From Arenicola marina (lineage: Eukaryota; Annelida; Polychaeta; Arenicolidae): a DNA stretch of 64,000 nt. Both the position numbers and the translations under genes were made by a program. The notes below the pieces were generated by a model that was given only the letters and a program-made list of their open reading frames with translations, was not told the origin of the DNA and made no database searches. Numbering within the stretch: the stretch's first letter is position 1; the number at the start of each line of letters is the position of its first letter. The DNA lies in NCBI GenBank assembly GCA_964019135.1, contig OZ025248.1, positions 40,293,670 through 40,357,669 of the forward strand, written 5' to 3'. Shown in pieces: positions 1 to 64,000 of this stretch.

Positions 1-996
1 CCAAGTGGCCGTGGAAGTCGATTTGTTGATGCATTGACAGGTACACACAAGTGGGAAAGACAATTCAACATATTGACAGGTACACCTAAGAGGGTAAGGA
101 AATCGACCCATTGACAGGTACACCCAAGAGGATAAGAAAATCGACATATTGACAGGCACATCCAAGTGCTTAATAAAGTCAACACATTGACAGACACACC
201 CAAGTGCATAATGAAGTCAACACATTGACAGGTACGACCAAGTGCATAATGAAGTCAACACACTGACAGGCACACCCAAGTGCGTAACGAAGTCAACAGA
301 TTTAAAGGGGCACCCAGGTGCATAAAGGAGCCTACACATTGAGAGGTAATCTCAAGTGACTCAGGTAATCGACACATTGACAGGTACACCCAAGTGGCTC
401 AGGAAGTCGACACATTGACAGGCACACCCAAGTGGCTCAGGAAGTCGACACACTGACAGGCACAACCAATTGCATAAGGAAGACGACATATTGACAGGCA
501 CATCCAAGGGCATAAAGAAGCCTATACATTGAGAGTTACACCCAAGTGGACTATGAAGTCGACACATTGACAGGTACACCCAAGTGGCTCAGGAAGTCGA
601 CACATTTACAGGCACAACCAATTGCATAAAGAAGTCCACACATTGACAGGCACACCCGAGTGCATAATGAAGACAACACATTGACAGGCACACCCAAGTT
701 GCTCAGGAAGTCGACACATTGACAGGCACAACCAATTGCATAAGGAAGTCAACACATTGACAGGCACATCCAAGTGCATAAAGAATCCTACACATTGAGA
801 GGTAATCTCAAGTGGTTCAGGAAGTCGACGCATTGAGAGGCAAATCCAAATGGTTAAGGAAGTCGACACTGACAGGCAAATTCAAGTGGACAGGTGTACC
901 CAGGAGGGTAAGGAAGTTGACGGGTTTGACAGGTACTTTCTAGTGGCCGTGAAAGTCGACCCATTAACAGGTACATGCAAGTGGCTGAGGAAGTCG
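1..996. repeat. 38-bp minisatellite, about 26 diverged copies, open at the left edge
   Basis: A unit of about 38 bp recurs from the first base to about 996. Its most constant parts are CACATTGACAGG, CACACCCAAGTG and GGAAGTCGA. Copies differ by many substitutions (ACATT/GCATT, AAGTGCATAA/AAGTGGCTCA) and by occasional 1-base indels, so the array is older than the homogeneous arrays further right. The minus strand has short open frames with a cysteine-rich repeated peptide; these follow from the period and are not genes. The true left end lies outside the window. Confidence 0.93.
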
Positions 997-2400
997 CGCG
1001 ATATGACCTAACGCTTCTTTTATTAAACAAACCAGCACAGATCGTTGCTCTTCTACATATACCCCCCACCCTCCTGCCACGCCCCCCCCCCCCCTCCCCC
1101 ACCTACTCCCCGCCTACCCTGGAGCCAAATAACCCACCGACAGCCCCATGTAAAACAAAAACATGACATTCAATTTTTGAAGTTTTATCTCCTCACCATA
1201 TAACTGACTAGGTTAAATTGGTCGGGAAAGGAATTGTTGAATAGGCGGTGAGAAACCTACATAAATTTTGACACCTTTGCCCCAATCTACTCCCCCCCCC
1301 CCCTCTACCCCACTACCACCATTTTCTCTTCTGCCCCCACGCCCCACCACCATTTATGTCCTCTTCTGCCACCCCACCCCTATCCCGGCTCCCCATTTTA
1401 GGACACCCCCACCCCCCCTCCGGAAGCCGCCACCAGACCAGGACCACCACAGCGGCAGACCCCGCCCGCCCCGGGGTCCCGCTGCCCCAGTGCCTCCCGG
1501 CCAAGTTGGGAGGCAGACTGGTTTGCGGTGGTCCTGGTCCGGCAGACACGGGTTCCACGCTACCGGAGTGGTGGGCGCGCCGGCCGGCTGCACGAGTGTC
1601 AGATCTGAATAGCCACGAGGGCCGGAAGGCTCAGGGGGCGTGGTGTTGGAGAGGGAAGGGGCAGGGTGGAGGGAGGGGGGGGGGTGGAGATGGGAGAGGA
1701 GGAACAGGGGGGAAGGGGGGGGTAGATAGTTGGTATGAGGCCCAAGCCGTACCGCCAGGGTTGTGAGGGGTGGGGTTCGACTCGGCTATCAAAGCTCCAT
1801 TCCCCTCCCCTCCGCTTCTGGGCTTGACGGTGGGACGGGACCGACCGGCAAGGAGGCGGGCAATAGTCAACAGCCACCGGCCGCTGCGGGCCTCACTGGG
1901 CTACCCCCACCACCGCCGCCGCTACTCACCACCTCATGCTCCACCCCCACCCCAGCACTACACCACCACCGCTTGCTCACTCAGCCACGACCCCCTCACC
2001 CCCCTCTCCCCTCCCCCGTCCCGCCAACAATATCCCATACCATCATCCCCCCGCCCACCGACCACAACTACGGCCAGCCACGCAACAGCAGCACGCTGCC
2101 TCCCTCCCGCCTCTTGCCATCGGCTGCGCGCCTGCTGACTGCCAACCCATCCGCCTGCTGCTGCTGCTGCTGGTGCCTGGCTGCCGGTGGCTGCTGGTGG
2201 CTGCTGGTGGCTGCTGAGCTCATTGGCGACAGCGGCAGGCCCGGGGGCTTCATTCAGCCACTCGTGTCGTCATCGTCTCACCCAAACTTTCACTGGCGGT
2301 GTGAATAGAGAGACCGCCCGGCTACTCCAGTGAGCGTCAGGCTAGCCCACCAGCGCCGTACCACGGATACGGACAGCAGCCGTCAGTCAGTCAGTCAGTC
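997..2400. other. C/G-rich low-complexity stretch, no gene supported
   Basis: This interval holds long C-rich and G-rich runs (about 1080-1110, 1290-1440, 1660-1725, 1900-2060), a CTG/CTGGTGG trinucleotide-like stretch at 2155-2217 and a CAGT microsatellite at about 2382-2400. Open frames on both strands are proline-, glycine- or serine-rich and overlap in several frames, as expected from skewed composition. I see no exon with homology or a convincing pair of splice sites. Confidence 0.7.
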
Positions 2401-5400
2401 GGCAGTCTGTTGTGAATGACAGTATTCAACAGCGCCGAATAATCCCGAGAAGAATTTCACTCCGAACATCACACGAAGCAGCAGACGAGGAAGAACAACA
2501 AAATGTATATTTAGTTTACTATTTGCAATTATTTATTTAGATCAATAGTTCTTTAGGAAAAAGAGAGACTGAAATATTATAGCTGAAGGAGTACCCGCTG
2601 CTGTCTCGGATGTATGCCCAGCACGCCGCCGACCATGAGGCTTGTGTGCCACCGGTTGCCCTGGTGGAGGCGGCGCCCTGCCACCGCCGTGTGTGGGGAA
2701 AACTCTTATGATATCCATGTTCGCTGAATTTCCCGGAAGTTATATTTTTGGGGGAAATTATATCTCCTGGATGAGGCGGATGAGTCAATTTGTGCGAGTT
2801 TAGTAAATTGCTTGCCGACCAATCTACCCGTATGATGGCGGAGTCAATGCGACATTCTTTCCCTAGGTGGCGCAAGTCTCGTGGTGGTCACTGAATGAAC
2901 CCTCAGAAGTGGCTCTCGCTCGTCGGCTTTTATTAATTAAATAACGACCCTTGTGTCTCAATACAAATGTGCGCCGCCGGAATATGTCCTCGTATGATGT
3001 AAGCAGCTTGCGTCCCGGTCATCACCAATAGGGCGCGTTGTATTGACGCTGCTGTATATTGGTTGGAAACCATAGTGAGGGTTGTTTATCATTGTGTTGA
3101 CGGGGATGAGGGTCCAAGGCTGCTTGCCGTCAACAGACAGCGGGGGACACGCGCGTTGCAGCCGACGCAAGCTGCCGTCATCGGCTGTGGGGATCCGAGA
3201 CTCCCATGTCGTGGCCGCCTAGTCCCTCCCCGCCAGTCAGTGAGTCAGGAAAGGGGGTCAGCGTGTCATACGCATCACCTATGAAATAGATACTGTTTAT
3301 TATTGCTGAAGCCGACGCGTCGATCGGTAAGTCAGATTTGTGATGAGGGGACACCATAGCCGAGGATAGCTGTTATATATATTTTTATATATATATAGAC
3401 TACCGTGGTCACTTTGACAAACGGATTCTTCAGTTCGATCGGATACCACCACTGACCACCACTGACCCGACAGTACTCGGGTAGCGCCGACCGCCCTGCT
3501 GGAGAGATATACTAAGGGTAAGCCAGCTCGCAAATATATCTACAAGGGGTTACTTTAATTATGATCATCTTTCACCAAATACCAGTGCTTACTTTAAATG
3601 GTACTTGTGATAGCTATCCATCATGACTTTTAGTTAATCCTTCGTTTGGCGATTGACATAATTTATTATTGAGCTGTAGCGGTTCAATAAAATGAATGGT
3701 GGATGGGTATGTTATTACAATTGCAGTTGCTGACGAAAGGGGTGTTATGTAATCGCGTTTGCTGAATCTGACGCAGATGTTACACCAATGACTGGGGGTG
3801 TTACATATGACGGTCTATCCACAAAATGACGCGAGGTTGAATCAGGTGGAGATAGTGAGGGCGGAGGGGGGGGGGGGGGGGGTCGCTGCACTACCCAGCC
3901 AAGCGTAGCATACCAGTCGCAGTGGTTTCACCCCGGTGATGTCTCCTGGATGTGTTATTGTACTGGTATATGGACATGGACAGTACATCAGAAGGTTCTG
4001 TTTGTGCGTGACGGGGTAACACTCAACCCAACATTACGTGTCGCGTGCATTGACGGTGGGTGCGTTCTGCTGTTACACGCCAACCACAGCGGGCGCGCAC
4101 TGCTGCCACCTAGATACTTTAACAGGCACTGTGGAAGGAGAGTGCATGTCATGTTGCGGACACCATTTATCTGTAATCTGTGACAGACGTACCAAACTGG
4201 GATAATACCAACGTGAAGGTAAATGCGGCTAGAAACCCAGGGAAACACATCGTTTATATGTCTTGGCGCAGTTCGCCTGTGGTGGGTATTATTTCACCCA
4301 CGGCGTAACCGTCAATTGGTCGTATTCAAACTTCGATTACCTAATTAATGCTGTGTGGATAGGCTAACCCTTTATTTGGTTGAAACAACATTTTTATTTT
4401 CCTGCATTCCTTCGTGGAATGAAATCGATTTCATGGAGTCATACCTCTTCAATGTTTAGGCTGCTGTTTCCTTACTCTTTTGTTATCTGATATGCTATAC
4501 AATTAGCGAATGGCTTACGGGCAGTTGCTTAGTCCTCGACTTATCCTCCAATAGGTTTTTCAAAACGCTATGCACGAAGAGACGAAATATGAAACACACC
4601 TTACATATGATGAAAAAGACCGAAAAAGGGTTCTTTGCGAGCCTTTGGAAAGAATGATGTATTACCTGCAGCCCACGATTTGTTTAACTTGGACTTCTCT
4701 TTGTCCATTTTCATCAAACGTTGCCTCCAATAGATTTTTTTTTCCAGTTTTACCTTTCTTTATCCTTCTCTTTGAATTGAATAGTCCTCGTACCAAGCTA
4801 AAAGTGTAATGTCTTAAATGTGCCTGGAGGGACATGTGTTCATGTTCTAAATTTGGACAGTAAAGATCAAACTAAACACGTAAACAATTGCTTCTATTAT
4901 TAGACCCAAATGGGTTAACGATGACGGAGTGACGTGGCACCAATCTTTTGGAATCTGTCGGTGCCTTTGAACCTGACTTTTCCTCCCCCGCTTGATTCTC
5001 CAACCTGCATCCGTACCGTAGGATGCGAGTTGCGTAATCGATTGTCTTCGTTGCGTAACATTGTCGCGCACTGAGCGCACTGGGGTGACCTGTAGAACAG
5101 CATATGCGTCAACATGCGACAAGTAAACACGTAAAGATGGGGGCAGGTTATCACCAGGCTACAGAATGAGATGCCTTATTCTGGCCCTGAAACTATAGGC
5201 GACTTGATAGAGTGTTGATATACAGGCTAAGTACATTAACATACAATATTTCGTCATCGTATCAACATTAATCATACTATTAATACCTCAATAATCAAGT
5301 TCAAATACTCCTATTATCGCCCACTGAAATGACTAGTTTTCAGCCCATGGATGGATTCTCATTGTAGGTGCTATGCTTTGTTTGCCTGTCATGCTGTGAT

Positions 5401-5590
5401 ACATGACCCCCCCCCCCCCCCCGGCCGCTGTTGACCTACATCGATACATAAATACCATATGCCGCGAGTGAAGTGAAAACGGTTAATATACGACAAAGGG
5501 ATGACGGGGCGAAACACCCCAACATATAGTGGTTGTCAGACCGCGTCACGGTCACTGATCGGCCGATTGCTTGTTTTATTGCGTGACCAG
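2401..5590. other. Unannotated unique sequence
   Basis: Mostly unique sequence of mixed composition, with a TA-rich patch near 3372-3398, a G run near 3866-3882 and a C run near 5408-5422. No open frame has recognisable homology, and no repeat family seen elsewhere in the window is present. I see no gene here. Confidence 0.6.
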
Positions 5591-5591
5591 G

Positions 5592-5790
5592 GGGTGAGAA
5601 GGAAGCGGGTGGCAGGTGCGATGGGGGTGGGGATTGGTGAGAAGGAAGCGGGTGGTGGTCGGGGCTGGTGAGAAGGAAGCGGGTGGTGGTCGGGGCTGGT
5701 AAGAAGGGACCGGGTGCGGGTGGGGGCTGGTGAGAAGGAAGCATGCGGGGGTGGGGGCTGGTGAGAAGGAAGCGGGTGGGGATGAGGACT
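5592..5790. repeat. 31-bp G-rich minisatellite, about 6 copies
   Basis: The core GGTGAGAAGGAAGCGGGTGG recurs with spacings of 43, 31, 31, 31 and 31 bases. It is followed by C-run low-complexity sequence up to about 5850. The minus strand reads as serine/proline/histidine-rich open frames, which follow from the repeat. Confidence 0.9.
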
Positions 5791-8700
5791 GCGTTTCAAC
5801 TCCCCCCCCCCCCCTTCCCCCGCTGACCCCCCCCCCCCTAACCCCACCACCCCCTGGGCCATCTGGTAGACATAGCAACGTTACGTGGCACCACGAACAC
5901 CCATCCGTAGGCCCCCTGAGACCCTGGGACAGACAGGGGTGCCGACGACACTCGCTGTGGTGTGGAGGTCTTACGGGTGCCCCCTGGGGGTCTGTGTGGG
6001 TCTGCGATGGCTGCTAGGACGGGCGGGGGAGGGGGGGGGTGGCTCTATAGGGGTCTGATGGATGCCCACTGAGGTATGAGTCCATTGGGTCCCCATGGTC
6101 CGATGATGGTCGTATATGGTCGTCTGCTAGCTAGGGGTCTACATCTATAGCTCCTTGCTGGCCTGTGAAGGCTGGGACATTGTGCTGGATGTCTACAGTG
6201 CTGGGGTCTATATATCCATTATATGAGGGCCATATTGCTGTCTGTTCAGGCCCATGGGGGTGTGATTTTTGTTTTTTGGAGGCAAGGGATTACGTTATTG
6301 TTCAGTCAGGAATTTGGTCGATTATGAAGTTTTCGGGGGTTCAGGGGGCTATATGCGTAACGTCTTACCTACATCCGACAGCCATATATCAGAACAGAAA
6401 TACGCCTTAACATATATATTATAAAATGTGAAATGTGCCCTGTTGCACTGCTCGCTACCAACCATGACTTGGTGGTATAACGGCGTCATGAAATGAACGG
6501 AGGATGTCGCTTAACCCATGCCCACTATGCTCCGGCATACACCACTGGCCTTTACTCTGCATCGGCGATGTGGGTGTGGCGGTCACACCTGCACCCATAT
6601 GACCTGATACAGGCCTGATCATTACGCAACCATGTCCCTCATATACGTTACGCTAAACTCCAGCATCGGTACCTTCACGCCCCACCAGGCACAGTATATC
6701 CATAGCCAAACTCAATTATAATAGCACCCAAGAAGACGTTTTAATTAAGTGCTCCGCTCTGGTGGGGTGCAGGTAGGGGGCCGTGGGGTGTACGAATACC
6801 AGAGTGAGGGACGGGGGAGTAACTGTCAGCTAGCGGACATCCTGATTAAATTGTGACCTGTTATATATATACCTATATATAAAATTATAATTGTGACATG
6901 TTATCAGTCACATTACAAAACTGCGACGGTGCGAGACATTACGTTCAAGTTGGGGATGATGCTTACAGATTAAGGCGCGCCGTGGAATATAACGAGGAAA
7001 CATTAACTGTTTTATTGCCCTCAGTTACTACAGTTACTATATTTTACGGATGGGCCTTACAGACAGGGCAAATACGAGGGTTCCATGTACTGCATACGTA
7101 TGGCAGAGTGTCTGTAGGCGGTGACTTCATTTCATGTTGTACATATATATTATATGTCATTCATTCCCAACGAGTCTTCACTGAAGGATGAGGATCGTGC
7201 CGCGGTCTGCCACGCCAGTTCACCTTCATTGGTAACGATTGTCAGTTAGCCTCCGTGGCGGACCCGCCCGACAGTCCACCCACCCCCTCACCCCGTGGCG
7301 GAGCCCCCGAACCCCACCCCCCCCACCCCCGACAGCTCACCCCATCCCTCGGCGGACCAACCCTACGCCCCCCCCCCTCCTCACGGACCACCCTCTGAGA
7401 AGCCCCCCGGTACCCCGTGCGGACCGCCCCCCCCCCCACCCCGACTGCCCCCTCCCGCTCCACCCACCCACCCCGCTCGTCCCGGAGGAGGACGCGGCGA
7501 GCGGGCCGCGCTTCCCCGGATTGAATTATGGTGTTCTCGGGCAGGTTTGTCGGGAGCCCCAGGAGCCACTGGTGGCCGGCGTTAGGCCGTCTCCTCCAGC
7601 CGGCGGCCAGGCCGGGCAACAAGTCCCCCGGGAAGGCGGCAACCAGCTGCAGCAGTTTACCTGCCTAATTCTATCAATAATTAGAACAAACCTGTTGGTC
7701 AATGGTCTACAGACCCGGAATCTTCATTCAATTATGCATGCTTCGCCGCAATCTTCACCGCCCCCCCCCCCCTCCACCCCTCGTCCCTCCCTCCCTCCCT
7801 CCCACGAACTGTTCATCTGTTCCCCTTTCCCCTTCCTGTTTCATCAGTCGGTTCCTCTGCCTCTCCACCCCCCCCGTCTATTTCATTTCCATTGCTCTGG
7901 TATCATGTTACCGCCCGCTTCGCCCCTGCATTCCACTCCTACACTTTATTAACCTCGCCATAACCTGTAACTCCTTCCCCCTCGGTGAACCCTGATGGCA
8001 GAGCTATCCGCTTACCCATCGGTATTTTCTTTTCTCTTCGATTGATTTGTTGCCGTACCTTGTCATCGTCAGCACGGTCAACACTCCACGGCCCCGATGG
8101 CAATAACTGATGACATCGGGCAGAATAATGCCGCCATACCAGACCACGTTGCTCATAGGTTCATGAAATTCAAGGACATTGATTAGAACAAGAAAAACAA
8201 CCGGTAGTGTAATGTTATAAGGTTAATAATCTCGGCATTCAATATCGATATTGAATAGGAATGTGAAAGGAAAAAGTGGCTTAGGCGCCGACGATTTGCC
8301 TGTGTACCACATACCATCATCATATTGGTGACGAATACATGCAGAACGGGGCAGTTACAGCTTGCTGAACATATCAATGTGCGCAATATCAAGGTGATGA
8401 AGTAAGACATGGAAATATAACTTTAATTATGTTATTTTGAATAATTATCGTCATGTCAACTGATATGTTTTTGCCATTTAGCTGATTCATTTGTCTTTTT
8501 TTTCCGTTGATTGAAAAATATATCTTTTATAATTTATAGGACATATACATGGAAAGTTTACTGCAGTGAGAAGTTAGATGTTAGACTTCCGGTCCAGTCA
8601 CGTGGTACGTGGGGGGTCCTGATTAAGAGTGAAGCAATGGCCGCCATGTTGGGCCAAATGATTAACAGTCATGTTTGGATTGTGTTAAGGATGGAGCTTA

Positions 8701-10014
8701 GCATTAATTGGCGTCGATGAAAGCGTGAAGACAGGATTCCGTTTGAGGGGATGAAAGAAAATTAGATCCTGGTATCCCCTTCTCCCTGGAGCTCTGTATT
8801 ACCGTCTCTCCAATCTGCCTGTAAGCTGTATGCTCCACTTCACCCTCCCCCTCCCCTCTCCCCCGCGTTCTCCATGTCCATTTCGGGAACCGGTTTTGGT
8901 AGGGGTGGGGATTGGTGGGGTGGTGGTGGTGGTGGTGGTGAAGAGATGCCAATGGCATGGGGTGGAGGAGCCTGAAGTCTGACCCTCACCCTATCCCGCG
9001 AATATACCCCCGACCCCGGCCCCCGACCCCTCCCCACGCCACTCCCCCCCCCGCCTTCCCACCATCATCGCAGGGTGTGGCAGTGGTTTCGGAATGAGCG
9101 GCGGGGCGGATGGAGGGGGTGGTGTGGTAGAAGGGGGGGTAGTAGGTTGTGGAATGAGGGTGTTGGGTTCGGCCAAGGATGGAGGGAGGGAGCGGGGTGG
9201 TGAAAAGAGGCGGGTGGGTTAGTGGAAGGAGAGAGGGAGGAGGAGGGGGGGGGAAGAAGGAGTGGGTGCGGGGCGGAAGAAGGAGGGGGCGGGGGGCATC
9301 AGTCTCACACGGACGGCGGGCTCTGGCCAGCACTGGGGTGTTTGTCTTAAGACGAAACGGCGAGTCGTCATTTGAGAGTAATACCCTCTAATCTCTGAAC
9401 TGCCAGACAGAGGGGGGGATATGGATATGGACGTCACGCGACTCTGGGGCGGCCAGCCCAGCTGGTGGGCAGTGGGGGTGGGGGGGGGGGAGTCAGAGGG
9501 ATAGGGGGAGAGGGGCAGGTGAAGAAATACGGGAGACTGATGGGGTTGGGGGTGGGCCGGCACAGGTCAAGTGTTTGGTCAGCCAGCGGCGGTGGTGGTG
9601 AGTCTGGCAGGCTGCGAGACAGCTGGCTGATGACAGACGGGGAATTAAGGGTTGGAGAGGAAGAGAGCGGGCGTGGGGGTGGGGGGTAAACAGGGGCGAA
9701 AATATGAGGGTTACGAGGCGCGAAGATGGTATTTTCGTACGGAGAGGCGATGGAGAGGGGTTGCGATCATAGAGTCGTCCATGAGTCCTTGACGTCATCT
9801 GATAACCCAGAGGGTGGTCACGTGGTCAGATGCGGTCCCGGGATCCCGTGCCCAAGGCGAGCCCTGATCTTGGTGATACGTGCCCAAGTGGCCAAGGCGA
9901 TGGCAGCCACGTGACCAAGACATGAAGTGGTGTTTTTATGCATCTAAACTGGACCAAGGAACCTCCCGGGGCCATGGGAAGCAGCAGCGGGGGACGCATG
10001 CCCCAGGTCAGGTG
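5791..10014. other. Unannotated sequence with C-rich and G-rich blocks
   Basis: Contains C-rich blocks near 5799-5855, 7260-7480 and 7760-7880, a GGT run near 8918-8938, and a purine-rich G block from about 9110 to 9690. Between them the sequence is unique. The 237-residue proline-rich frame at 7239-7952 crosses two C-rich blocks, overlaps other frames on both strands and has no recognisable domain, so I do not call it. No gene seen. Confidence 0.6.
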
Positions 10015-10078
10015 CCCAGTTCCGGATTCGAACCCAGAACCTGTTCATCTGCCGTTTAACGCGCTAACCCCAATCGAT
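10015..10078 (-). mobile_element. tRNA-derived SINE head, minus strand
   Basis: On the minus strand a perfect RNA polymerase III B box, GGTTCGAATCC, lies at 10035-10025. About 40 bases upstream of it (10055-10075) is a D-arm-like GGTTAGCGCG, where an A box would be expected. Three-prime of the B box on that strand the sequence is not tRNA-like, which suggests a SINE body running toward about 9800. Only the head is certain. A genuine tRNA gene is unlikely because I could not pair an acceptor stem. Confidence 0.6.
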
Positions 10079-10515
10079 GATATATAACGGTGGGGTGTAG
10101 GGTGAGGCAGGGTGACGTATGGATGATATATAACGGTGGGGTGGAGGGTGACGTAGGGTGAGGTAGGGTGACGTAGGGATGGCATATAATGGTGGGGTGG
10201 AGGGGGACGTAGAGTGACGTAGGGTTACGTAGGGTGACGTATGACTGATATATAACGGTGGGGTGTAGGGTGACGTAGGGTGACGTATGGATGATATATA
10301 ACGGTGGGGTGGAGGGTGACGTAGGGTGAGGTAGGGTGACGTATGGATGATATATAATGGTGGGGTGAAGGGTGACGTAGCGTGACGTAGCGATGATATA
10401 TAACGGTGGGGTGGAGGGTGACGTAGGGTGACATAGCGATGATATATAACGGTAGGGTGGAGGGTGACGTAGGGTGACATAGCGATGATATATAACGGTG
10501 GGGTGGAGGTAGGTA
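10076..10515. repeat. Composite minisatellite, core plus variable 10-bp subrepeats
   Basis: A core GATGATATATAACGGTGGGG recurs about nine times at variable spacing (46, 56, 65, about 47 and so on). Between cores lie one to several copies of a 10-bp subunit close to TAGGGTGACG, so unit length varies by roughly 10 bases. The array abuts the SINE head at 10015-10078. Minus-strand frames of about 150-212 residues here are repeat products. Confidence 0.92.
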
Positions 10516-13500
10516 GTGTTCCGTGGATAAGGGATACAGTGCCACGCAATGGTGGGGTGCGGGGTGTTTGGTGACGTAGTCGAGTGTGGTCCTGGGGTGG
10601 AGGAAGGCTGTACGGATCCATTGGCCTTGTGTGAGCGTGGCCGCGCAGATTCCCCAATTCGACGGGACCCAAGAACAGACCACACCGCCACCAAGATGTC
10701 ATCTAGGCATACGCCTCATTGACCCCGTCTACGACTTGACCCCCAATAACACCGCCATCCCGCATGTCCACCCCGGCCCCCAGTTCTGCCCGGCACCCAC
10801 CCAGGCCGTATCATTGCCCCCAGTCCCGGTCCAGACCTTGGGAAAGCTCCAGACCCACTGGCACCCAGCGGGCAATCTAAGACACGCCAAACGGCAGGAA
10901 CTCCGACTGAATATTAACTAACATTAAAGTGAAGGCACGGAATGTAATTCCTTTTCAAACTGTGCCCCTTTCGCCCTTTGCTACCCTTGTCAGGTTTTGA
11001 TTGTAGATTCTAGGTACGATTGAATGTCCAATTGCGTCGCGCCGTCCATTTGTTCTGGGAGATAGGAAGAAGGGGAAGGTCAAACAAAAGGGCGGGAATT
11101 TCACGGAGGAATTCTGTACAGCAGACGACGATGCAGGCAAAAGTAGGTCAATACATCAAAAGTAAGCCACCACATCACCGCTTTGATGAAATCAGTACCA
11201 CTGGTGACAAACAAACCGAGAACAGCCTGAATAGGAGGACAGTATATTGAAATCCCTTGGTGCCGCAATCGTCCCATGTAACAGCGATTCGGTCGAGAAC
11301 AAACTTGGTGGAAACGCTACACTATTAATTTTTATGCCGGCAAATAAGATTTTACACTCTGTTTGAGATGTCATTCATCCCCTTCTAACTCAGTCCGGGA
11401 TTTTCATTGGATTTGTATTGATCAGCGTATTTGGATCTCCTTGTTGGTTGGGGACAGCGAGCCGCTCTATGGTGGCCACATTGCCCGGCAATATTGGCTC
11501 AAGGATACGGCGGAGGGATAATTTCAATGCCAGCATCACCTACACCCTGTCCGTGTCCGCCTTACTCAATGACGGCCTGCACCGTGCCATAGGGCATGGA
11601 ACAAACTAAATTTCGAGGCTAGAAATTTCTTCTGGCGAGACAGCTGCCGGTTTTCTGTAGTTAGCATGCGCTGTACGGTACTGCACTGTACCCCGTGGGG
11701 GTTTAGCTCTCGTCAAACCGCTTGTCAGTCAAATCTGGAAGCAACAACTTCCTGTTCTGGTCCGTACCCAGGTCCTCACATCCTCACAACCCCGTGGTTT
11801 TACGGGCAATCATATCTGGTCTGGTGAGGGCCATGGGGAGCGGGGAGGGGGGCGGGGTGGGGTGGTGTGGCGGTGGGAGTAGTGAACCAGGTTGAGGGTG
11901 AGGGGCGGTTGGGACGGATGTCGGGGGGGGGGGGGCGGGGGGTTGGGGGTTGGGGGGTCAGGATGGGGTTGGGTTCGCAGGGAGTGTGATGACTCCCGGG
12001 ATTTCGAGACCAGACCAGTTAAACACCTCGCCAACTGCAAATATTAGAGATAGCGGCGGTGGATTTCGGCTGGCCGCGGCGCGCCCTCTCGTGTTTGGGG
12101 TATGGCACCATGAGGTTGGAGAGTGGTACAAACCAGAAGGTTGGTTCCACCGCCTGCCGATGGCTCCAAGATGTTCCTGTAACTTTTTGTTGCTTTCGCG
12201 TTGCGTTTCCGTGTTGTGCCGCGGATACGACGCTAGGGAGGTAGGGGGGGGGGGCGGCTGGGGAGGGGGGAAGGGGCAGTTGCCCCTCACGTAACCATAG
12301 AAGATTGACCCAGGCATCAGTCAACGCCGACTAAACGCCGACAACGCTTGTCTTCCGCCTGACGTTCACTGCGCCGTTCTTCCCATTGGCTGAAAAGAGA
12401 GGGAAAAAACCCCAAAACAAACCTGGTTGTAATGAATAATAACTGGCCAAGCGGTACTGAATGCTAGCTGTCTACCGCCCCCTAAAAGACGTGAAAACAT
12501 TACAGCTTATTGGCTCTGATCAAAGAATGTTTAGAGTTTTAGATAATAAACGACAAACGGTCTTTTTAAATATTTACAGTGTGAAAATATTATAATTCCG
12601 TCAATCTTTCAGACCGGTTCATAGGAGGGAGCGCCGAAGACGACGGCTTGATAAACGAGTGTCCCTCATTCGTTTGTCGGTTGCAAATGGCTTGTTGATC
12701 ACTTGACCTTGACGATACTCGAAATCCAGACACAGTTGGTCACGTGGCTAAGGGTGTTAATTATCACTTCATGACCAGTGTCGTTCGTGGCCCGTATGCG
12801 CGTTCTTACAGTAGTCGGGCATTCCCACTGTGTGTTGTATGTACTATTTATTTAGTTTTCATCAGTTCTGTGTGTATTATCAGGGGTAACACGTGGGTCC
12901 CGGCCACTATTAGCAAGCCCATGAGACTTGATTTACGCTGTGCTAATGTTCTGCAGCAACTGTTTCACGCGTAACAGCTTCCCATATTCAACACGCTCTC
13001 CATAAAAAAACGCACGTGGTGAAGGTTTTTGGTTCGTGCTCTATGTTTCTATGTGAACGACAAAAAAAACCCGATGACATGTATATGACTCATTCGATTG
13101 CGTCTTTGTATAATAGTTGATCTTTGTATAATATCACAACAACACAGGGATCTCTATCCTGCACAAGCATAGACATTGGCACACGTGGGATTCGCCCCGC
13201 GCACCGGCCACGCACTCTCGTACAAATGCCGAACTCCCTACCTACTCTGACCTAGTTTAATTGGTTCAGCAGTCGTAAATAGAGTGACTGGTGAATATCG
13301 ATATATTCTATATGGCAGCATCTGGTCTAATAATAGACTGACGCTTCTATATTATTATAAGTCAATGTCCGGACAGGATGCGTGCTAGTTTTCGCTATTC
13401 CGCTTCTTGCGGCATGTTTCCTACGTTCATGTACTTATATCTATATTGCTATAAGCTGTCGTACGTTCTGAATCCATAGACTTCAATGACGTGATGCAAT

Positions 13501-13560
13501 ACATTATGTACGCACATGCGTTTTGGGTGATTTGGGGCCATACGCAGTGTGCCCATATGA
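10516..13560. other. Unannotated sequence
   Basis: Mixed-composition unique sequence with a G-rich block at about 11835-11960 and a short G run near 12245. No open frame shows recognisable homology. The interval 12330-13560 is A/T-richer and looks featureless. No gene seen. Confidence 0.6.
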
Positions 13561-13787
13561 GTGAAGTCATACCCTATACAGCCATACGATTTGTGCGATT
13601 GTACCATACGCCATGCAACCATAACATGTGAGATATGCTACCATACGCTATACAACCATAACATGTGAGATATGCTACCATACGCTATACAACCAAAGCA
13701 TGTGAGATATGCTACCATACGCTATACAACCATAGCATGTGAGATATGCTACCATACGCTATACAACCATAACATGTGAGATATGCT
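13561..13787. repeat. 37-bp minisatellite, 5 good copies
   Basis: A unit beginning GCTACCATACGCTATACAAC and ending ACATGTGAGATAT recurs at 13637, 13674, 13711 and 13748, exactly 37 bases apart. A shorter first copy starts near 13601 and degraded related sequence precedes it. The central copies differ at only one or two positions. Confidence 0.93.
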
Positions 13788-14454
13788 GTCGTTTGCGATG
13801 GACTTTACCTCCTACATTCCACACGTGACGGAAACTGATGCGCCGTGCTACCATTTATCATTGCCGAGAATTTACTTCCGGATAAAATGTTCAAACTACT
13901 GCCCTCACTGTGGAACTCCTCATGCCACGGGCGCCTAGAAGAGCATGTCCAGGAAGGCAAGCAGTACCATGGTGCTAGGCGGGCTTGGACGGCGTGTTAG
14001 CACGGTTTTGCCTTGTTTAGCTTTCAAACAGTCCATTAAAAAAGATTCGGTACAGCAATCGATGCCTCTGTGCGCCTTGTCCCACGGGCCTGGTACACGC
14101 GCAGATGGCATTGTCTTTGGACCCCCTAGCGGTGGGCAGTAGAACCGAATCTTCAACGGCTTCCAAATCGCCAATTATCGTCAAATTTAAGTATCTGTTT
14201 GATGATTCCTTAGGTCTACGGCTATCTCTATGGTTACACTCGTGGTGTATGTCTATGTCGGAAGCTGTCCCCGAAATCACATGTTTTTCATCACAATCTA
14301 TCAGATGAACCCCACAGAATGATAGTCTGCTGGCGTCTTATGGCGCTAGTGGCGATATATAGGACAAATGTTACATGGGGCTGTGTATAACAGGTTTGAA
14401 TAGGAATAACACGGGATAGCTAGGACCGCTGTAATGTTAGTCCTTCCTATGTTT

Positions 14455-14590
14455 AACAAATTTACATATGGGTTAAATAAAATAGGGATAGCCTGCTAGT
14501 GAGAAGGGGAGAGAGAGAGAGAGAGCCAACTTCACATATGGGTTAAATAAAGTAGGGATAGCCTGCATGCTAAGGGAGAGAGAGAGAGAA
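14455..14590. repeat. Two-copy direct duplication with (GA)n tails
   Basis: CACATATGGGTTAAATAAA and the following TAGGGATAGCCTGC occur twice about 68 bases apart. Each copy ends in a GA dinucleotide run (14508-14525 and 14575-14589). This looks like a single tandem duplication with later expansion of the GA runs. Confidence 0.9.
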
Positions 14591-15937
14591 TTTTATTTTT
14601 CGCATGGTTCAGGTGGGTTTACACGGAAGCGGCCATTAATGCCCGAGTCGCTTAGGATGCATCCTCCTGCCGTCGGGGCGTCCTTCCTGCCGTCCGGAGC
14701 GAGGCGGAGGAAGCCGGGGCGTGAGGCGGACGGGAAGAGCGTCAGACTGATAAGCACCTGTAGACGGAAGGTAGAAGGTAGCGCCGACGATGGTTTTCCG
14801 AGGCAGTGGCTCCGGTTTCTGTGAGTGTATATATCATGTATGTATGGCTGATCTCTCTGTCTGTCCTGGAACGCCAAGGGCAGACTCCATGCAGCCCTGA
14901 ACGCAATCAGCGGCCTTGTCCTCTCCCGATGGCTGGGACTTGATGTAGTCCCCGCCTCCCTGGTTACTCTTGAGCTAGGCCGCCCGTGGCCTCCGCCTAA
15001 GGCGTAACTATTACCCCTCTGGCACATTGAATTGACAAAGCAAAATACTCAGGGACTTATTTGCAACTTGTATTCCAAAAGATGGTGCGGAATGGCGGAA
15101 CGGCCTGGAAATAAAACCGAAAGGGCGTAGCATTGATAAACGGATCAGGTGCCATATACATGAACGTGCCGCTTGTGTTGTCCGTCCAAAAATACTTCAC
15201 GACGTACAGTAAATAAAATGGAAAAGCGCGAAGGGATCAAATGGTGAAATGTTCAAGATTGTTCTGCCCAATGGCTAACACATTGAGACTTCTGCTATCT
15301 GTTTTTTTACAACGAAGATACGGTTAGGGAAGTGGCCGAAATGCATAGCAATTTAACGCACGTATTCACCTTTAAGTTCTGCGCCCCATTACCGCAATGA
15401 CCTTTGTGTTCCTCTTCTGTTTTAAGAGGCTTTATGACTAGTGTTGGCCATCGTCTTATGCAACTTGAAGTGACTCTCTCCCGGCATTAACCCTAAGGCT
15501 GGTTCCCTTCCATTATCCATGCTTCCCTTCCATTATCCATGCCGTCTCAACGGGAGCGATAATTTGAGACATTCGTGACTTCTGACATGGTTTATTACTC
15601 CACTGGCCGTTGCTTGATGGAAGAAGAAGCTTTACTCTTGGGTTATGACATTGGCGACGCCAAATGACTTGGCTCGTAATGGGTTCTCCATTTTTAAACT
15701 CTCAACAAATCGCGTATCATATAATCGCGGCCAGACTAAAGTCTTCAACCCTGGTATCTTGGGAGTTTGGCGGAGGCACAGTTCTTGGCCTACGGCATGA
15801 GCAGGAATATATACCGGGCATTGACCCCGCTGCTCTGGCAGACCAGAAGCACTGGTGGGAGGAGACAGCCATCATAGATCACTGAGCACGACACATGGAC
15901 GGTGGACCGACTGTAGAGGAATTGTTCTCACTGCTGT

Positions 15938-16100
15938 AGTAATAATACAAAGATAATACTAGTAATTACAATTATTAATACAAATAATACTACTACTAAT
16001 AACAATAATAATAACAGTAGTAATAATAGCATATTAGTAGTTATAATAACAGTAATAAAAGTAAAGTATTAGTAATATTACTAGTAACAATATAATAGGA
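15938..16100. repeat. A/T-rich degenerate TAA/TAG trinucleotide tract
   Basis: The interval is made almost entirely of AATAAT, TAGTAA and TAATAG permutations with a loose 3-base periodicity. It is a simple-sequence tract with no coding potential. Confidence 0.85.
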
Positions 16101-18385
16101 ATAATTGTAGTTTCTGTTTAACATAACAGTCATGTGTCTCTTATAGATGTATCTTGATGGAATGCCTGTTACTACTATACATTAAACGTCCACATCGTAA
16201 TCCGCATAGTTATGACCCTTGCAGCTAATACAATAATAGTCATATTTAACGTTACAAACTCTCAGCGCAGTAATCTAGTAGTAGAATAGTCAGGACAATA
16301 GTAACATGGCAAAGCGGATTTGATACGTGCGTGTGACCGTGTAACTGTTCGCCTGTAGACAGAACGAACTTTTGTTCCATTCAAATGAATTGATCACTGA
16401 CAGTAACCGACCAGAATGAAGTGTCAAACCACACCGATAAAACATAAATATTTCATCCGCAGTTTTCCCATGCGTGACCGGATGTGGGAGACCACGTGCG
16501 AACTGTCACGTGACTACTTTGGGGCGGTCCACGTGGCAGATGTTGGCAGCCAACCGCATTCGTCACAGTGTCGACAAAAGATGTTGCTTTGTGATGTCTG
16601 GAAGTGGCCAATGGGTTGGATGTCTTTTTTGCGGGCTTGTCGCTCTGGTCGCGGTGGCTCGCCATCGATTTTCGACGGCACCGAGACAACCGACGCTAAA
16701 TGGTCCGTTGTTATCTGCCGTCGAAGGAGGGAGACTCAAAAAGGGCTAAAAAAAGAGAGAAGATCCCGCAGGCACAAATGGGAGGAAGAGTATGTGAGGG
16801 TGAATACGTTGCCTCGTCGTGGGTTCAGTTTTTGTTGTTCCCGGCGCGGGGGTGAATGGGGATGGGAACCGCGGGGTGAGTCAGGATGCGGTTAGGTGGA
16901 AAGAGGAGGGGCGGGGAGGGGCAGGTAAACTGTCATTTGTAAAGTAATAAGACAGGTTGAGGTCCGTTGTAAGTCAGCCGCGGTTTCCTCGCCGCATACG
17001 TTAACCGCCTGACCGGAGAGGTTGTCGGTGCATGGTATCCAGTCCCGGGGTGAAGCGAAGCCATCAATGGAATTTATGGAACACGTTCATTTACTGTTGG
17101 TTCGAATGTCGGGGTAAGACCTTTTTGTTGACTTCGAGTAAGCGTTATGCGACTCTATGGAGAAGATAGGGGAGTTCATCGTGGAGAACTGAAAGCGAGT
17201 GGGGATTAGTATGGAATATGGAAACGAGTTATGTCGCTGCTACTAATTGGTCGCGCAAAAGAGTTAGACGAGGAAAAACCTGGTAGTTATCGCTTTGACT
17301 TTTGGAATTTCCCAGATCGATCCCCCGCTTCTGAAAATGTGACAAGCGAGTTTTTGGGGAGGAGGACTTTACTACAAATGAAAGCGATGAGGCGGTGTTC
17401 GAGAGCCATATTAAACGCCTCACCCGGGGTGGGTCGGTGGGAGGCACTGTATTCCTATAGGGTGTTCCTATGCCGGAGATAGATCCGGTCGAGGCATAGC
17501 ATAAGAATGTCGTGCCAGGGTTGTCTTGGACAAGTATTCTCTGCCTGACCCCTCGGCCATCCTCTTCATTTCCATTCTGCTCTTAAGCGCACAAGTCCTC
17601 GACCACCCCCCTCTCCCCACTCTCGTCCGCCTCCCGTTACTCGGCCGCCCCGCCCCCCCGTCCAGACCCGGGCCCCATCCTCCCCGTCCACATCTACATA
17701 TCTACCCACTTGTGCTGAAGCCCGAGCCCTCGTCACGCAAGGCCTATATAGTCCTCCGAATAGCGGTCGGTTAGGTCCTTCAGGTACCCCGCCAAAAGCC
17801 GGTCCACGGCAATTATTGTTGCCACGCTTTCCCCAGAGGGCGCTACGGCCAATTGGCAACAGGACACGGTGACCTTGGAAGCCAGCCCGGCCGTTCAGAA
17901 AAGCAGCTGGCCCTTTGTATTGTGCATTGTTTGACCGCTTCCGTCACGTCGTACCCGCCGGGGTGGATCCCGAATAAGGACTCGGCTCCCTCCCACCGGC
18001 CAGCGACCCGGATTTGCCACGCCACGTGCTGCCTGAGCCTGCAGCAGCGTCCCCTCTCGATCACACTGGTGACGGCCACTGTTAGGATAGCCATGCATAC
18101 GTGTGTGTGTTTATGTTGTAAGGGGGTGGGTGGAGCGGTCGGGGGGGGGGATTAAGGGGTGACGGGGGTCGGGAGTACGGGGGATGGGAGGGGGGTGGCG
18201 ACGGGGTTGAGGGGGACTGAGAGACAGAGGGGTGATTACGGCTACCGGGGTGGATAGTGAGATCACATGCTTGGAATGGCATGATAGTTGTACATACGGA
18301 TGGCGGATCGTGAGGGTGGGGTAAGATATAAGAGGTGGCCATGGGTAGAGGTGTCAAGAGAGGGTGGGGGGGTGTAGCTGAGCTG

Positions 18386-18760
18386 CGGGATTCATGGGAT
18401 TCATGCGATTCGGGCGATCCATGTGATTCGGGCGATCCATGTGATTCGGGCGATCCATGTGATTCGGGCGATCCATGCGATTCGGGCGATCCATGTGATT
18501 CCACCGATACGGGCAGTACGGGCGATCCATGCGATTCATGCGATTCAAGTGATTTATGTGATGCGATCCATGCGGTACTGGTGATTCGTGCAAGTCGTTC
18601 CATCGATGGGATCCCTGCCATCCGATGCGAGCAATCGTGCGATCTGAGCATCCGTGAGATCCGTGCTATCCATGCGATCCACTCGATAATTCCATCTATG
18701 CGATTCCAGTGGTCCGTGCGATCCGTGCGATCCGTGCGATGCCAGGGATCCGGGCTATCG
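18386..18760. repeat. 18-bp minisatellite, degenerate toward the right
   Basis: GGGCGATCCATGTGATTC repeats cleanly from about 18409 to 18500 and then decays into GCGATCC-containing variants to about 18760. Because 18 is a multiple of three, it yields repetitive open frames on both strands (Asp/Ser/Gly-rich on plus, His/Met/Arg/Pro-rich on minus). The 323-residue minus frame at 18082-19053 and the 212-residue plus frame at 18335-18973 overlap each other here and are rejected as genes. Confidence 0.9.
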
Positions 18761-21700
18761 CTGCGCCCCCTGGCGTCCTCGGCGGCACGTGTCCGGCGGA
18801 GTACAGCCGCATTTGTGAATCCTTTAGTGGTGTGGACAGAGGCGGTTACTCCTACCGGGCAGATGACAATTGTCGAGTGGCCCGTGCTTAGTGGCGCCCC
18901 CACACGGAGCCACTCGGGGGGCCGGGGGGTGAAGGGGGGGGGGGCGTGGGTTGATCCAATAACTGGGCCATGAGTCCTGCCGTGAGCATCCTCCCCCCAG
19001 CCCTGGCTGTCTCGGCCACCCCCGCTAACCGTCACATTGGTAGCGGACACCACAAGTATTAGGGACCACCCATGCGAGACTCCCAGCCACGGCCAGGCAC
19101 AATAGGATTTGGATATTTGCCCTCCTCGACAATCCTTCTGCCGCCTCTACACTGGCGCCCCAGTGGCTCCTCAGGCCACCCCCCCCCCCTGCTTCCCCCC
19201 TTCAACACCCCCCCCACCCAACACCACCCACCCACACAGCACGTTGTCTGTTTCCCCGACCATTGTGGGCCGAATAATAGTTTAAAGGACTCTTTTGGAT
19301 GTAGTTTATCCTGGTATAGCGTATCCACATAGCCACGACCACCACCCCCCCTACCCCCGGTCCGCCGCCCCATCATTCCCCCACCCTCAAGCTAAACTCC
19401 CACTTGTGCTGCCTGCCGCCCCCGCGCCACCCATCTTCACCCGCTACACCCTGCCCCTCCCCCCCCCCCCCAGCTCCACCCCTCCCCCCAGACAGGCTTG
19501 GGTGCCCGTGTAATGGACTCGCCTGGATGAGGCGCCGGGCAGTGAAAGGTACGCCGGACGGCCGGGTTAAAAGGGGGCTTTGTTCACTGGCTGGGACCCT
19601 TCTCAGCGCCGGACGGGTTGGTACTCCCTGAGTTCTCGTGGAGAGAGCCACCCAGCCACGCCGCCACCCACGCCAACCCCGCCACCCCGCCACCCGTCCC
19701 CCCCCCCCCCACCGCCTGCTCCCTGTCTGCCCCGCTTTAACCGGCAGCCGGCCGGTCAATGGCACATCCATATGATTTAATGATTACAAGCGAATTAGAT
19801 CTCCTGTCTAGTATCTCCAATTTATAGCAGTTTAGTTTTCAACGACGCCATATCAGAAATCACACAATCGATTACCCTCCCCTCCTCCCCCCTCCCCCTC
19901 TTCCTTCCCGCCTCCCCCTTCCCCCAACCCCTCTATCTGTCTCACTTTCGTCGTGACCCTCTCCCAGCCCTGCCGATCTTCCAACCCTGGCGACCCGCCT
20001 CCCCTACATCTTCAACCTCTCCCTTCATCAAGCCCTGGCTCACATCACCCCCCTCCCACCCCCAGCCCCCGGCCCTCCCGTACCCTCACCTCGACCCCCC
20101 TCCTTCCCCCCGGCGCTCCACCAGTCCGGTTTTGACCATCTGGCCCAGATACCCGTGGCTCTCCCTTCCAGTCGGTTTTTATAGTCCGGCGCGGAAGGAC
20201 ATTGCAGTAGGCAAGGCCACATGTCGCTTCAAAGGGTCTTTGGTCACGTTACGCAACGCCGCACCCTCGGCCGGCCGGCTCCTTAGGCCCAGCCCCCTCT
20301 GCCCTCTGGGGTCGACCATCTTCCGACAGTCAAGGATAAAGACAAGGATAAAGATGGTAATCCATATCCCTGGACGCATCGGGCCCCGGCCAGCGATGAC
20401 TGACAGGCTCATGGCGTCTATCTATGATCATAGCCTTCTCATTGCGGTGCGCCGCAAGTAACAGGGTCGTTATGATAATTGCAGCGTGACTGATGTCATT
20501 GCCATTCAATAATATCGATTACATTCCCATATGTTCTCACCTTTTGCCCAGGGTGTATGTACAGAGTGTAGGCCTTGCGCATACATTGGCATCCAGTACT
20601 ATGGCATTTTACGTCTGAATGATTAAATAATGGGCATCATGTAAATCAAATGCGCAAGAAATCTATCTTATTGCGCGAATTTACATATACATATAGATTT
20701 AACTGTATATGATCTTTCGTCGGCAAACGGACAGACAATAACATTTCTACGACATAGAGAATAATGGATTTAGGCCGGCGTTTTTCTATGGAGAAATGCA
20801 TTCAAATGGTGAACTGGAACACCTGGTGAAGTGGGAAATGGCCTGTGTCTATTTTCTTAACTAAATATGTTTTTTTTTCGCGTGGAAGTCAGTTGGATTT
20901 CTCACGCAAAAAGCCCTATGTAGAGCATGGGGCGTGCTTGGCACGTGTGGTACAGACCTTTGTCTGCACTGTCCTGTGGCCGATACCAACAACGTATAAA
21001 ACATTAAAAAAATTGATCGAATCCACAAGAAATAATTATTGCTGCCGCGGTGATGTCATTTTCTCTGAATTATGTTGCTTGCTTGGGGATTACTTTGAGG
21101 TGAGGAGAACGGACAATATAGTGTCTCTATGTTTATGTGGGAGAGCAGAATCGCTACGCGCTTAACCTACAGGTCAGTTTATACCGACACGGCACTGGCG
21201 CCTGTATAGACAATTTAATGCATGCCTTTTTTACTCTGCCAGATAAGACACGTTGGAAGAGGCGAATAATTTCCTACTTCAAGTGCATTACAATGACTAC
21301 ACACTTGCGTAATCCGGTAGGTGGTCCAGTACAAGTTTACCACTGAGATAAATCATCAAATAACACAAGTTATATTCACTCGAGAGCGCATTTCTTGCCA
21401 TACCATCGTGATGACGTCATTTAATCGCGCAATCGAGAATACCAGCAGACGGCACATATAAAAACCATCAAGTTGTGTGATATGCCTTCCGATGGGTGCT
21501 GCATGCGGACACGGCAGAGGGCGGAAGTCACCAGTGGTGGGGGGAAAAAAGCGCCTATAAATATGGACAATTATTTCATATGTGGCAAACTAGGGATAAA
21601 TACGACGGCGAACAGAATACGGCCATGAGCTATTGATGGCTTTCCATGTGGCGGATATATCACTTGAGAGACAAGATATTACGGTTATTTTGCGCCTCTT

Positions 21701-23383
21701 CCACGGCCGCGATACATGACATCACACATGAAAACATTTGTTCGGCGAATGTCTTGCCATGAGACGTCGCCTTGGTATGTTTGAATAACTCCATGAAACC
21801 GTCTCATACGCCAAGGCAATACATCCGACGTGAATACCGCTCCCACATCCCCAGATGCGCCTCTCTTTCACCAACATCCCACCCTACACCCCTGCCACAC
21901 CCATTAAACTCCACATCGCCAACCCCCCTTCCCCATTACTGCCCCCACCCCCTTCCGCCCACACCCCGCCACCCACCCCCGCCGCTCGAATCTCAAGCGC
22001 ACTAGATGTCTGACAATTATTGCCGTAAAGCTGTTGCAATAGAAACGCGGCAATGGCGCCCATTTTGCCTTGTTTACAATTCATTTAATGGGGATTAATG
22101 GTGGTCTTCCTGCGGAGAGTTTTGTCCCGAGGCAGTCATCGTCAGCCCGCCATATTGCAGTCATTTGCCGCCGGCGCAACTGGCTGTTTGGGCGCCCTGT
22201 TTGGGTTGCGCCCGCCTGTGCCAAATCTCACCCCAATACCCCCCCCCCCCCCACCCCTCCCACCTCTCTCCTTCCAAAATCCTCCCTTATCAGAGACCCC
22301 CCTCCCCCTCCTCCTTCCTCGCCCGTTCCCGGGAGATTTCGATCTGTCATTCCGCCATTTTAGACGCATTAACCGCGGCCCTATATATACGTGTATGACG
22401 AGGCCACGTGGTTCTCCCAGCTGGGCGTCACATCGCCACGTCGCTGGGTGGAGGGGTGTTCTGCTTGAGGGAGAACCATTGCTACAATCTCAATCAGTGG
22501 CCGACAAGTGTTTGAGGCCCAATCTGATTTTCAAACGCGATCTCTTTTTTTTTCTCATCCGCCTCTGAGGTGATCCTGGCGTTTGCGCCTTTACCGTCTC
22601 CAGCCCCCCCCCCCCCCACCCGTTCCGCCGTCACCTCCACCACCCCACCCCGCTCCTCCAGCCCCGTCCCGCCGCCCACTTCCCCCACCCCTACCACGGG
22701 GAACCCGGCTACTGGCTATATACCGCGGTCCTATAATACACAACCAGAACGGGTGTAGTGGCTACCATCAATCAATGAACGGACGAATACACACTGTCGA
22801 TTGCAAAGCGGGTAAAAACATACATATTGGGAGGGCTTGGGGAGAGGGAAGGGTGAGATAAGAATGACGTGGTTGGCGACTTTGTTGACGAAAAGTGGAC
22901 CACAAATATAGTATTAAAAACACGGCCCCGGGGCGCTGTGCCCTGAGTTGATCGCACGCAGTGTGGCCGGCAATCCGAAATATGTGGGCTAAACAGGCAC
23001 CGGTAGTACGGGTATCCTGAATGCGGAAGAGTGGGAGGGGAGGCCGGCGTGGGTGGCGAGACAGCCTTGGCGGCAGAACCGGAAGTACGCACGCTTTGAC
23101 CAATCGTTCTGCTCGATCGACCGAAGCTCGGGAATCTCGGGCTAAATGTGAATATTATTTTTTAGCTTCCCGGCCTTCCTCCCCGCAAATAAAACACCTC
23201 CCGTGTCATAATCGCAAAGAGCATTGAGTCGTCTGGCTCAGGGTTCTTTCGCCTTTTTATTCCTTCTCCCATCACTACACACCGAGAACATGACCGCCCG
23301 TTCTACCCCCCCCCTCCCTCCACCCCCCTCCGCCCCTCCGCAGTGGAAAATAACATGCCCGTGAACGGTTCAATGCTAATAAC
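18761..23383. other. Sequence upstream of the receptor gene; no exon identified
   Basis: Contains C-rich low-complexity blocks (about 19170-19240, 19340-19500, 19650-19720, 19870-20130, 21890-21990, 22230-22325, 22605-22695, 23305-23340) separated by unique sequence. The promoter and any 5' untranslated exon of the receptor gene should lie somewhere here, but I cannot place them. TATA-like strings near 22380-22390 are not strong enough to call. Confidence 0.55.
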
Positions 23384-23506
23384 ATGGTGACAGCGGCCAC
23401 CATTGGTAGTGAAGAGCGTCCAGTGAAGTACATTTTGCGTCATCTGTCTGTATCTCGTTACAGTTTGCCTCGAGAGAATGGGATGTGGATTGAACCGTCA
23501 TTGGCG

Positions 23507-23595
23507 ATGATGCTGAGTGACTTCCTGTGTGTAGGCGACCACATCAGCCTATTCTGTGAGGAGACCGAGGGCTACGTCTACAACTGGCAGACCAG
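23507..23595 (+). CDS. ITPR-like: Inositol trisphosphate receptor-like protein, first coding exon
   Basis: This exon encodes the extreme N-terminus of an inositol 1,4,5-trisphosphate receptor-like calcium-release channel of the endoplasmic reticulum. The stretch DFLCVGDHISLF matches the conserved SFLHIGDI-type opening of the family, followed by EGYVYNW where receptors have NGFISTL. It ends ACC AG before a consensus donor, gtgagt, at 23596, leaving two bases of a codon. Exon 2 supplies the third, giving Ser. I chose the ATG at 23507 because family members start a few residues before this motif. ATGs at 23384 and 23483 are in the same open frame and would add up to 41 residues. A pyrimidine tract and CAG ending at 23463 could be an acceptor, so an upstream exon is possible. 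Homology is by eye; exon identity is likely, the start is uncertain. Confidence 0.68.
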
Positions 23596-24759
23596 GTGAG
23601 TCAGTCAACTGCTTCCCCTTTTTATCCATTAAGCCGGTGTCAACATTTCCCAAAATGTCAACCCAAAAACTCCGTAAGGCCAACATGAGGCCCTTGCGAC
23701 CGTCGGGGGGGGGGGGGCGGGGGGGTGGGAGGAGGGAAAAACAACTCGCTGAATCTGCCCTATTTGCAGCCCGAGGTGTGTGCAGAGCTATCACATGACC
23801 TACTGTGGCTCCCCCGTGCGGCACCAATGAATGGCCACTGAAACGACAAGCGAGGGAGTGCTTTTTTTGTCCTTATATCCACATCAGCGATTACCTACAA
23901 ATCCAATGGGAGGAAGCGAACAAAATGAAAGGGATCAGGGCGCTATCCCACACCCTATAGCGAGGCTTTTATGAACGCCAGTGGGAATCATATTGGGATA
24001 GGGAGCGATACATACAGAAAAATAGAAGAATCCACCGGTCATGGCTGATAAAAGTCTACGTTCACGCGAGAAGGACGCTGTCAATGAATATTACGCGGAA
24101 GGCGTTGAATTTCAAGACGTGATGTAAATAATGCAGGAATCATGGTGCGTGCGCCAGAGCAATAGCTGGGACGGCCCTCACCGACTGGGCATGGTCGGCA
24201 CAGACTCCCCTTGTTGGCCTTAAATGACTTTGGCACGAGGGGGTTGACTGCTTTGGCGGGCAGTCGCGCCGCTGGGAAGAGAGCCATCTCACTGAGCTCA
24301 ACAGAACGACGAGGTTCACGAGTCCAAAAGAAAGAAATACGATAGAGGTGTAAGATGTAGATAAGCGCCGCGCCTTCTGCCTGTTAATTCGGCATTACTG
24401 GCGATGTATGGACTTAACACCGTGGGACCGCGAGGATGCGACGGGCGAGATAACAGCTGCCACCGTCCCACGTGGATTGCCGGCTTCACAGCGTCCCTGG
24501 CCTCGACAGGATATGACGTAGCCGGTTCTGCCAAGCGGGGGCCAAAAGGTGGAATCCGAAGACTTGGCCGTTAGGGGGCGTCCCTGTGCTGACTGAACCG
24601 GCCGCATGGTGTCCGCTGATAACAGCTGCGAGCCTGAGGATTGAGTTCATGGACTGAATGAACTTATCGGCTGATGTTTTTAAACTATTAATTTTCGTGA
24701 CGAATACCATGACGGATTTCAGTGCTGATTTTGATGGCTGATCTTGGAGGATAATCGGA

Positions 24760-24990
24760 CATACTGATCCCAATGATTGATTTGAGTCGATTAGCAGAAA
24801 CAGCTATCCCAATTATAGATTAGGGTCCATGATGAGTTATAAATGATCCCAGTAAAAGATTTGGGTCGATTAGCAGAAGTACTGATCCCACTTATTGATT
24901 TGGGTCGATGAGCAGAAATACTGACTGCAATTATGGATTCGGGTCACCTTACTGATAATACTCAGAAATACTGATCCAGACTGTTGATCT
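24760..24990. repeat. Degenerate minisatellite of about 39 bp, about 5 copies
   Basis: Variants of ACTGATCCCAATTATTGATT followed by TGGGTCGATTAGCAGAAA recur several times with spacing near 38-41 bases. Copies are strongly diverged, so this is an old array. Confidence 0.8.
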
Positions 24991-25261
24991 CGATTGAAGA
25001 ATCACTTGATCACAACGGTTTGAGACACAGGGAATTTCATATAACTTCGTCAAAGATGTCTTTGGTTCATTTCAATGGCTGCTTTATCAACATTCTTAAT
25101 CTGGCACTTGCATTTTGCGCATCAGACCTGTGATTTAGGGTCTAGGAAACGTTGACACTTGATTTGAAATATCCATTGCAATAAACTAGGAAGATGCAGG
25201 ATCAGATTGCTTATACGCCATTATAGTAACATATAAGGATAAATGGGTAATACCAGTGACG

Positions 25262-25515
25262 TTCTGGCGTTATATTAGTTGGCATTGTGTTAATTGAAAT
25301 TATATTCGTTGGAATTGTGTTGACAGCTGTTATGTCCCTTCGCATGTTGTTAACAGCTACTATGTTCGTTGGCATTTGTTGACATGCATTATGTCCGTTG
25401 GCATTTTGTTGACATGCATTATGTCCGTTGGCATTTTGTTGACATGCATTATGTCCGTTGGCATTTTGTAGACATGCATTGTGTCCGTTGGCATTATGTT
25501 GACATGCATTGTGTC
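25262..25515. repeat. 30-bp minisatellite, about 8 copies
   Basis: GTTGACATGCATTATGTCCG plus TTGGCATTTT recurs at 30-base intervals. The central copies (about 25378-25500) are nearly identical and the left copies are diverged. Thirty is a multiple of three, so the minus strand gives a 114-residue frame with an Asn/His/Cys repeat. That frame is not considered a gene. Confidence 0.93.
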
Positions 25516-26459
25516 CTTTACCACTCGTGATTGGCGTTAGCGTTTCCCTTGACATTATGTCAGTTGACTTGCTTGCTTATCACAACTGATGATCCCAATG
25601 CCAATCTGAAAGCTATAACCATAGCGACGCATGTATGCCCTCAACGGGTTGGCGAAACAATTTTAACGGTCGGTTTATGTTTAACGTCACAACTGCATGA
25701 GATATATACGAGATGGCGTTAATGCCGACAAGAGACATTCATGTGGATGCTTTCCGTACTTCAGTGTACCGCTTCAATCCCCTGTGAACCTTTAGACCAG
25801 CCGATGCGCCGAAGTGCCGGTGCGCCGATGTGCCGATGTGCCCATGCCCGGAACATGCTGATGCGATGCGCGCGCTGAGAGGGCAACGAATTGATTAATT
25901 GTTATCACGCCGGAGAAGTGACCTATGGGGCCGACTGCCGTAATGCATGCCGGGATATCCTCGCGTGTTTGTAGTCGACTTGGCCAGGGGCGCTGTCACA
26001 TCCGGGTCACTACACAGAACCGGAAGCGGTCCTGGGCCGGCGGAGATAAAGGCGTAGCGGTGTTACTAGCCTACAACGCGGGGAATCCGAAAGAAGGATG
26101 GAATGGGGAAGAGGCCCCAGCCAGTTTATAGCAGGGCACCAGCTTTCGGTTGTGACGTTGGATGATGGTCGTCGAAGAAGGAGGAGGAGGAAGCGAAGAG
26201 AAGGAAAGGGAAGAGGGGGAAGGAAAGGAAAAGGGCGAAACCGAACGGAAGGAAAGCCTAGAGGGCGAGTGGGGTGGGGGGGGGGGGCGTGGAGGCATGA
26301 CGTGCCACGTGCTTTATAGAGTGACAATGGACTGCGCGCGTGCTCACATCTCTTGTCGCTGTTATAGACAACCATTCCACGAGATAGGGAGGAATGTAGG
26401 TCATTGGTGTACATACATACCGGATGGCCTGCACCATTACCCCATCTACACATGGTCCA

Positions 26460-26463
<4 letters not shown>

Positions 26464-26498
<35 letters not shown>
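26464..26498. repeat. (TA)n microsatellite
   Basis: An uninterrupted TA dinucleotide run of about 35 bases, followed by looser TATATA-rich sequence to about 26580. It is self-complementary and likely to extrude or slip. Confidence 0.95.
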
Positions 26499-26500
<2 letters not shown>

Positions 26501-27236
26501 AATAGATATACATATGTATAAAGTGGCCTACACTGGGTATGGCTATATATAAATACAAGTATATATATATTTATATACACACCGAGACCAATAATACAAA
26601 GGGCATTCCCCATCCTCCCTGTACTATATTGCGCCATGTGGGGGCTTGAAAGAGAGCGAAGGAATGAACCCAGGCTGTCACGTGACTATACAGTACTATC
26701 CGTCTATGCTTCACATGGAGACCTCCAGAGGGCGCCAGCGGTATGTATATATATCTCTATTAGCCGGGGAAGATTGTACCACTTACATGGCACCCACTAG
26801 ACACCCGATAAGGCGACCAAGTACACAAGCCAAGCACCGCCATCTTTTATGTCCTGAGAGCCCCCATCTGGGTGTTTGATAATTCCCCCGCCAAGGTTAT
26901 AATCCCGACAACTTGTTTTCTCGGTGAAATAACTGGCGATAAGCAACCTCCTGAACGTCAGGGCAGAGAGAGAACGGTATGGATGAGATATGTGATGTGG
27001 TGGGGAGGGAGGGCAGGGGTGGGTTGGTTGGAGCGGGGGACGGCGCAGGCCGGGGTGGGAGAGCGGGTACATAGGGAATATGATGGAGTAGCGCTGACAA
27101 GGTAGCATTCCCGCCGCCACCCCATCCGCGAGGGAGAGGGGGGGGGGTGGGTTTGTTTGTTATGTGAACCTGGAAAAGATACCGACATTTTCATCTAGTG
27201 GCTCGTGATTTGACTTCAGGTGGCGGTTGGCTCCAG

Positions 27237-30200
27237 CATGTGTAGTAGAGGGAAGCGGTCGGGCCTGGTGTGTTTAGTAGAGGGAAGCGGTCCGGCCTGG
27301 TGTGTGTAGTAGAGGAAAGCGGTCGGGCCCAGTGCGTGTATTAGAGGGAAGCGGTCCGGCACAGTGTGTATAGTAGAAGGAAGCGGTCCGGCCTGGTGTG
27401 TGTAGTAGAGGGAAGCGGTCGGGCCCAGTGTGTGTAGTAGAGGGAAGCGGTCAGGCCCAGTGTGTGTAGTAGAGGGAAGCGGTCCGGCACAGTGTGGGTA
27501 GTAAAAGGAAGCGGTCGGGCCCAGTGTGTGTAGTAGAAGGAAGCGGTCGGGCCCAGTGTGTGTAGTAGAAGGACGCGGTCGGGACCGGTGTATTTAGTAG
27601 AGGGAAGCGGTCGGGCCCAGTGTGTGTAGTAGAAGGAAGCGGTCGGGCCCGGTGTGTGTAGTAGAAGGAAGCGGTCGGGCCCGGTGTGTGTAGTAGAGGG
27701 AAGCGGTCGGGCCCGGTTTGTGTAGTAGAAGGACGCGGTCGGGCCCGGTGTGTGTAGTAGAGGGAAGCGATCGGGTCCAGTGTGTGTAGTAGAAGGAAGC
27801 GGTCGGGCCCAGTGTATGTAGTAGAGGGAAGCGGTCGGGCCCAGTGTGTTTAGTAGAAGGACGCGGTCGGGCCCAGTGTGTGTAGTAGAAAGACGCGGTG
27901 GGGCCCGGTGTGTGTAGTAAAATGAAGCGGTCGGGCCCGGTGTGTGTAGTAGAGGGAAGCGATCGGGTGCAGTGTGTGTAGTAGAGGGAAGCGGTCGGGT
28001 CCGGTGTGTGTAGTAGAAGGAAGCGGTCGAGCCCAGTGTGTGTAGTGGAAGGAAGCGGTCGGGCCCAGTGTGTACAGTAGAAGGAAGCGGTCGAGCCCAG
28101 TGTGTGCAGTAGAAGGAAGCGGTCGAGCCCAGTGTGTACAGTAGAAGGAAGCGGTCAGGCCCAGTGTGTGCAGTAGAAGGAAGCGGTCGAGCCCGGTGTG
28201 TGTAGTAGAAGGAATCGGTCGAGCCCAGTGTGTACAGTAGAAGGAAGCGGTCGGGCCCAGGGTGTACAGTAGCAGTAAGCGGTCGGGCCCAGTGTGTGCA
28301 GTAGAAGTAAGCGGTCGGGCCCAGTGTGTGTAGTAGAGGGAAACGGTCGAGCCCAGTGTGTACAGTAGAAGGAAGCGGTCGGGCCCAGTGTGTGCAGTAG
28401 AAGGAAGCGGTCGAGCCCGGTGTGTGCAGTAGAAGGAAGCGGTCGGGCCCAGTGTGTGCAGTAGAAGGAAGCGGTCGGGCCCAGTGTGTACAGTAGAAGT
28501 AAGCGGTCGGGCCCAGTGTGTGCAGTAGAAGGAAGCGGTCGGGCCCAGTGTGTGCAGTAGAAGTAAGCGGTCGGGCCCAGTGTGTGCAGTAGAAGGAAGC
28601 GGTCTGGCCCAGTGTGTACAGTAGAAGTAAGCGGTCGGGCCCAGTGTGTGCAGTAGAAGGAAGCGGTCGGGCCCAGTGTGTGCAGTAGAAGTAAGCGGTC
28701 GGGCCCAGTGTGTGCAGTAGAAGTAAGCGGTCGGGCCCAGTGTGTGCAGAAGAAGGAGGCGGTCGGGCCCAGTGTGTACAGTAGAAGTAAGCGGTCGGGC
28801 CCAGTGTGTGCAGTAGAAGTAAGCGGTCGAGCCCAGTGTGTACGGTAGAAGGAAGCGGTCGGGCCCAGTGTGTACAGTAGAAGTAAGCGGTCGGGCCCAG
28901 TGTGTGCAGTAGAAGTAAGCGGTCGGGCCCAGTGTGTGCAGTAGAAGTAAGCGGTCGAGCCCAGTGTGTGCAGTAGAAGGAAGCGGTCGAGCCCAGTGTG
29001 TACAGTAGAAGGAAGCGGTCGGCCCCAGTGTGTACAGTAGAAGTAAGCGGTCGGGCCCAGTGTGTGCAGTAGAAGGAAGCGGTCGAGCCCAGTGTGTACA
29101 GTAGAAGTAAGCGGTCGGGCCCAGTGTATGTAGTAGAGGGAAGCGGTCGGGCCCAGTGTGTGTAGTAGAAGGAAGCGGTCGGGCCCAGTGTGTGTAGTAG
29201 AAAGACGCGGTGGGGCCCGGTGTGTGTAGTAAAATGAAGCGGTCGGGTGCAGTGTGTGTAGTAGAGGGAAGCGGTCGGGTCCGGTGTGTGTAGTAGAAGG
29301 AAGCGGTCGAGCCCAGTGTGTGTAGTAGAAGGAAGCGGTCCGGCACAGTGTGTACAGTAGAAGGAAGCGGTCGGGCCCAGTGTGTGTAGTGGAAGGATGC
29401 GGTCGAGCCCAGTGTGTGTAGTAGAAGGAAGCGGTCCGGCACAGTGTGTGTAGTAGAGGGAAGCGGTCGAGCCCAGTGTGTGTAGTAGAGGGAAGCGGTC
29501 GGGTCCGGTGTGTGTAGTAGAAGGAAGCGGTCGAGCCCAGTGTGTGTAGTAGAAGGAAGCGGTCCGGCACAGTGTGTGTAGTAGAGGGAAGCGGTCGAGC
29601 CCAGTGTGTGTAGTAGAAGGAAGCGGTCGAGCCCAGTGTGTGTAGTAGAAGGAAGCGGTCCGGCCCAGTGTGTACAGTAGAAGGAAGCGGTCGGGCCCAG
29701 TGTGTACAGTAGAAGGAAGCGGTCGGGCCCAGTGTGTGTAGTAGAAGGAAGCGGTCGGGCCCAGTGTGTGTAGTGGAAGGAAGCGGTCGGGCCCAATCTG
29801 TGTAGTAGAAGGAAGCGGTCGGGCCCAGTGTGTGTAGTAGAAGGAAGCGGTCGAGCCCAGTGTGTACAGTAGAAGTAAGCGGTCGAGCCCAGTGTGTACA
29901 GTAGAAGGAAGCGGTCGAGCCCAGTGTGTGCAGTAGAAGGAAGCGGTCGGACCCAGTGTGTGTAGTAGAGGGAAGCGGTCGGGCCCGGTGTGTGTAGTAG
30001 AGGGAAGCGGTCGGGCCCGGTTTGTGTAGTAGAAGGAAGCGGTCGAGCCCAGTGTGTACAGTAGAGGGAAGCGATCGGGTCCAGTGTGTGTAGTAGAAGG
30101 AAGCGGTCGGGCCCAGTGTGTGTAGTAGAAGGAAGCGGTCGAGCCCAGTGTGTGTAGTAGAAGGAAGCGGTCCGGCCCAGTGTGTACAGTAGAAGGAAGC

Positions 30201-30920
30201 GGTCGGGCCCAGTGTGTACAGTAGAAGGAAGCGGTCGGGCCCAGTGTGTGTAGTAGAAGGAAGCGGTCGGGCCCAGTGTGTGTAGTGGAAGGAAGCGGTC
30301 GGGCCCAATCTGTGCAGTAGAGGGAAGCGGTCGGGCCCAGTGTGTGTAGTAGAAGGAAGCGGTCGAGCCCAGTGTGTACAGTAGAAGTAAGCGGTCGAGC
30401 CCAGTGTGTACAGTAGAAGGAAGCGGTCGAGCCCAGTGTGTGCAGTAGAAGGAAGCGGTCGGACCCAGTGTGTGTAGTAGAGGGAAGCGGTCGGGCCCAG
30501 TGTGTGTAGTGGAAGGAAGCGGTCGGGCCCAATCTGTGCAGTAGAAGGAAGCGGTCGAGCCCAGTGTGTACAGTAGAAGGAAGCGGTCGGGCCCAGTGTG
30601 TGTAGTAGAGGGAAGCGGTCGAGCCCAGTGTGTACAGTAGAAGTAAGCGGTCGAGCCCAGTGTGTACAGTAGAAGGAAGCGGTCCGGCCCAGTGTGTGTA
30701 GCAGAGGGAAGCGGTCGAGCCCAGTGTGTACAGTAGAAGGAAGCGGTCGAGCCCAGTGTGTGCAGTAGAAGGAAGCGGTCGAGCCCAGTGTGTGCAGTAG
30801 AAGGAAGCGGTCGAGCCCAGTGTGTACAGTAAAAGGAAGCGGTCGGGCCCAGTGTGTACAGTAGAAGGAAACGGTCGAGCCCAGTGTGTACAGTAGAAGG
30901 AAGCGGTCGAGCCCAGTGTG
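27237..30920. repeat. 32-bp minisatellite, 115 copies, 3.7 kb
   Basis: The unit contains GTAGTAGAAGGAAGCGGTCG and GGCCCAGTGTGT. The marker GCGGTC lies at 27255 in the first copy and 30903 in the last, a distance of exactly 114 x 32 bases, so there is no net indel across 3.7 kb. Variants at a few positions (AGAAGG/AGAGGG/AGAAGT; GTGTGTAG/GTGTACAG/GTGTGCAG; CGGGCCC/CGAGCCC/CCGGCAC) mark subtypes. Blocks are duplicated at 512 bases (16 units; cggcccag at 29661 and 30173, aatctg at 29795 and 30307) and at 1312 bases (41 units; agacgcgg at 27891 and 29203). The minus strand is free of stops in all three frames for over 900 codons. No coding role is inferred. Confidence 0.97.
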
Positions 30921-33900
30921 GACGCATCTGCTAGCTGAATGCCCTGTTGGTTGTGTCTGGGGCAAGTTGTTGTCATGGGCCAAGAATTGTTGCGTATGTT
31001 GTCAAAGACATCTGCCTTTGCATGTAGACGGACACAAATAAACACATATAAAAATGTACAGGCAGGAATAGAACTGAGCCGCTCCAGACATCACTCTTCT
31101 TCACGACAAATAGATAATACTGGGCTGCGTTGTGTCTATTGGCCCACTAAACATCAAGTTTAGGTCAGAGTTAAATTAGAAGTGCATTTGATAATGGATA
31201 GACCCCAGAAATACTGATCGTATTAAGTGTATTGCGATGGGGGTTTACAATTCTGGCCAGTGTTCGTCGCGGGAATTGAGTTCAGAATCTCCACTGTGCT
31301 GTATATAGCACCTGCACGCCCCCCCCCCTCCGAACCCTGTGTTATTATCAAACAGCTGAAGGACGTCGACTCGGGGCAAAGACATAACTGACCAAATAAA
31401 TAATAACACGAGGCCTGACGATATATTTACCGATGGAGATTGGCGGTCGCCATGGAAATGGAGTACATGTAACTATTCCAGTACAATAAATAACCTAAAT
31501 ATAAAACCTCAAGAAAAGTAGATGATGGAATATATGTTATTACTAGTGGGTTGCTTGTATGGCAAATAACGCTATACACCGTATAGGTAAAGACCCCAGT
31601 GCTTATTGTATCAGGCCATGTCGCAAGTTGTAACATGGACCATTTTTCATAGCAGTGCAGAAGGCGTTTTGGCTGAAGAGCCCGCGCGAGACCCAAACGT
31701 TCCCCTAGCAGCCTAGACCAGAAATATGCCACGGACCAAAAGCAAAGCCAATACGGTAGGTTTTTTTGCTTCCCCCCGTGCTTCGGCGAAGTGCTACGAC
31801 CGATCTTGGCAGCGTGAAGTTCTGGTGAAACACTGGGCCCTTCATGGGTGAATTGGGGCCACTCTCATCGCCCACGTCCGCCAATAGGCTGCGACACAGC
31901 CCGGAGCCGGGCGGCACGCCGGTCGCGACCATCACGATGAATAAATACCCCCCCCCCCCTCTCCCTCTCTCCCTCTCTTTGTTTCCCGTGCCTAGTGCCG
32001 ACCCTGCCGACTTAGTTTAACGGCACGCTTTACAGACCTAATCACAAAACTACTTCCCTATTAGAGCTGGGTGTCCACGATCGAGTGGCGCATGCGTGAT
32101 GGAGCAAATAACCCTTGAAATAGTTCTATTTCCTTGGCTGTCAATTTCCTACAATACGGCGTGTCGGGCCGATGTGAATGAACACCACCCTCGTGGTCGT
32201 GGCTCGCGTTTCATCCCGTGTCTCCCTGAAGAAGGCAGCTCATTCAGCCCTGTCGTCCTGTGTTTAAATTCAGGTTTATCCCTCTCCAGGCCTGATTCGC
32301 AAATATTCGTTGACTCGGTCGCACTTCATTGACCCAGGTTAATACTATTAGACCATCCTTACCCTTCCCGTGGAGGGCGCCTGCTTCTTCCATGATCTCT
32401 GTCTCACGTAACTACCAACAAAAATGGTTGACCTCAACGGTGCTGGGGTGACGAACGATTTTCGGGGGGTTGTTTGGGTTGAATTTTGCATTTTCGATGC
32501 AGAATTTCCAAAATATTGACGTTCGGTTATCGCACGATTACATTTGTGGAGATAAGCGATAACATGCTTCAGATCAACACCGGGTCACAGTCTCAAGCGC
32601 TCGACGCATTGTGACCTCCATCAAACTCAAAAATATAGTTTAAAAAGAACAGATTATTCAATAACGAAAGAACGTGCTGGATACGCTACCAGTAGCACAG
32701 TCAATGCTAAAAATACTAAAATATGAATATTTCTTTCGTTAGATTGGTTTTTAATTCTTGCGAATGAAAGATAATTCTGAGGATTAAATTTGACCTAGTT
32801 CTACGCGTGGCAGAGGGCCTATATCGTAAGCGGGGCGCCATCTGTCGGGAGATCGCCATCAACAGTGCCATCAGTGATGTGTGATGATCCCATTGGATGT
32901 ACATAGCCAGCATGGAGACCATCATTGAGGCTATCTATGAGGAAGCAACGTTTTTGTTTGCAATATATTTAGGTCTGCAGACATATGTTGACCATAAGCA
33001 TGTCTGTTCATCATTATTGCTGACTCATGGTTGGTTTGAATGGCTTCCGCCTCATCGTGTAAGTGTCTATTTGTCTAGCATAGTATAAAGCTCTAACGAC
33101 TTTCGAAAGGATGAGAGTCTGTGTGTGTAGGCCGGTGGGGTAGAGGTGAGGTGGGGGAGGGGGTACTGCAGGCACGTGGCTCTGACATACGCGGAAATCC
33201 CTCCGTTGAGAGAATGCTTTCGATCGTAGATCAAAGCGGACACGAGGACATAATTGTCAATATTAAGGCATTTTGTATTATTAAAACATTAACATATACC
33301 TTCGGAACAAAGATGGTTGAAAATTGCTGCAAGTTTGCTGACGGTAGTTGACAACATTTGCTAGGCCTCAGGGAAGAGGCGGTTTCAGCATGGGTGTCAC
33401 TTAGTCCTGCAAAAACTGAAAAGCTATATATTTACCTACAGGTTCGCCAATGCGTAAAGCCAGGTTGCCCTTGTAATGCTTGCCAAGCTTTTCAGATTAG
33501 GCAAGCGTTGAATTCACTCGGCTTTGATTAGCGAATCAATCTCCGTAAACTGTCCGGCACTCTACTAACAATAGGTGGCGCCCCTGTGTTTTCTGCCCTC
33601 TCCAGTCCCTCAGCCGCTAATACCTCGGGTACTCCGCGATACCTCTTGGCCATTGGATTCAAAGGATGTCGCGTTGTGGCCAGTTGTAGAGAGAGGCTTG
33701 GTGGATGGGAGGGGATTGGGGAGAGGGGGGTGGGGGGGGGAGGTGCGGGATGGGTTGGAGGAGGGTGACGGCAAGTCTGTCTGTGGGTTGGTCGCACTTG
33801 GTGGCACGTTTCTGTGCTCGTGGTGACTGCAGCAGTTTTATCCTCGGGGATGGAGAGCGCTGGAAGAGACAAGGAAGGGTACGGGCCCCGGACACCACGC

Positions 33901-36160
33901 CACGCGACAAGGGTTTGCCGTCGACAGACCGGGGGAGGGGGGCGGGCTGGGGTTGGAGGGGGTGTAAAGAGCGTTGGCGGCAGCTGGTGTCGGGGGGTAA
34001 GATGTCTCGGATCAGGGCGTGTAGTCCTGCGGGTGGCGGATGGGGAGGGACGGGCGGGCGGGCGTAAACCGGCCGGGCCATCAAAGTGTCAATGTTACAG
34101 AGGCTGACAACGTTGGACATCAGCAGCCTACCAGGGAGGGAGACGGTGGTGGGGAGGGGAGGGGACGGGAGGGCGCCACTTGGCGCTGGGCGATGGGAGG
34201 GCCGGCGCCTGGGGAGGGTAAGTGGGGCGGTAGCAGGGGCCAGGGTTGGGGCAGCCGGTTGGTGTATTCTGAAAGGGAATCTGAGTTCGTTGGGTTCCTT
34301 GTGCGCTATTGGTATCTGTGGCTCGGTGATCCTCAAATGAAGCAATGATAATGAAGTGTATATCTTTCATACAAGCTGGCTTGGTTTAATACTAGGGTCA
34401 CAATGACACCCTCGATGACTGGACTGCAACATTCTGTCTTTCTGTGTGTCTGTCTGTCCGTGGGGAAAGAATGACATAAATACGGGGTTGAGGGTCAAGA
34501 GAACAACGTTACGTTATACATCCCCACTACGGGTTGCCTCCGCCCAAGCTTATACCACTCCAAACAGCGGGGCGTAATTCCTCATGGCGGTGAGATGAGA
34601 AATACAAGAAGAAGGATCATTTCGTGCGCTGTTGGCCTCCTTCTTACACGCCCTGTACGACTGAGTGAGCCATGGCAGTTAGCGACGGTAAGCGATCATA
34701 TCGGGGCTCGATGTGGCCGTTGGTTGGTGGTAGGTAGGCGGCGGTGGGATAGGTGTGTGGGTGGGTGGGTGGGCGGCTGGGTGGTACGGTTTGTGGGGGC
34801 GTCAGCTGCCACGTGGCGACGTGCATTAAACAAACCGTCTTTGAAGTTAATGAGAGGTGTGAATGGCAAGTTACTGGCGCACAAAAAAATGGAAAAACTA
34901 AAAAGAAAAAAAGATATCGGCCGACTGGATGTAGATTTTGGGAAGTGTCAGCGATCAGTATTGGCTGCTATCGCTCTGTTTGCGGCCCAAAGTCTTGTCT
35001 TCTTCTTTGTCTCCGCTACGAAGACTCAACCCGGGGAAGAAAGAAATAAAAGAGCTGATAAAAGATTCTTTGTCGTGTCTTTTTGGGTTTTTTTGCGGCG
35101 AGGATTACTTCATAAACTGTGCCTTAGGTATGGCAGCCTGCTGCTGCTGCTCACGGTCATGGTCCGTCCAGATGCCAGCCAGTGTTGATGGTAGATTGGG
35201 TGGCGGGGTGGGGCGGGGTGACAGGAGGGGGGGGGGGTGTTGGGGTGGGGCGCTGTGGCACGGGGGCGGGGGCGCTGTGGCACGGGGGCGACGGTTGGGG
35301 GGAGAGAGCTGTGGCAGGGTTGAGACCGGGGGATTCAGCCCGACCAATCGCTCGCTGCGTTGCTGCCATCTCGTGGCGAAACAGTCACTCTTGGCTATGG
35401 CCACCAGTCTTGCAGACAGCCATTCGATGCCTGCACGATAGGTTGGCTGCCTCGCTGACTGGCTGGTTGGCTGTCTCACTCACTGGGTCCTACTCCTCCG
35501 CCCCGTGTCTGAGTTCGCGGCCAGATTACGACGTAAAAATACACAGACGTCTAGTTCCCACGAAATGTTGGGTTTCATAATAATCTAGTGATCCGCGCCC
35601 GAAGGGCTATCATAAGATATCGCCCCGCTGAAGATCTCTCCACGGCGCAAGCGCTAGTAATACCGGGACACCGCCCCATCGGTATTATTCTATCCCCCGA
35701 AACAATGTCCCGATCGTATCCAGAAACCAAACCTTTTCATAATATTAATCATTGGAACATTGGAAGTAACAGACAAAAAAAACCTTACCCATAACCTTAA
35801 TAAAATGTAAAGCCTGTCTGGCTGTGGTTAGGACACAAAAAAGGCGTCGTCTCAGGTTCTCTGGCGCTTAGGGTGTGTGTTTTTGTTCTGGCGGCGGCAG
35901 GAGATCTCGTCTCGTGGTTGTGGTGGTTGCAGGACACAATATTGATATGCCATTACGTCACACCACATTGGTACTCTCATTGGCCTGGTAACGACCAATA
36001 ACTGTAATAGTGGCTTAACCGAATGTGCTGAGTAACCCCACCCCCCACCTCAGCCTCTTCTCTGTCCTCCCCCCCCCCCCACTCCACATCCCCCCTTGCC
36101 GCATTTCTGCATTTTATCCGGACATATACATATCCCGAGCAGAGTTTGTGTCTGTCAGAC

Positions 36161-36230
36161 GAGGTGGCTAGGGCAGTTGGTGGGCCCAGCGATGACGATA
36201 GCTACGTCGTTGGTTCGAATCCCCCGAGAT
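36161..36230 (+). mobile_element. tRNA-derived SINE head
   Basis: A perfect B box, GGTTCGAATCC, lies at 36212-36222. Upstream, at about 36164-36180, GTGGCTAGGGCAGTTGG is A-box/D-arm-like. The roughly 45-base spacing is that of a tRNA, but I cannot pair a full acceptor stem. A tRNA-derived element is more likely than a working tRNA gene. It has no obvious homology beyond the boxes to the SINE family at 47995 and 49905. Confidence 0.6.
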
Positions 36231-36682
36231 AGTTTTGTCTTCCTCTATATAACTGACACGTGGATGACTTATATTTAGATTGCTTTCTTTCTCTACCCGA
36301 CATAAATATTTTTGGTGTTGGATGTTTTGTTAGACGACGTCCGTGTAGATATTTGTGAGTTGAAGAGGCGGTACGCGAGTTGTATCCATCAGTGCGCGGG
36401 TGGCATGGCGTGGGCATGTCTAGGGAAGTGGGTCTCTACTCTTTGTGTGGGTTGTACATTGTCACGGGGATTAGAACTAGATCCCTAGCCTCCTCGCTCT
36501 CTTGGAATGCACATACTGTTAACGTACTTGCGATTTCCTTCAATCTCTCCATTGGTTTCTCGCGTGCTTGTTTAACCGCCCTGTTATATATACTGCTCTA
36601 TCCATGATCCGCAGGCCATGTAACCGATCGGTCAAGTGTATTCTCCTCGTTTCTTCTCTCTTAGTCATAATCTCCCTATTCT

Positions 36683-36860
36683 CCCGAGAGTGAGTCGGAT
36701 GTTCTATATATGTTTATACACACTCTTGCTCTCTTCCCGAGAGTGAGTCGGATGTTCTATATATGTTTATACACACTCTTGCTCTCTTCCCGAGAGTGAG
36801 TCGGATGTTCTATATATGTTTATACACACTGTTGCTCTCTTCCCGAGAGTGAGTCGGATG
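36683..36860. repeat. 53-bp minisatellite, 3.3 copies
   Basis: CCCGAGAGTGAGTCGGATGT starts at 36683, 36736, 36789 and 36842, exactly 53 bases apart. Each is followed by TCTATATATGTTTATACACA in the first three. Copies are almost identical, which implies recent duplication. Confidence 0.96.
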
Positions 36861-38814
36861 TTTGAAAACGCAGCCGCTAGATGGCGACGTCGCATGGTAG
36901 GTGTATAGCCTGTGTCGCAGACTCTATGACTTCGCCTAGAGCTTACGACTCTGTGGTGTAATGACATGCAGTGGCATCTCAAACGAATTTTTGCAATATA
37001 CCAAGTGCAGAAATAGTAATCTCCGCATACTAACGTGAAATCAATTTCACGAAACAAAAACAGGTCGTAATGCGAAATATATGTCATAATCGGTTTATTT
37101 CTTAAAATCTCACGAAGCCGGCCTCGTTACCGGAAACACAACAAAACTCTCCTAATTACCGAAAAGTTACATGCTTATCAACCAACCAACCGAACAGACT
37201 GTATACCCGAATTTGTGTTTACTCTCATAACTTGTGAAGTTCAAGTGATAAACACGGTGCATATTGTCGGATTTCTTAAACGGCTTCACTGTTACTAACA
37301 TTTGCGGAATACGAGTTCACAAGGTGAGCTGAGCGAAGTCCTGACAACACTACAATACGGTTTAAGGCTCCTCATGTAACACGATCTCAAGCAGAAACAG
37401 TATATCTCTCTTGCTGTCCGGTGCATCACCAAATTTCTCTCTTGTATATATTACCATATCTCTCTTTGTTTCCCATCTCTCGCTCTGTCGCTCCCCCTAT
37501 CTCGTCTCTAAACTGGCTCGCACGCCACATTCTCTACGCATGTCTCTCACTCTGTTGTTTTCGATTTACCCTGAACACAATTGACCACAATAATTCACCT
37601 TACCTGAATTACGGGACGTACAGTACAGTACTGCAGTTTTATCGCCGACGAGATCTTCTGTCGGATGGGCGTCTTGCTCGCATATAATGGACCTCTTCAA
37701 AAATTTGAAATTAAGTTTTCACAATGACACACATGCACTGCAAAGGTGCATTGTTGATCTACGCAAGTTATTACTTAACTCTTTTGTAAGCATACGCATT
37801 TGCCCTTCTAAAGTGATGGATGAATCGCTAAAGCTTTGCTTTCCCTACATGGCAAAAGTAAAAACATACAGTTAACTTTATTTCAGTTTACTGGTAGGTT
37901 TTAGATCCCCACAGGTTAATGACTCGGTTTGAATGTATCACCACGCCCGCAGTTGTCGCACAACAGAATGGTGGATGTCTGGTCAAGTTTTCTTGCACTC
38001 ACTGTAACGAATTGTGAACATGGAGGTGACTCCCCGCCGCTGTGGAAGGTTGTTAAACCACATTGTGGAGTCGCCATGCGATCACATTCACTTCTCGAAG
38101 TAAACACATCATTAGTATGCCACAGTTTAGTTGCCCACAAAATGTAGCCGCGTAGTACCCTCTTTCCCATAACACTCATAAAGCCCCCCCCCCCCACTTC
38201 ACCCCACACACACACACCATGACGACTAATGACGGCCTTTCAACACAATTCTGCCGGCCGTGAACGCTTTCCAGGCACCGTGTCCCATATGGCAACAGCA
38301 CCAAAGTTAAGCAAGCTGAGATGGATTACAACACAGTATAGGCCACGCGCTGGATTTCAATGCTCTTGCATTAACCATAGTTGATTTACGGGACCCGACC
38401 ATAGGGTGACACCATTAGCAAGTAAGATGATTCATCTTGGCTCCGCTGCGCCTAATAGTGTCAGCGGGAGAATAACGAACTATATGTCATCATGTCATAC
38501 ATATGCACATTTCTATGGGCGCCATTTTAATAGCGCTTTGTAACCGCGAGACGAAAGAACTCGAAGTGTGCATATCTTAACCCATTAGTGCCCAGGCATA
38601 GACCGCGTCGATAACATTTAAATGTTTATCCCGTTTATTATCATCAAGAACGACAGAAAAACATGTCTGCAATCTAAAAGCTCTTTCTTTATTTGAACAT
38701 CCTTTTTTTAGGCGTCCTATGTATGAGACGCTAGGACCAGCAGGGTACAAGTAGAATTACATAAATTACTCTACGGTTTATTCTAGGAGCATTGCTTGTA
38801 GTTCAGGGCGCAGG

Positions 38815-39610
38815 CTTTGGCTCCGTGCGCTGGGCTATTGCTCCGCGCGCTCGACTATTGCTCCGTGCGCTGGACTATTGCCCCGTGCGCTGGACTATTG
38901 CTCCGTGCGCTGCACTTGTGCCCCATGCGCTGGATTATGGCTTCATGCGCTGGATTATGGCTCCGGGCTATGGTTCCATGCGCTGGATTATGGCTCCGGG
39001 CTATGGTTCCATGCGCTGGATTATGGCTCCGGCCTATGGTTCCATGCGCTGGATTATGGCTCCGGGCTATAGTTCCATGCGCTGGATTATGGCTCCGGGC
39101 GCGAGCTATGACTCCGGGCTGTGGCTGCATGCGCTGGACTATGGCTACATGCGCTGGACTATGGCTTCCGGCGCGGGCTATGGCTCCGGGCTATGGCTCC
39201 ATGCGCTAGATGATGGCTCCGGGCGCGGGCTATGGCTCCGGGCTATGGCTACTTGCGCTGAACTATGGCTTCCGGCGCGGGCTATGGCTCCGGGCGCGGC
39301 CTAGGATTCTTGGCGCCGGCTATGTCTCCGGGCACGGGCTGTGGCTCCATATGCTGGACTAGTGCTCCAGGTTTCGGGATATGGCTCCGGGCACTTGTTA
39401 TGGGCCAGGACACGGGATATGGCTCCGAGCTATGGCTTCCGGCGCGGGCTATGGCTCTCTGCGCTGGACTGTGTCTCCGGGTGCGGGCTATGGTTCCGGG
39501 CACGCTCTATGGTTCCGGGCACGGGCTATGGCTCCGTGCGCTGGACTATGGCTCCGTGCGCTGGACTATGGTTCCGTGCGCTGGACTATGGTTCCGGGCG
39601 CGGGCTATGA
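38815..39610. repeat. Composite minisatellite with 20-bp and about 33-bp units
   Basis: From about 38815 the 20-bp unit GCTCCGTGCGCTGGACTATT repeats cleanly. From about 38935 it changes to longer units that alternate GGCTCCGGGCTATGG with TCCATGCGCTGGATTATGG. Further right it becomes a loose mixture, returning to 20-bp units at about 39530-39590. Frames with a repeated Cys-Ala-Gly-Leu peptide result from the array. Confidence 0.9.
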
Positions 39611-41467
39611 CTGGGATATGGCGAAGAAAACATCATAAACAGAAACATTAATACGTGCTTTAGTAAGTTGTTTGTTACATTTCAAAAAAAGACGGGTTGC
39701 ATATATGTGTTATATCTCAGCACGTAGGTCAAACTGAAACGTGCTATATATAGGACGCTAGAAACGAATGGGTTAAGAGTCAACTATTAACCAACTAAGG
39801 AAAGTCAAACGCAAAGTCATGTTGTTGTTGTTATTCTTGTTGTCTACGCCACCGACAAAGCATTTTGGCTTGGTCTGTGTAAGTATAAGAAAGTCAACGA
39901 CACGTGTAGACAAAATTATGGCTGTGATAAAACGGTTTTAAACCCGGGACCGACAACATCTACTTATCTTTTTTTATAAGATGTTGTTTCCGAGTACCAC
40001 AGTTATGAGTTTTACATTTCACAGATCCTTTTTTTCTAGCATGACAGTGACCCAAGGCATAAATTGTCGTAATCAACCAAGCCGCCACGCATTTTATCCC
40101 GCTCGACGGCAGCAGCGCAAGGTAAACTGTTTGCGGCATGGCTTAAGCCAATCAGTGCGCAGCCGGCACAGTTCGTCATGGGTTCCAGGCCGTTGTGTAT
40201 ACCTTTGCCATCGGCGTTGAAATTATGTAAAACTTGGTGAGGGCTATACCGAGACAAGAAGCTTATTTCAAAGAATAATAAAGCCAAAGACGGAACCAAC
40301 TTTCTAACACATTAGCCGATCTCATTATTTGCGGCTTGTCTGCCCTATATGAGCGTGAAGACAGACCATGTGGCGTAAAGCTAAGCGGGCTCAGATAACT
40401 AGACATAGTCAATTAAGTCAAACCAGACTTGAAGAAATATACATGACGTTCCTTTATTCACCTTTGTCCCAGATGTGATGTAAGTTACATGAATACTAGC
40501 TATAGGCGTTTCCCAATGATGAATGCCTGTCATAATAGCGCAATTCTTTGCGCGATTTGTCTTCGTTTTAATTATAAATATACCTCACGGCTAATACGCT
40601 CTGCCTGTATAGTATTCTCTGTCTACCCAGATTTCGGTTTTGCCCTACTGGTGGCGTGGTAACTTGAGCGGGTAAATGTCTATCAATCTACTGGCGGAGA
40701 CTGGCGGCGCGCTGTGCATATATCACCCTGTAACTGGCGGCCCATGCCAGCCTCTCAGACATCAGCAGCGCCGTGGCGGCAGTCGTCGCAACTACTCCAC
40801 CATCAGTTCACGTCGATAATCTACCTCCGCATCTCGTGGCTGCGTGACTTTTTAGGCATGAGCGGTAAATCTCGCATGAGTTATTGGCACGCTGCGCAGC
40901 CAACTGCTTGACGTAGGTGACTTGACAGAGGTGTCGGCCGCAATAAATGGCAGATATGCGCAGGCTGCCATCATTCTCCACGTGTTCTAACTCTTTGTGT
41001 ATTTATAAGTCTGGCGTTCACATAATGGTGGTGGTGGAGGGCGGTGGTAGTGTAGTGGTACGGGTGGCTGGTGGTGGTGATCGTGGTAGTCTCAGTGGTG
41101 GTGGTAGAAAAACGTGCACAACTGTGGCATCGTAGCGGTGGTCGTCGCAAAGCAAGTACAACAACAACTGGCTTAACTTGCGAGTGATGTAGATTAAACA
41201 GATTAGGACCAGAATATATGTTTTTACAAATATTTTTCGTCTATTCCGTATATTACAAGGCCAAGGACCCATAGTACGAATAAACACATTAAGTCATCGT
41301 AAAACTATATTAATTAAAAGAGTAGACTTGCCTTGCATGATATATAAAGGCTGCCCAGTTCGATTGGATTCGCTTACTGGTAGAACTCATTAATTGCAAG
41401 AAAGAAAGCACGCGCCAGTAGGCAATGACATTTGTCTTCGATTATTTCAATACCGACATGTTTGGAA

Positions 41468-42470
41468 TAAATACGTTCCCCATCCTCGCCCTGGTGCCAG
41501 GTTATACCTCTGGTTTACAGTGAATACGTTCCCCATCCTCGCCCTGGTGCCAGGTTATACCTCTGCTTTACAGTGAATACGTTCCCCATCCTCGCCCTGG
41601 TGCCAGGTTATACCTCTGGTTTACAGTGAATACGTTCCCCATCCTCGCCCTGGTGCCAGGTTATACCTCTGCTTTACAGTGAATACGTTCCCCATCCTCG
41701 CCCTGGTGCCAGGTTATACCTCTGCTTTACAGTGAATACGTTCCCCATCCTCGCCCTGGTGCCAGGTTATACCTCTGGTTTACAGTGAATACGTTCCCCA
41801 TCCTCGCCCTGGTGCCAGGTTATACCTCTGGTTTACAGTGAATACGTTTCCCATCCTCGCCCTGGTGCCAGGTTATACCTCTGGTTTACAGTGAATACGT
41901 TGCCCATCCTCGCCCTGGTGCCAGGTTATACCTCTGCTTTACAGTGAATACGTTGCCCATCCTCGCCCTGGTGCCAGGTTATACCTCTGGTTTACAGTGA
42001 ATACGTTCCCCATCCTCGCCCTGGTGCCAGGTTATACCTCTGGTTTACAGTGAATACGTTCCCCATCCTCGCCCTGGTGCCAGGTTATACCTCTGGTTTA
42101 CAGTGAATACGTTCCCCATCCTCGCCCTGGTGCCAGGTTATACCTCTGGTTTACAGTGAATACGTTCCCCATCCTCGCCCTGGTGCCAGGTTATACCTCT
42201 GGTTTACAGTGAATACGTTCCCCATCCTCGCCCTGGTGCCAGGTTATACCTCTGGTTTACAGTGAATACGTTCCCCATCCTCGCCCTGGTGCCAGGTTAT
42301 ACCTCTGGTTTACAGTGAATACGTTCCCCATCCTCGCCCTGGTGCCAGGTTATACCTATGGTTTACAGTGAATACGTTCCCCATCCTCGCCCTGGTGCCA
42401 GGTTATACCTCTGGTTTACAGTGAATACGTTCCCCATCCTCGCCCTGGTGCCAGGTTATACCTCTGGCTC
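41468..42470. repeat. 53-bp minisatellite, 19 near-identical copies
   Basis: ATACGTTCCCCATCCTCGCC begins at 41471 and its last copy at 42425, exactly 18 x 53 bases apart, so there are 19 copies without indels. The rest of the unit is CTGGTGCCAGGTTATACC and TCTGGTTTACAGTGA. Only a few positions vary (CTGGTTT/CTGCTTT, CGTTCCC/CGTTGCC/CGTTTCC, CCTCTG/CCTATG). Each unit has a small palindrome, CCTGGTGCCAGG. The array starts within unique sequence ending TTTGGAATAA and ends at CTCTGGCTCCAATGAG. Confidence 0.97.
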
Positions 42471-43199
42471 CAATGAGCGCTTGAAACGTGTCTAATATTG
42501 ATAAAGCATTGAGACGAGACAACAAATCTGATCTGAAACGTTGTCTTGTCACTGGTAGATTTTACATGTGAATAAGAATCCCAGTTGGGTCACGAACACA
42601 CCGTACATAACTAATCATACGAAAAAATATCACATATATAGAAAGAACGAATTTTATTCACATGGATGAGAACTACGGTCTCATCCAATAATAAGTTGCA
42701 TATTATAAAACCATCTAGACTGCGAAGCCTGGAGCCTTTCATCCTTACTCAAAATTGTTATGCTAACATCAAAATATGACTGCGATTTTTTCTAAGAAAT
42801 AAGGGCTTATTTCACCATCTAGTCCGCGGGCTGAGTTTTGCCCAAGGCTTAATATGCCATGAAGCTTCATGACTTTGTCTTGGGGTGGGGGGGGGGGAGT
42901 ATCTATCCCCATCCAGCCCGTGGCTGCGGTTTGTCCTACGTGTGTACCCAGGCCTTCGATCTATGGAGAGGAAGTATGTCTACCGGTTATGAAGCGAACA
43001 TTCGCGTAACCACTCAGGCATTGAGCAGCGGTCAAGAGTCCATTGCAGACAAGTGATATGGTCCTATGGCCGATCGGTAGCCCCAGCCAGGGTGGTGGGG
43101 GGGCATGCCATGCGTCACACACCGCCACACCGATGTCACAGACCGCTTGGTTTACTGCTCCACATCACCCCCTCATATCCTTCGTCTTGCGACTCCTAG

Positions 43200-43575
43200 C
43201 CCCTACCCCCCCCCCCCCTTCTTCTTCACCCAGATCCCTTTTGTCTGACCCCTCCTCCTTTTCTCTGTCTTACCATTCTCCCTTCTCCTTGAACCCCCCT
43301 GCCTTATCCCGCTCGGTCCTCCTCTCCCCTCACCCGCTCCCTCCCCCTCCTCCTCCTCCTTGACCCTCTTCCTTGCCCCTACGCACCCCCGTTAGCCCTC
43401 ACCTGCTTCGCTCCCAGCCCTCTCCCTCCTCCTCCCTCCTCCTCCCTCACCCCCATCCTGTCCTCCTCACTCACTCCCACCCTACCCTTCTCACTCACCC
43501 CCACCCCACCCTCCTCACTCACCTCCACCCCATCCTCCTCCCTTCCTCACCCCCACCCCACCCTCCTCTCGTGCC
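43200..43575. repeat. Pyrimidine-rich C/T low-complexity tract
   Basis: About 370 bases of almost pure C and T on the plus strand. A loose repeat (CACCCCCACCC, TCCTCACTCA) is visible in 43440-43560. Proline/serine-rich frames here reflect composition. Confidence 0.85.
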
Positions 43576-44344
43576 GCCTCTCGTGGCCCCGTGGACCGGC
43601 AAGAGCCAATAAAGGGTCGTCACCCGTGTAAAACTATGGCAACTGGCGTTGGAGGCATCATGCCGGGGGGATGTAACCACGGCAACCGACGCGGGATGTG
43701 GAATGGCAACATGGAGCACAGTCCTCGTAAACTGCGTCTCACGACTAAAAAGGCGCAACGTCTAATATATCTTGGCGGGGAATCGGGCGTTAAGCACACC
43801 GCTTTCATATCAAAGAGCTTTGCTTGGGTCATTGGTCCTGACTTTGGTTCTTTCATTATTTTATTGTGGTTTCGTGTGCTTCATTCCGGCGTGTCTGTAT
43901 CTGAATATTACTTACGATGCGTTCTGTCGTTTGCTTATGTTGCATGCTATAGCTTATATCCGGAGCTAGGCTACGGACGGGGAAACCCGGGACTTATGGC
44001 CGGTCCCGGTTGGCCCGTTCGCTCAGCTTTCCTATATTCTCTGTGCACTCCCTTTATTGTTGTCTGTTGTCTTTACTAACCTCGATGCACTCACGGTTAT
44101 GTGATGTCGAACTGAAGGACCATTTTATGTAACCGTCACACGTTGCCTCACAAGAACACTAGGCAGGTATCAGGTCGTCTGCTTCATTCGCGCGCACGAG
44201 ACACCCTTAACCCCTTCTGGCGTTCACTTACTCGAGGCTCGTTCGTTCGTTAATTCATTGTCTCACCACTTGCGTGCCTTAGTCCCGTTTCGTCGGCCCG
44301 CGAAGCTTTTTGCCCTACCTACCTCATCTACCTACCTACCCTTG

Positions 44345-44540
44345 GCAAAGATTTTATAGAACTCTATAGCAGTTCTACCGAAATTCTATGGAAACTCCAT
44401 GGAAATTATATGGAAACTATGGAAATTCTATGGAAACTCTATGAAATATCTATGAAAATTCTATAGAAGGTCTATGGGAAACTATATGGAAACTGTAGAC
44501 ATTCTATGGGAAAAACTTTAGAATGTCCATAGAAAAATCG
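44345..44540. repeat. Degenerate short repeat based on TCTATGGAAACT
   Basis: Variants of ATTCTATGGAAACT recur irregularly every 10 to 20 bases. Divergence is high, and the interval has no coding potential. Confidence 0.8.
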
Positions 44541-45029
44541 ATATTAACACCTAGAATTTCTTAATAGAAACTATAAGATATTTGGTTACGGGTACTCATG
44601 TTGCATGTAGATCTTCCTGGATTTGGCTGTTACATAGCGAGCAGACCAATCAAAGTGGCCTGTTAGTTGGTGTAGCTATAGTCAGATAAGATGGCAGTGC
44701 AACTATAGGGTGTTCAGGCTTGGACGAACTAGCGGGTAAGAGACTCTTACTTTCTTAAAACGACACAGTGAACTTGCACTATCTATGCAGTGCATCGTGA
44801 CGCCCACCATCTTGCATACGTGGACTAGTCTTTACAAATGTGAGGACTGAAACGGCCAGCAGTTTATATCGCCCGAAATGGAACAAGTATTTAACAAGTT
44901 TTGAACCATTAAAACTGCTCGGGTAGCCCCAGAACGCACTACAGCGGCCTTCTATTACTGTGAAATAGAGCGTCTTCAAACAAAACGCATGTATTCTCCT
45001 GTAGTACCCTCTCACCTCTTCAAGTTCAG

Positions 45030-45082
45030 GGGCCGTCTCGATAGCTCAGTGGGTTACAGCGCTCGCTCTGGCCACCTGGCGC
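45030..45082 (+). mobile_element. Truncated SINE, 5' head only
   Basis: GCCGTCTCGATAGCTCAGTG and the following GCGCTCGCTCTGGCCACCTG correspond to the head of the SINE copies at 47995 and 49905, including the A box TAGCTCAGTGGG. The match stops at about 45082. The sequence after it carries the palindromic GGGGCGCGTGCGCCCCTG and is unrelated, so the B box and tail are missing. Confidence 0.65.
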
Positions 45083-45289
45083 ACAGGGGGCGCGTGCGCC
45101 CCTGCCCCAATCGCTAGAACATACGCGAAGAAAGGCACGTGACCCCCCTTTCCTTTGAAGAAGGGGGCACAGAGGGCACAGTTACTATTCTTTCTGCACA
45201 ACCTCACCAACACCCCCCCCCCTCCCCTGCCCCCGTCGTGTTTCTCACTGGATCTACGTCTAGATAGTATTTAAATAAATGGTGCCTCC

Positions 45290-45318
45290 CCTTTCGTAAA
45301 TTCCCGGATCCGCCACTG
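45290..45318. mobile_element. Solitary end of the CAGTGGCGGATC inverted-repeat element
   Basis: CCCGGATCCGCCACTG ending at 45318 matches the terminal inverted repeat of the elements at 45700-45957 and 63081-63284, apart from C for T in GGATCC. I could not find a matching left end, so this is a broken copy or a related subfamily. Its internal sequence would extend to the left. Confidence 0.5.
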
Positions 45319-45699
45319 CACTAACATACATTTTTCATCTGCTTGACTGTGTTAGTTTGTAGGATATATATATACATATATGAAGAAGACGAAGTGCCAT
45401 TGCGACTGCGGAACTGCACACTCCGTCCGTCTGCACCCATTCCCTTGCTGGTTCTAATCAAGCAATGGGCTTGGCTTCGCCGGCGCCGCAACGCTGATGG
45501 CCTCATGCGTTACAACGGCTGTACATTTGGTACTTTCACCCACGTGGCTGGCTGTTTGCGACATACCGATCACCCATGTCAGTGGGCTGTCGTCACGCGA
45601 GGTCTACAGGGGATATATCCGCGGGTTGTGAACGCCAACCTATACGCCCTTAACTAAGCCTTAGAATAATGTGGATAATGGAGGTCACCAGTCCACTTG

Positions 45700-45957
45700 C
45701 AGGGGCGGATCTAGGAATTTGCCAAGTGGGGGGGGGGGGGGGGTTGCTCTCTGAAAAACTTGCAACCGGGGGCGGGTGGAGGGCGTGCTCGGAGAAGCCG
45801 ACTTTAACAGTGTATGCTCAGGTTCCCAAGGGGGGGCTTGCTCTCTGAAGACTTGGGACTTTAACATGTATGTTAACATGTATATTGTATGTTCTGGTTC
45901 CCAAGGGGGGGGGGGGGGGTGAACCCCCCCTAACCCCCCCCCCTAGATCCGCCACTG
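45700..45957. mobile_element. Short nonautonomous inverted-repeat element (MITE-like)
   Basis: The element begins CAGGGGCGGATCTAGG and ends CCTAGATCCGCCACTG, which is its inverse with one mismatch. It is flanked by a 5-base direct repeat, ACTTG, at 45695-45699 and 45958-45962. Internally it has two related segments (CTCTGAAAAACTTGCAACC; CTCTGAAGACTTG) separated by GGAGAAGCCGACTTTAACAG, plus long G and C runs. It encodes nothing. The copy at 63081-63284 is the same family in the opposite orientation. The superfamily is not assigned, because a 5-base target duplication does not fit the 8 bases of hAT elements. Confidence 0.82.
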
Positions 45958-46130
45958 ACTTGTTGGTCGTGGAAAGTACCTGGTCACACCGCCCTGACTA
46001 CATTGTTAAACCCTGGCACTGGGGATGCAGTCAATTTTCGTGGATGTATTCCCTTTATCTACTATCCAAACGGTGACTATTTGACCTTAAATATCATACA
46101 TGTGGAGTCCATGGATGATTCCATAGTCTA

Positions 46131-46260
46131 GCCCTGAGAGCCTGACGGCACATGGATCAATGGTTCGAGCCCCGCTGTGGTCATGTCTGTGTGGTCGCAG
46201 GATAAAGATCCCATGTCCTTCTTCGCAAACAGTAGGTCTTCTGACATGTTGCGATATGTA
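46131..46260 (+). mobile_element. 5'-truncated SINE copy
   Basis: From about 46131 the sequence matches the SINE family of 47995 and 49905: CTGAGAGCCTGACGGCAC, then a B box GGTTCGAGCCC at about 46161-46171, then GTGTGGTCGCAGGATAAAGA and CCCATGTCCTTCTTCGCAAA. The A-box half is missing and homology ends near 46240-46260. Confidence 0.75.
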
Positions 46261-46325
46261 TCATGACAAATAGCCTCATGGTTTTTACTCTTCTTTTTTT
46301 ATGTAGATTCCAATGCTCGTGGCAG

Positions 46326-46470
46326 CATGTGGAAATGTTTCAATTTCACAGTGTTGTCAACATATGGACATATTTCAATTTCACAGTGTTGTCAACATAT
46401 GGAAATGTTTCAATTTCAGTCTTGTAAACATATGGAAATGTTTCAATTTCACAGTGTTGTCAACATATGT
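46326..46470. repeat. 35-bp minisatellite, 4 copies
   Basis: GGAAATGTTTCAATTTCACA followed by GTGTTGTCAACATAT starts at 46331, 46366, 46401 and 46434. One unit has a short deletion (CAGTCTTGTAAACA). It shares the 35-bp length with the intron-4 array but not the sequence. Confidence 0.93.
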
Positions 46471-47059
46471 TCCATACGAGGACATATAGAACTGTATTAT
46501 GAACAAGAATGGTCGCTGAGACAGGACGATCATGGCAGAATGGAGGTCTACAGTGCTCTCCAGCGGTCTTTGGGGTTGAGAGGCGGCCTTGACACTGGAT
46601 CAAACTGAACCGAACACAAGAAAAACTGTCGCCGTGCATGATCCGGTCTTAGTAAGGAACCCTTCTCTCGGTGCGACGTGCGTGCCCTTATTAACTGGCC
46701 GTCCGCGTGTCTGCATACCGGCTACGCCACCAGTGTCACCACTTGGTGATTCCTCGAGCAAGAGGGATGAAGAATCTGCGGTAATCATTATGGTCAAGGA
46801 TATTCCTGGAGTGGTAGGTTAGAGGGAGGGTGCGGGGGGCGGGGGGGGGGGGCAGGCGAGTTGTGAGAGCGGGGAGGCGAGGGTTAGGCGTTTTGGGTGG
46901 GCGATGGTAGGGGTGGGGATATAAATGCACATCGCTGGTGCAGCGCCAGTTCTGTGCCCGCCCCAGGCCCGCTCGGCCCCGCGCCCGCCCCAGACCCGCC
47001 CCATGTCCGCCCTGCGATGTTACACACAAGAACCTCGTGCCCTTATGGTGGGAGACGGG

Positions 47060-47205
47060 ATGTAAGTGTGTGTGGGGGGGGTGGGGGGTGGAGGAGGAGT
47101 GGGGGGGTGGGTGGAGGAGGAGTGGGGGGGGGGGGTGTGGGAGAGGAGTGGGGGGGGGGGGGAGGGGGTGGAGGAGGAGTGGGGGGGAGGGGGGGGGGAG
47201 GTAAG
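47060..47205. repeat. G-rich low-complexity tract with GGAGGAGTGGGGGG units
   Basis: The plus strand is almost entirely G with GTG and GAGGAG interruptions. A loose unit GTGGAGGAGGAGTGGGGGG recurs about five times. Several overlapping glycine-rich (plus) and proline-rich (minus) frames follow from this and are not genes. Runs of four or more G suggest quadruplex potential. Confidence 0.88.
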
Positions 47206-47638
47206 ATACAAGCCACTTGTCCCGGCAGCTGTAGATCAAAGACCAGCAAGCGAACGTTGTGTCTCACCCTTCTCGATGTACAGAGCGGGATCAAAAAAGA
47301 TCAAAAGCCCTTCCCTCCTTCTTTCAGAAACACATCCTCGATAAATTGTCCTCCAAGAGTTATTACTGATGTAAGAAGCTTCCGTCTTCAGTGCGACTTT
47401 ACCTTCATCTGTGATCCCTCTGGTCGGTTGATGGGAATTGGAACTCCCCGGATCCCTGGCCCGTCACTCAGCTTTCTAGATAGTAGTATCCAGATCATCA
47501 CCAGGACGCGCGATTTGAAGGTTAACTGGGGAGATAGAGGGAATTGCTGGATGGGGGGGGGGGGGGTGGAAGAAATTATATAAAACTTTCTTGTACTAAA
47601 TCTCCTCGCCAAAACAATGTGCTTGGATCTCGCCTATC

Positions 47639-47716
47639 CTAGATATAGCGGAACGCAATATAAAGACAATATAACTCCCTAGATATAGCGGAACGCAATA
47701 TAAAGACAATATAACT
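47639..47716. repeat. 40-bp tandem duplication, 2 copies
   Basis: CTAGATATAGCGGAACGCAA and TATAAAGACAATATAACT occur twice exactly 40 bases apart (AGATATAGCG at 47641 and 47681). It ends 43 bases before the assembly gap, so more copies could be collapsed nearby. Confidence 0.93.
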
Positions 47717-47758
47717 GTTTAAACATCATTTACTGCCCCCGCCCCCGACTCCCCAGTC

Positions 47759-47958
47759 NNNNNNNNNNNNNNNNNNNNNNNNNNNNNNNNNNNNNNNNNN
47801 NNNNNNNNNNNNNNNNNNNNNNNNNNNNNNNNNNNNNNNNNNNNNNNNNNNNNNNNNNNNNNNNNNNNNNNNNNNNNNNNNNNNNNNNNNNNNNNNNNNN
47901 NNNNNNNNNNNNNNNNNNNNNNNNNNNNNNNNNNNNNNNNNNNNNNNNNNNNNNNNNN
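47759..47958. other. Assembly gap of 200 N
   Basis: Exactly 200 undetermined bases. The round number suggests a placeholder, so the real distance is unknown. The gap lies inside intron 1, between a C-rich segment and a SINE copy. Confidence 0.99.
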
Positions 47959-47994
47959 GTTCAAGGACATGTAGTATATAACCAACAATCGGTT

Positions 47995-48244
47995 GCCGGC
48001 CTGATAGCCCAGTCGGCTAGAGCGCTCGCCTTGAGTGCTCTGGCCACCTGAGAGCCTAACGGCACGTGGATCGGTGGTTCCAGCCCCGCTGTGGCCATGT
48101 CTGTGTGGTCGCAGGATGAAGATCCCATGTCTTTCTTCGCAAAGAGTAGGGGGTTACCCCCGGGGACATGGCTCCGCTCTCCCTTCCTTCTCCCATTGAC
48201 CAAACGTGGTTAAAACGTCGTGGACATCCAACGAACCAACCAAC
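47995..48244 (+). mobile_element. tRNA-derived SINE, near full length
   Basis: About 250 bp aligning along its length to the copy at 49905-50158. It has an A-box-like TAGCCCAGTCGG at 48005-48016 and a decayed B box GGTTCCAGCCC at 48076-48086. A shared body follows (GTGTGGTCGCAGGATGAAGA, CTTTCTTCGCAAAGAGTAGG, CCTTCCTTCTCCCATTGACC), ending in an ACCAACCAACG tail. It lacks the poly-A tail of LINE-mobilised SINEs; the CCAA-type tail is the family's own. The minus strand reads a short open frame similar in both copies, which reflects shared descent, not coding. Confidence 0.85.
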
Positions 48245-49501
48245 GATGCCGTCGACGACATGTATACCACTATGGTAAACTAGATGCCGCCCATTCCGTC
48301 TTGCACCTTTTTACCGGTTACTGTGCTGTTTTGCTTGAACTGCTGGAAATAAGTCAAAAGGAACCACGATGACAAAAGACAATTACCCTTAAGATCTCAT
48401 CATGTGGCCGGCTCCATGGCTCATAGACCTTTCCTTGTATTCCATTAGGAAGGCGTGTCTGCGGTGTGTTGATGGCCGCCCGATATGGCCCTGCAACTTA
48501 TTGTGGGTGTTAGCCGCAGTGCCTTACCACACCCTGCTAATTACTGGGTCACTGCTAAGGACAAGTGTGAGTTAATTTACAATGGCTGTCTGATGAATAT
48601 TCATGACACGTATCTTCGGTAACCATCCCCCCTCGTCCGGGATTATAAAGGGGTTGGTTTTGGTTCTTCGGAAGCACGGGGTATGTGGGACTGCTCTCAG
48701 GGCCGGTCCCATAGCCCGCCCCCCCCCCCCCCCCCCCACCCAACCCCCCCTAGCCTCCTATCAACCCCCACCGCCTCCAGCATCCCTGTCACACATACAA
48801 ACGGTGTCTCTGGGGTATACGGAATAGGCGGTTGCCCAGTTTTCCGAACCTGACCCAACGCGTTCAAAACTTTCCTCCAAATGGTACCCCTGATGCTTCG
48901 CTCGCCACTTGGCCTCAGTCCTGTTTCAGTCCATATCATGAAATATTGATATGTTGCCAGGCGTGTACTCGGTGACCCGTGCTGGGGTCAGCTTCCTCAG
49001 GCTGGGTGCGGCATCTGGTGTCACATAACAGCGCCCGGGGCGACACGGTGGGGTAAGCCGGTAAGTTATGGCTTTCTCCACCGGCCCCACGCGGTTCGGC
49101 TGTTACACGGCGTGCTAACAGGACGGAATTCACTATTCATTAAGCCATACAATTACAGTTGTCTGGCACTATATAGGCTAATGGCCATTCGTTTTTATGT
49201 GCGCACGTACATCAAAAGGCATCAGTTGCAGTTCCATTTCAGCGGGAATCCACTCCAATTATAATCTTTCCCGCATTTAAATGGCGTGACCTGACCTGAC
49301 CGTGTGATCTCATTATGAACAGAAGGACATAGGCGGAGGGGGGGGGGGGGGGGGGGGTAGTAATACGAGAGTGAATGAGGACACAACTAGGTGTTGCGGG
49401 GAGTATCTTAGTATCTCAGTATTTGGAGTTCTGTTTCGTACGCTACATAGCGATTTCTTGCATAAGAAATATCGCTTTATCGGGGTGCCATTGGCCTCGA
49501 C

Positions 49502-49735
49502 AACGACCTTGACATTGACAATGACTTTGACATTGACAATAACTTTGACATTGACAATAACTTTGACATTGACAATAACTTTGACATTGACAATGACTTT
49601 GACATTGACAATAACTTTGACATTGACAATGACTTTGACATTGACAATGACTGACATTGACAATGAACTTGACCTTGACATTGGCAATGAACTTTGACCT
49701 TGACATTGACATTGCCCTTGACATTGGCATTGACA
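49502..49735. repeat. 18-bp (6-bp based) minisatellite, about 13 copies
   Basis: TTTGACATTGACAATAAC and the variant with AATGAC repeat from about 49502 to 49650, then decay to GACCTTGACATTGGCAATG forms by about 49735. The unit is built from a TTGACA hexamer. Eighteen is a multiple of three, so repetitive frames appear on both strands (Thr-Leu on plus, Val-Asn-Val-Lys on minus). Confidence 0.93.
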
Positions 49736-49904
49736 ATGACCTTGACGTAGAAAATGGCCTTGACTTTGAATCGATATGTAAGTAACATGATCTTGACCCG
49801 TAGCACAGAACACACTCTCCCATTGTGGTGATATCGGATCCGTTCTGAGACACAACCACTCTTTTATAAAGGAAATTAGTATTAATTGTCATAATATCAC
49901 TGGG

Positions 49905-50158
49905 GCCGGCGCGACAGCTCAGTGGGCTGGAGCGCTCGCATTGAGTGCTCCGGTCATCTGAGAGCCTAAAGGCACGTGGGTCGATGGTTCGAGTCCCGCT
50001 GTGGCCATGTCTATGTGGTCGCAGGATAAAGATTCCATGTCTTTCTTCGTAAAGAGTAGGGGGTTACCCCCGGGGATATGGCTCCACTCTCCCTTCCTTC
50101 TCCCATTGACGCGATATGACCAAAAGTGGTTAAAGCGTCCTGAATAACCAACCAACCG
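49905..50158 (+). mobile_element. tRNA-derived SINE, full-length copy
   Basis: The best copy of the family. It has an A box CAGCTCAGTGGG at 49915-49926 and a perfect B box GGTTCGAGTCC at 49986-49996. The body shared with 47995 follows, and the copy ends in ACCAACCAACC at about 50158. The A-to-B spacing of about 71 bases is longer than in most tRNAs, so the head is either from a tRNA with an insertion or a composite. The element lies about 475 bases upstream of exon 2, in the same orientation as the gene. Confidence 0.88.
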
Positions 50159-50633
50159 TTTTAACTTTTCAAGCGTGCGTGGATGGCTCCGGCTTCCCAG
50201 AGGCATCTTATTAACGTCGTATTAGATCAATAATATGCATCTATGTGGATATAACTTTGAATTGGAGATAGATCCTAACAGCCGCATCATTGCACTGATA
50301 TATAAAAATGTCACAAGACTTTCTTCATAGTGGGTATTTTCCTTTATTCTTGCCACCGTCTTCCGCCCGGGGGCGCCACTGGAGCCGGCCGGATGGCGGT
50401 GATCAGCGTCAGAACCATTGTCACTGTTTTATTTCTCGCTGATGCATCCCGCTTGCAGTTTGCATTATACGGCCGCGTATCGGCCAATCACTACCGTCGT
50501 CTCTTTGATAGGAGCCCTTCCCTTATCGCGGCGCGCGCCCAGTACCGCGGCGTCTCTGTCATAATAATTCCACGGCTGTTTATTTCTATTCGTGCGATTT
50601 ATAATGTTTTTTTGTCTATTTTCGTCATTTCAG

Positions 50634-50707
50634 TTCCGCTCACAATGGCCTGTTCGTCTACCAATGGCAGGACCGCGAGAAGCCCGGGAACATACCGAAC
50701 CCCCAGG
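50634..50707 (+). CDS. ITPR-like: Inositol trisphosphate receptor-like protein, exon 2
   Basis: Preceded by a long T-rich tract and cag, and followed by gtaggt. The first base completes the split Ser codon from exon 1. The exon then reads SAHNGLFVYQWQ and DREKPGNIPNPQ, and its last base G joins CC of exon 3 to give Ala. At this place vertebrate receptors have the loop between the first strands of the suppressor domain, with an acidic then Asn/Pro-rich segment before KKFRD; GNIPNPQ resembles that Asn/Pro segment. Joined to exons 1 and 3, the distance from the Gly-Asp motif to the NRY motif is within about three residues of the usual spacing, which supports direct splicing across the 27-kb intron. 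GLFVYQWQ echoes the EGYVYNW of exon 1. Confidence 0.78.
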
Positions 50708-52656
50708 GTAGGTACCCCTTTGAACCGTCAACCCCTTCCCGGAAACCCCCACTCCAAAACGCCCCAATCACGCCCCCCGCCCCAAGCCCTCAACCTACCC
50801 GCCCCTAGCCCACATGATATCTGTATTGTCTCGCACGGCGCCCACCCCACTCACCCTGTGACGTAACAATGGATCAATGCCGCAACCGTGACCGCGTCAT
50901 GCAGCCAGCTGCCATTATGACCGCCAGAGGGAAGTACTCTTTATAGCCACTGGGGACGATAATGACGTCACGGGAGATGACCTGCCCGCCCCCTGTGTCA
51001 CTTTGATCTTCCTCTTCTGTCGGCCAAGGTGTTATTTTTGGAGGCGGGAGGGCCCCAACCAAATTGTCACCGAGGCCGATTTGCGTTTTCGACGGACCCC
51101 TAAAAGCAGCCAATCGGATGATATCTCTCCTTAGGTTCTTAAAAAACATGAAGAGAAAAGTCATTTTATATTTTAACTTTGCGTGAAGCCCTCACATAAT
51201 AGCCCTAAATTGAAATGATCGTTGTAATTTAATATAAATATAGTATAATTACAGGATGTGCAAGATTTGTTAACGCAGCAACCAAAGTTAACATCCTGAG
51301 TTAACCCTGAGTTTTGACTTTGTTTGTCGATGTATCATTGCACAGAATTGGCATCTGCGAACAAGAGAATAAATGATATTTCCAACACGAGCAGATGGAA
51401 CCCCTAAATGGTCTACTGCCGTGATACGTCCGTTTCAAATTACGCCCACATCTTGACCGTGGAGCCAAACATAGAACATTTTAACTTAACAATGTCTTGT
51501 GAAGTAAGAAGACCGCACATATGAAAGCATACTACTCAACTAATCAACCAACCAACACGACTATATGAAGTAGTAATGTATTTTACATGCGTTTATGTCT
51601 ATATAATATACTTGGTATGAAGTTTGTTTGGTTTCTTCATTCAGTGGTCTTTAATCTCGGTTACGATATCGAACTTTACGTAACAAACCACCTTACATAA
51701 CAGTCAGATCGGTGATCCATCTTTTGTCTTGCGCACACTGTGCCCACTGGGCAATAAATCAACCAATTGGAAGCTATCGTCACTCATTATATATTGAGAG
51801 ACGACTGCAAATGGGCAAATACGTTACATTAACCTAAAACTTGAAACACGTATTTGATATTGCTATTAATCATCATTGATGACTTGACCTCGGACAAAAC
51901 CCCTTTGAATGTTTCTTTCCCTTTCCGAGCGTCGCGCATGCATCATACTGAGTCGTGTGTCGGGCAGATTTAGGGGCAGATTGCGGCGAGCGTAACAGTG
52001 GCCAACTGGTCCCGATTTCCCATTAATCATTAACAGAAGATGCCGATGCCATTATTTTATTTTCGAGGGACGGATGGGGGCGTGGGGGTGAGCCGCTAAG
52101 GGGAATGGGTCGAAAGGGGATAGGGGTTGTAATTGATTGATGGGGGGTTCTCAATCAGGAAATGGAAAAGCAGGAGGCAAACGGGCTGCGGGAAGCGGGG
52201 TGCATCCGTGTCGATAAGGATTGTGGGATAGTATGTACCGGCGGTGCCTGTCACGTGACCTGGGCAAACTTTGCCTGCGGCGGCAGCTGTGACTACGCGA
52301 TGGACGGAATCACACGATTCCGCCCCAGAATTCCTCTCATAGTTTTTCTGCACTCTCACAAGGATAGGTTTACCCGACTTCCTCTCTAAGACTTGTTCAT
52401 CTTTTCGTGTTTGTACACAGCCCTTCGCGGCTGGTCTGCCATAACAAATTAATCCTTTTCAACTGTCGGAAGTGCATCAAGGTATAATCCAAACAGTTCT
52501 ACTAAATTGTGACAGGAGGAAACATTCCTGGGTCGATAACCATAGTTTCCGTATTGTCTGTGAGTCCAGCACTTTGTGCCCTTGTTAACCGCGTTCATGT
52601 TGCACGTGACTGTGTCATGTCATGAAGATAATGTGTGCCTTTTTAACCATTTGCAG
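50708..52656 (+). other. Intron 2 of the receptor-like gene
   Basis: Starts gtaggt and ends ccatttgcag. The left part (50708-50830) is C-rich; the rest is unique A/T-richer sequence. I see no SINE, array or nested gene. Open frames at 50874-51164 and 52096-52359 on the minus strand have no recognisable homology. Confidence 0.75.
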
Positions 52657-52781
52657 CCGTGCAATTCCAAGTATGCATACAGAACAGATACAAGTTAAAC
52701 AAAAAGTACCGGAAGTTGCTCCCGACCAATGCCGAGGAAGCAGAAAGTTCGGAGCACAAGACATTGGCCAACCAGGCCAAG
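52657..52781 (+). CDS. ITPR-like: Inositol trisphosphate receptor-like protein, exon 3
   Basis: Bounded by ttgcag and gtcagt. With the preceding G it reads AVQFQVCIQNRYKLNKKYRK then LLPTNAEEAESSEHKTLANQ, then Ala-Lys, ending on a complete codon. FQVCIQNRY aligns with the invariant-looking FKLCPMNRY of the receptor suppressor domain, and the basic KLNKKYRK segment aligns with SAQKQFWKAA. The following Glu/Ser/Asn-rich stretch corresponds to the variable loop before the helix of the helix-turn-helix arm. The identity of this exon is one of the two clearest in the gene. The 125-base length fits phase 2-in, 0-out. Confidence 0.85.
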
Positions 52782-53285
52782 GTCAGTAACTCTGGATTTG
52801 CTTTTACATCTTTTACACTGTAATGGATATATGTAACTAAATCACCCTTAATTGCTGAACCTTTGGACTCATGCGATTTGTCTCTTGATTATAAGCAATT
52901 CCAAGTGTACGAGAGGAAATGATATGAAGTTCGGTGATTTATAAGAAACGGATAAAATATAACAACAATCATAGTAATATATCGTGCGATTAGTGTTTAT
53001 TAGTCGATACCGGATCTATGTGCCACAAGCTGTCAGTGTAATATAGAAATCTATTGACATTGTTTTCTCACAATTTATTGCGTATCAAGGTATGTTCCTA
53101 CCGCAGCTTGCCGTCACAAAGTAGCGTCTCTAACAAAACTAATTTAAATAGACAAAGCTTGTGACGGAGACAGTACTCTTAACGAATAAAACCGCAGAGA
53201 AATGTGAAGAATATGGCTTTACACTAAATTTGGTCTTTCTGATGTGGCTTCCAGACAGACTAGCGTACATATATTTGATTTTCAG
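52782..53285 (+). other. Intron 3 of the receptor-like gene
   Basis: A 504-base intron starting gtcagt and ending ttttcag. It is A/T-rich unique sequence and phase 0. Nothing else is seen in it. Confidence 0.8.
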
Positions 53286-53372
53286 TTGGCTGCGGATGCG
53301 GAAAATGAGGACAACATCGCGGAACAGCGACGGCAGCATGGAAAGCGGGTCCGGTATGGCGAGATTATACAG
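53286..53372 (+). CDS. ITPR-like: Inositol trisphosphate receptor-like protein, exon 4
   Basis: Begins after ttttcag and, using the first donor, ends at ATACAG before gtgggt. It encodes 29 residues: LAADAENEDNIAEQRRQ followed by HGKRVRYGEIIQ. The charged helix aligns with HHAADLEKKQNETENRK of vertebrate receptors, and RVRYGEIIQ aligns with TVIQYGNVIQ, the first strand of the first MIR repeat. The match with exon 5 continues across the junction. Both ends are phase 0. The exon's last 27 bases plus the donor are the founding unit of the adjoining 35-bp array, so 80 further donors lie downstream. The true exon end cannot be decided from sequence alone; donors 3, 6 or 9 units downstream would also keep frame. 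Confidence 0.86.
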
Positions 53373-56205
53373 GTGGGTGGCGGGTCCGGTATGGCGAGAT
53401 CATACAGGTGGGTGGCGGGTCCGGTATGGCGAGATCATACATGTGGGTGGCGGGTCCAATATGGCGAGATTATACAGGTGGGTGGCGGGTCCGGTATGGC
53501 GAGATTATACAGGTGGGTGGCGGGTCCGGTATGGCGAGATTATACAGGTGGGTGGCGGGTCCGGTATGGCGAGATTATACAGGTGAGTGGCGGGTCCGGT
53601 ATGGCGAGATTATACAGGTGGGTGGCGGGTCCGGTATGGCGAGATTATACAGGTGGGTGGCGGGTTCGGTATGGCGAGATTATACAGGTGGGTGGCGGGT
53701 CCGGTATGGCGAGATTATACAGGTGAGTGGCGGGTCCGGTATGGCAAGATTATACAGGTTGGTGGCGGGTCCGGTATGGCGAGATTATACAGGTGAGTGG
53801 CGGGTCCGGTATGGCGAGATTATACAGGTGGGTGGCGGGTCCGGTATGGCGAGATTATACAGGTGAGTGGCGGGTCCGGTATGGCGAAATTATACAGGTG
53901 GGTGGCGGCTCCGGTATGGCGAGATTATACAGGTTGGTGGCGGGTCCGGTATGGCGAGATTATACAGGTGAGTGGCGGGTCCGGTATGGCGAGATTATAC
54001 AGGTGAGTGGCGGGTCTAGTATGGCGAGATTATACAGGTGGGTGGCGGGTCCGGTATAGCGCGATTATACGGGTTGGTGGCGGGTCCGGTATGGCGAGAT
54101 TATACAGGTGGGTGGCGGGTCCGGTATGGCGAGATTATACAGGTGAGTGGCGGGTCCGGTATGGCGAGATTATACGGGTGGGTGGCGGGTCCGGTATGGC
54201 GAGATTACACAGGTGGGTGGCGGGTCCAGTATGGCGAGATCATACAGGTGGGTGGCGGGTCCGGTATGGCGAGATTATACAGGTGGGTGGCGGGTCCGGT
54301 ATAGCGAGATTATACGGGTTGGTGGCGGGTCCGGTATGGCGAGATTACACAGGTGGGTGGCGGGTCCGGTATGGCGAGATCATACAGGTGGGTGGCGGGT
54401 CCGGTATGGCGAGATTATACAGGTGGGTGGCGGGTCCGGTATAGCGAGATTATACAGGTGGGTGGCGGGTCCGGTATGGCGAGATTATACAGGTGGGTGG
54501 CGGGTCCGGTATGGCGAGATTATACAGGTGGGTGGCGGGTCCGGTATGGCGAGATCATACAGGTGGGTGGCGGGTCCGGTATGGCGAGGTTATACAGGTG
54601 GGTGGCGGGTCCGGTATGGCGAGATTACACAGGTGAGTGGCGGGTCCGGTATGGCGAGATTATACAGGTGGGTGGCGGGTCCGGTATAGCGAGATTATAC
54701 AGGTGGGTGGCGGGTCCGGTATGGCGAGATTATACAGGTGGGTGGCAGGTCCGGTATGGCGAGATCATACAGGTGGGTGGCTGGTCCGGTATGGCGAGGT
54801 TATACAGGTGGGTGGCGGGTCCGGTATGGCGAGATTACACAGGTGAGTGGCGGGTCCGGTATGGCGAGATTATACAGGTGGGTGGCGGGTCCGGTATGGC
54901 GAGATTATACAGGTGGGTGGCGGGTCCGGTATAGCGAGATTACACAGGTGGGTGGCGGGTCCGGTATGGCGAGATTATACGGGTTGGTGGCGGGTCCGGT
55001 ATGGCGAGATCATACAGGTGGGTGGCGGGTCCGGTATGGCGAGATTATACAGGTGGGTGGCGGGTCCGGTATAGCGAGATTATACAGGTGGGTGGCGGGT
55101 CCGGTATGGCGAGATTATACAGGTGGGTGGCGGGTCCGGTATGGCGAGATTACACAGGTGGGTGGCGGGTCCGGTATGGCGAGATCATACAGGTGGGTGG
55201 CGGGTCCGGTATGGCGAGATTATACAGGTGGGTGGCGGGTCCGGTATAGCGAGATTATACAGGTGGGTGGCGGGTCCGGTATGGCGAGATTATACAGGTG
55301 GGTGGCGGGTCCGGTATGGCGAGATCATACAGGTGGGTGGCGGGTCCGGTATGGCGAGGTTATACAGGTGGGTGGCGGGTCCGGTATGGCGAGATTACAC
55401 AGGTGAGTGGCGGGTCCGGTATGGCGAGATTATACAGGTGGGTGGCGGGTCCGGTATGGCGAGATTATACAGGTGGGTGGCGGGTCCGGTATAGCGAGAT
55501 TACACAGGTGGGTGGCGGGTCCGGTATGGCGAGATTATACAGGTGGGTGGCGGGTCCGGTATGGCGAGATTACACAGGTGGGTGGCGGGTCCGGTATGGC
55601 GAGATCATACAGGTGGGTGGCGGGTCCGGTATGGCGAGGTTATACAGGTGGGTGGCGGGTCCGGTATGGCGAGATTACACAGGTGAGTGGCGGGTCCGGT
55701 ATGGCGAGATTATACAGGTGGGTGGCGGGTCCGGTATGGCGAGATTATACAGGTGGGTGGCGGGTCCGGTATAGCGAGATTACACAGGTGGGTGGCGGGT
55801 CCGGTATGGCGAGATTATACAGGTGGGTGGCGGGCCCGGTATGGCGAGATTATACAGGTGGGTGGCGGGTCCGGTATGGCGAGATCATACAGGTGGGTGG
55901 CGGGTCCGGTATGGCGAGGTTATACAGGTGGGTGGCGGGTCCGGTATGGCGAGATTACACAGGTGGGTGGCGGGTCCCCTATAGCGAGATTATACAGGTG
56001 GGTGGCGGGTCCGGTATGGCGAGGTTATACAGGTGGGTGGCGGGTCCGGTATGGCGAGATTACACAGGTGGGTGGCGGGTCCGGTATGGCGAGATCATAC
56101 AGGTGGGTGGCGGGTCCGGTATGGCGAGGTTATACAGGTGGGTGGCGGGTCCGGTATGGCGAGGTTATACAGGTGGGTGGCGGGTCCGGTATCGCGAGAT
56201 TATAG
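53373..56205 (+). repeat. 35-bp minisatellite made of exon 4's end and its 5' splice site, 81 donor copies
   Basis: Each unit is an 8-base intron start (GTGGGTGG or GTGAGTGG) followed by CGGGTCCGGTATGGCGAG and ATTATACAG, the last 27 bases of exon 4. Donors recur at 53373 + 35n; the last is at 56173, exactly 80 units on, so there are no indels in 2.8 kb. The final unit is mutated (ATCGCG, TATAG) and runs into unique sequence. Substitutions include GTGAGT, GTTGGT, TATAGCG, GAGATCATAC, GAGGTTATAC and GATTACAC forms. GCGAGGTTATAC variants at 55351, 55631 and 55911 are 280 bases (8 units) apart, which shows block amplification in the right half. The array lies within intron 4; its frames repeat a Gly/Arg/Trp-rich 35-residue peptide. 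Confidence 0.96.
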
Positions 56206-57144
56206 ATAAGGTTGAGGAGGGGGAAGCCAATAACGTCGCAAATGTCTCACCACAACATTTCATCCGATTAGATTCCGGTTAGGTTGAACCGTAGGTAATT
56301 AAACACAGTCAATTATATTAGGAATTATAATATAATGCGTTGCAACATTTCATTAAAATACATTGGTCCGGTATGTGCACAATTGTGGGCCGAAGAAACT
56401 GCTCCAGTTCCCATTGATTGATTACCTGTTCTAAGCGGACTAGACGCTGATCACCCCTCAACACGCGCTATCTAAACATGTTATCATGGAGACGTTTGAG
56501 TGGGAAGGACTAATCAACGTGTATTATGGCCACAGAGATATCCAAACATAACACATGTTATGCCCAGTTTCCTTGTAGCGCGTTCACCGTTTCGGTGGCA
56601 GTGTCGAATGTTTTAAACAAACATCTTGCCAAAGCAGCTCGTGGAAGGAGCAATCTTAGAGCTTTCCCTGGAATGTGCGTCCGTCGTGCATTTTTGACAG
56701 TTCAGTAGGTGGTGTTTTGCCCCCTCGGAATTCATCAAAACATACTAGAACTGAGCAAAAATTATGGGTTGAAGTCCCTGAACGATAGACCAATGCATAA
56801 ACAGTTAACTAGAAAACAACACAAGGGACAAAACGTTGCAGAACGAAGATAATAATACATCGTATAGAGCAGAACAGTAAACAGTGGATGCAGTAGCTCC
56901 TCGAATAGGGCAGATAATGTGACGTATGCAACGAATATTAATTATTGGATTAGCTACGAATTGAATATTGCACTGAATATGACCATGAATAAACAGTTAG
57001 TATAACTTGAATATTGCACAGTATAGAACAATGAATAAGCAATTAATATAACTTGTATATTGTAATGAATGGCATATAGAATATAGACCACCATGTTTCG
57101 TCAGTTTATCAATGATCCAAGCCATCAGTTACTTTGTCTTGCAG
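56206..57144 (+). other. Remainder of intron 4
   Basis: Unique A/T-rich sequence between the array and exon 5, ending in a pyrimidine-rich acceptor (tttgtcttgcag). No exon, repeat family or nested gene is seen. Confidence 0.75.
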
Positions 57145-57222
57145 ATGCGTCACGTGTTCTGTGGCAAGTTCATCCACGTCAGCACAACTCAGACCAGTCG
57201 GCGGGACAAGAACAACATGCTG
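57145..57222 (+). CDS. ITPR-like: Inositol trisphosphate receptor-like protein, exon 5
   Basis: Bounded by cttgcag and gtaagc. It encodes 26 residues in phase 0: MRHVFCGKFIHVSTTQTS then RRDKNNML. It continues the first MIR repeat begun in exon 4. IQ|MRHVFCGKFIHVS aligns residue for residue with IQ|LLHLKSNKYLTVN of vertebrate receptors (shared His, Lys, aromatic and Val), and RRDKNNML aligns with PALLEKNAM. The exon's first ATG is internal, not a start. The next expected segment of the MIR region and the ligand-binding core, with its basic phosphate-contacting residues, is not found in the remaining 6.8 kb. The exact function therefore cannot be tested here. Confidence 0.83.
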
Positions 57223-59759
57223 GTAAGCTGCATTTCCCATTGTATGTTATCATCAACGATTATGTATTTATTTATTTATTTATTTATGTACATATATGCA
57301 GTACACATGTATTTCCTGATGCAATGTGACCTTTGACCCCTTGGGTGATGATGCCAGACGCGTCTTATCGCCGTGGATTGATGGTCTCTGTTGACGATCT
57401 AATCAATGCATGGTTAAGTACAGCTGCACGCAGATTGCATTGATGTCTGTGGCTTCGACCTCTCCTAATCTCTCTCTCTGTTCCACCACTCTTAGTATGT
57501 AAGGATCTTTTCACGCCTCCGTGGACCCGCCCCCCTTCCCCATCCCTGTGCCATCCCTTGGTTGTTACACATCTCGGCCACAGATCTGCCCGCCCTCTAT
57601 CTATAACTCCCCCGCCTTCCACCCTCGCACCCTCGCCGTGGTAGTTACTCACGCTCCACGAAGTGGTTACGACATTCGGCAAGCAAGAGAGGGCGGCACT
57701 TTACGACTAGGCCGCTGAATAATTGAACTGTTCTCTTATCCCTGTGACCACCGGGTCCACGTGGCGGTGGTTATACACCCACACCAGGGGGCGGGGTGGG
57801 GGTGGACGAGAGGGGGTAGGCGGCTGAGGGGTGGGGGGGGGGCGGGAAGGGCTAGAGGCACGAAGTCCGGAAAAAGGGGTAGCCCGGTCGGCAGGTATCT
57901 CACACCTAATATCGCTACCTATATCATCACCTCTACCCATCCTAGACCCCCCAGTGACCTCCATCTGTTTGTAGCCCCCCCCCCCCGACCCGCCCCCCGC
58001 CCATGCCGGTGCCCCCCGCGCCCGCCCTTGCCTTGGCCGCCAGCCGACAGACGGGCACATGTAAAGGGCCTACATGTGTTTGCTATTCATAAAGCCATAA
58101 GAAGGCTGAACTGGATACCGTTATTCCGACAGCGATACAACAAAACCCCAAGCATCGCTGGTCCTGGACCTGGACCACGGCACCCGTATGAACCCAGACC
58201 AATATGGCGGCCTCATGTCTAATTAGCTCTGATGGTCCACACCTGTGGTGGTTATCCAATAGGCCTATTGTTTGGACAACAGGAAGCCATAACGCCATGG
58301 GATGCCCGGTCCCCTATAAGCGCCAACTTTACCGCCCACCCACCCCACCCCAAGGCTATCCCAGCACAAGACTTAATATGCTACACCCCCACCCCACCCA
58401 ATACCCTCTAGCGCCAGATCTAATAGCGCCACCCCACCAACACCCCCCAGCCCCCAACCCTATATCGACACCCATACCCCTACCACCACCTCCATCCCCA
58501 GCACCAGACCCCATAGGGATACCCTACCCCCAACCCCCCGGGGCCAGAGCCTAGGATCGCATCATCCTCTTCTTCCACCCACCCACCAAGAATCGTCCTC
58601 CTCCCCTTCCTTCTCCTCCCCCTTCCCCCTCCCCCTCTTCCCCTTCCCCCTTCGCCTCCTCCACCCCTGCACCTCCTCTCCTCTCCCTCCTCCTCCTCCC
58701 TCTTTCACTCCCTCTCCTCCTCCCGTTTCCCATCCGCTTCCTTTCTTAACCTTGCTCAGGTCCGGTTCAGTTGGCCAGCTTGGTGAGAAGCCTTCCGGAC
58801 TTGTTGGTTCGCGCCTGCCGGCCTGTCTACCCCCTGCCTGCCCCACCCCCCCGACTCCCCTCTTCCTGCCTGCCTCCCCCCTGCCTGCCTTGCAGTGATC
58901 ATTGACACCGAGGCTGCCGATGGCTAGAGGTTACAACCTCCCCCACTGAGCCACTCGGCATACAGTCTGTATGAGGTTACCCGCCCTAGTGGTGTTCAAA
59001 CAGCCACATTTGGGCCAAGCCAGTCTATTTCTCAATCATCTCCGGTAGGAAGAGGGGGTTGGGGGGTTGGGCAGGGGTGGGGGGGGGGCTCATCCCGATT
59101 TGTAAAATAGTGTTTACGATTATAATGCATTTAATGAACTTTAAGTTGGCATTTTCTTTGAAATAATCATAATTGTATAGATTCTAATTTGCATAATACA
59201 TCATTTCGTTGACTCATAGGTCGAATTGTATGCCCCTTGCCACTGAACATTAATGATTGAGACACCGACAACGAACGATAGATGTGAGTGTGTGACGGGC
59301 GGACGACAATTCGCCTTGTCTATAACCCAGAAGTTAGTGGGTTCTCCGGTACCAAAGACAGAACCAAAGAAAGTGCACATTTCTGGAAGCTGAAAGGGTA
59401 CGACAGTATCCAGCCAGTTGGTAGCAGTAATAATTCGGCCATCTCGGATTGCCCAATTTATGTTTGTCTATACACTTTCTTTTCCATGGTACGGCTTGGT
59501 ACAATATGATCCAACTGTTTGTGGCTCTTGTTATGTTGTTATGAGCGTACGGACAGGGCGTCCGGTGGCGGAGTCCCTTCAGCCAGGAACGCGGGGACAG
59601 GGGCAGAGGAGTTCGGGGGTGGGTGAAGTGGGTTATGGAGGATTGTGAGGACAAACAAGGCGTGAATAAAGGCAAGATGTCGGTGCATTCCTGGCGGCGC
59701 CCTCCTATCAGGAACGGTGTGGGTTACAAGATCTCTGAGAGAGAAAGGAACGTCCTCCC
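57223..59759. other. Start of intron 5; no further exon identified
   Basis: Begins gtaagc. Contains a (TTTA)n patch near 57265-57285, a G/C-rich low-complexity zone at 57780-58045, a C/A-rich tract at 58315-58550 and a pyrimidine tract at 58560-58740. The segment 58895-58965 on the minus strand has an A-box-like TGGCTCAGTGGG but no good B box. I searched by eye for a continuation of the MIR region and found none. Confidence 0.6.
58315..58740. repeat. C-rich then polypyrimidine low-complexity tract
   Basis: 58315-58550 is C/A-rich with CCACCCCA and CAACCCC words. 58560-58740 is nearly pure C/T (TCCTCCCCCTTCCCC words). Frames are proline-rich on plus and Gly/Glu/Arg-rich on minus and reflect composition. 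Confidence 0.85.
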
Positions 59760-60960
59760 TTCGGCAGCCTCCTCACCTCCACCTCATAGTCCCTGATCTT
59801 CACGTCCCTTAACGCTAACCCCCTTACCTCCACATCCCTTACCTCCACATCCCTGACCTCCACATCCCTGACCTCTACATCCCTTACCTCCACATCCCTT
59901 CCCTCCACATCCCTTCCCTCTACATCCCTGACTTTCAATTAGTCAGTCAAGTCAATTACCTCAGTCTCTTACCTCCATCTCCCTTACCTCCATCTACCTT
60001 ATTTCCATCTACCTTACCTCCATCTACCTAACCTCCACCTCCCTTACCTCCACCTCTCTTACCTCCATCTACCTTACCTCCATCTACCTTACCTCCACCT
60101 CTCTTGCCTCCACCTCTCTTACCTCCATCTACCTTACCTCCTCCTCTCTTACCTTCATTTTTCTTACCTCGATCTACTTACTTCAATCTACCTTACCTCC
60201 ACCTCCCTTACCTCCACCTCCCTTACCTCCACCTCCCTTACATCCACCTCCCTTACCTCCACCTCTCTTACCTCCACCTCCCTTACCTCCATCTGCCTTA
60301 CCTCCATCTACCTTACCTCCGTCTCTCTTACCTCCAACTCCCTTACCTCCATCTACCTTACCTCCATCTACCTTACCTCCACCTCCCTTACCTCCACCTC
60401 CCTTACCTCCACCTCCATTACCTCAATCTACCTTACCTCCACCTCCCTTACCTCCACCTCCCTTACCTCCACCTCTCTTACCTCCACCTCTCTTACCTCT
60501 ACCTCCCTTACCTCCATCTAACTTACCTCCATCTACCTTACCTCCACCTCTCTTACCTCCACCTCCCTTACCTCCATCTACCTTACCTCCATCTACCTTA
60601 CCTCCACCTCCCTTACCTCCACCTCTCTTACCTCCACCTCTCTTTACCTCCACCTCTCTTACATCCACTTCCCTTACCTCTATCTACCTTACCTCCATCT
60701 ACCTTACCTCCACCTCCCTTACCTCCACCTCCTTTACCTCCATCTACCTTACCTCCACCTCCCTTACCTCCACCTCCTTACCTCCGCCTCTCTTACCTCC
60801 ACCTCCCTTACCTCCATCTAACTTACCTCCATCTACCTTACCTCCACCTCTCCTACCTCCACCTCCCTTACCTCCATCTACCTTACCTCCACCTTCCTTA
60901 CCTCCACCTTTCTTACCACCACCTCCATTGCTTCCACCTTCCGTAGCTTCACCTCCCTTA
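59760..60960. repeat. 15-bp pyrimidine-rich minisatellite, about 80 units
   Basis: The unit is close to CTTACCTCCACCTCC, with ATCTA, CTCTC and related variants. The left part (59770-59940) uses CATCCCTTACCTC forms, the middle is most regular, and the right end decays by about 61000. Fifteen is a multiple of three, so one frame reads a 280-residue Tyr-Leu-His-Leu-Pro repeat on plus, and minus frames read Gly/Lys/Glu-Val repeats. These lack any non-repeat domain and are rejected as genes. The plus strand is almost free of G. Confidence 0.95.
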
Positions 60961-62871
60961 CATCCACCATCCATACCTCTATATTCCCTGACTTCTACCA
61001 CCCTTACGTCAAAATTCCTTGCCTCCAATTGTTTTGCCTCAAACGCCCCTATTCTCCACGTACCTTGTCTCAAGCTGTTTGCTCTACATACGCTAAATAT
61101 ACCTGATCAAGGAGACCTTCTTTATGACGTGGTCGCGGTGGCCGCCAACCAAAGCGCCCGCCACCCACCCCCCATCCCCCACCCACAAAACAACACAACA
61201 AACCTAGCAACTCTAATCTAAGAAAGCAACCGCGCGTTACGGCTGCGAATCATAATCGCATTTTTTTATAACATGCCATTGGTAGATAACGAGATAACAG
61301 ACGACAGGCTTGTTGCGTTGCTAAACCATTATTGCGGTGGCTCACTGGAACCAGTGTTCAATCTGATATGACTGGAAAGCAATTGTTTGTGATTGGTGTT
61401 TGATATCTCTGTTATCAAGTTTTGCTGTGATTGGTAAATGTACTGATCTAAAAGATGACGGAAGTACATTTCAATATATTTGTGCCTCAAATTGTTAATA
61501 GTATATTGCGATTAAGCGTGTCAAAGGCTTTGTGTTAGTCTTTAAATATAATAACGGTGCCACTCGGTAATCTGCATCAGAGCTACAGATTATTCTGTCC
61601 AGTTCTCAAATGCAGCAATTTGGGTTGAATATTCTTCCCGGAGCCGAATTGAGGGTTGTTTAACAGATTTCCATGGCCAAAATCTGTATGCAAATAATAA
61701 TAACTATTACCTTTGCAACTATATTATTTTCCAAGCCTCTCTGTAAATGGTAAAATTTTAATTAAATATGTGTATTATAGACGCGGCAGGCAACGCTTAA
61801 CCACAAATACATTTTATCATATCGAGCGCTGTCCCAGATCTTTAGGAAATTGTAAATAAATGTAATGGGCTCACCAGGACAATTGGAGAGAATTATACCC
61901 TACTCCACTACCACTACCCGAATATTGACGATTAATATACATTCCTTAACCGTATTGAACTGGAGAAGAGGTTACCATTACCCCCCCCCCCCATCCCCCC
62001 TCCCCCCTCCCCACCCTCCCGTTCCTCATACCACTTATCCTGGATTCAAAATGACGGGGAAACCTCTTGAGTCGAATATAAGAACTGTCTTCCTTCCTCG
62101 TGGCAGTCCACTTCTGTTTTATTTGGTCGTATGACGGCCCATCAATTATTCACATATAACACTTAAACCGTCTGGAAAACGTTAACAAATGGTTTCTCCA
62201 TAGGGTTACCCGTCAAATGGTTATTGATGACACAAGCGACGGTTAAAGAAGGGGGAGGCGAGGGGTGGGGGGTGTAGCCGGGATGATGGAAGATGAAGGG
62301 GGGGGGGTGGGGAGGGGGTTACCACATCACTTCCTGCTTCATCGTTTTGTGATGAGGCCACATATACATCGGACATAGAAACCCTCCCTGCTGCGCGGCT
62401 CAAATCTGGCCAATACGGCGTGTTCAAACGGAGGTGTTATCATGACAAACACATAAACGCCTGCAGACAATTACTCGTGGGCTTTGGTAAACACAGCGCC
62501 CAAATTGTGCCTATAGATATCTCTGATTGATGACACAGTAGACGCGTTCATTATCCAGGCTTTTGCCAATTAGTTTTTCTTATATTTTTTTTCTTCGGCT
62601 GCCCCCCCCCCCGCCTTTGGTTGACTACAAGGTGACGTGATATGACTCAGTTTGCTTGACTTTTACATACCACCAGACGTCTCGTGGAACTTATTTGGAC
62701 TGGCGGACAAACAATACTCGGTCTTCGATTCATCTCGCGTGCCACACGCACGCGGGCCCCGACATCCCAGCCGAATGTTTGCGAGGGCCTCCGCCAGGGG
62801 GCGCCACCACTTAGGATGAGACTTTCGTTTGCTTCAGCAGGCACGAGCTTTGAGAGTGGAGCATGGGGGTA

Positions 62872-62965
62872 CATACACGCATGGGTTGGTGCACGGCTGG
62901 TGGGGTGGTGCATGGCTGGCGGGGTGATGCGTGGCTGGGGTGGTGCACGGTTGGTGTGGTGTTCC
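62872..62965. repeat. Short G/T-rich minisatellite of about 16-18 bp, about 5 copies
   Basis: GGGTGGTGCACGGCTGG and variants (TGCATGGCTGGCG, TGCGTGGCTGG, TGCACGGTTGG) recur about five times. Copies are diverged. Confidence 0.8.
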
Positions 62966-63080
62966 GCCGGGTTGGCTTGAAGGCGCTGTGCAAACAAACA
63001 AAAATCTTGTCAAGCAAAAGAAATGTTCTTCTCTTTTTGCGACATAAATTTGTATCTGAATGAGATCGATTCATTGACAT

Positions 63081-63284
63081 CAGGGGCGGATCTAGGGGGG
63101 GGGGGGGCGGGGATTGCACCCCCCGCCCCCCCCCTTGGGAACCTTAACATACACTGTTAAAGTCGGCTTCTCCGAGGATCCCCCCGCCCCCGGTCGCAAG
63201 TTTTTCAGAGAGCATCCCCCCCCCCGGTCGCAAGTTTTCAGAGATCACCCCCCCCCCTTTGGCAAATTCCTAGATCCGCCCCTG
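63081..63284. mobile_element. Short nonautonomous inverted-repeat element, second copy
   Basis: Begins CAGGGGCGGATCTAGG at 63081 and ends with its exact inverse CCTAGATCCGCCCCTG at 63269-63284, a perfect 16-bp terminal inverted repeat. The flanks are GACAT (63076-63080) and AACAT (63285-63289), a 5-base target duplication with one mismatch. Read in reverse, its interior matches the copy at 45700-45957: GGAATTTGCCAA, then CTCTGAAAAACTTGC, then GGAGAAGCCGACTTTAACAG. A segment around CTCTGAAAACTTGCGACC is duplicated in this copy. It encodes nothing. Confidence 0.86.
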
Positions 63285-64000
63285 AACATAGTTTTTTTAC
63301 TTTGAGGATGATGGTAGGGGTGGAGGTGTTGGGGGGTGGGGGGGTCGATGGGGTGGTGGGGCGGCACAAATTGGTCCACCAATTATTACTGTAAGCAGGG
63401 GAGGGGGAGGGGAGGGGGGGGGCGTACACATATATTCGTGGCCCCCTCGATAGATCTAACATGCAATCCACGTTAACTTAACGTTGCCTGCCGTTCATTG
63501 CTTGTGTCACCGACTTCTCCGCAGCATCACATCTGACTGATGAATCCACGGTGAAACAGGGGTTTTGCGACACGCCGACCCGACTGCTATTGCTAACATT
63601 TGCTAACAAACCCCGTGTTTTCCGCGCTAGCATGCCCCAGTTATAGTGTTTACATTGCACAAGAAAGTAGTATTGTTGAAGCGAATGTTCTAGCTTACAA
63701 GTAGCATACAAAAGGAATACAAAAAAGCCACGTGGTTTTACATCGAGGTTTTCCTTGCTCACCACGGGCTTGCGCTCAATGAAAATGGACTGCACCATGA
63801 CTGACAGAACGAACAGCATTAACGCTCACACTGAAGTCTTACCTCTGCATCACAGAACCATTTCGAAGTAGGTTCGTTACCGATGCGCCCAGCATAAACA
63901 GGACGTAACTCTGTTTTGCTACTTAGTTGAATGCTGATTCCGTCGTTTTATGCGATGAAAGCCATAGCCTGTGATTGGAACACGTTATAATAAGCATCCC

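Follow-up and report, generated by a model that had tools for sequence, protein, structure and literature searches.

The 3' end of an 87-nt exon, together with the 5' splice site that follows it, forms the repeat unit of a minisatellite in which 81 full copies of 35 bp stand in tandem, each with a potential donor of its own. We consider it probable that this donor ladder is a minisatellite of the "mirage" type, that is, an ordinary tandem-repeat birth spanning an exon-intron boundary, which is passive, has left the first donor intact and would have that donor used in splicing. The host is, on its predicted exons, an IP3-receptor-type (calcium-channel) gene, and comparable predicted donor ladders stand behind exons of six or more genes that are unrelated to it elsewhere in this genome.

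The array and its host gene

The window, by which we mean the whole 64,000-nucleotide stretch of DNA analysed here, corresponds to C1:40293670-40357669 within an 867-Mb assembly. The minisatellite occupies 53345-56204 on the plus strand as 81 full 35-bp units and a 25-bp partial copy, without indels, and TRF returns the same interval as a tandem array of minisatellite-size units (period 35, 81.7 copies, 94% matches, 0% indels). Unit 0 (53345-53379, plus strand) is identical to the array consensus, and in-register mismatches over units n = 0-80 amount to 79 of 2,835 unit bases. By sequence, the unit spans the exon-intron boundary, with 28 bases from the end of the exon and 7 from the start of the intron. 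The first-pass annotation had described an indel-free 35-bp array with 81 donors at 53373 + 35n, which direct reading and TRF bear out; its unit length holds, and its division into 27 exonic and 8 intronic bases gives way to the 28 + 7 of the maximal match. When the 867-Mb assembly was searched for exact copies of the 35-bp unit, 25 places were among the matches listed, every one of them inside the array. The decayed terminal copy and the exit from the array (ATTATAGATAAGGTTGAGG), as read from the letters, lie at 56180-56240 on the plus strand.

The laddered exon (exon 4 in the numbering of the first-pass annotation, LAADAENEDNIAEQRRQHGKRVRYGEIIQ; 53286-53372, plus strand) has 29 codons and ends with CAG in phase 0; its peptide ends ...RVRYGEIIQ and the exon end reads CAG|GTGGGTG. 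Upstream of it lies exon 3 (...RYKLNKKYRKLLPTNAEEAESSEHKTLANQAK; 52657-52781, plus strand), with a donor, AAG|GTCAGT, that is weaker for U1 (-6.2 kcal/mol). Joined, exons 3 and 4 match IP3 receptors, with ITPR3 as the best match (E 1.9e-5) and an alignment that extends to the conserved YGxVIQ; of the matches listed, 18 of 23 are IP3 receptors and the other 5 are weak haemerythrin matches. This agrees with the earlier attribution of the exon to a calcium-channel gene. The exon numbers are provisional: a single regex search of the upstream DNA for exons that would encode the IP3R N-terminus gave nothing convincing.

Intron 4 begins at 53373 and continues on the plus strand to position 64000 and beyond the window. 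The next exon (exon 5, LRFRHMTTRQYLCITADRRVTLTPDAKDPRTVFRLHPVIK (LRFRHMTTRQYL...), plus strand) was located by an acceptor-anchored scan at ext 84709, 20.7 kb past the window end, where "ext" coordinates continue the window numbering (C1 = 40293669 + ext); intron 4 would therefore be about 31 kb long, if no exon has been missed between. Searches by motif for exon 5, both within the window and past its end, gave nothing convincing. The exon at ext 84709 carries a hint of a MIR domain, at E 0.0076 alone and 0.00079 when joined to exons 3-4, both below the Pfam cut-off. Farther along, an ORF at ext 90486 has a weak RYDR_ITPR match (E 0.003, below the Pfam cut-off), and a RIH_assoc exon at ext 115251 scores above the cut-off (E 1.5e-12).

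A canonical IP3R paralogue is found on the same chromosome as the window gene (C1:27.87-27.90 Mb). Its counterpart exon also has 29 codons and ends at the identical residue and in the identical phase, and its following exon begins LLHIKSNKYLTV. Since residue and phase of the exon end are shared, the CAG|GT of unit 0 is the ancestral exon end, and the earlier proposal that an exon boundary had been captured into a tandem repeat is upheld. No tandem repeat follows the donor of the 29-codon exon in the canonical paralogue. As separate observations, a PF08709 search returned a further match at C5:34061554 (E 5.1e-13), with the window gene itself not among the matches listed, and a YGxVIQ+GT pattern search did not return the canonical exon and gave two matches elsewhere.

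The array has internal structure. Its distal part, units 34-80 (54535-56179, plus strand), repeats at a higher order too, roughly every 8/16 units, with variants held in common at lag 8 in 10/35 cases and at lag 16 in 11/28; in units 0-33 the corresponding figure at lag 8 is 3/28, and a weaker signal appears at lag 4 (9/33). This sharing at lags of 8/16 and 4 suggests that the array grew by block copying, most recently in its distal part, and the block structure, as seen in one assembly, is compatible with copy-number instability between alleles. That a repeat at a normal exon end was merely collapsed or expanded in assembly is highly improbable: the array is known from one assembly, but its units bear distinct variants in a block structure, the contig bearing it is 77 Mb long, and arrays of other sequences stand at other exon ends.

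Donor choice along the ladder

The first donor (CAG|GTGGGT, its GTGGGT at 53373-53378, plus strand) forms a U1 duplex of -11.1 kcal/mol. Splice signals are carried by all of the copies, in that the GT is kept in 81/81 units, at 53373+35n for n = 0-80. The donor 9-mers are CAGGTGGGT in 63 units and CAGGTGAGT in 11, followed by the rarer CGGGTTGGT (3), CAGGTTGGT (2), CATGTGGGT (1) and CGGGTGGGT (1). CAG|GTGGGT or CAG|GTGAGT is thus present in 74/81 units, much as the first-pass annotation had stated in writing of nearly every unit, and scoring of all 81 donors as U1 pairing places 75 of them within 1 kcal/mol of the first. Strength therefore gives the first donor no advantage, which counts against a passive reading.

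Two further ladders on the gene's strand lie past the window. One, of 30 bp, starts at ext 97703 after ...DENKDMTACMIGRNMLIEQ|GTGAGT (...GRNMLIEQ|), and another, of 38 bp, at ext 128152 after ...LHDTKQSDYTALELYVHKL|GTGAGT (...DYTALELYVHKL|); both apparently follow predicted exon ends of the window's gene. The exon before the 38-bp ladder matches the C-terminal region of IP3/ryanodine receptors, with a best E of 0.0046 (ITPR3). For the exon that precedes the 30-bp ladder neither an IP3R match nor any other family match was found; it apparently belongs to the same gene, to judge from its position between IP3R-like exons.

One could regard such a ladder as an active splicing device, which would give graded exon length or tune output through frame-shifted, decayed isoforms. 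The full retention of GT, and the 75 donors that pair with U1 about like the first, speak in its favour, as does human IFI6/6-16, where, according to the available portion of PMC4526556, two downstream units of a minisatellite serve as donors and give three mRNAs. The 30-bp ladder is in frame, with n = 0-22 frame-keeping and stop-free among the 24 units tested (GT in 21/24), and its units would add VSDRNMLIEQ-like repeats. Against the device stands the reading frame in the other two ladders. The 35-bp unit is not a multiple of three, so that every donor step changes the frame: donors n = 1 and n = 2 are frame-shifted, and a frame-keeping, stop-free exon results from n = 0, 3, 6 and 9 only among the 81 donors. 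With so few productive donors the first must serve if the gene works. In the 38-bp ladder n = 0 is the sole productive donor among 54. Nor do the donor bases of the 35-bp ladder show extra constraint, with 17 of the 35 unit positions invariant; the 9 donor positions hold 4 variant states and the remaining 26 positions hold 17. A test for selection on the copies over the 35-bp unit gave no sign of it: both bases of the GT would be invariant by chance with P 0.23. The canonical paralogue, moreover, lacks a ladder at its counterpart exon. On balance we think an active device quite unlikely.

The same results bear on two uses that the first-pass annotation had suggested. Graded exon length fits poorly, being possible solely via the steps to n = 3, 6 and 9, each adding 35 residues. 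A buffer against donor mutation fits poorly as well, as loss of the first donor would put n = 1 in its place, which is a frameshift. We also tried the array as a repeat protein read on in the exon frame, and rejected this reading on finding a stop at the unit 10 donor, where the ORF ends at 53726.

For the mirage-type, passive minisatellite that we favour, a sequence of events can be proposed. A short tandem duplication would have taken in 28 bases at the end of the exon and 7 at the start of the intron; the duplicated segment reached past donor +6, so the original donor consensus would have stayed complete and the change would have been near neutral. Growth would have followed by block copying, partly shown by the variant sharing described above (about 8 units distally, with a weaker 4 proximally), while the terminal copy decayed. 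Through exon definition the spliceosome would presumably take the first donor beside the 87-nt exon, and the other 80 donors would be spliced out as intron or would yield rare, mostly frame-shifted products. The last element, the occurrence of ladders at exon ends of unrelated genes and at two predicted ends apparently in the same gene, is documented here and in the following section.

Recurrence of ladders and the question of donor targeting

A survey of 240.8 kb of contiguous DNA for periods of 10-200 bp found local tandem repeats over 55,424 of 240,800 bp (about 23%), in 71 arrays of at least 3 copies. Ten or more copies are present in 32 of the 71, with units of 15-87 bp, and at least three of these 32, the window's included, begin at a predicted exon end; the region's other minisatellites thus resemble the window's array in having 15-87 bp units in tens of copies. 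Of the 71 arrays, 15 hold a donor-like string above 6.5 bits on the strand of the gene and 5 hold one on the opposite strand (8 and 3, respectively, above 8 bits), as scored with human donor frequencies; the 30-bp and 38-bp ladders are among them. For large arrays lying over a donor by chance, 0.13-0.19 would be expected among the 9 others versus 2 seen (P 0.008-0.016), an estimate that assumes 40-60 donors and counts the two ladders not used for ascertainment. This is more than random placement would give and weighs against the passive reading.

Elsewhere in the genome, the array starts sampled were those of donor-motif arrays among the matches listed, namely 7 of CAGGTRRGT (besides the window's) and 16 of AAGGTAAGT. 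Of these 23 starts 20 were reached (CAGGTRRGT 5/7, AAGGTAAGT 15/16), the CAGGTRRGT starts at C1:1.095 Mb and C1:1.564 Mb being the ones in that set that were not. A family-supported exon adjoins the array at 9/20 starts, 6 of them above the Pfam cut-off; an unsupported ORF does so at 3/20, and 8/20 are without a supported exon. The CAGGTRRGT arrays adjoin exons of transportin-3/importin-13 (Pfam E 6.8e-19), ALDH (PF00171, E 7.1e-8) and a lustrin-type Cys-rich protein (E 2.5e-5, just below the cut-off), together with one start at an ORF without a family match and one at a G-rich array without a supported exon. The AAGGTAAGT arrays adjoin UDPGP (E 4.3e-20), TTL (E 6.2e-15), 7tm_1 (E 6.4e-14) and RING (E 1.1e-10) exons, a BCKDH E2 exon (PDB E 8.5e-6; Pfam 0.0028, below the cut-off) and a collagen exon (E 0.0023, below the cut-off), with 2 further starts at ORFs without support and 7 at arrays without a supported exon. 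This sample shows recurrence and not a rate, the flanks of donor-motif arrays alone having been read.

Some individual assignments changed or were dropped. The transportin-3/importin-13 array start was at one stage taken as non-coding, which its Pfam match overturned, and Rh-glycoprotein as a candidate for the unmatched CAGGTRRGT-array ORF was abandoned, with no PDB match and no Pfam match. One of the two unsupported AAGGTAAGT-array ORFs has no Pfam or PDB match, and the ORFs at the starts of the 8 arrays without a supported exon have no Pfam match; Pfam may miss real exons, and UTR exons are invisible to it.

Might donors attract such arrays? Transcribed 5' splice sites, through G-rich or R-loop-forming DNA or U1-bound nascent RNA, could place breakpoints just after the donor. 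The three ladders within one stretch are consistent with such donor-targeted birth, as is the position of the unit ends: of 15 ladders at exon ends, 6 have units that reach 5-8 nt past the exon-intron junction, versus 1.9 expected if uniform (P 0.007, post hoc). Four of the 15, however, follow an exon that itself lacks a supporting family match, and one of these four is among the 6 clustered; in one of the 15 the exonic + intronic split depends on scoring (22+8 or 29+1).

Motif counts over the genome, which are copy-weighted lower bounds and were set against the reversed word as control, point both ways. AAGGTAAGT triples number at least 560 versus at least 225 for the reversed control, and the two words have similar numbers of single sites (at least 8,453 and at least 8,881), which corresponds on these lower-bound counts to 6.6% versus 2.5% triples per single site; this excess suggests that seeding may not be purely passive. 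Counted per array on C1-C5, by eye and among the matches listed, the excess is small (15 vs 8 reversed). CAGGTRRGT triples at 24-54 bp spacing number at least 10,761 versus at least 5,518 for the reversed word, and single sites at least 56,004 versus at least 30,356, so that triples per single site come, on lower-bound counts, to 19.2% versus 18.2%, almost no excess. At exactly 35 bp spacing the counts are at least 458 versus at least 63, with the window's own array counted in. The CAGGTGAGT triples at C1:1.564 Mb are absent among the matches listed.

We read this as capture of donors at about the background rate, or perhaps up to twofold above it: donors are neither protected from nor clearly targeted by tandem amplification. 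Donor-targeted birth seems to us unlikely as an explanation of the array. A bolder speculation, and still a rather doubtful one, is that minisatellites arise again and again at the 5' splice sites of unrelated genes in this genome, with a breakpoint at +5 to +8 tied to transcription or splicing and not to random slippage, and that some ladders with units divisible by three, such as the 30-bp one, might then act as graded-length exons.

Precedents and significance

The first-pass annotation knew of no described case on this scale. Precedents for the kind have been published, in the mirages of amphioxus and the IFI6 minisatellite; a case with as many as 81 copies was not found. Turri et al. in 1995 reportedly gave the original account of the IFI6/6-16 minisatellite with multiple splice donors. 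Like the array described here, that minisatellite offers several donors at an exon end; it differs, as far as the available portion of its description goes, in having downstream donors used in mRNA, whereas the unit here is 35 bp, out of frame and known from sequence alone.

The closest parallel is provided by the amphioxus "mirages", which the accessible sections of PMC3087553 describe as tandem repeats across exon-intron boundaries in the globins BflGb6 and BflGb9 and in Adh3. According to the same sections, mirages apparently do not hinder splicing, their edge units escape homogenisation, and intron gain from them has been proposed. PMC3902484 adds TnC and PGBD5 mirages and states that the Adh and TnC mirages yield no aberrant mRNAs. 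On these partial accounts, the amphioxus repeats and the present array have in common a minisatellite-like unit lying over an exon-intron boundary in many copies with splice signals, and the decayed last copy here resembles the edge units there. The difference is one of extent: BflGb6 has 6 and 3 units and Adh3 units of 10-72 bp in the sections concerned, while here there are 81 units, and several genes are involved. A search for the GFP family (PF01353), of which lancelets possess several genes, gave no match in the present genome, nor any in the control genomes, and so lends no support to a lancelet as host.

Intron gain via AGGT tandem duplication, as set out in the accessible text of PMC4974935 (the Rogers model; ATP2A1; in fission yeast, a 24-bp segment in multiple tandem copies), likewise involves tandem copies of an AG|GT segment. 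Unlike that scenario, so far as this text presents it, the array here captured an existing donor and intron. Intronic VNTRs that alter splicing are described for ABCA7, MIR137 and TERT in the excerpts available, which, like the donor use in IFI6, counts against a passive array, and the portion of the literature on earthworm metallothionein intron repeats that was available describes no boundary repeats. No report of a ladder this long, or of a genome-wide class of donor ladders, was found among the matches listed from the open-licence literature. What is possibly new, therefore, is the scale, the recurrence in one genome, and the clustering of unit boundaries just after the donor (6/15, post hoc).

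A row of near-identical donors beside one exon represents a natural experiment in which the strength of the 5' splice site is nearly constant and its position varies, and with three ladders, whose units are in and out of frame, one can ask if position alone fixes donor choice. The ladders give duplication models of intron gain a wealth of examples to work with, and they caution gene predictors that pick donors on score alone. Their recurrence indicates that, in this repeat-rich genome, exon ends are unprotected from tandem amplification.

Ladders and repeats past the window

A second donor ladder, built like the window's own array from tandem units that each join an exon end to a 5' splice donor, lies 33.7 kb beyond the window end at ext 97703-98532 (window coordinates continued past that end; C1:40391372-40392201 on the same contig, OZ025248.1). 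Its 30-bp units are in frame, and read-through is predicted from the sequence to add VSDRNMLIEQ-like repeats; if graded exon length is real anywhere, this ladder would be the best candidate. A third ladder, 38 bp x 54 (ext 128152-130178; C1:40421821-40423847), follows an exon matching the IP3R/RyR C-terminal region, and there the frame is kept by the first donor only.

The predicted acceptor of exon 5, the next exon found for the window gene (ext 84708/84709), is without a clear polypyrimidine tract. A degenerate tandem repeat of ~40 bp (GCCGCTATGTTGCTAATTGTGTCGC...) lies in ext 84510-84708, immediately upstream of the exon, and reaches nearly to this acceptor.

Other minisatellites of the window

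The minisatellite at 27239-30920, in which a 32-bp unit is repeated 115 times, is longer than any other array in the window. Another (41470-42467), a 53-bp unit x 18.8 with 98% matches, looks young.

Arrays and matches elsewhere in the genome

At C1:605781-612276 a 39-bp ladder after an ALDH-type exon spans ~6.5 kb and exceeds the window's array in length. On the - strand, a 53-bp donor-bearing array (C1:1563974-1569250) is at least 5 kb long, a lower bound, as its start lies beyond the sequence read. A further stretch, C5:34061554-34061691, matches the IP3R N-terminal family (E 5.1e-13) and is perhaps part of a third IP3R-type gene.

Unit boundaries

By post hoc count, the unit boundary falls 5-8 bases inside the intron in 6 of 15 exon-end ladders, as if a duplication had ended directly past the donor.
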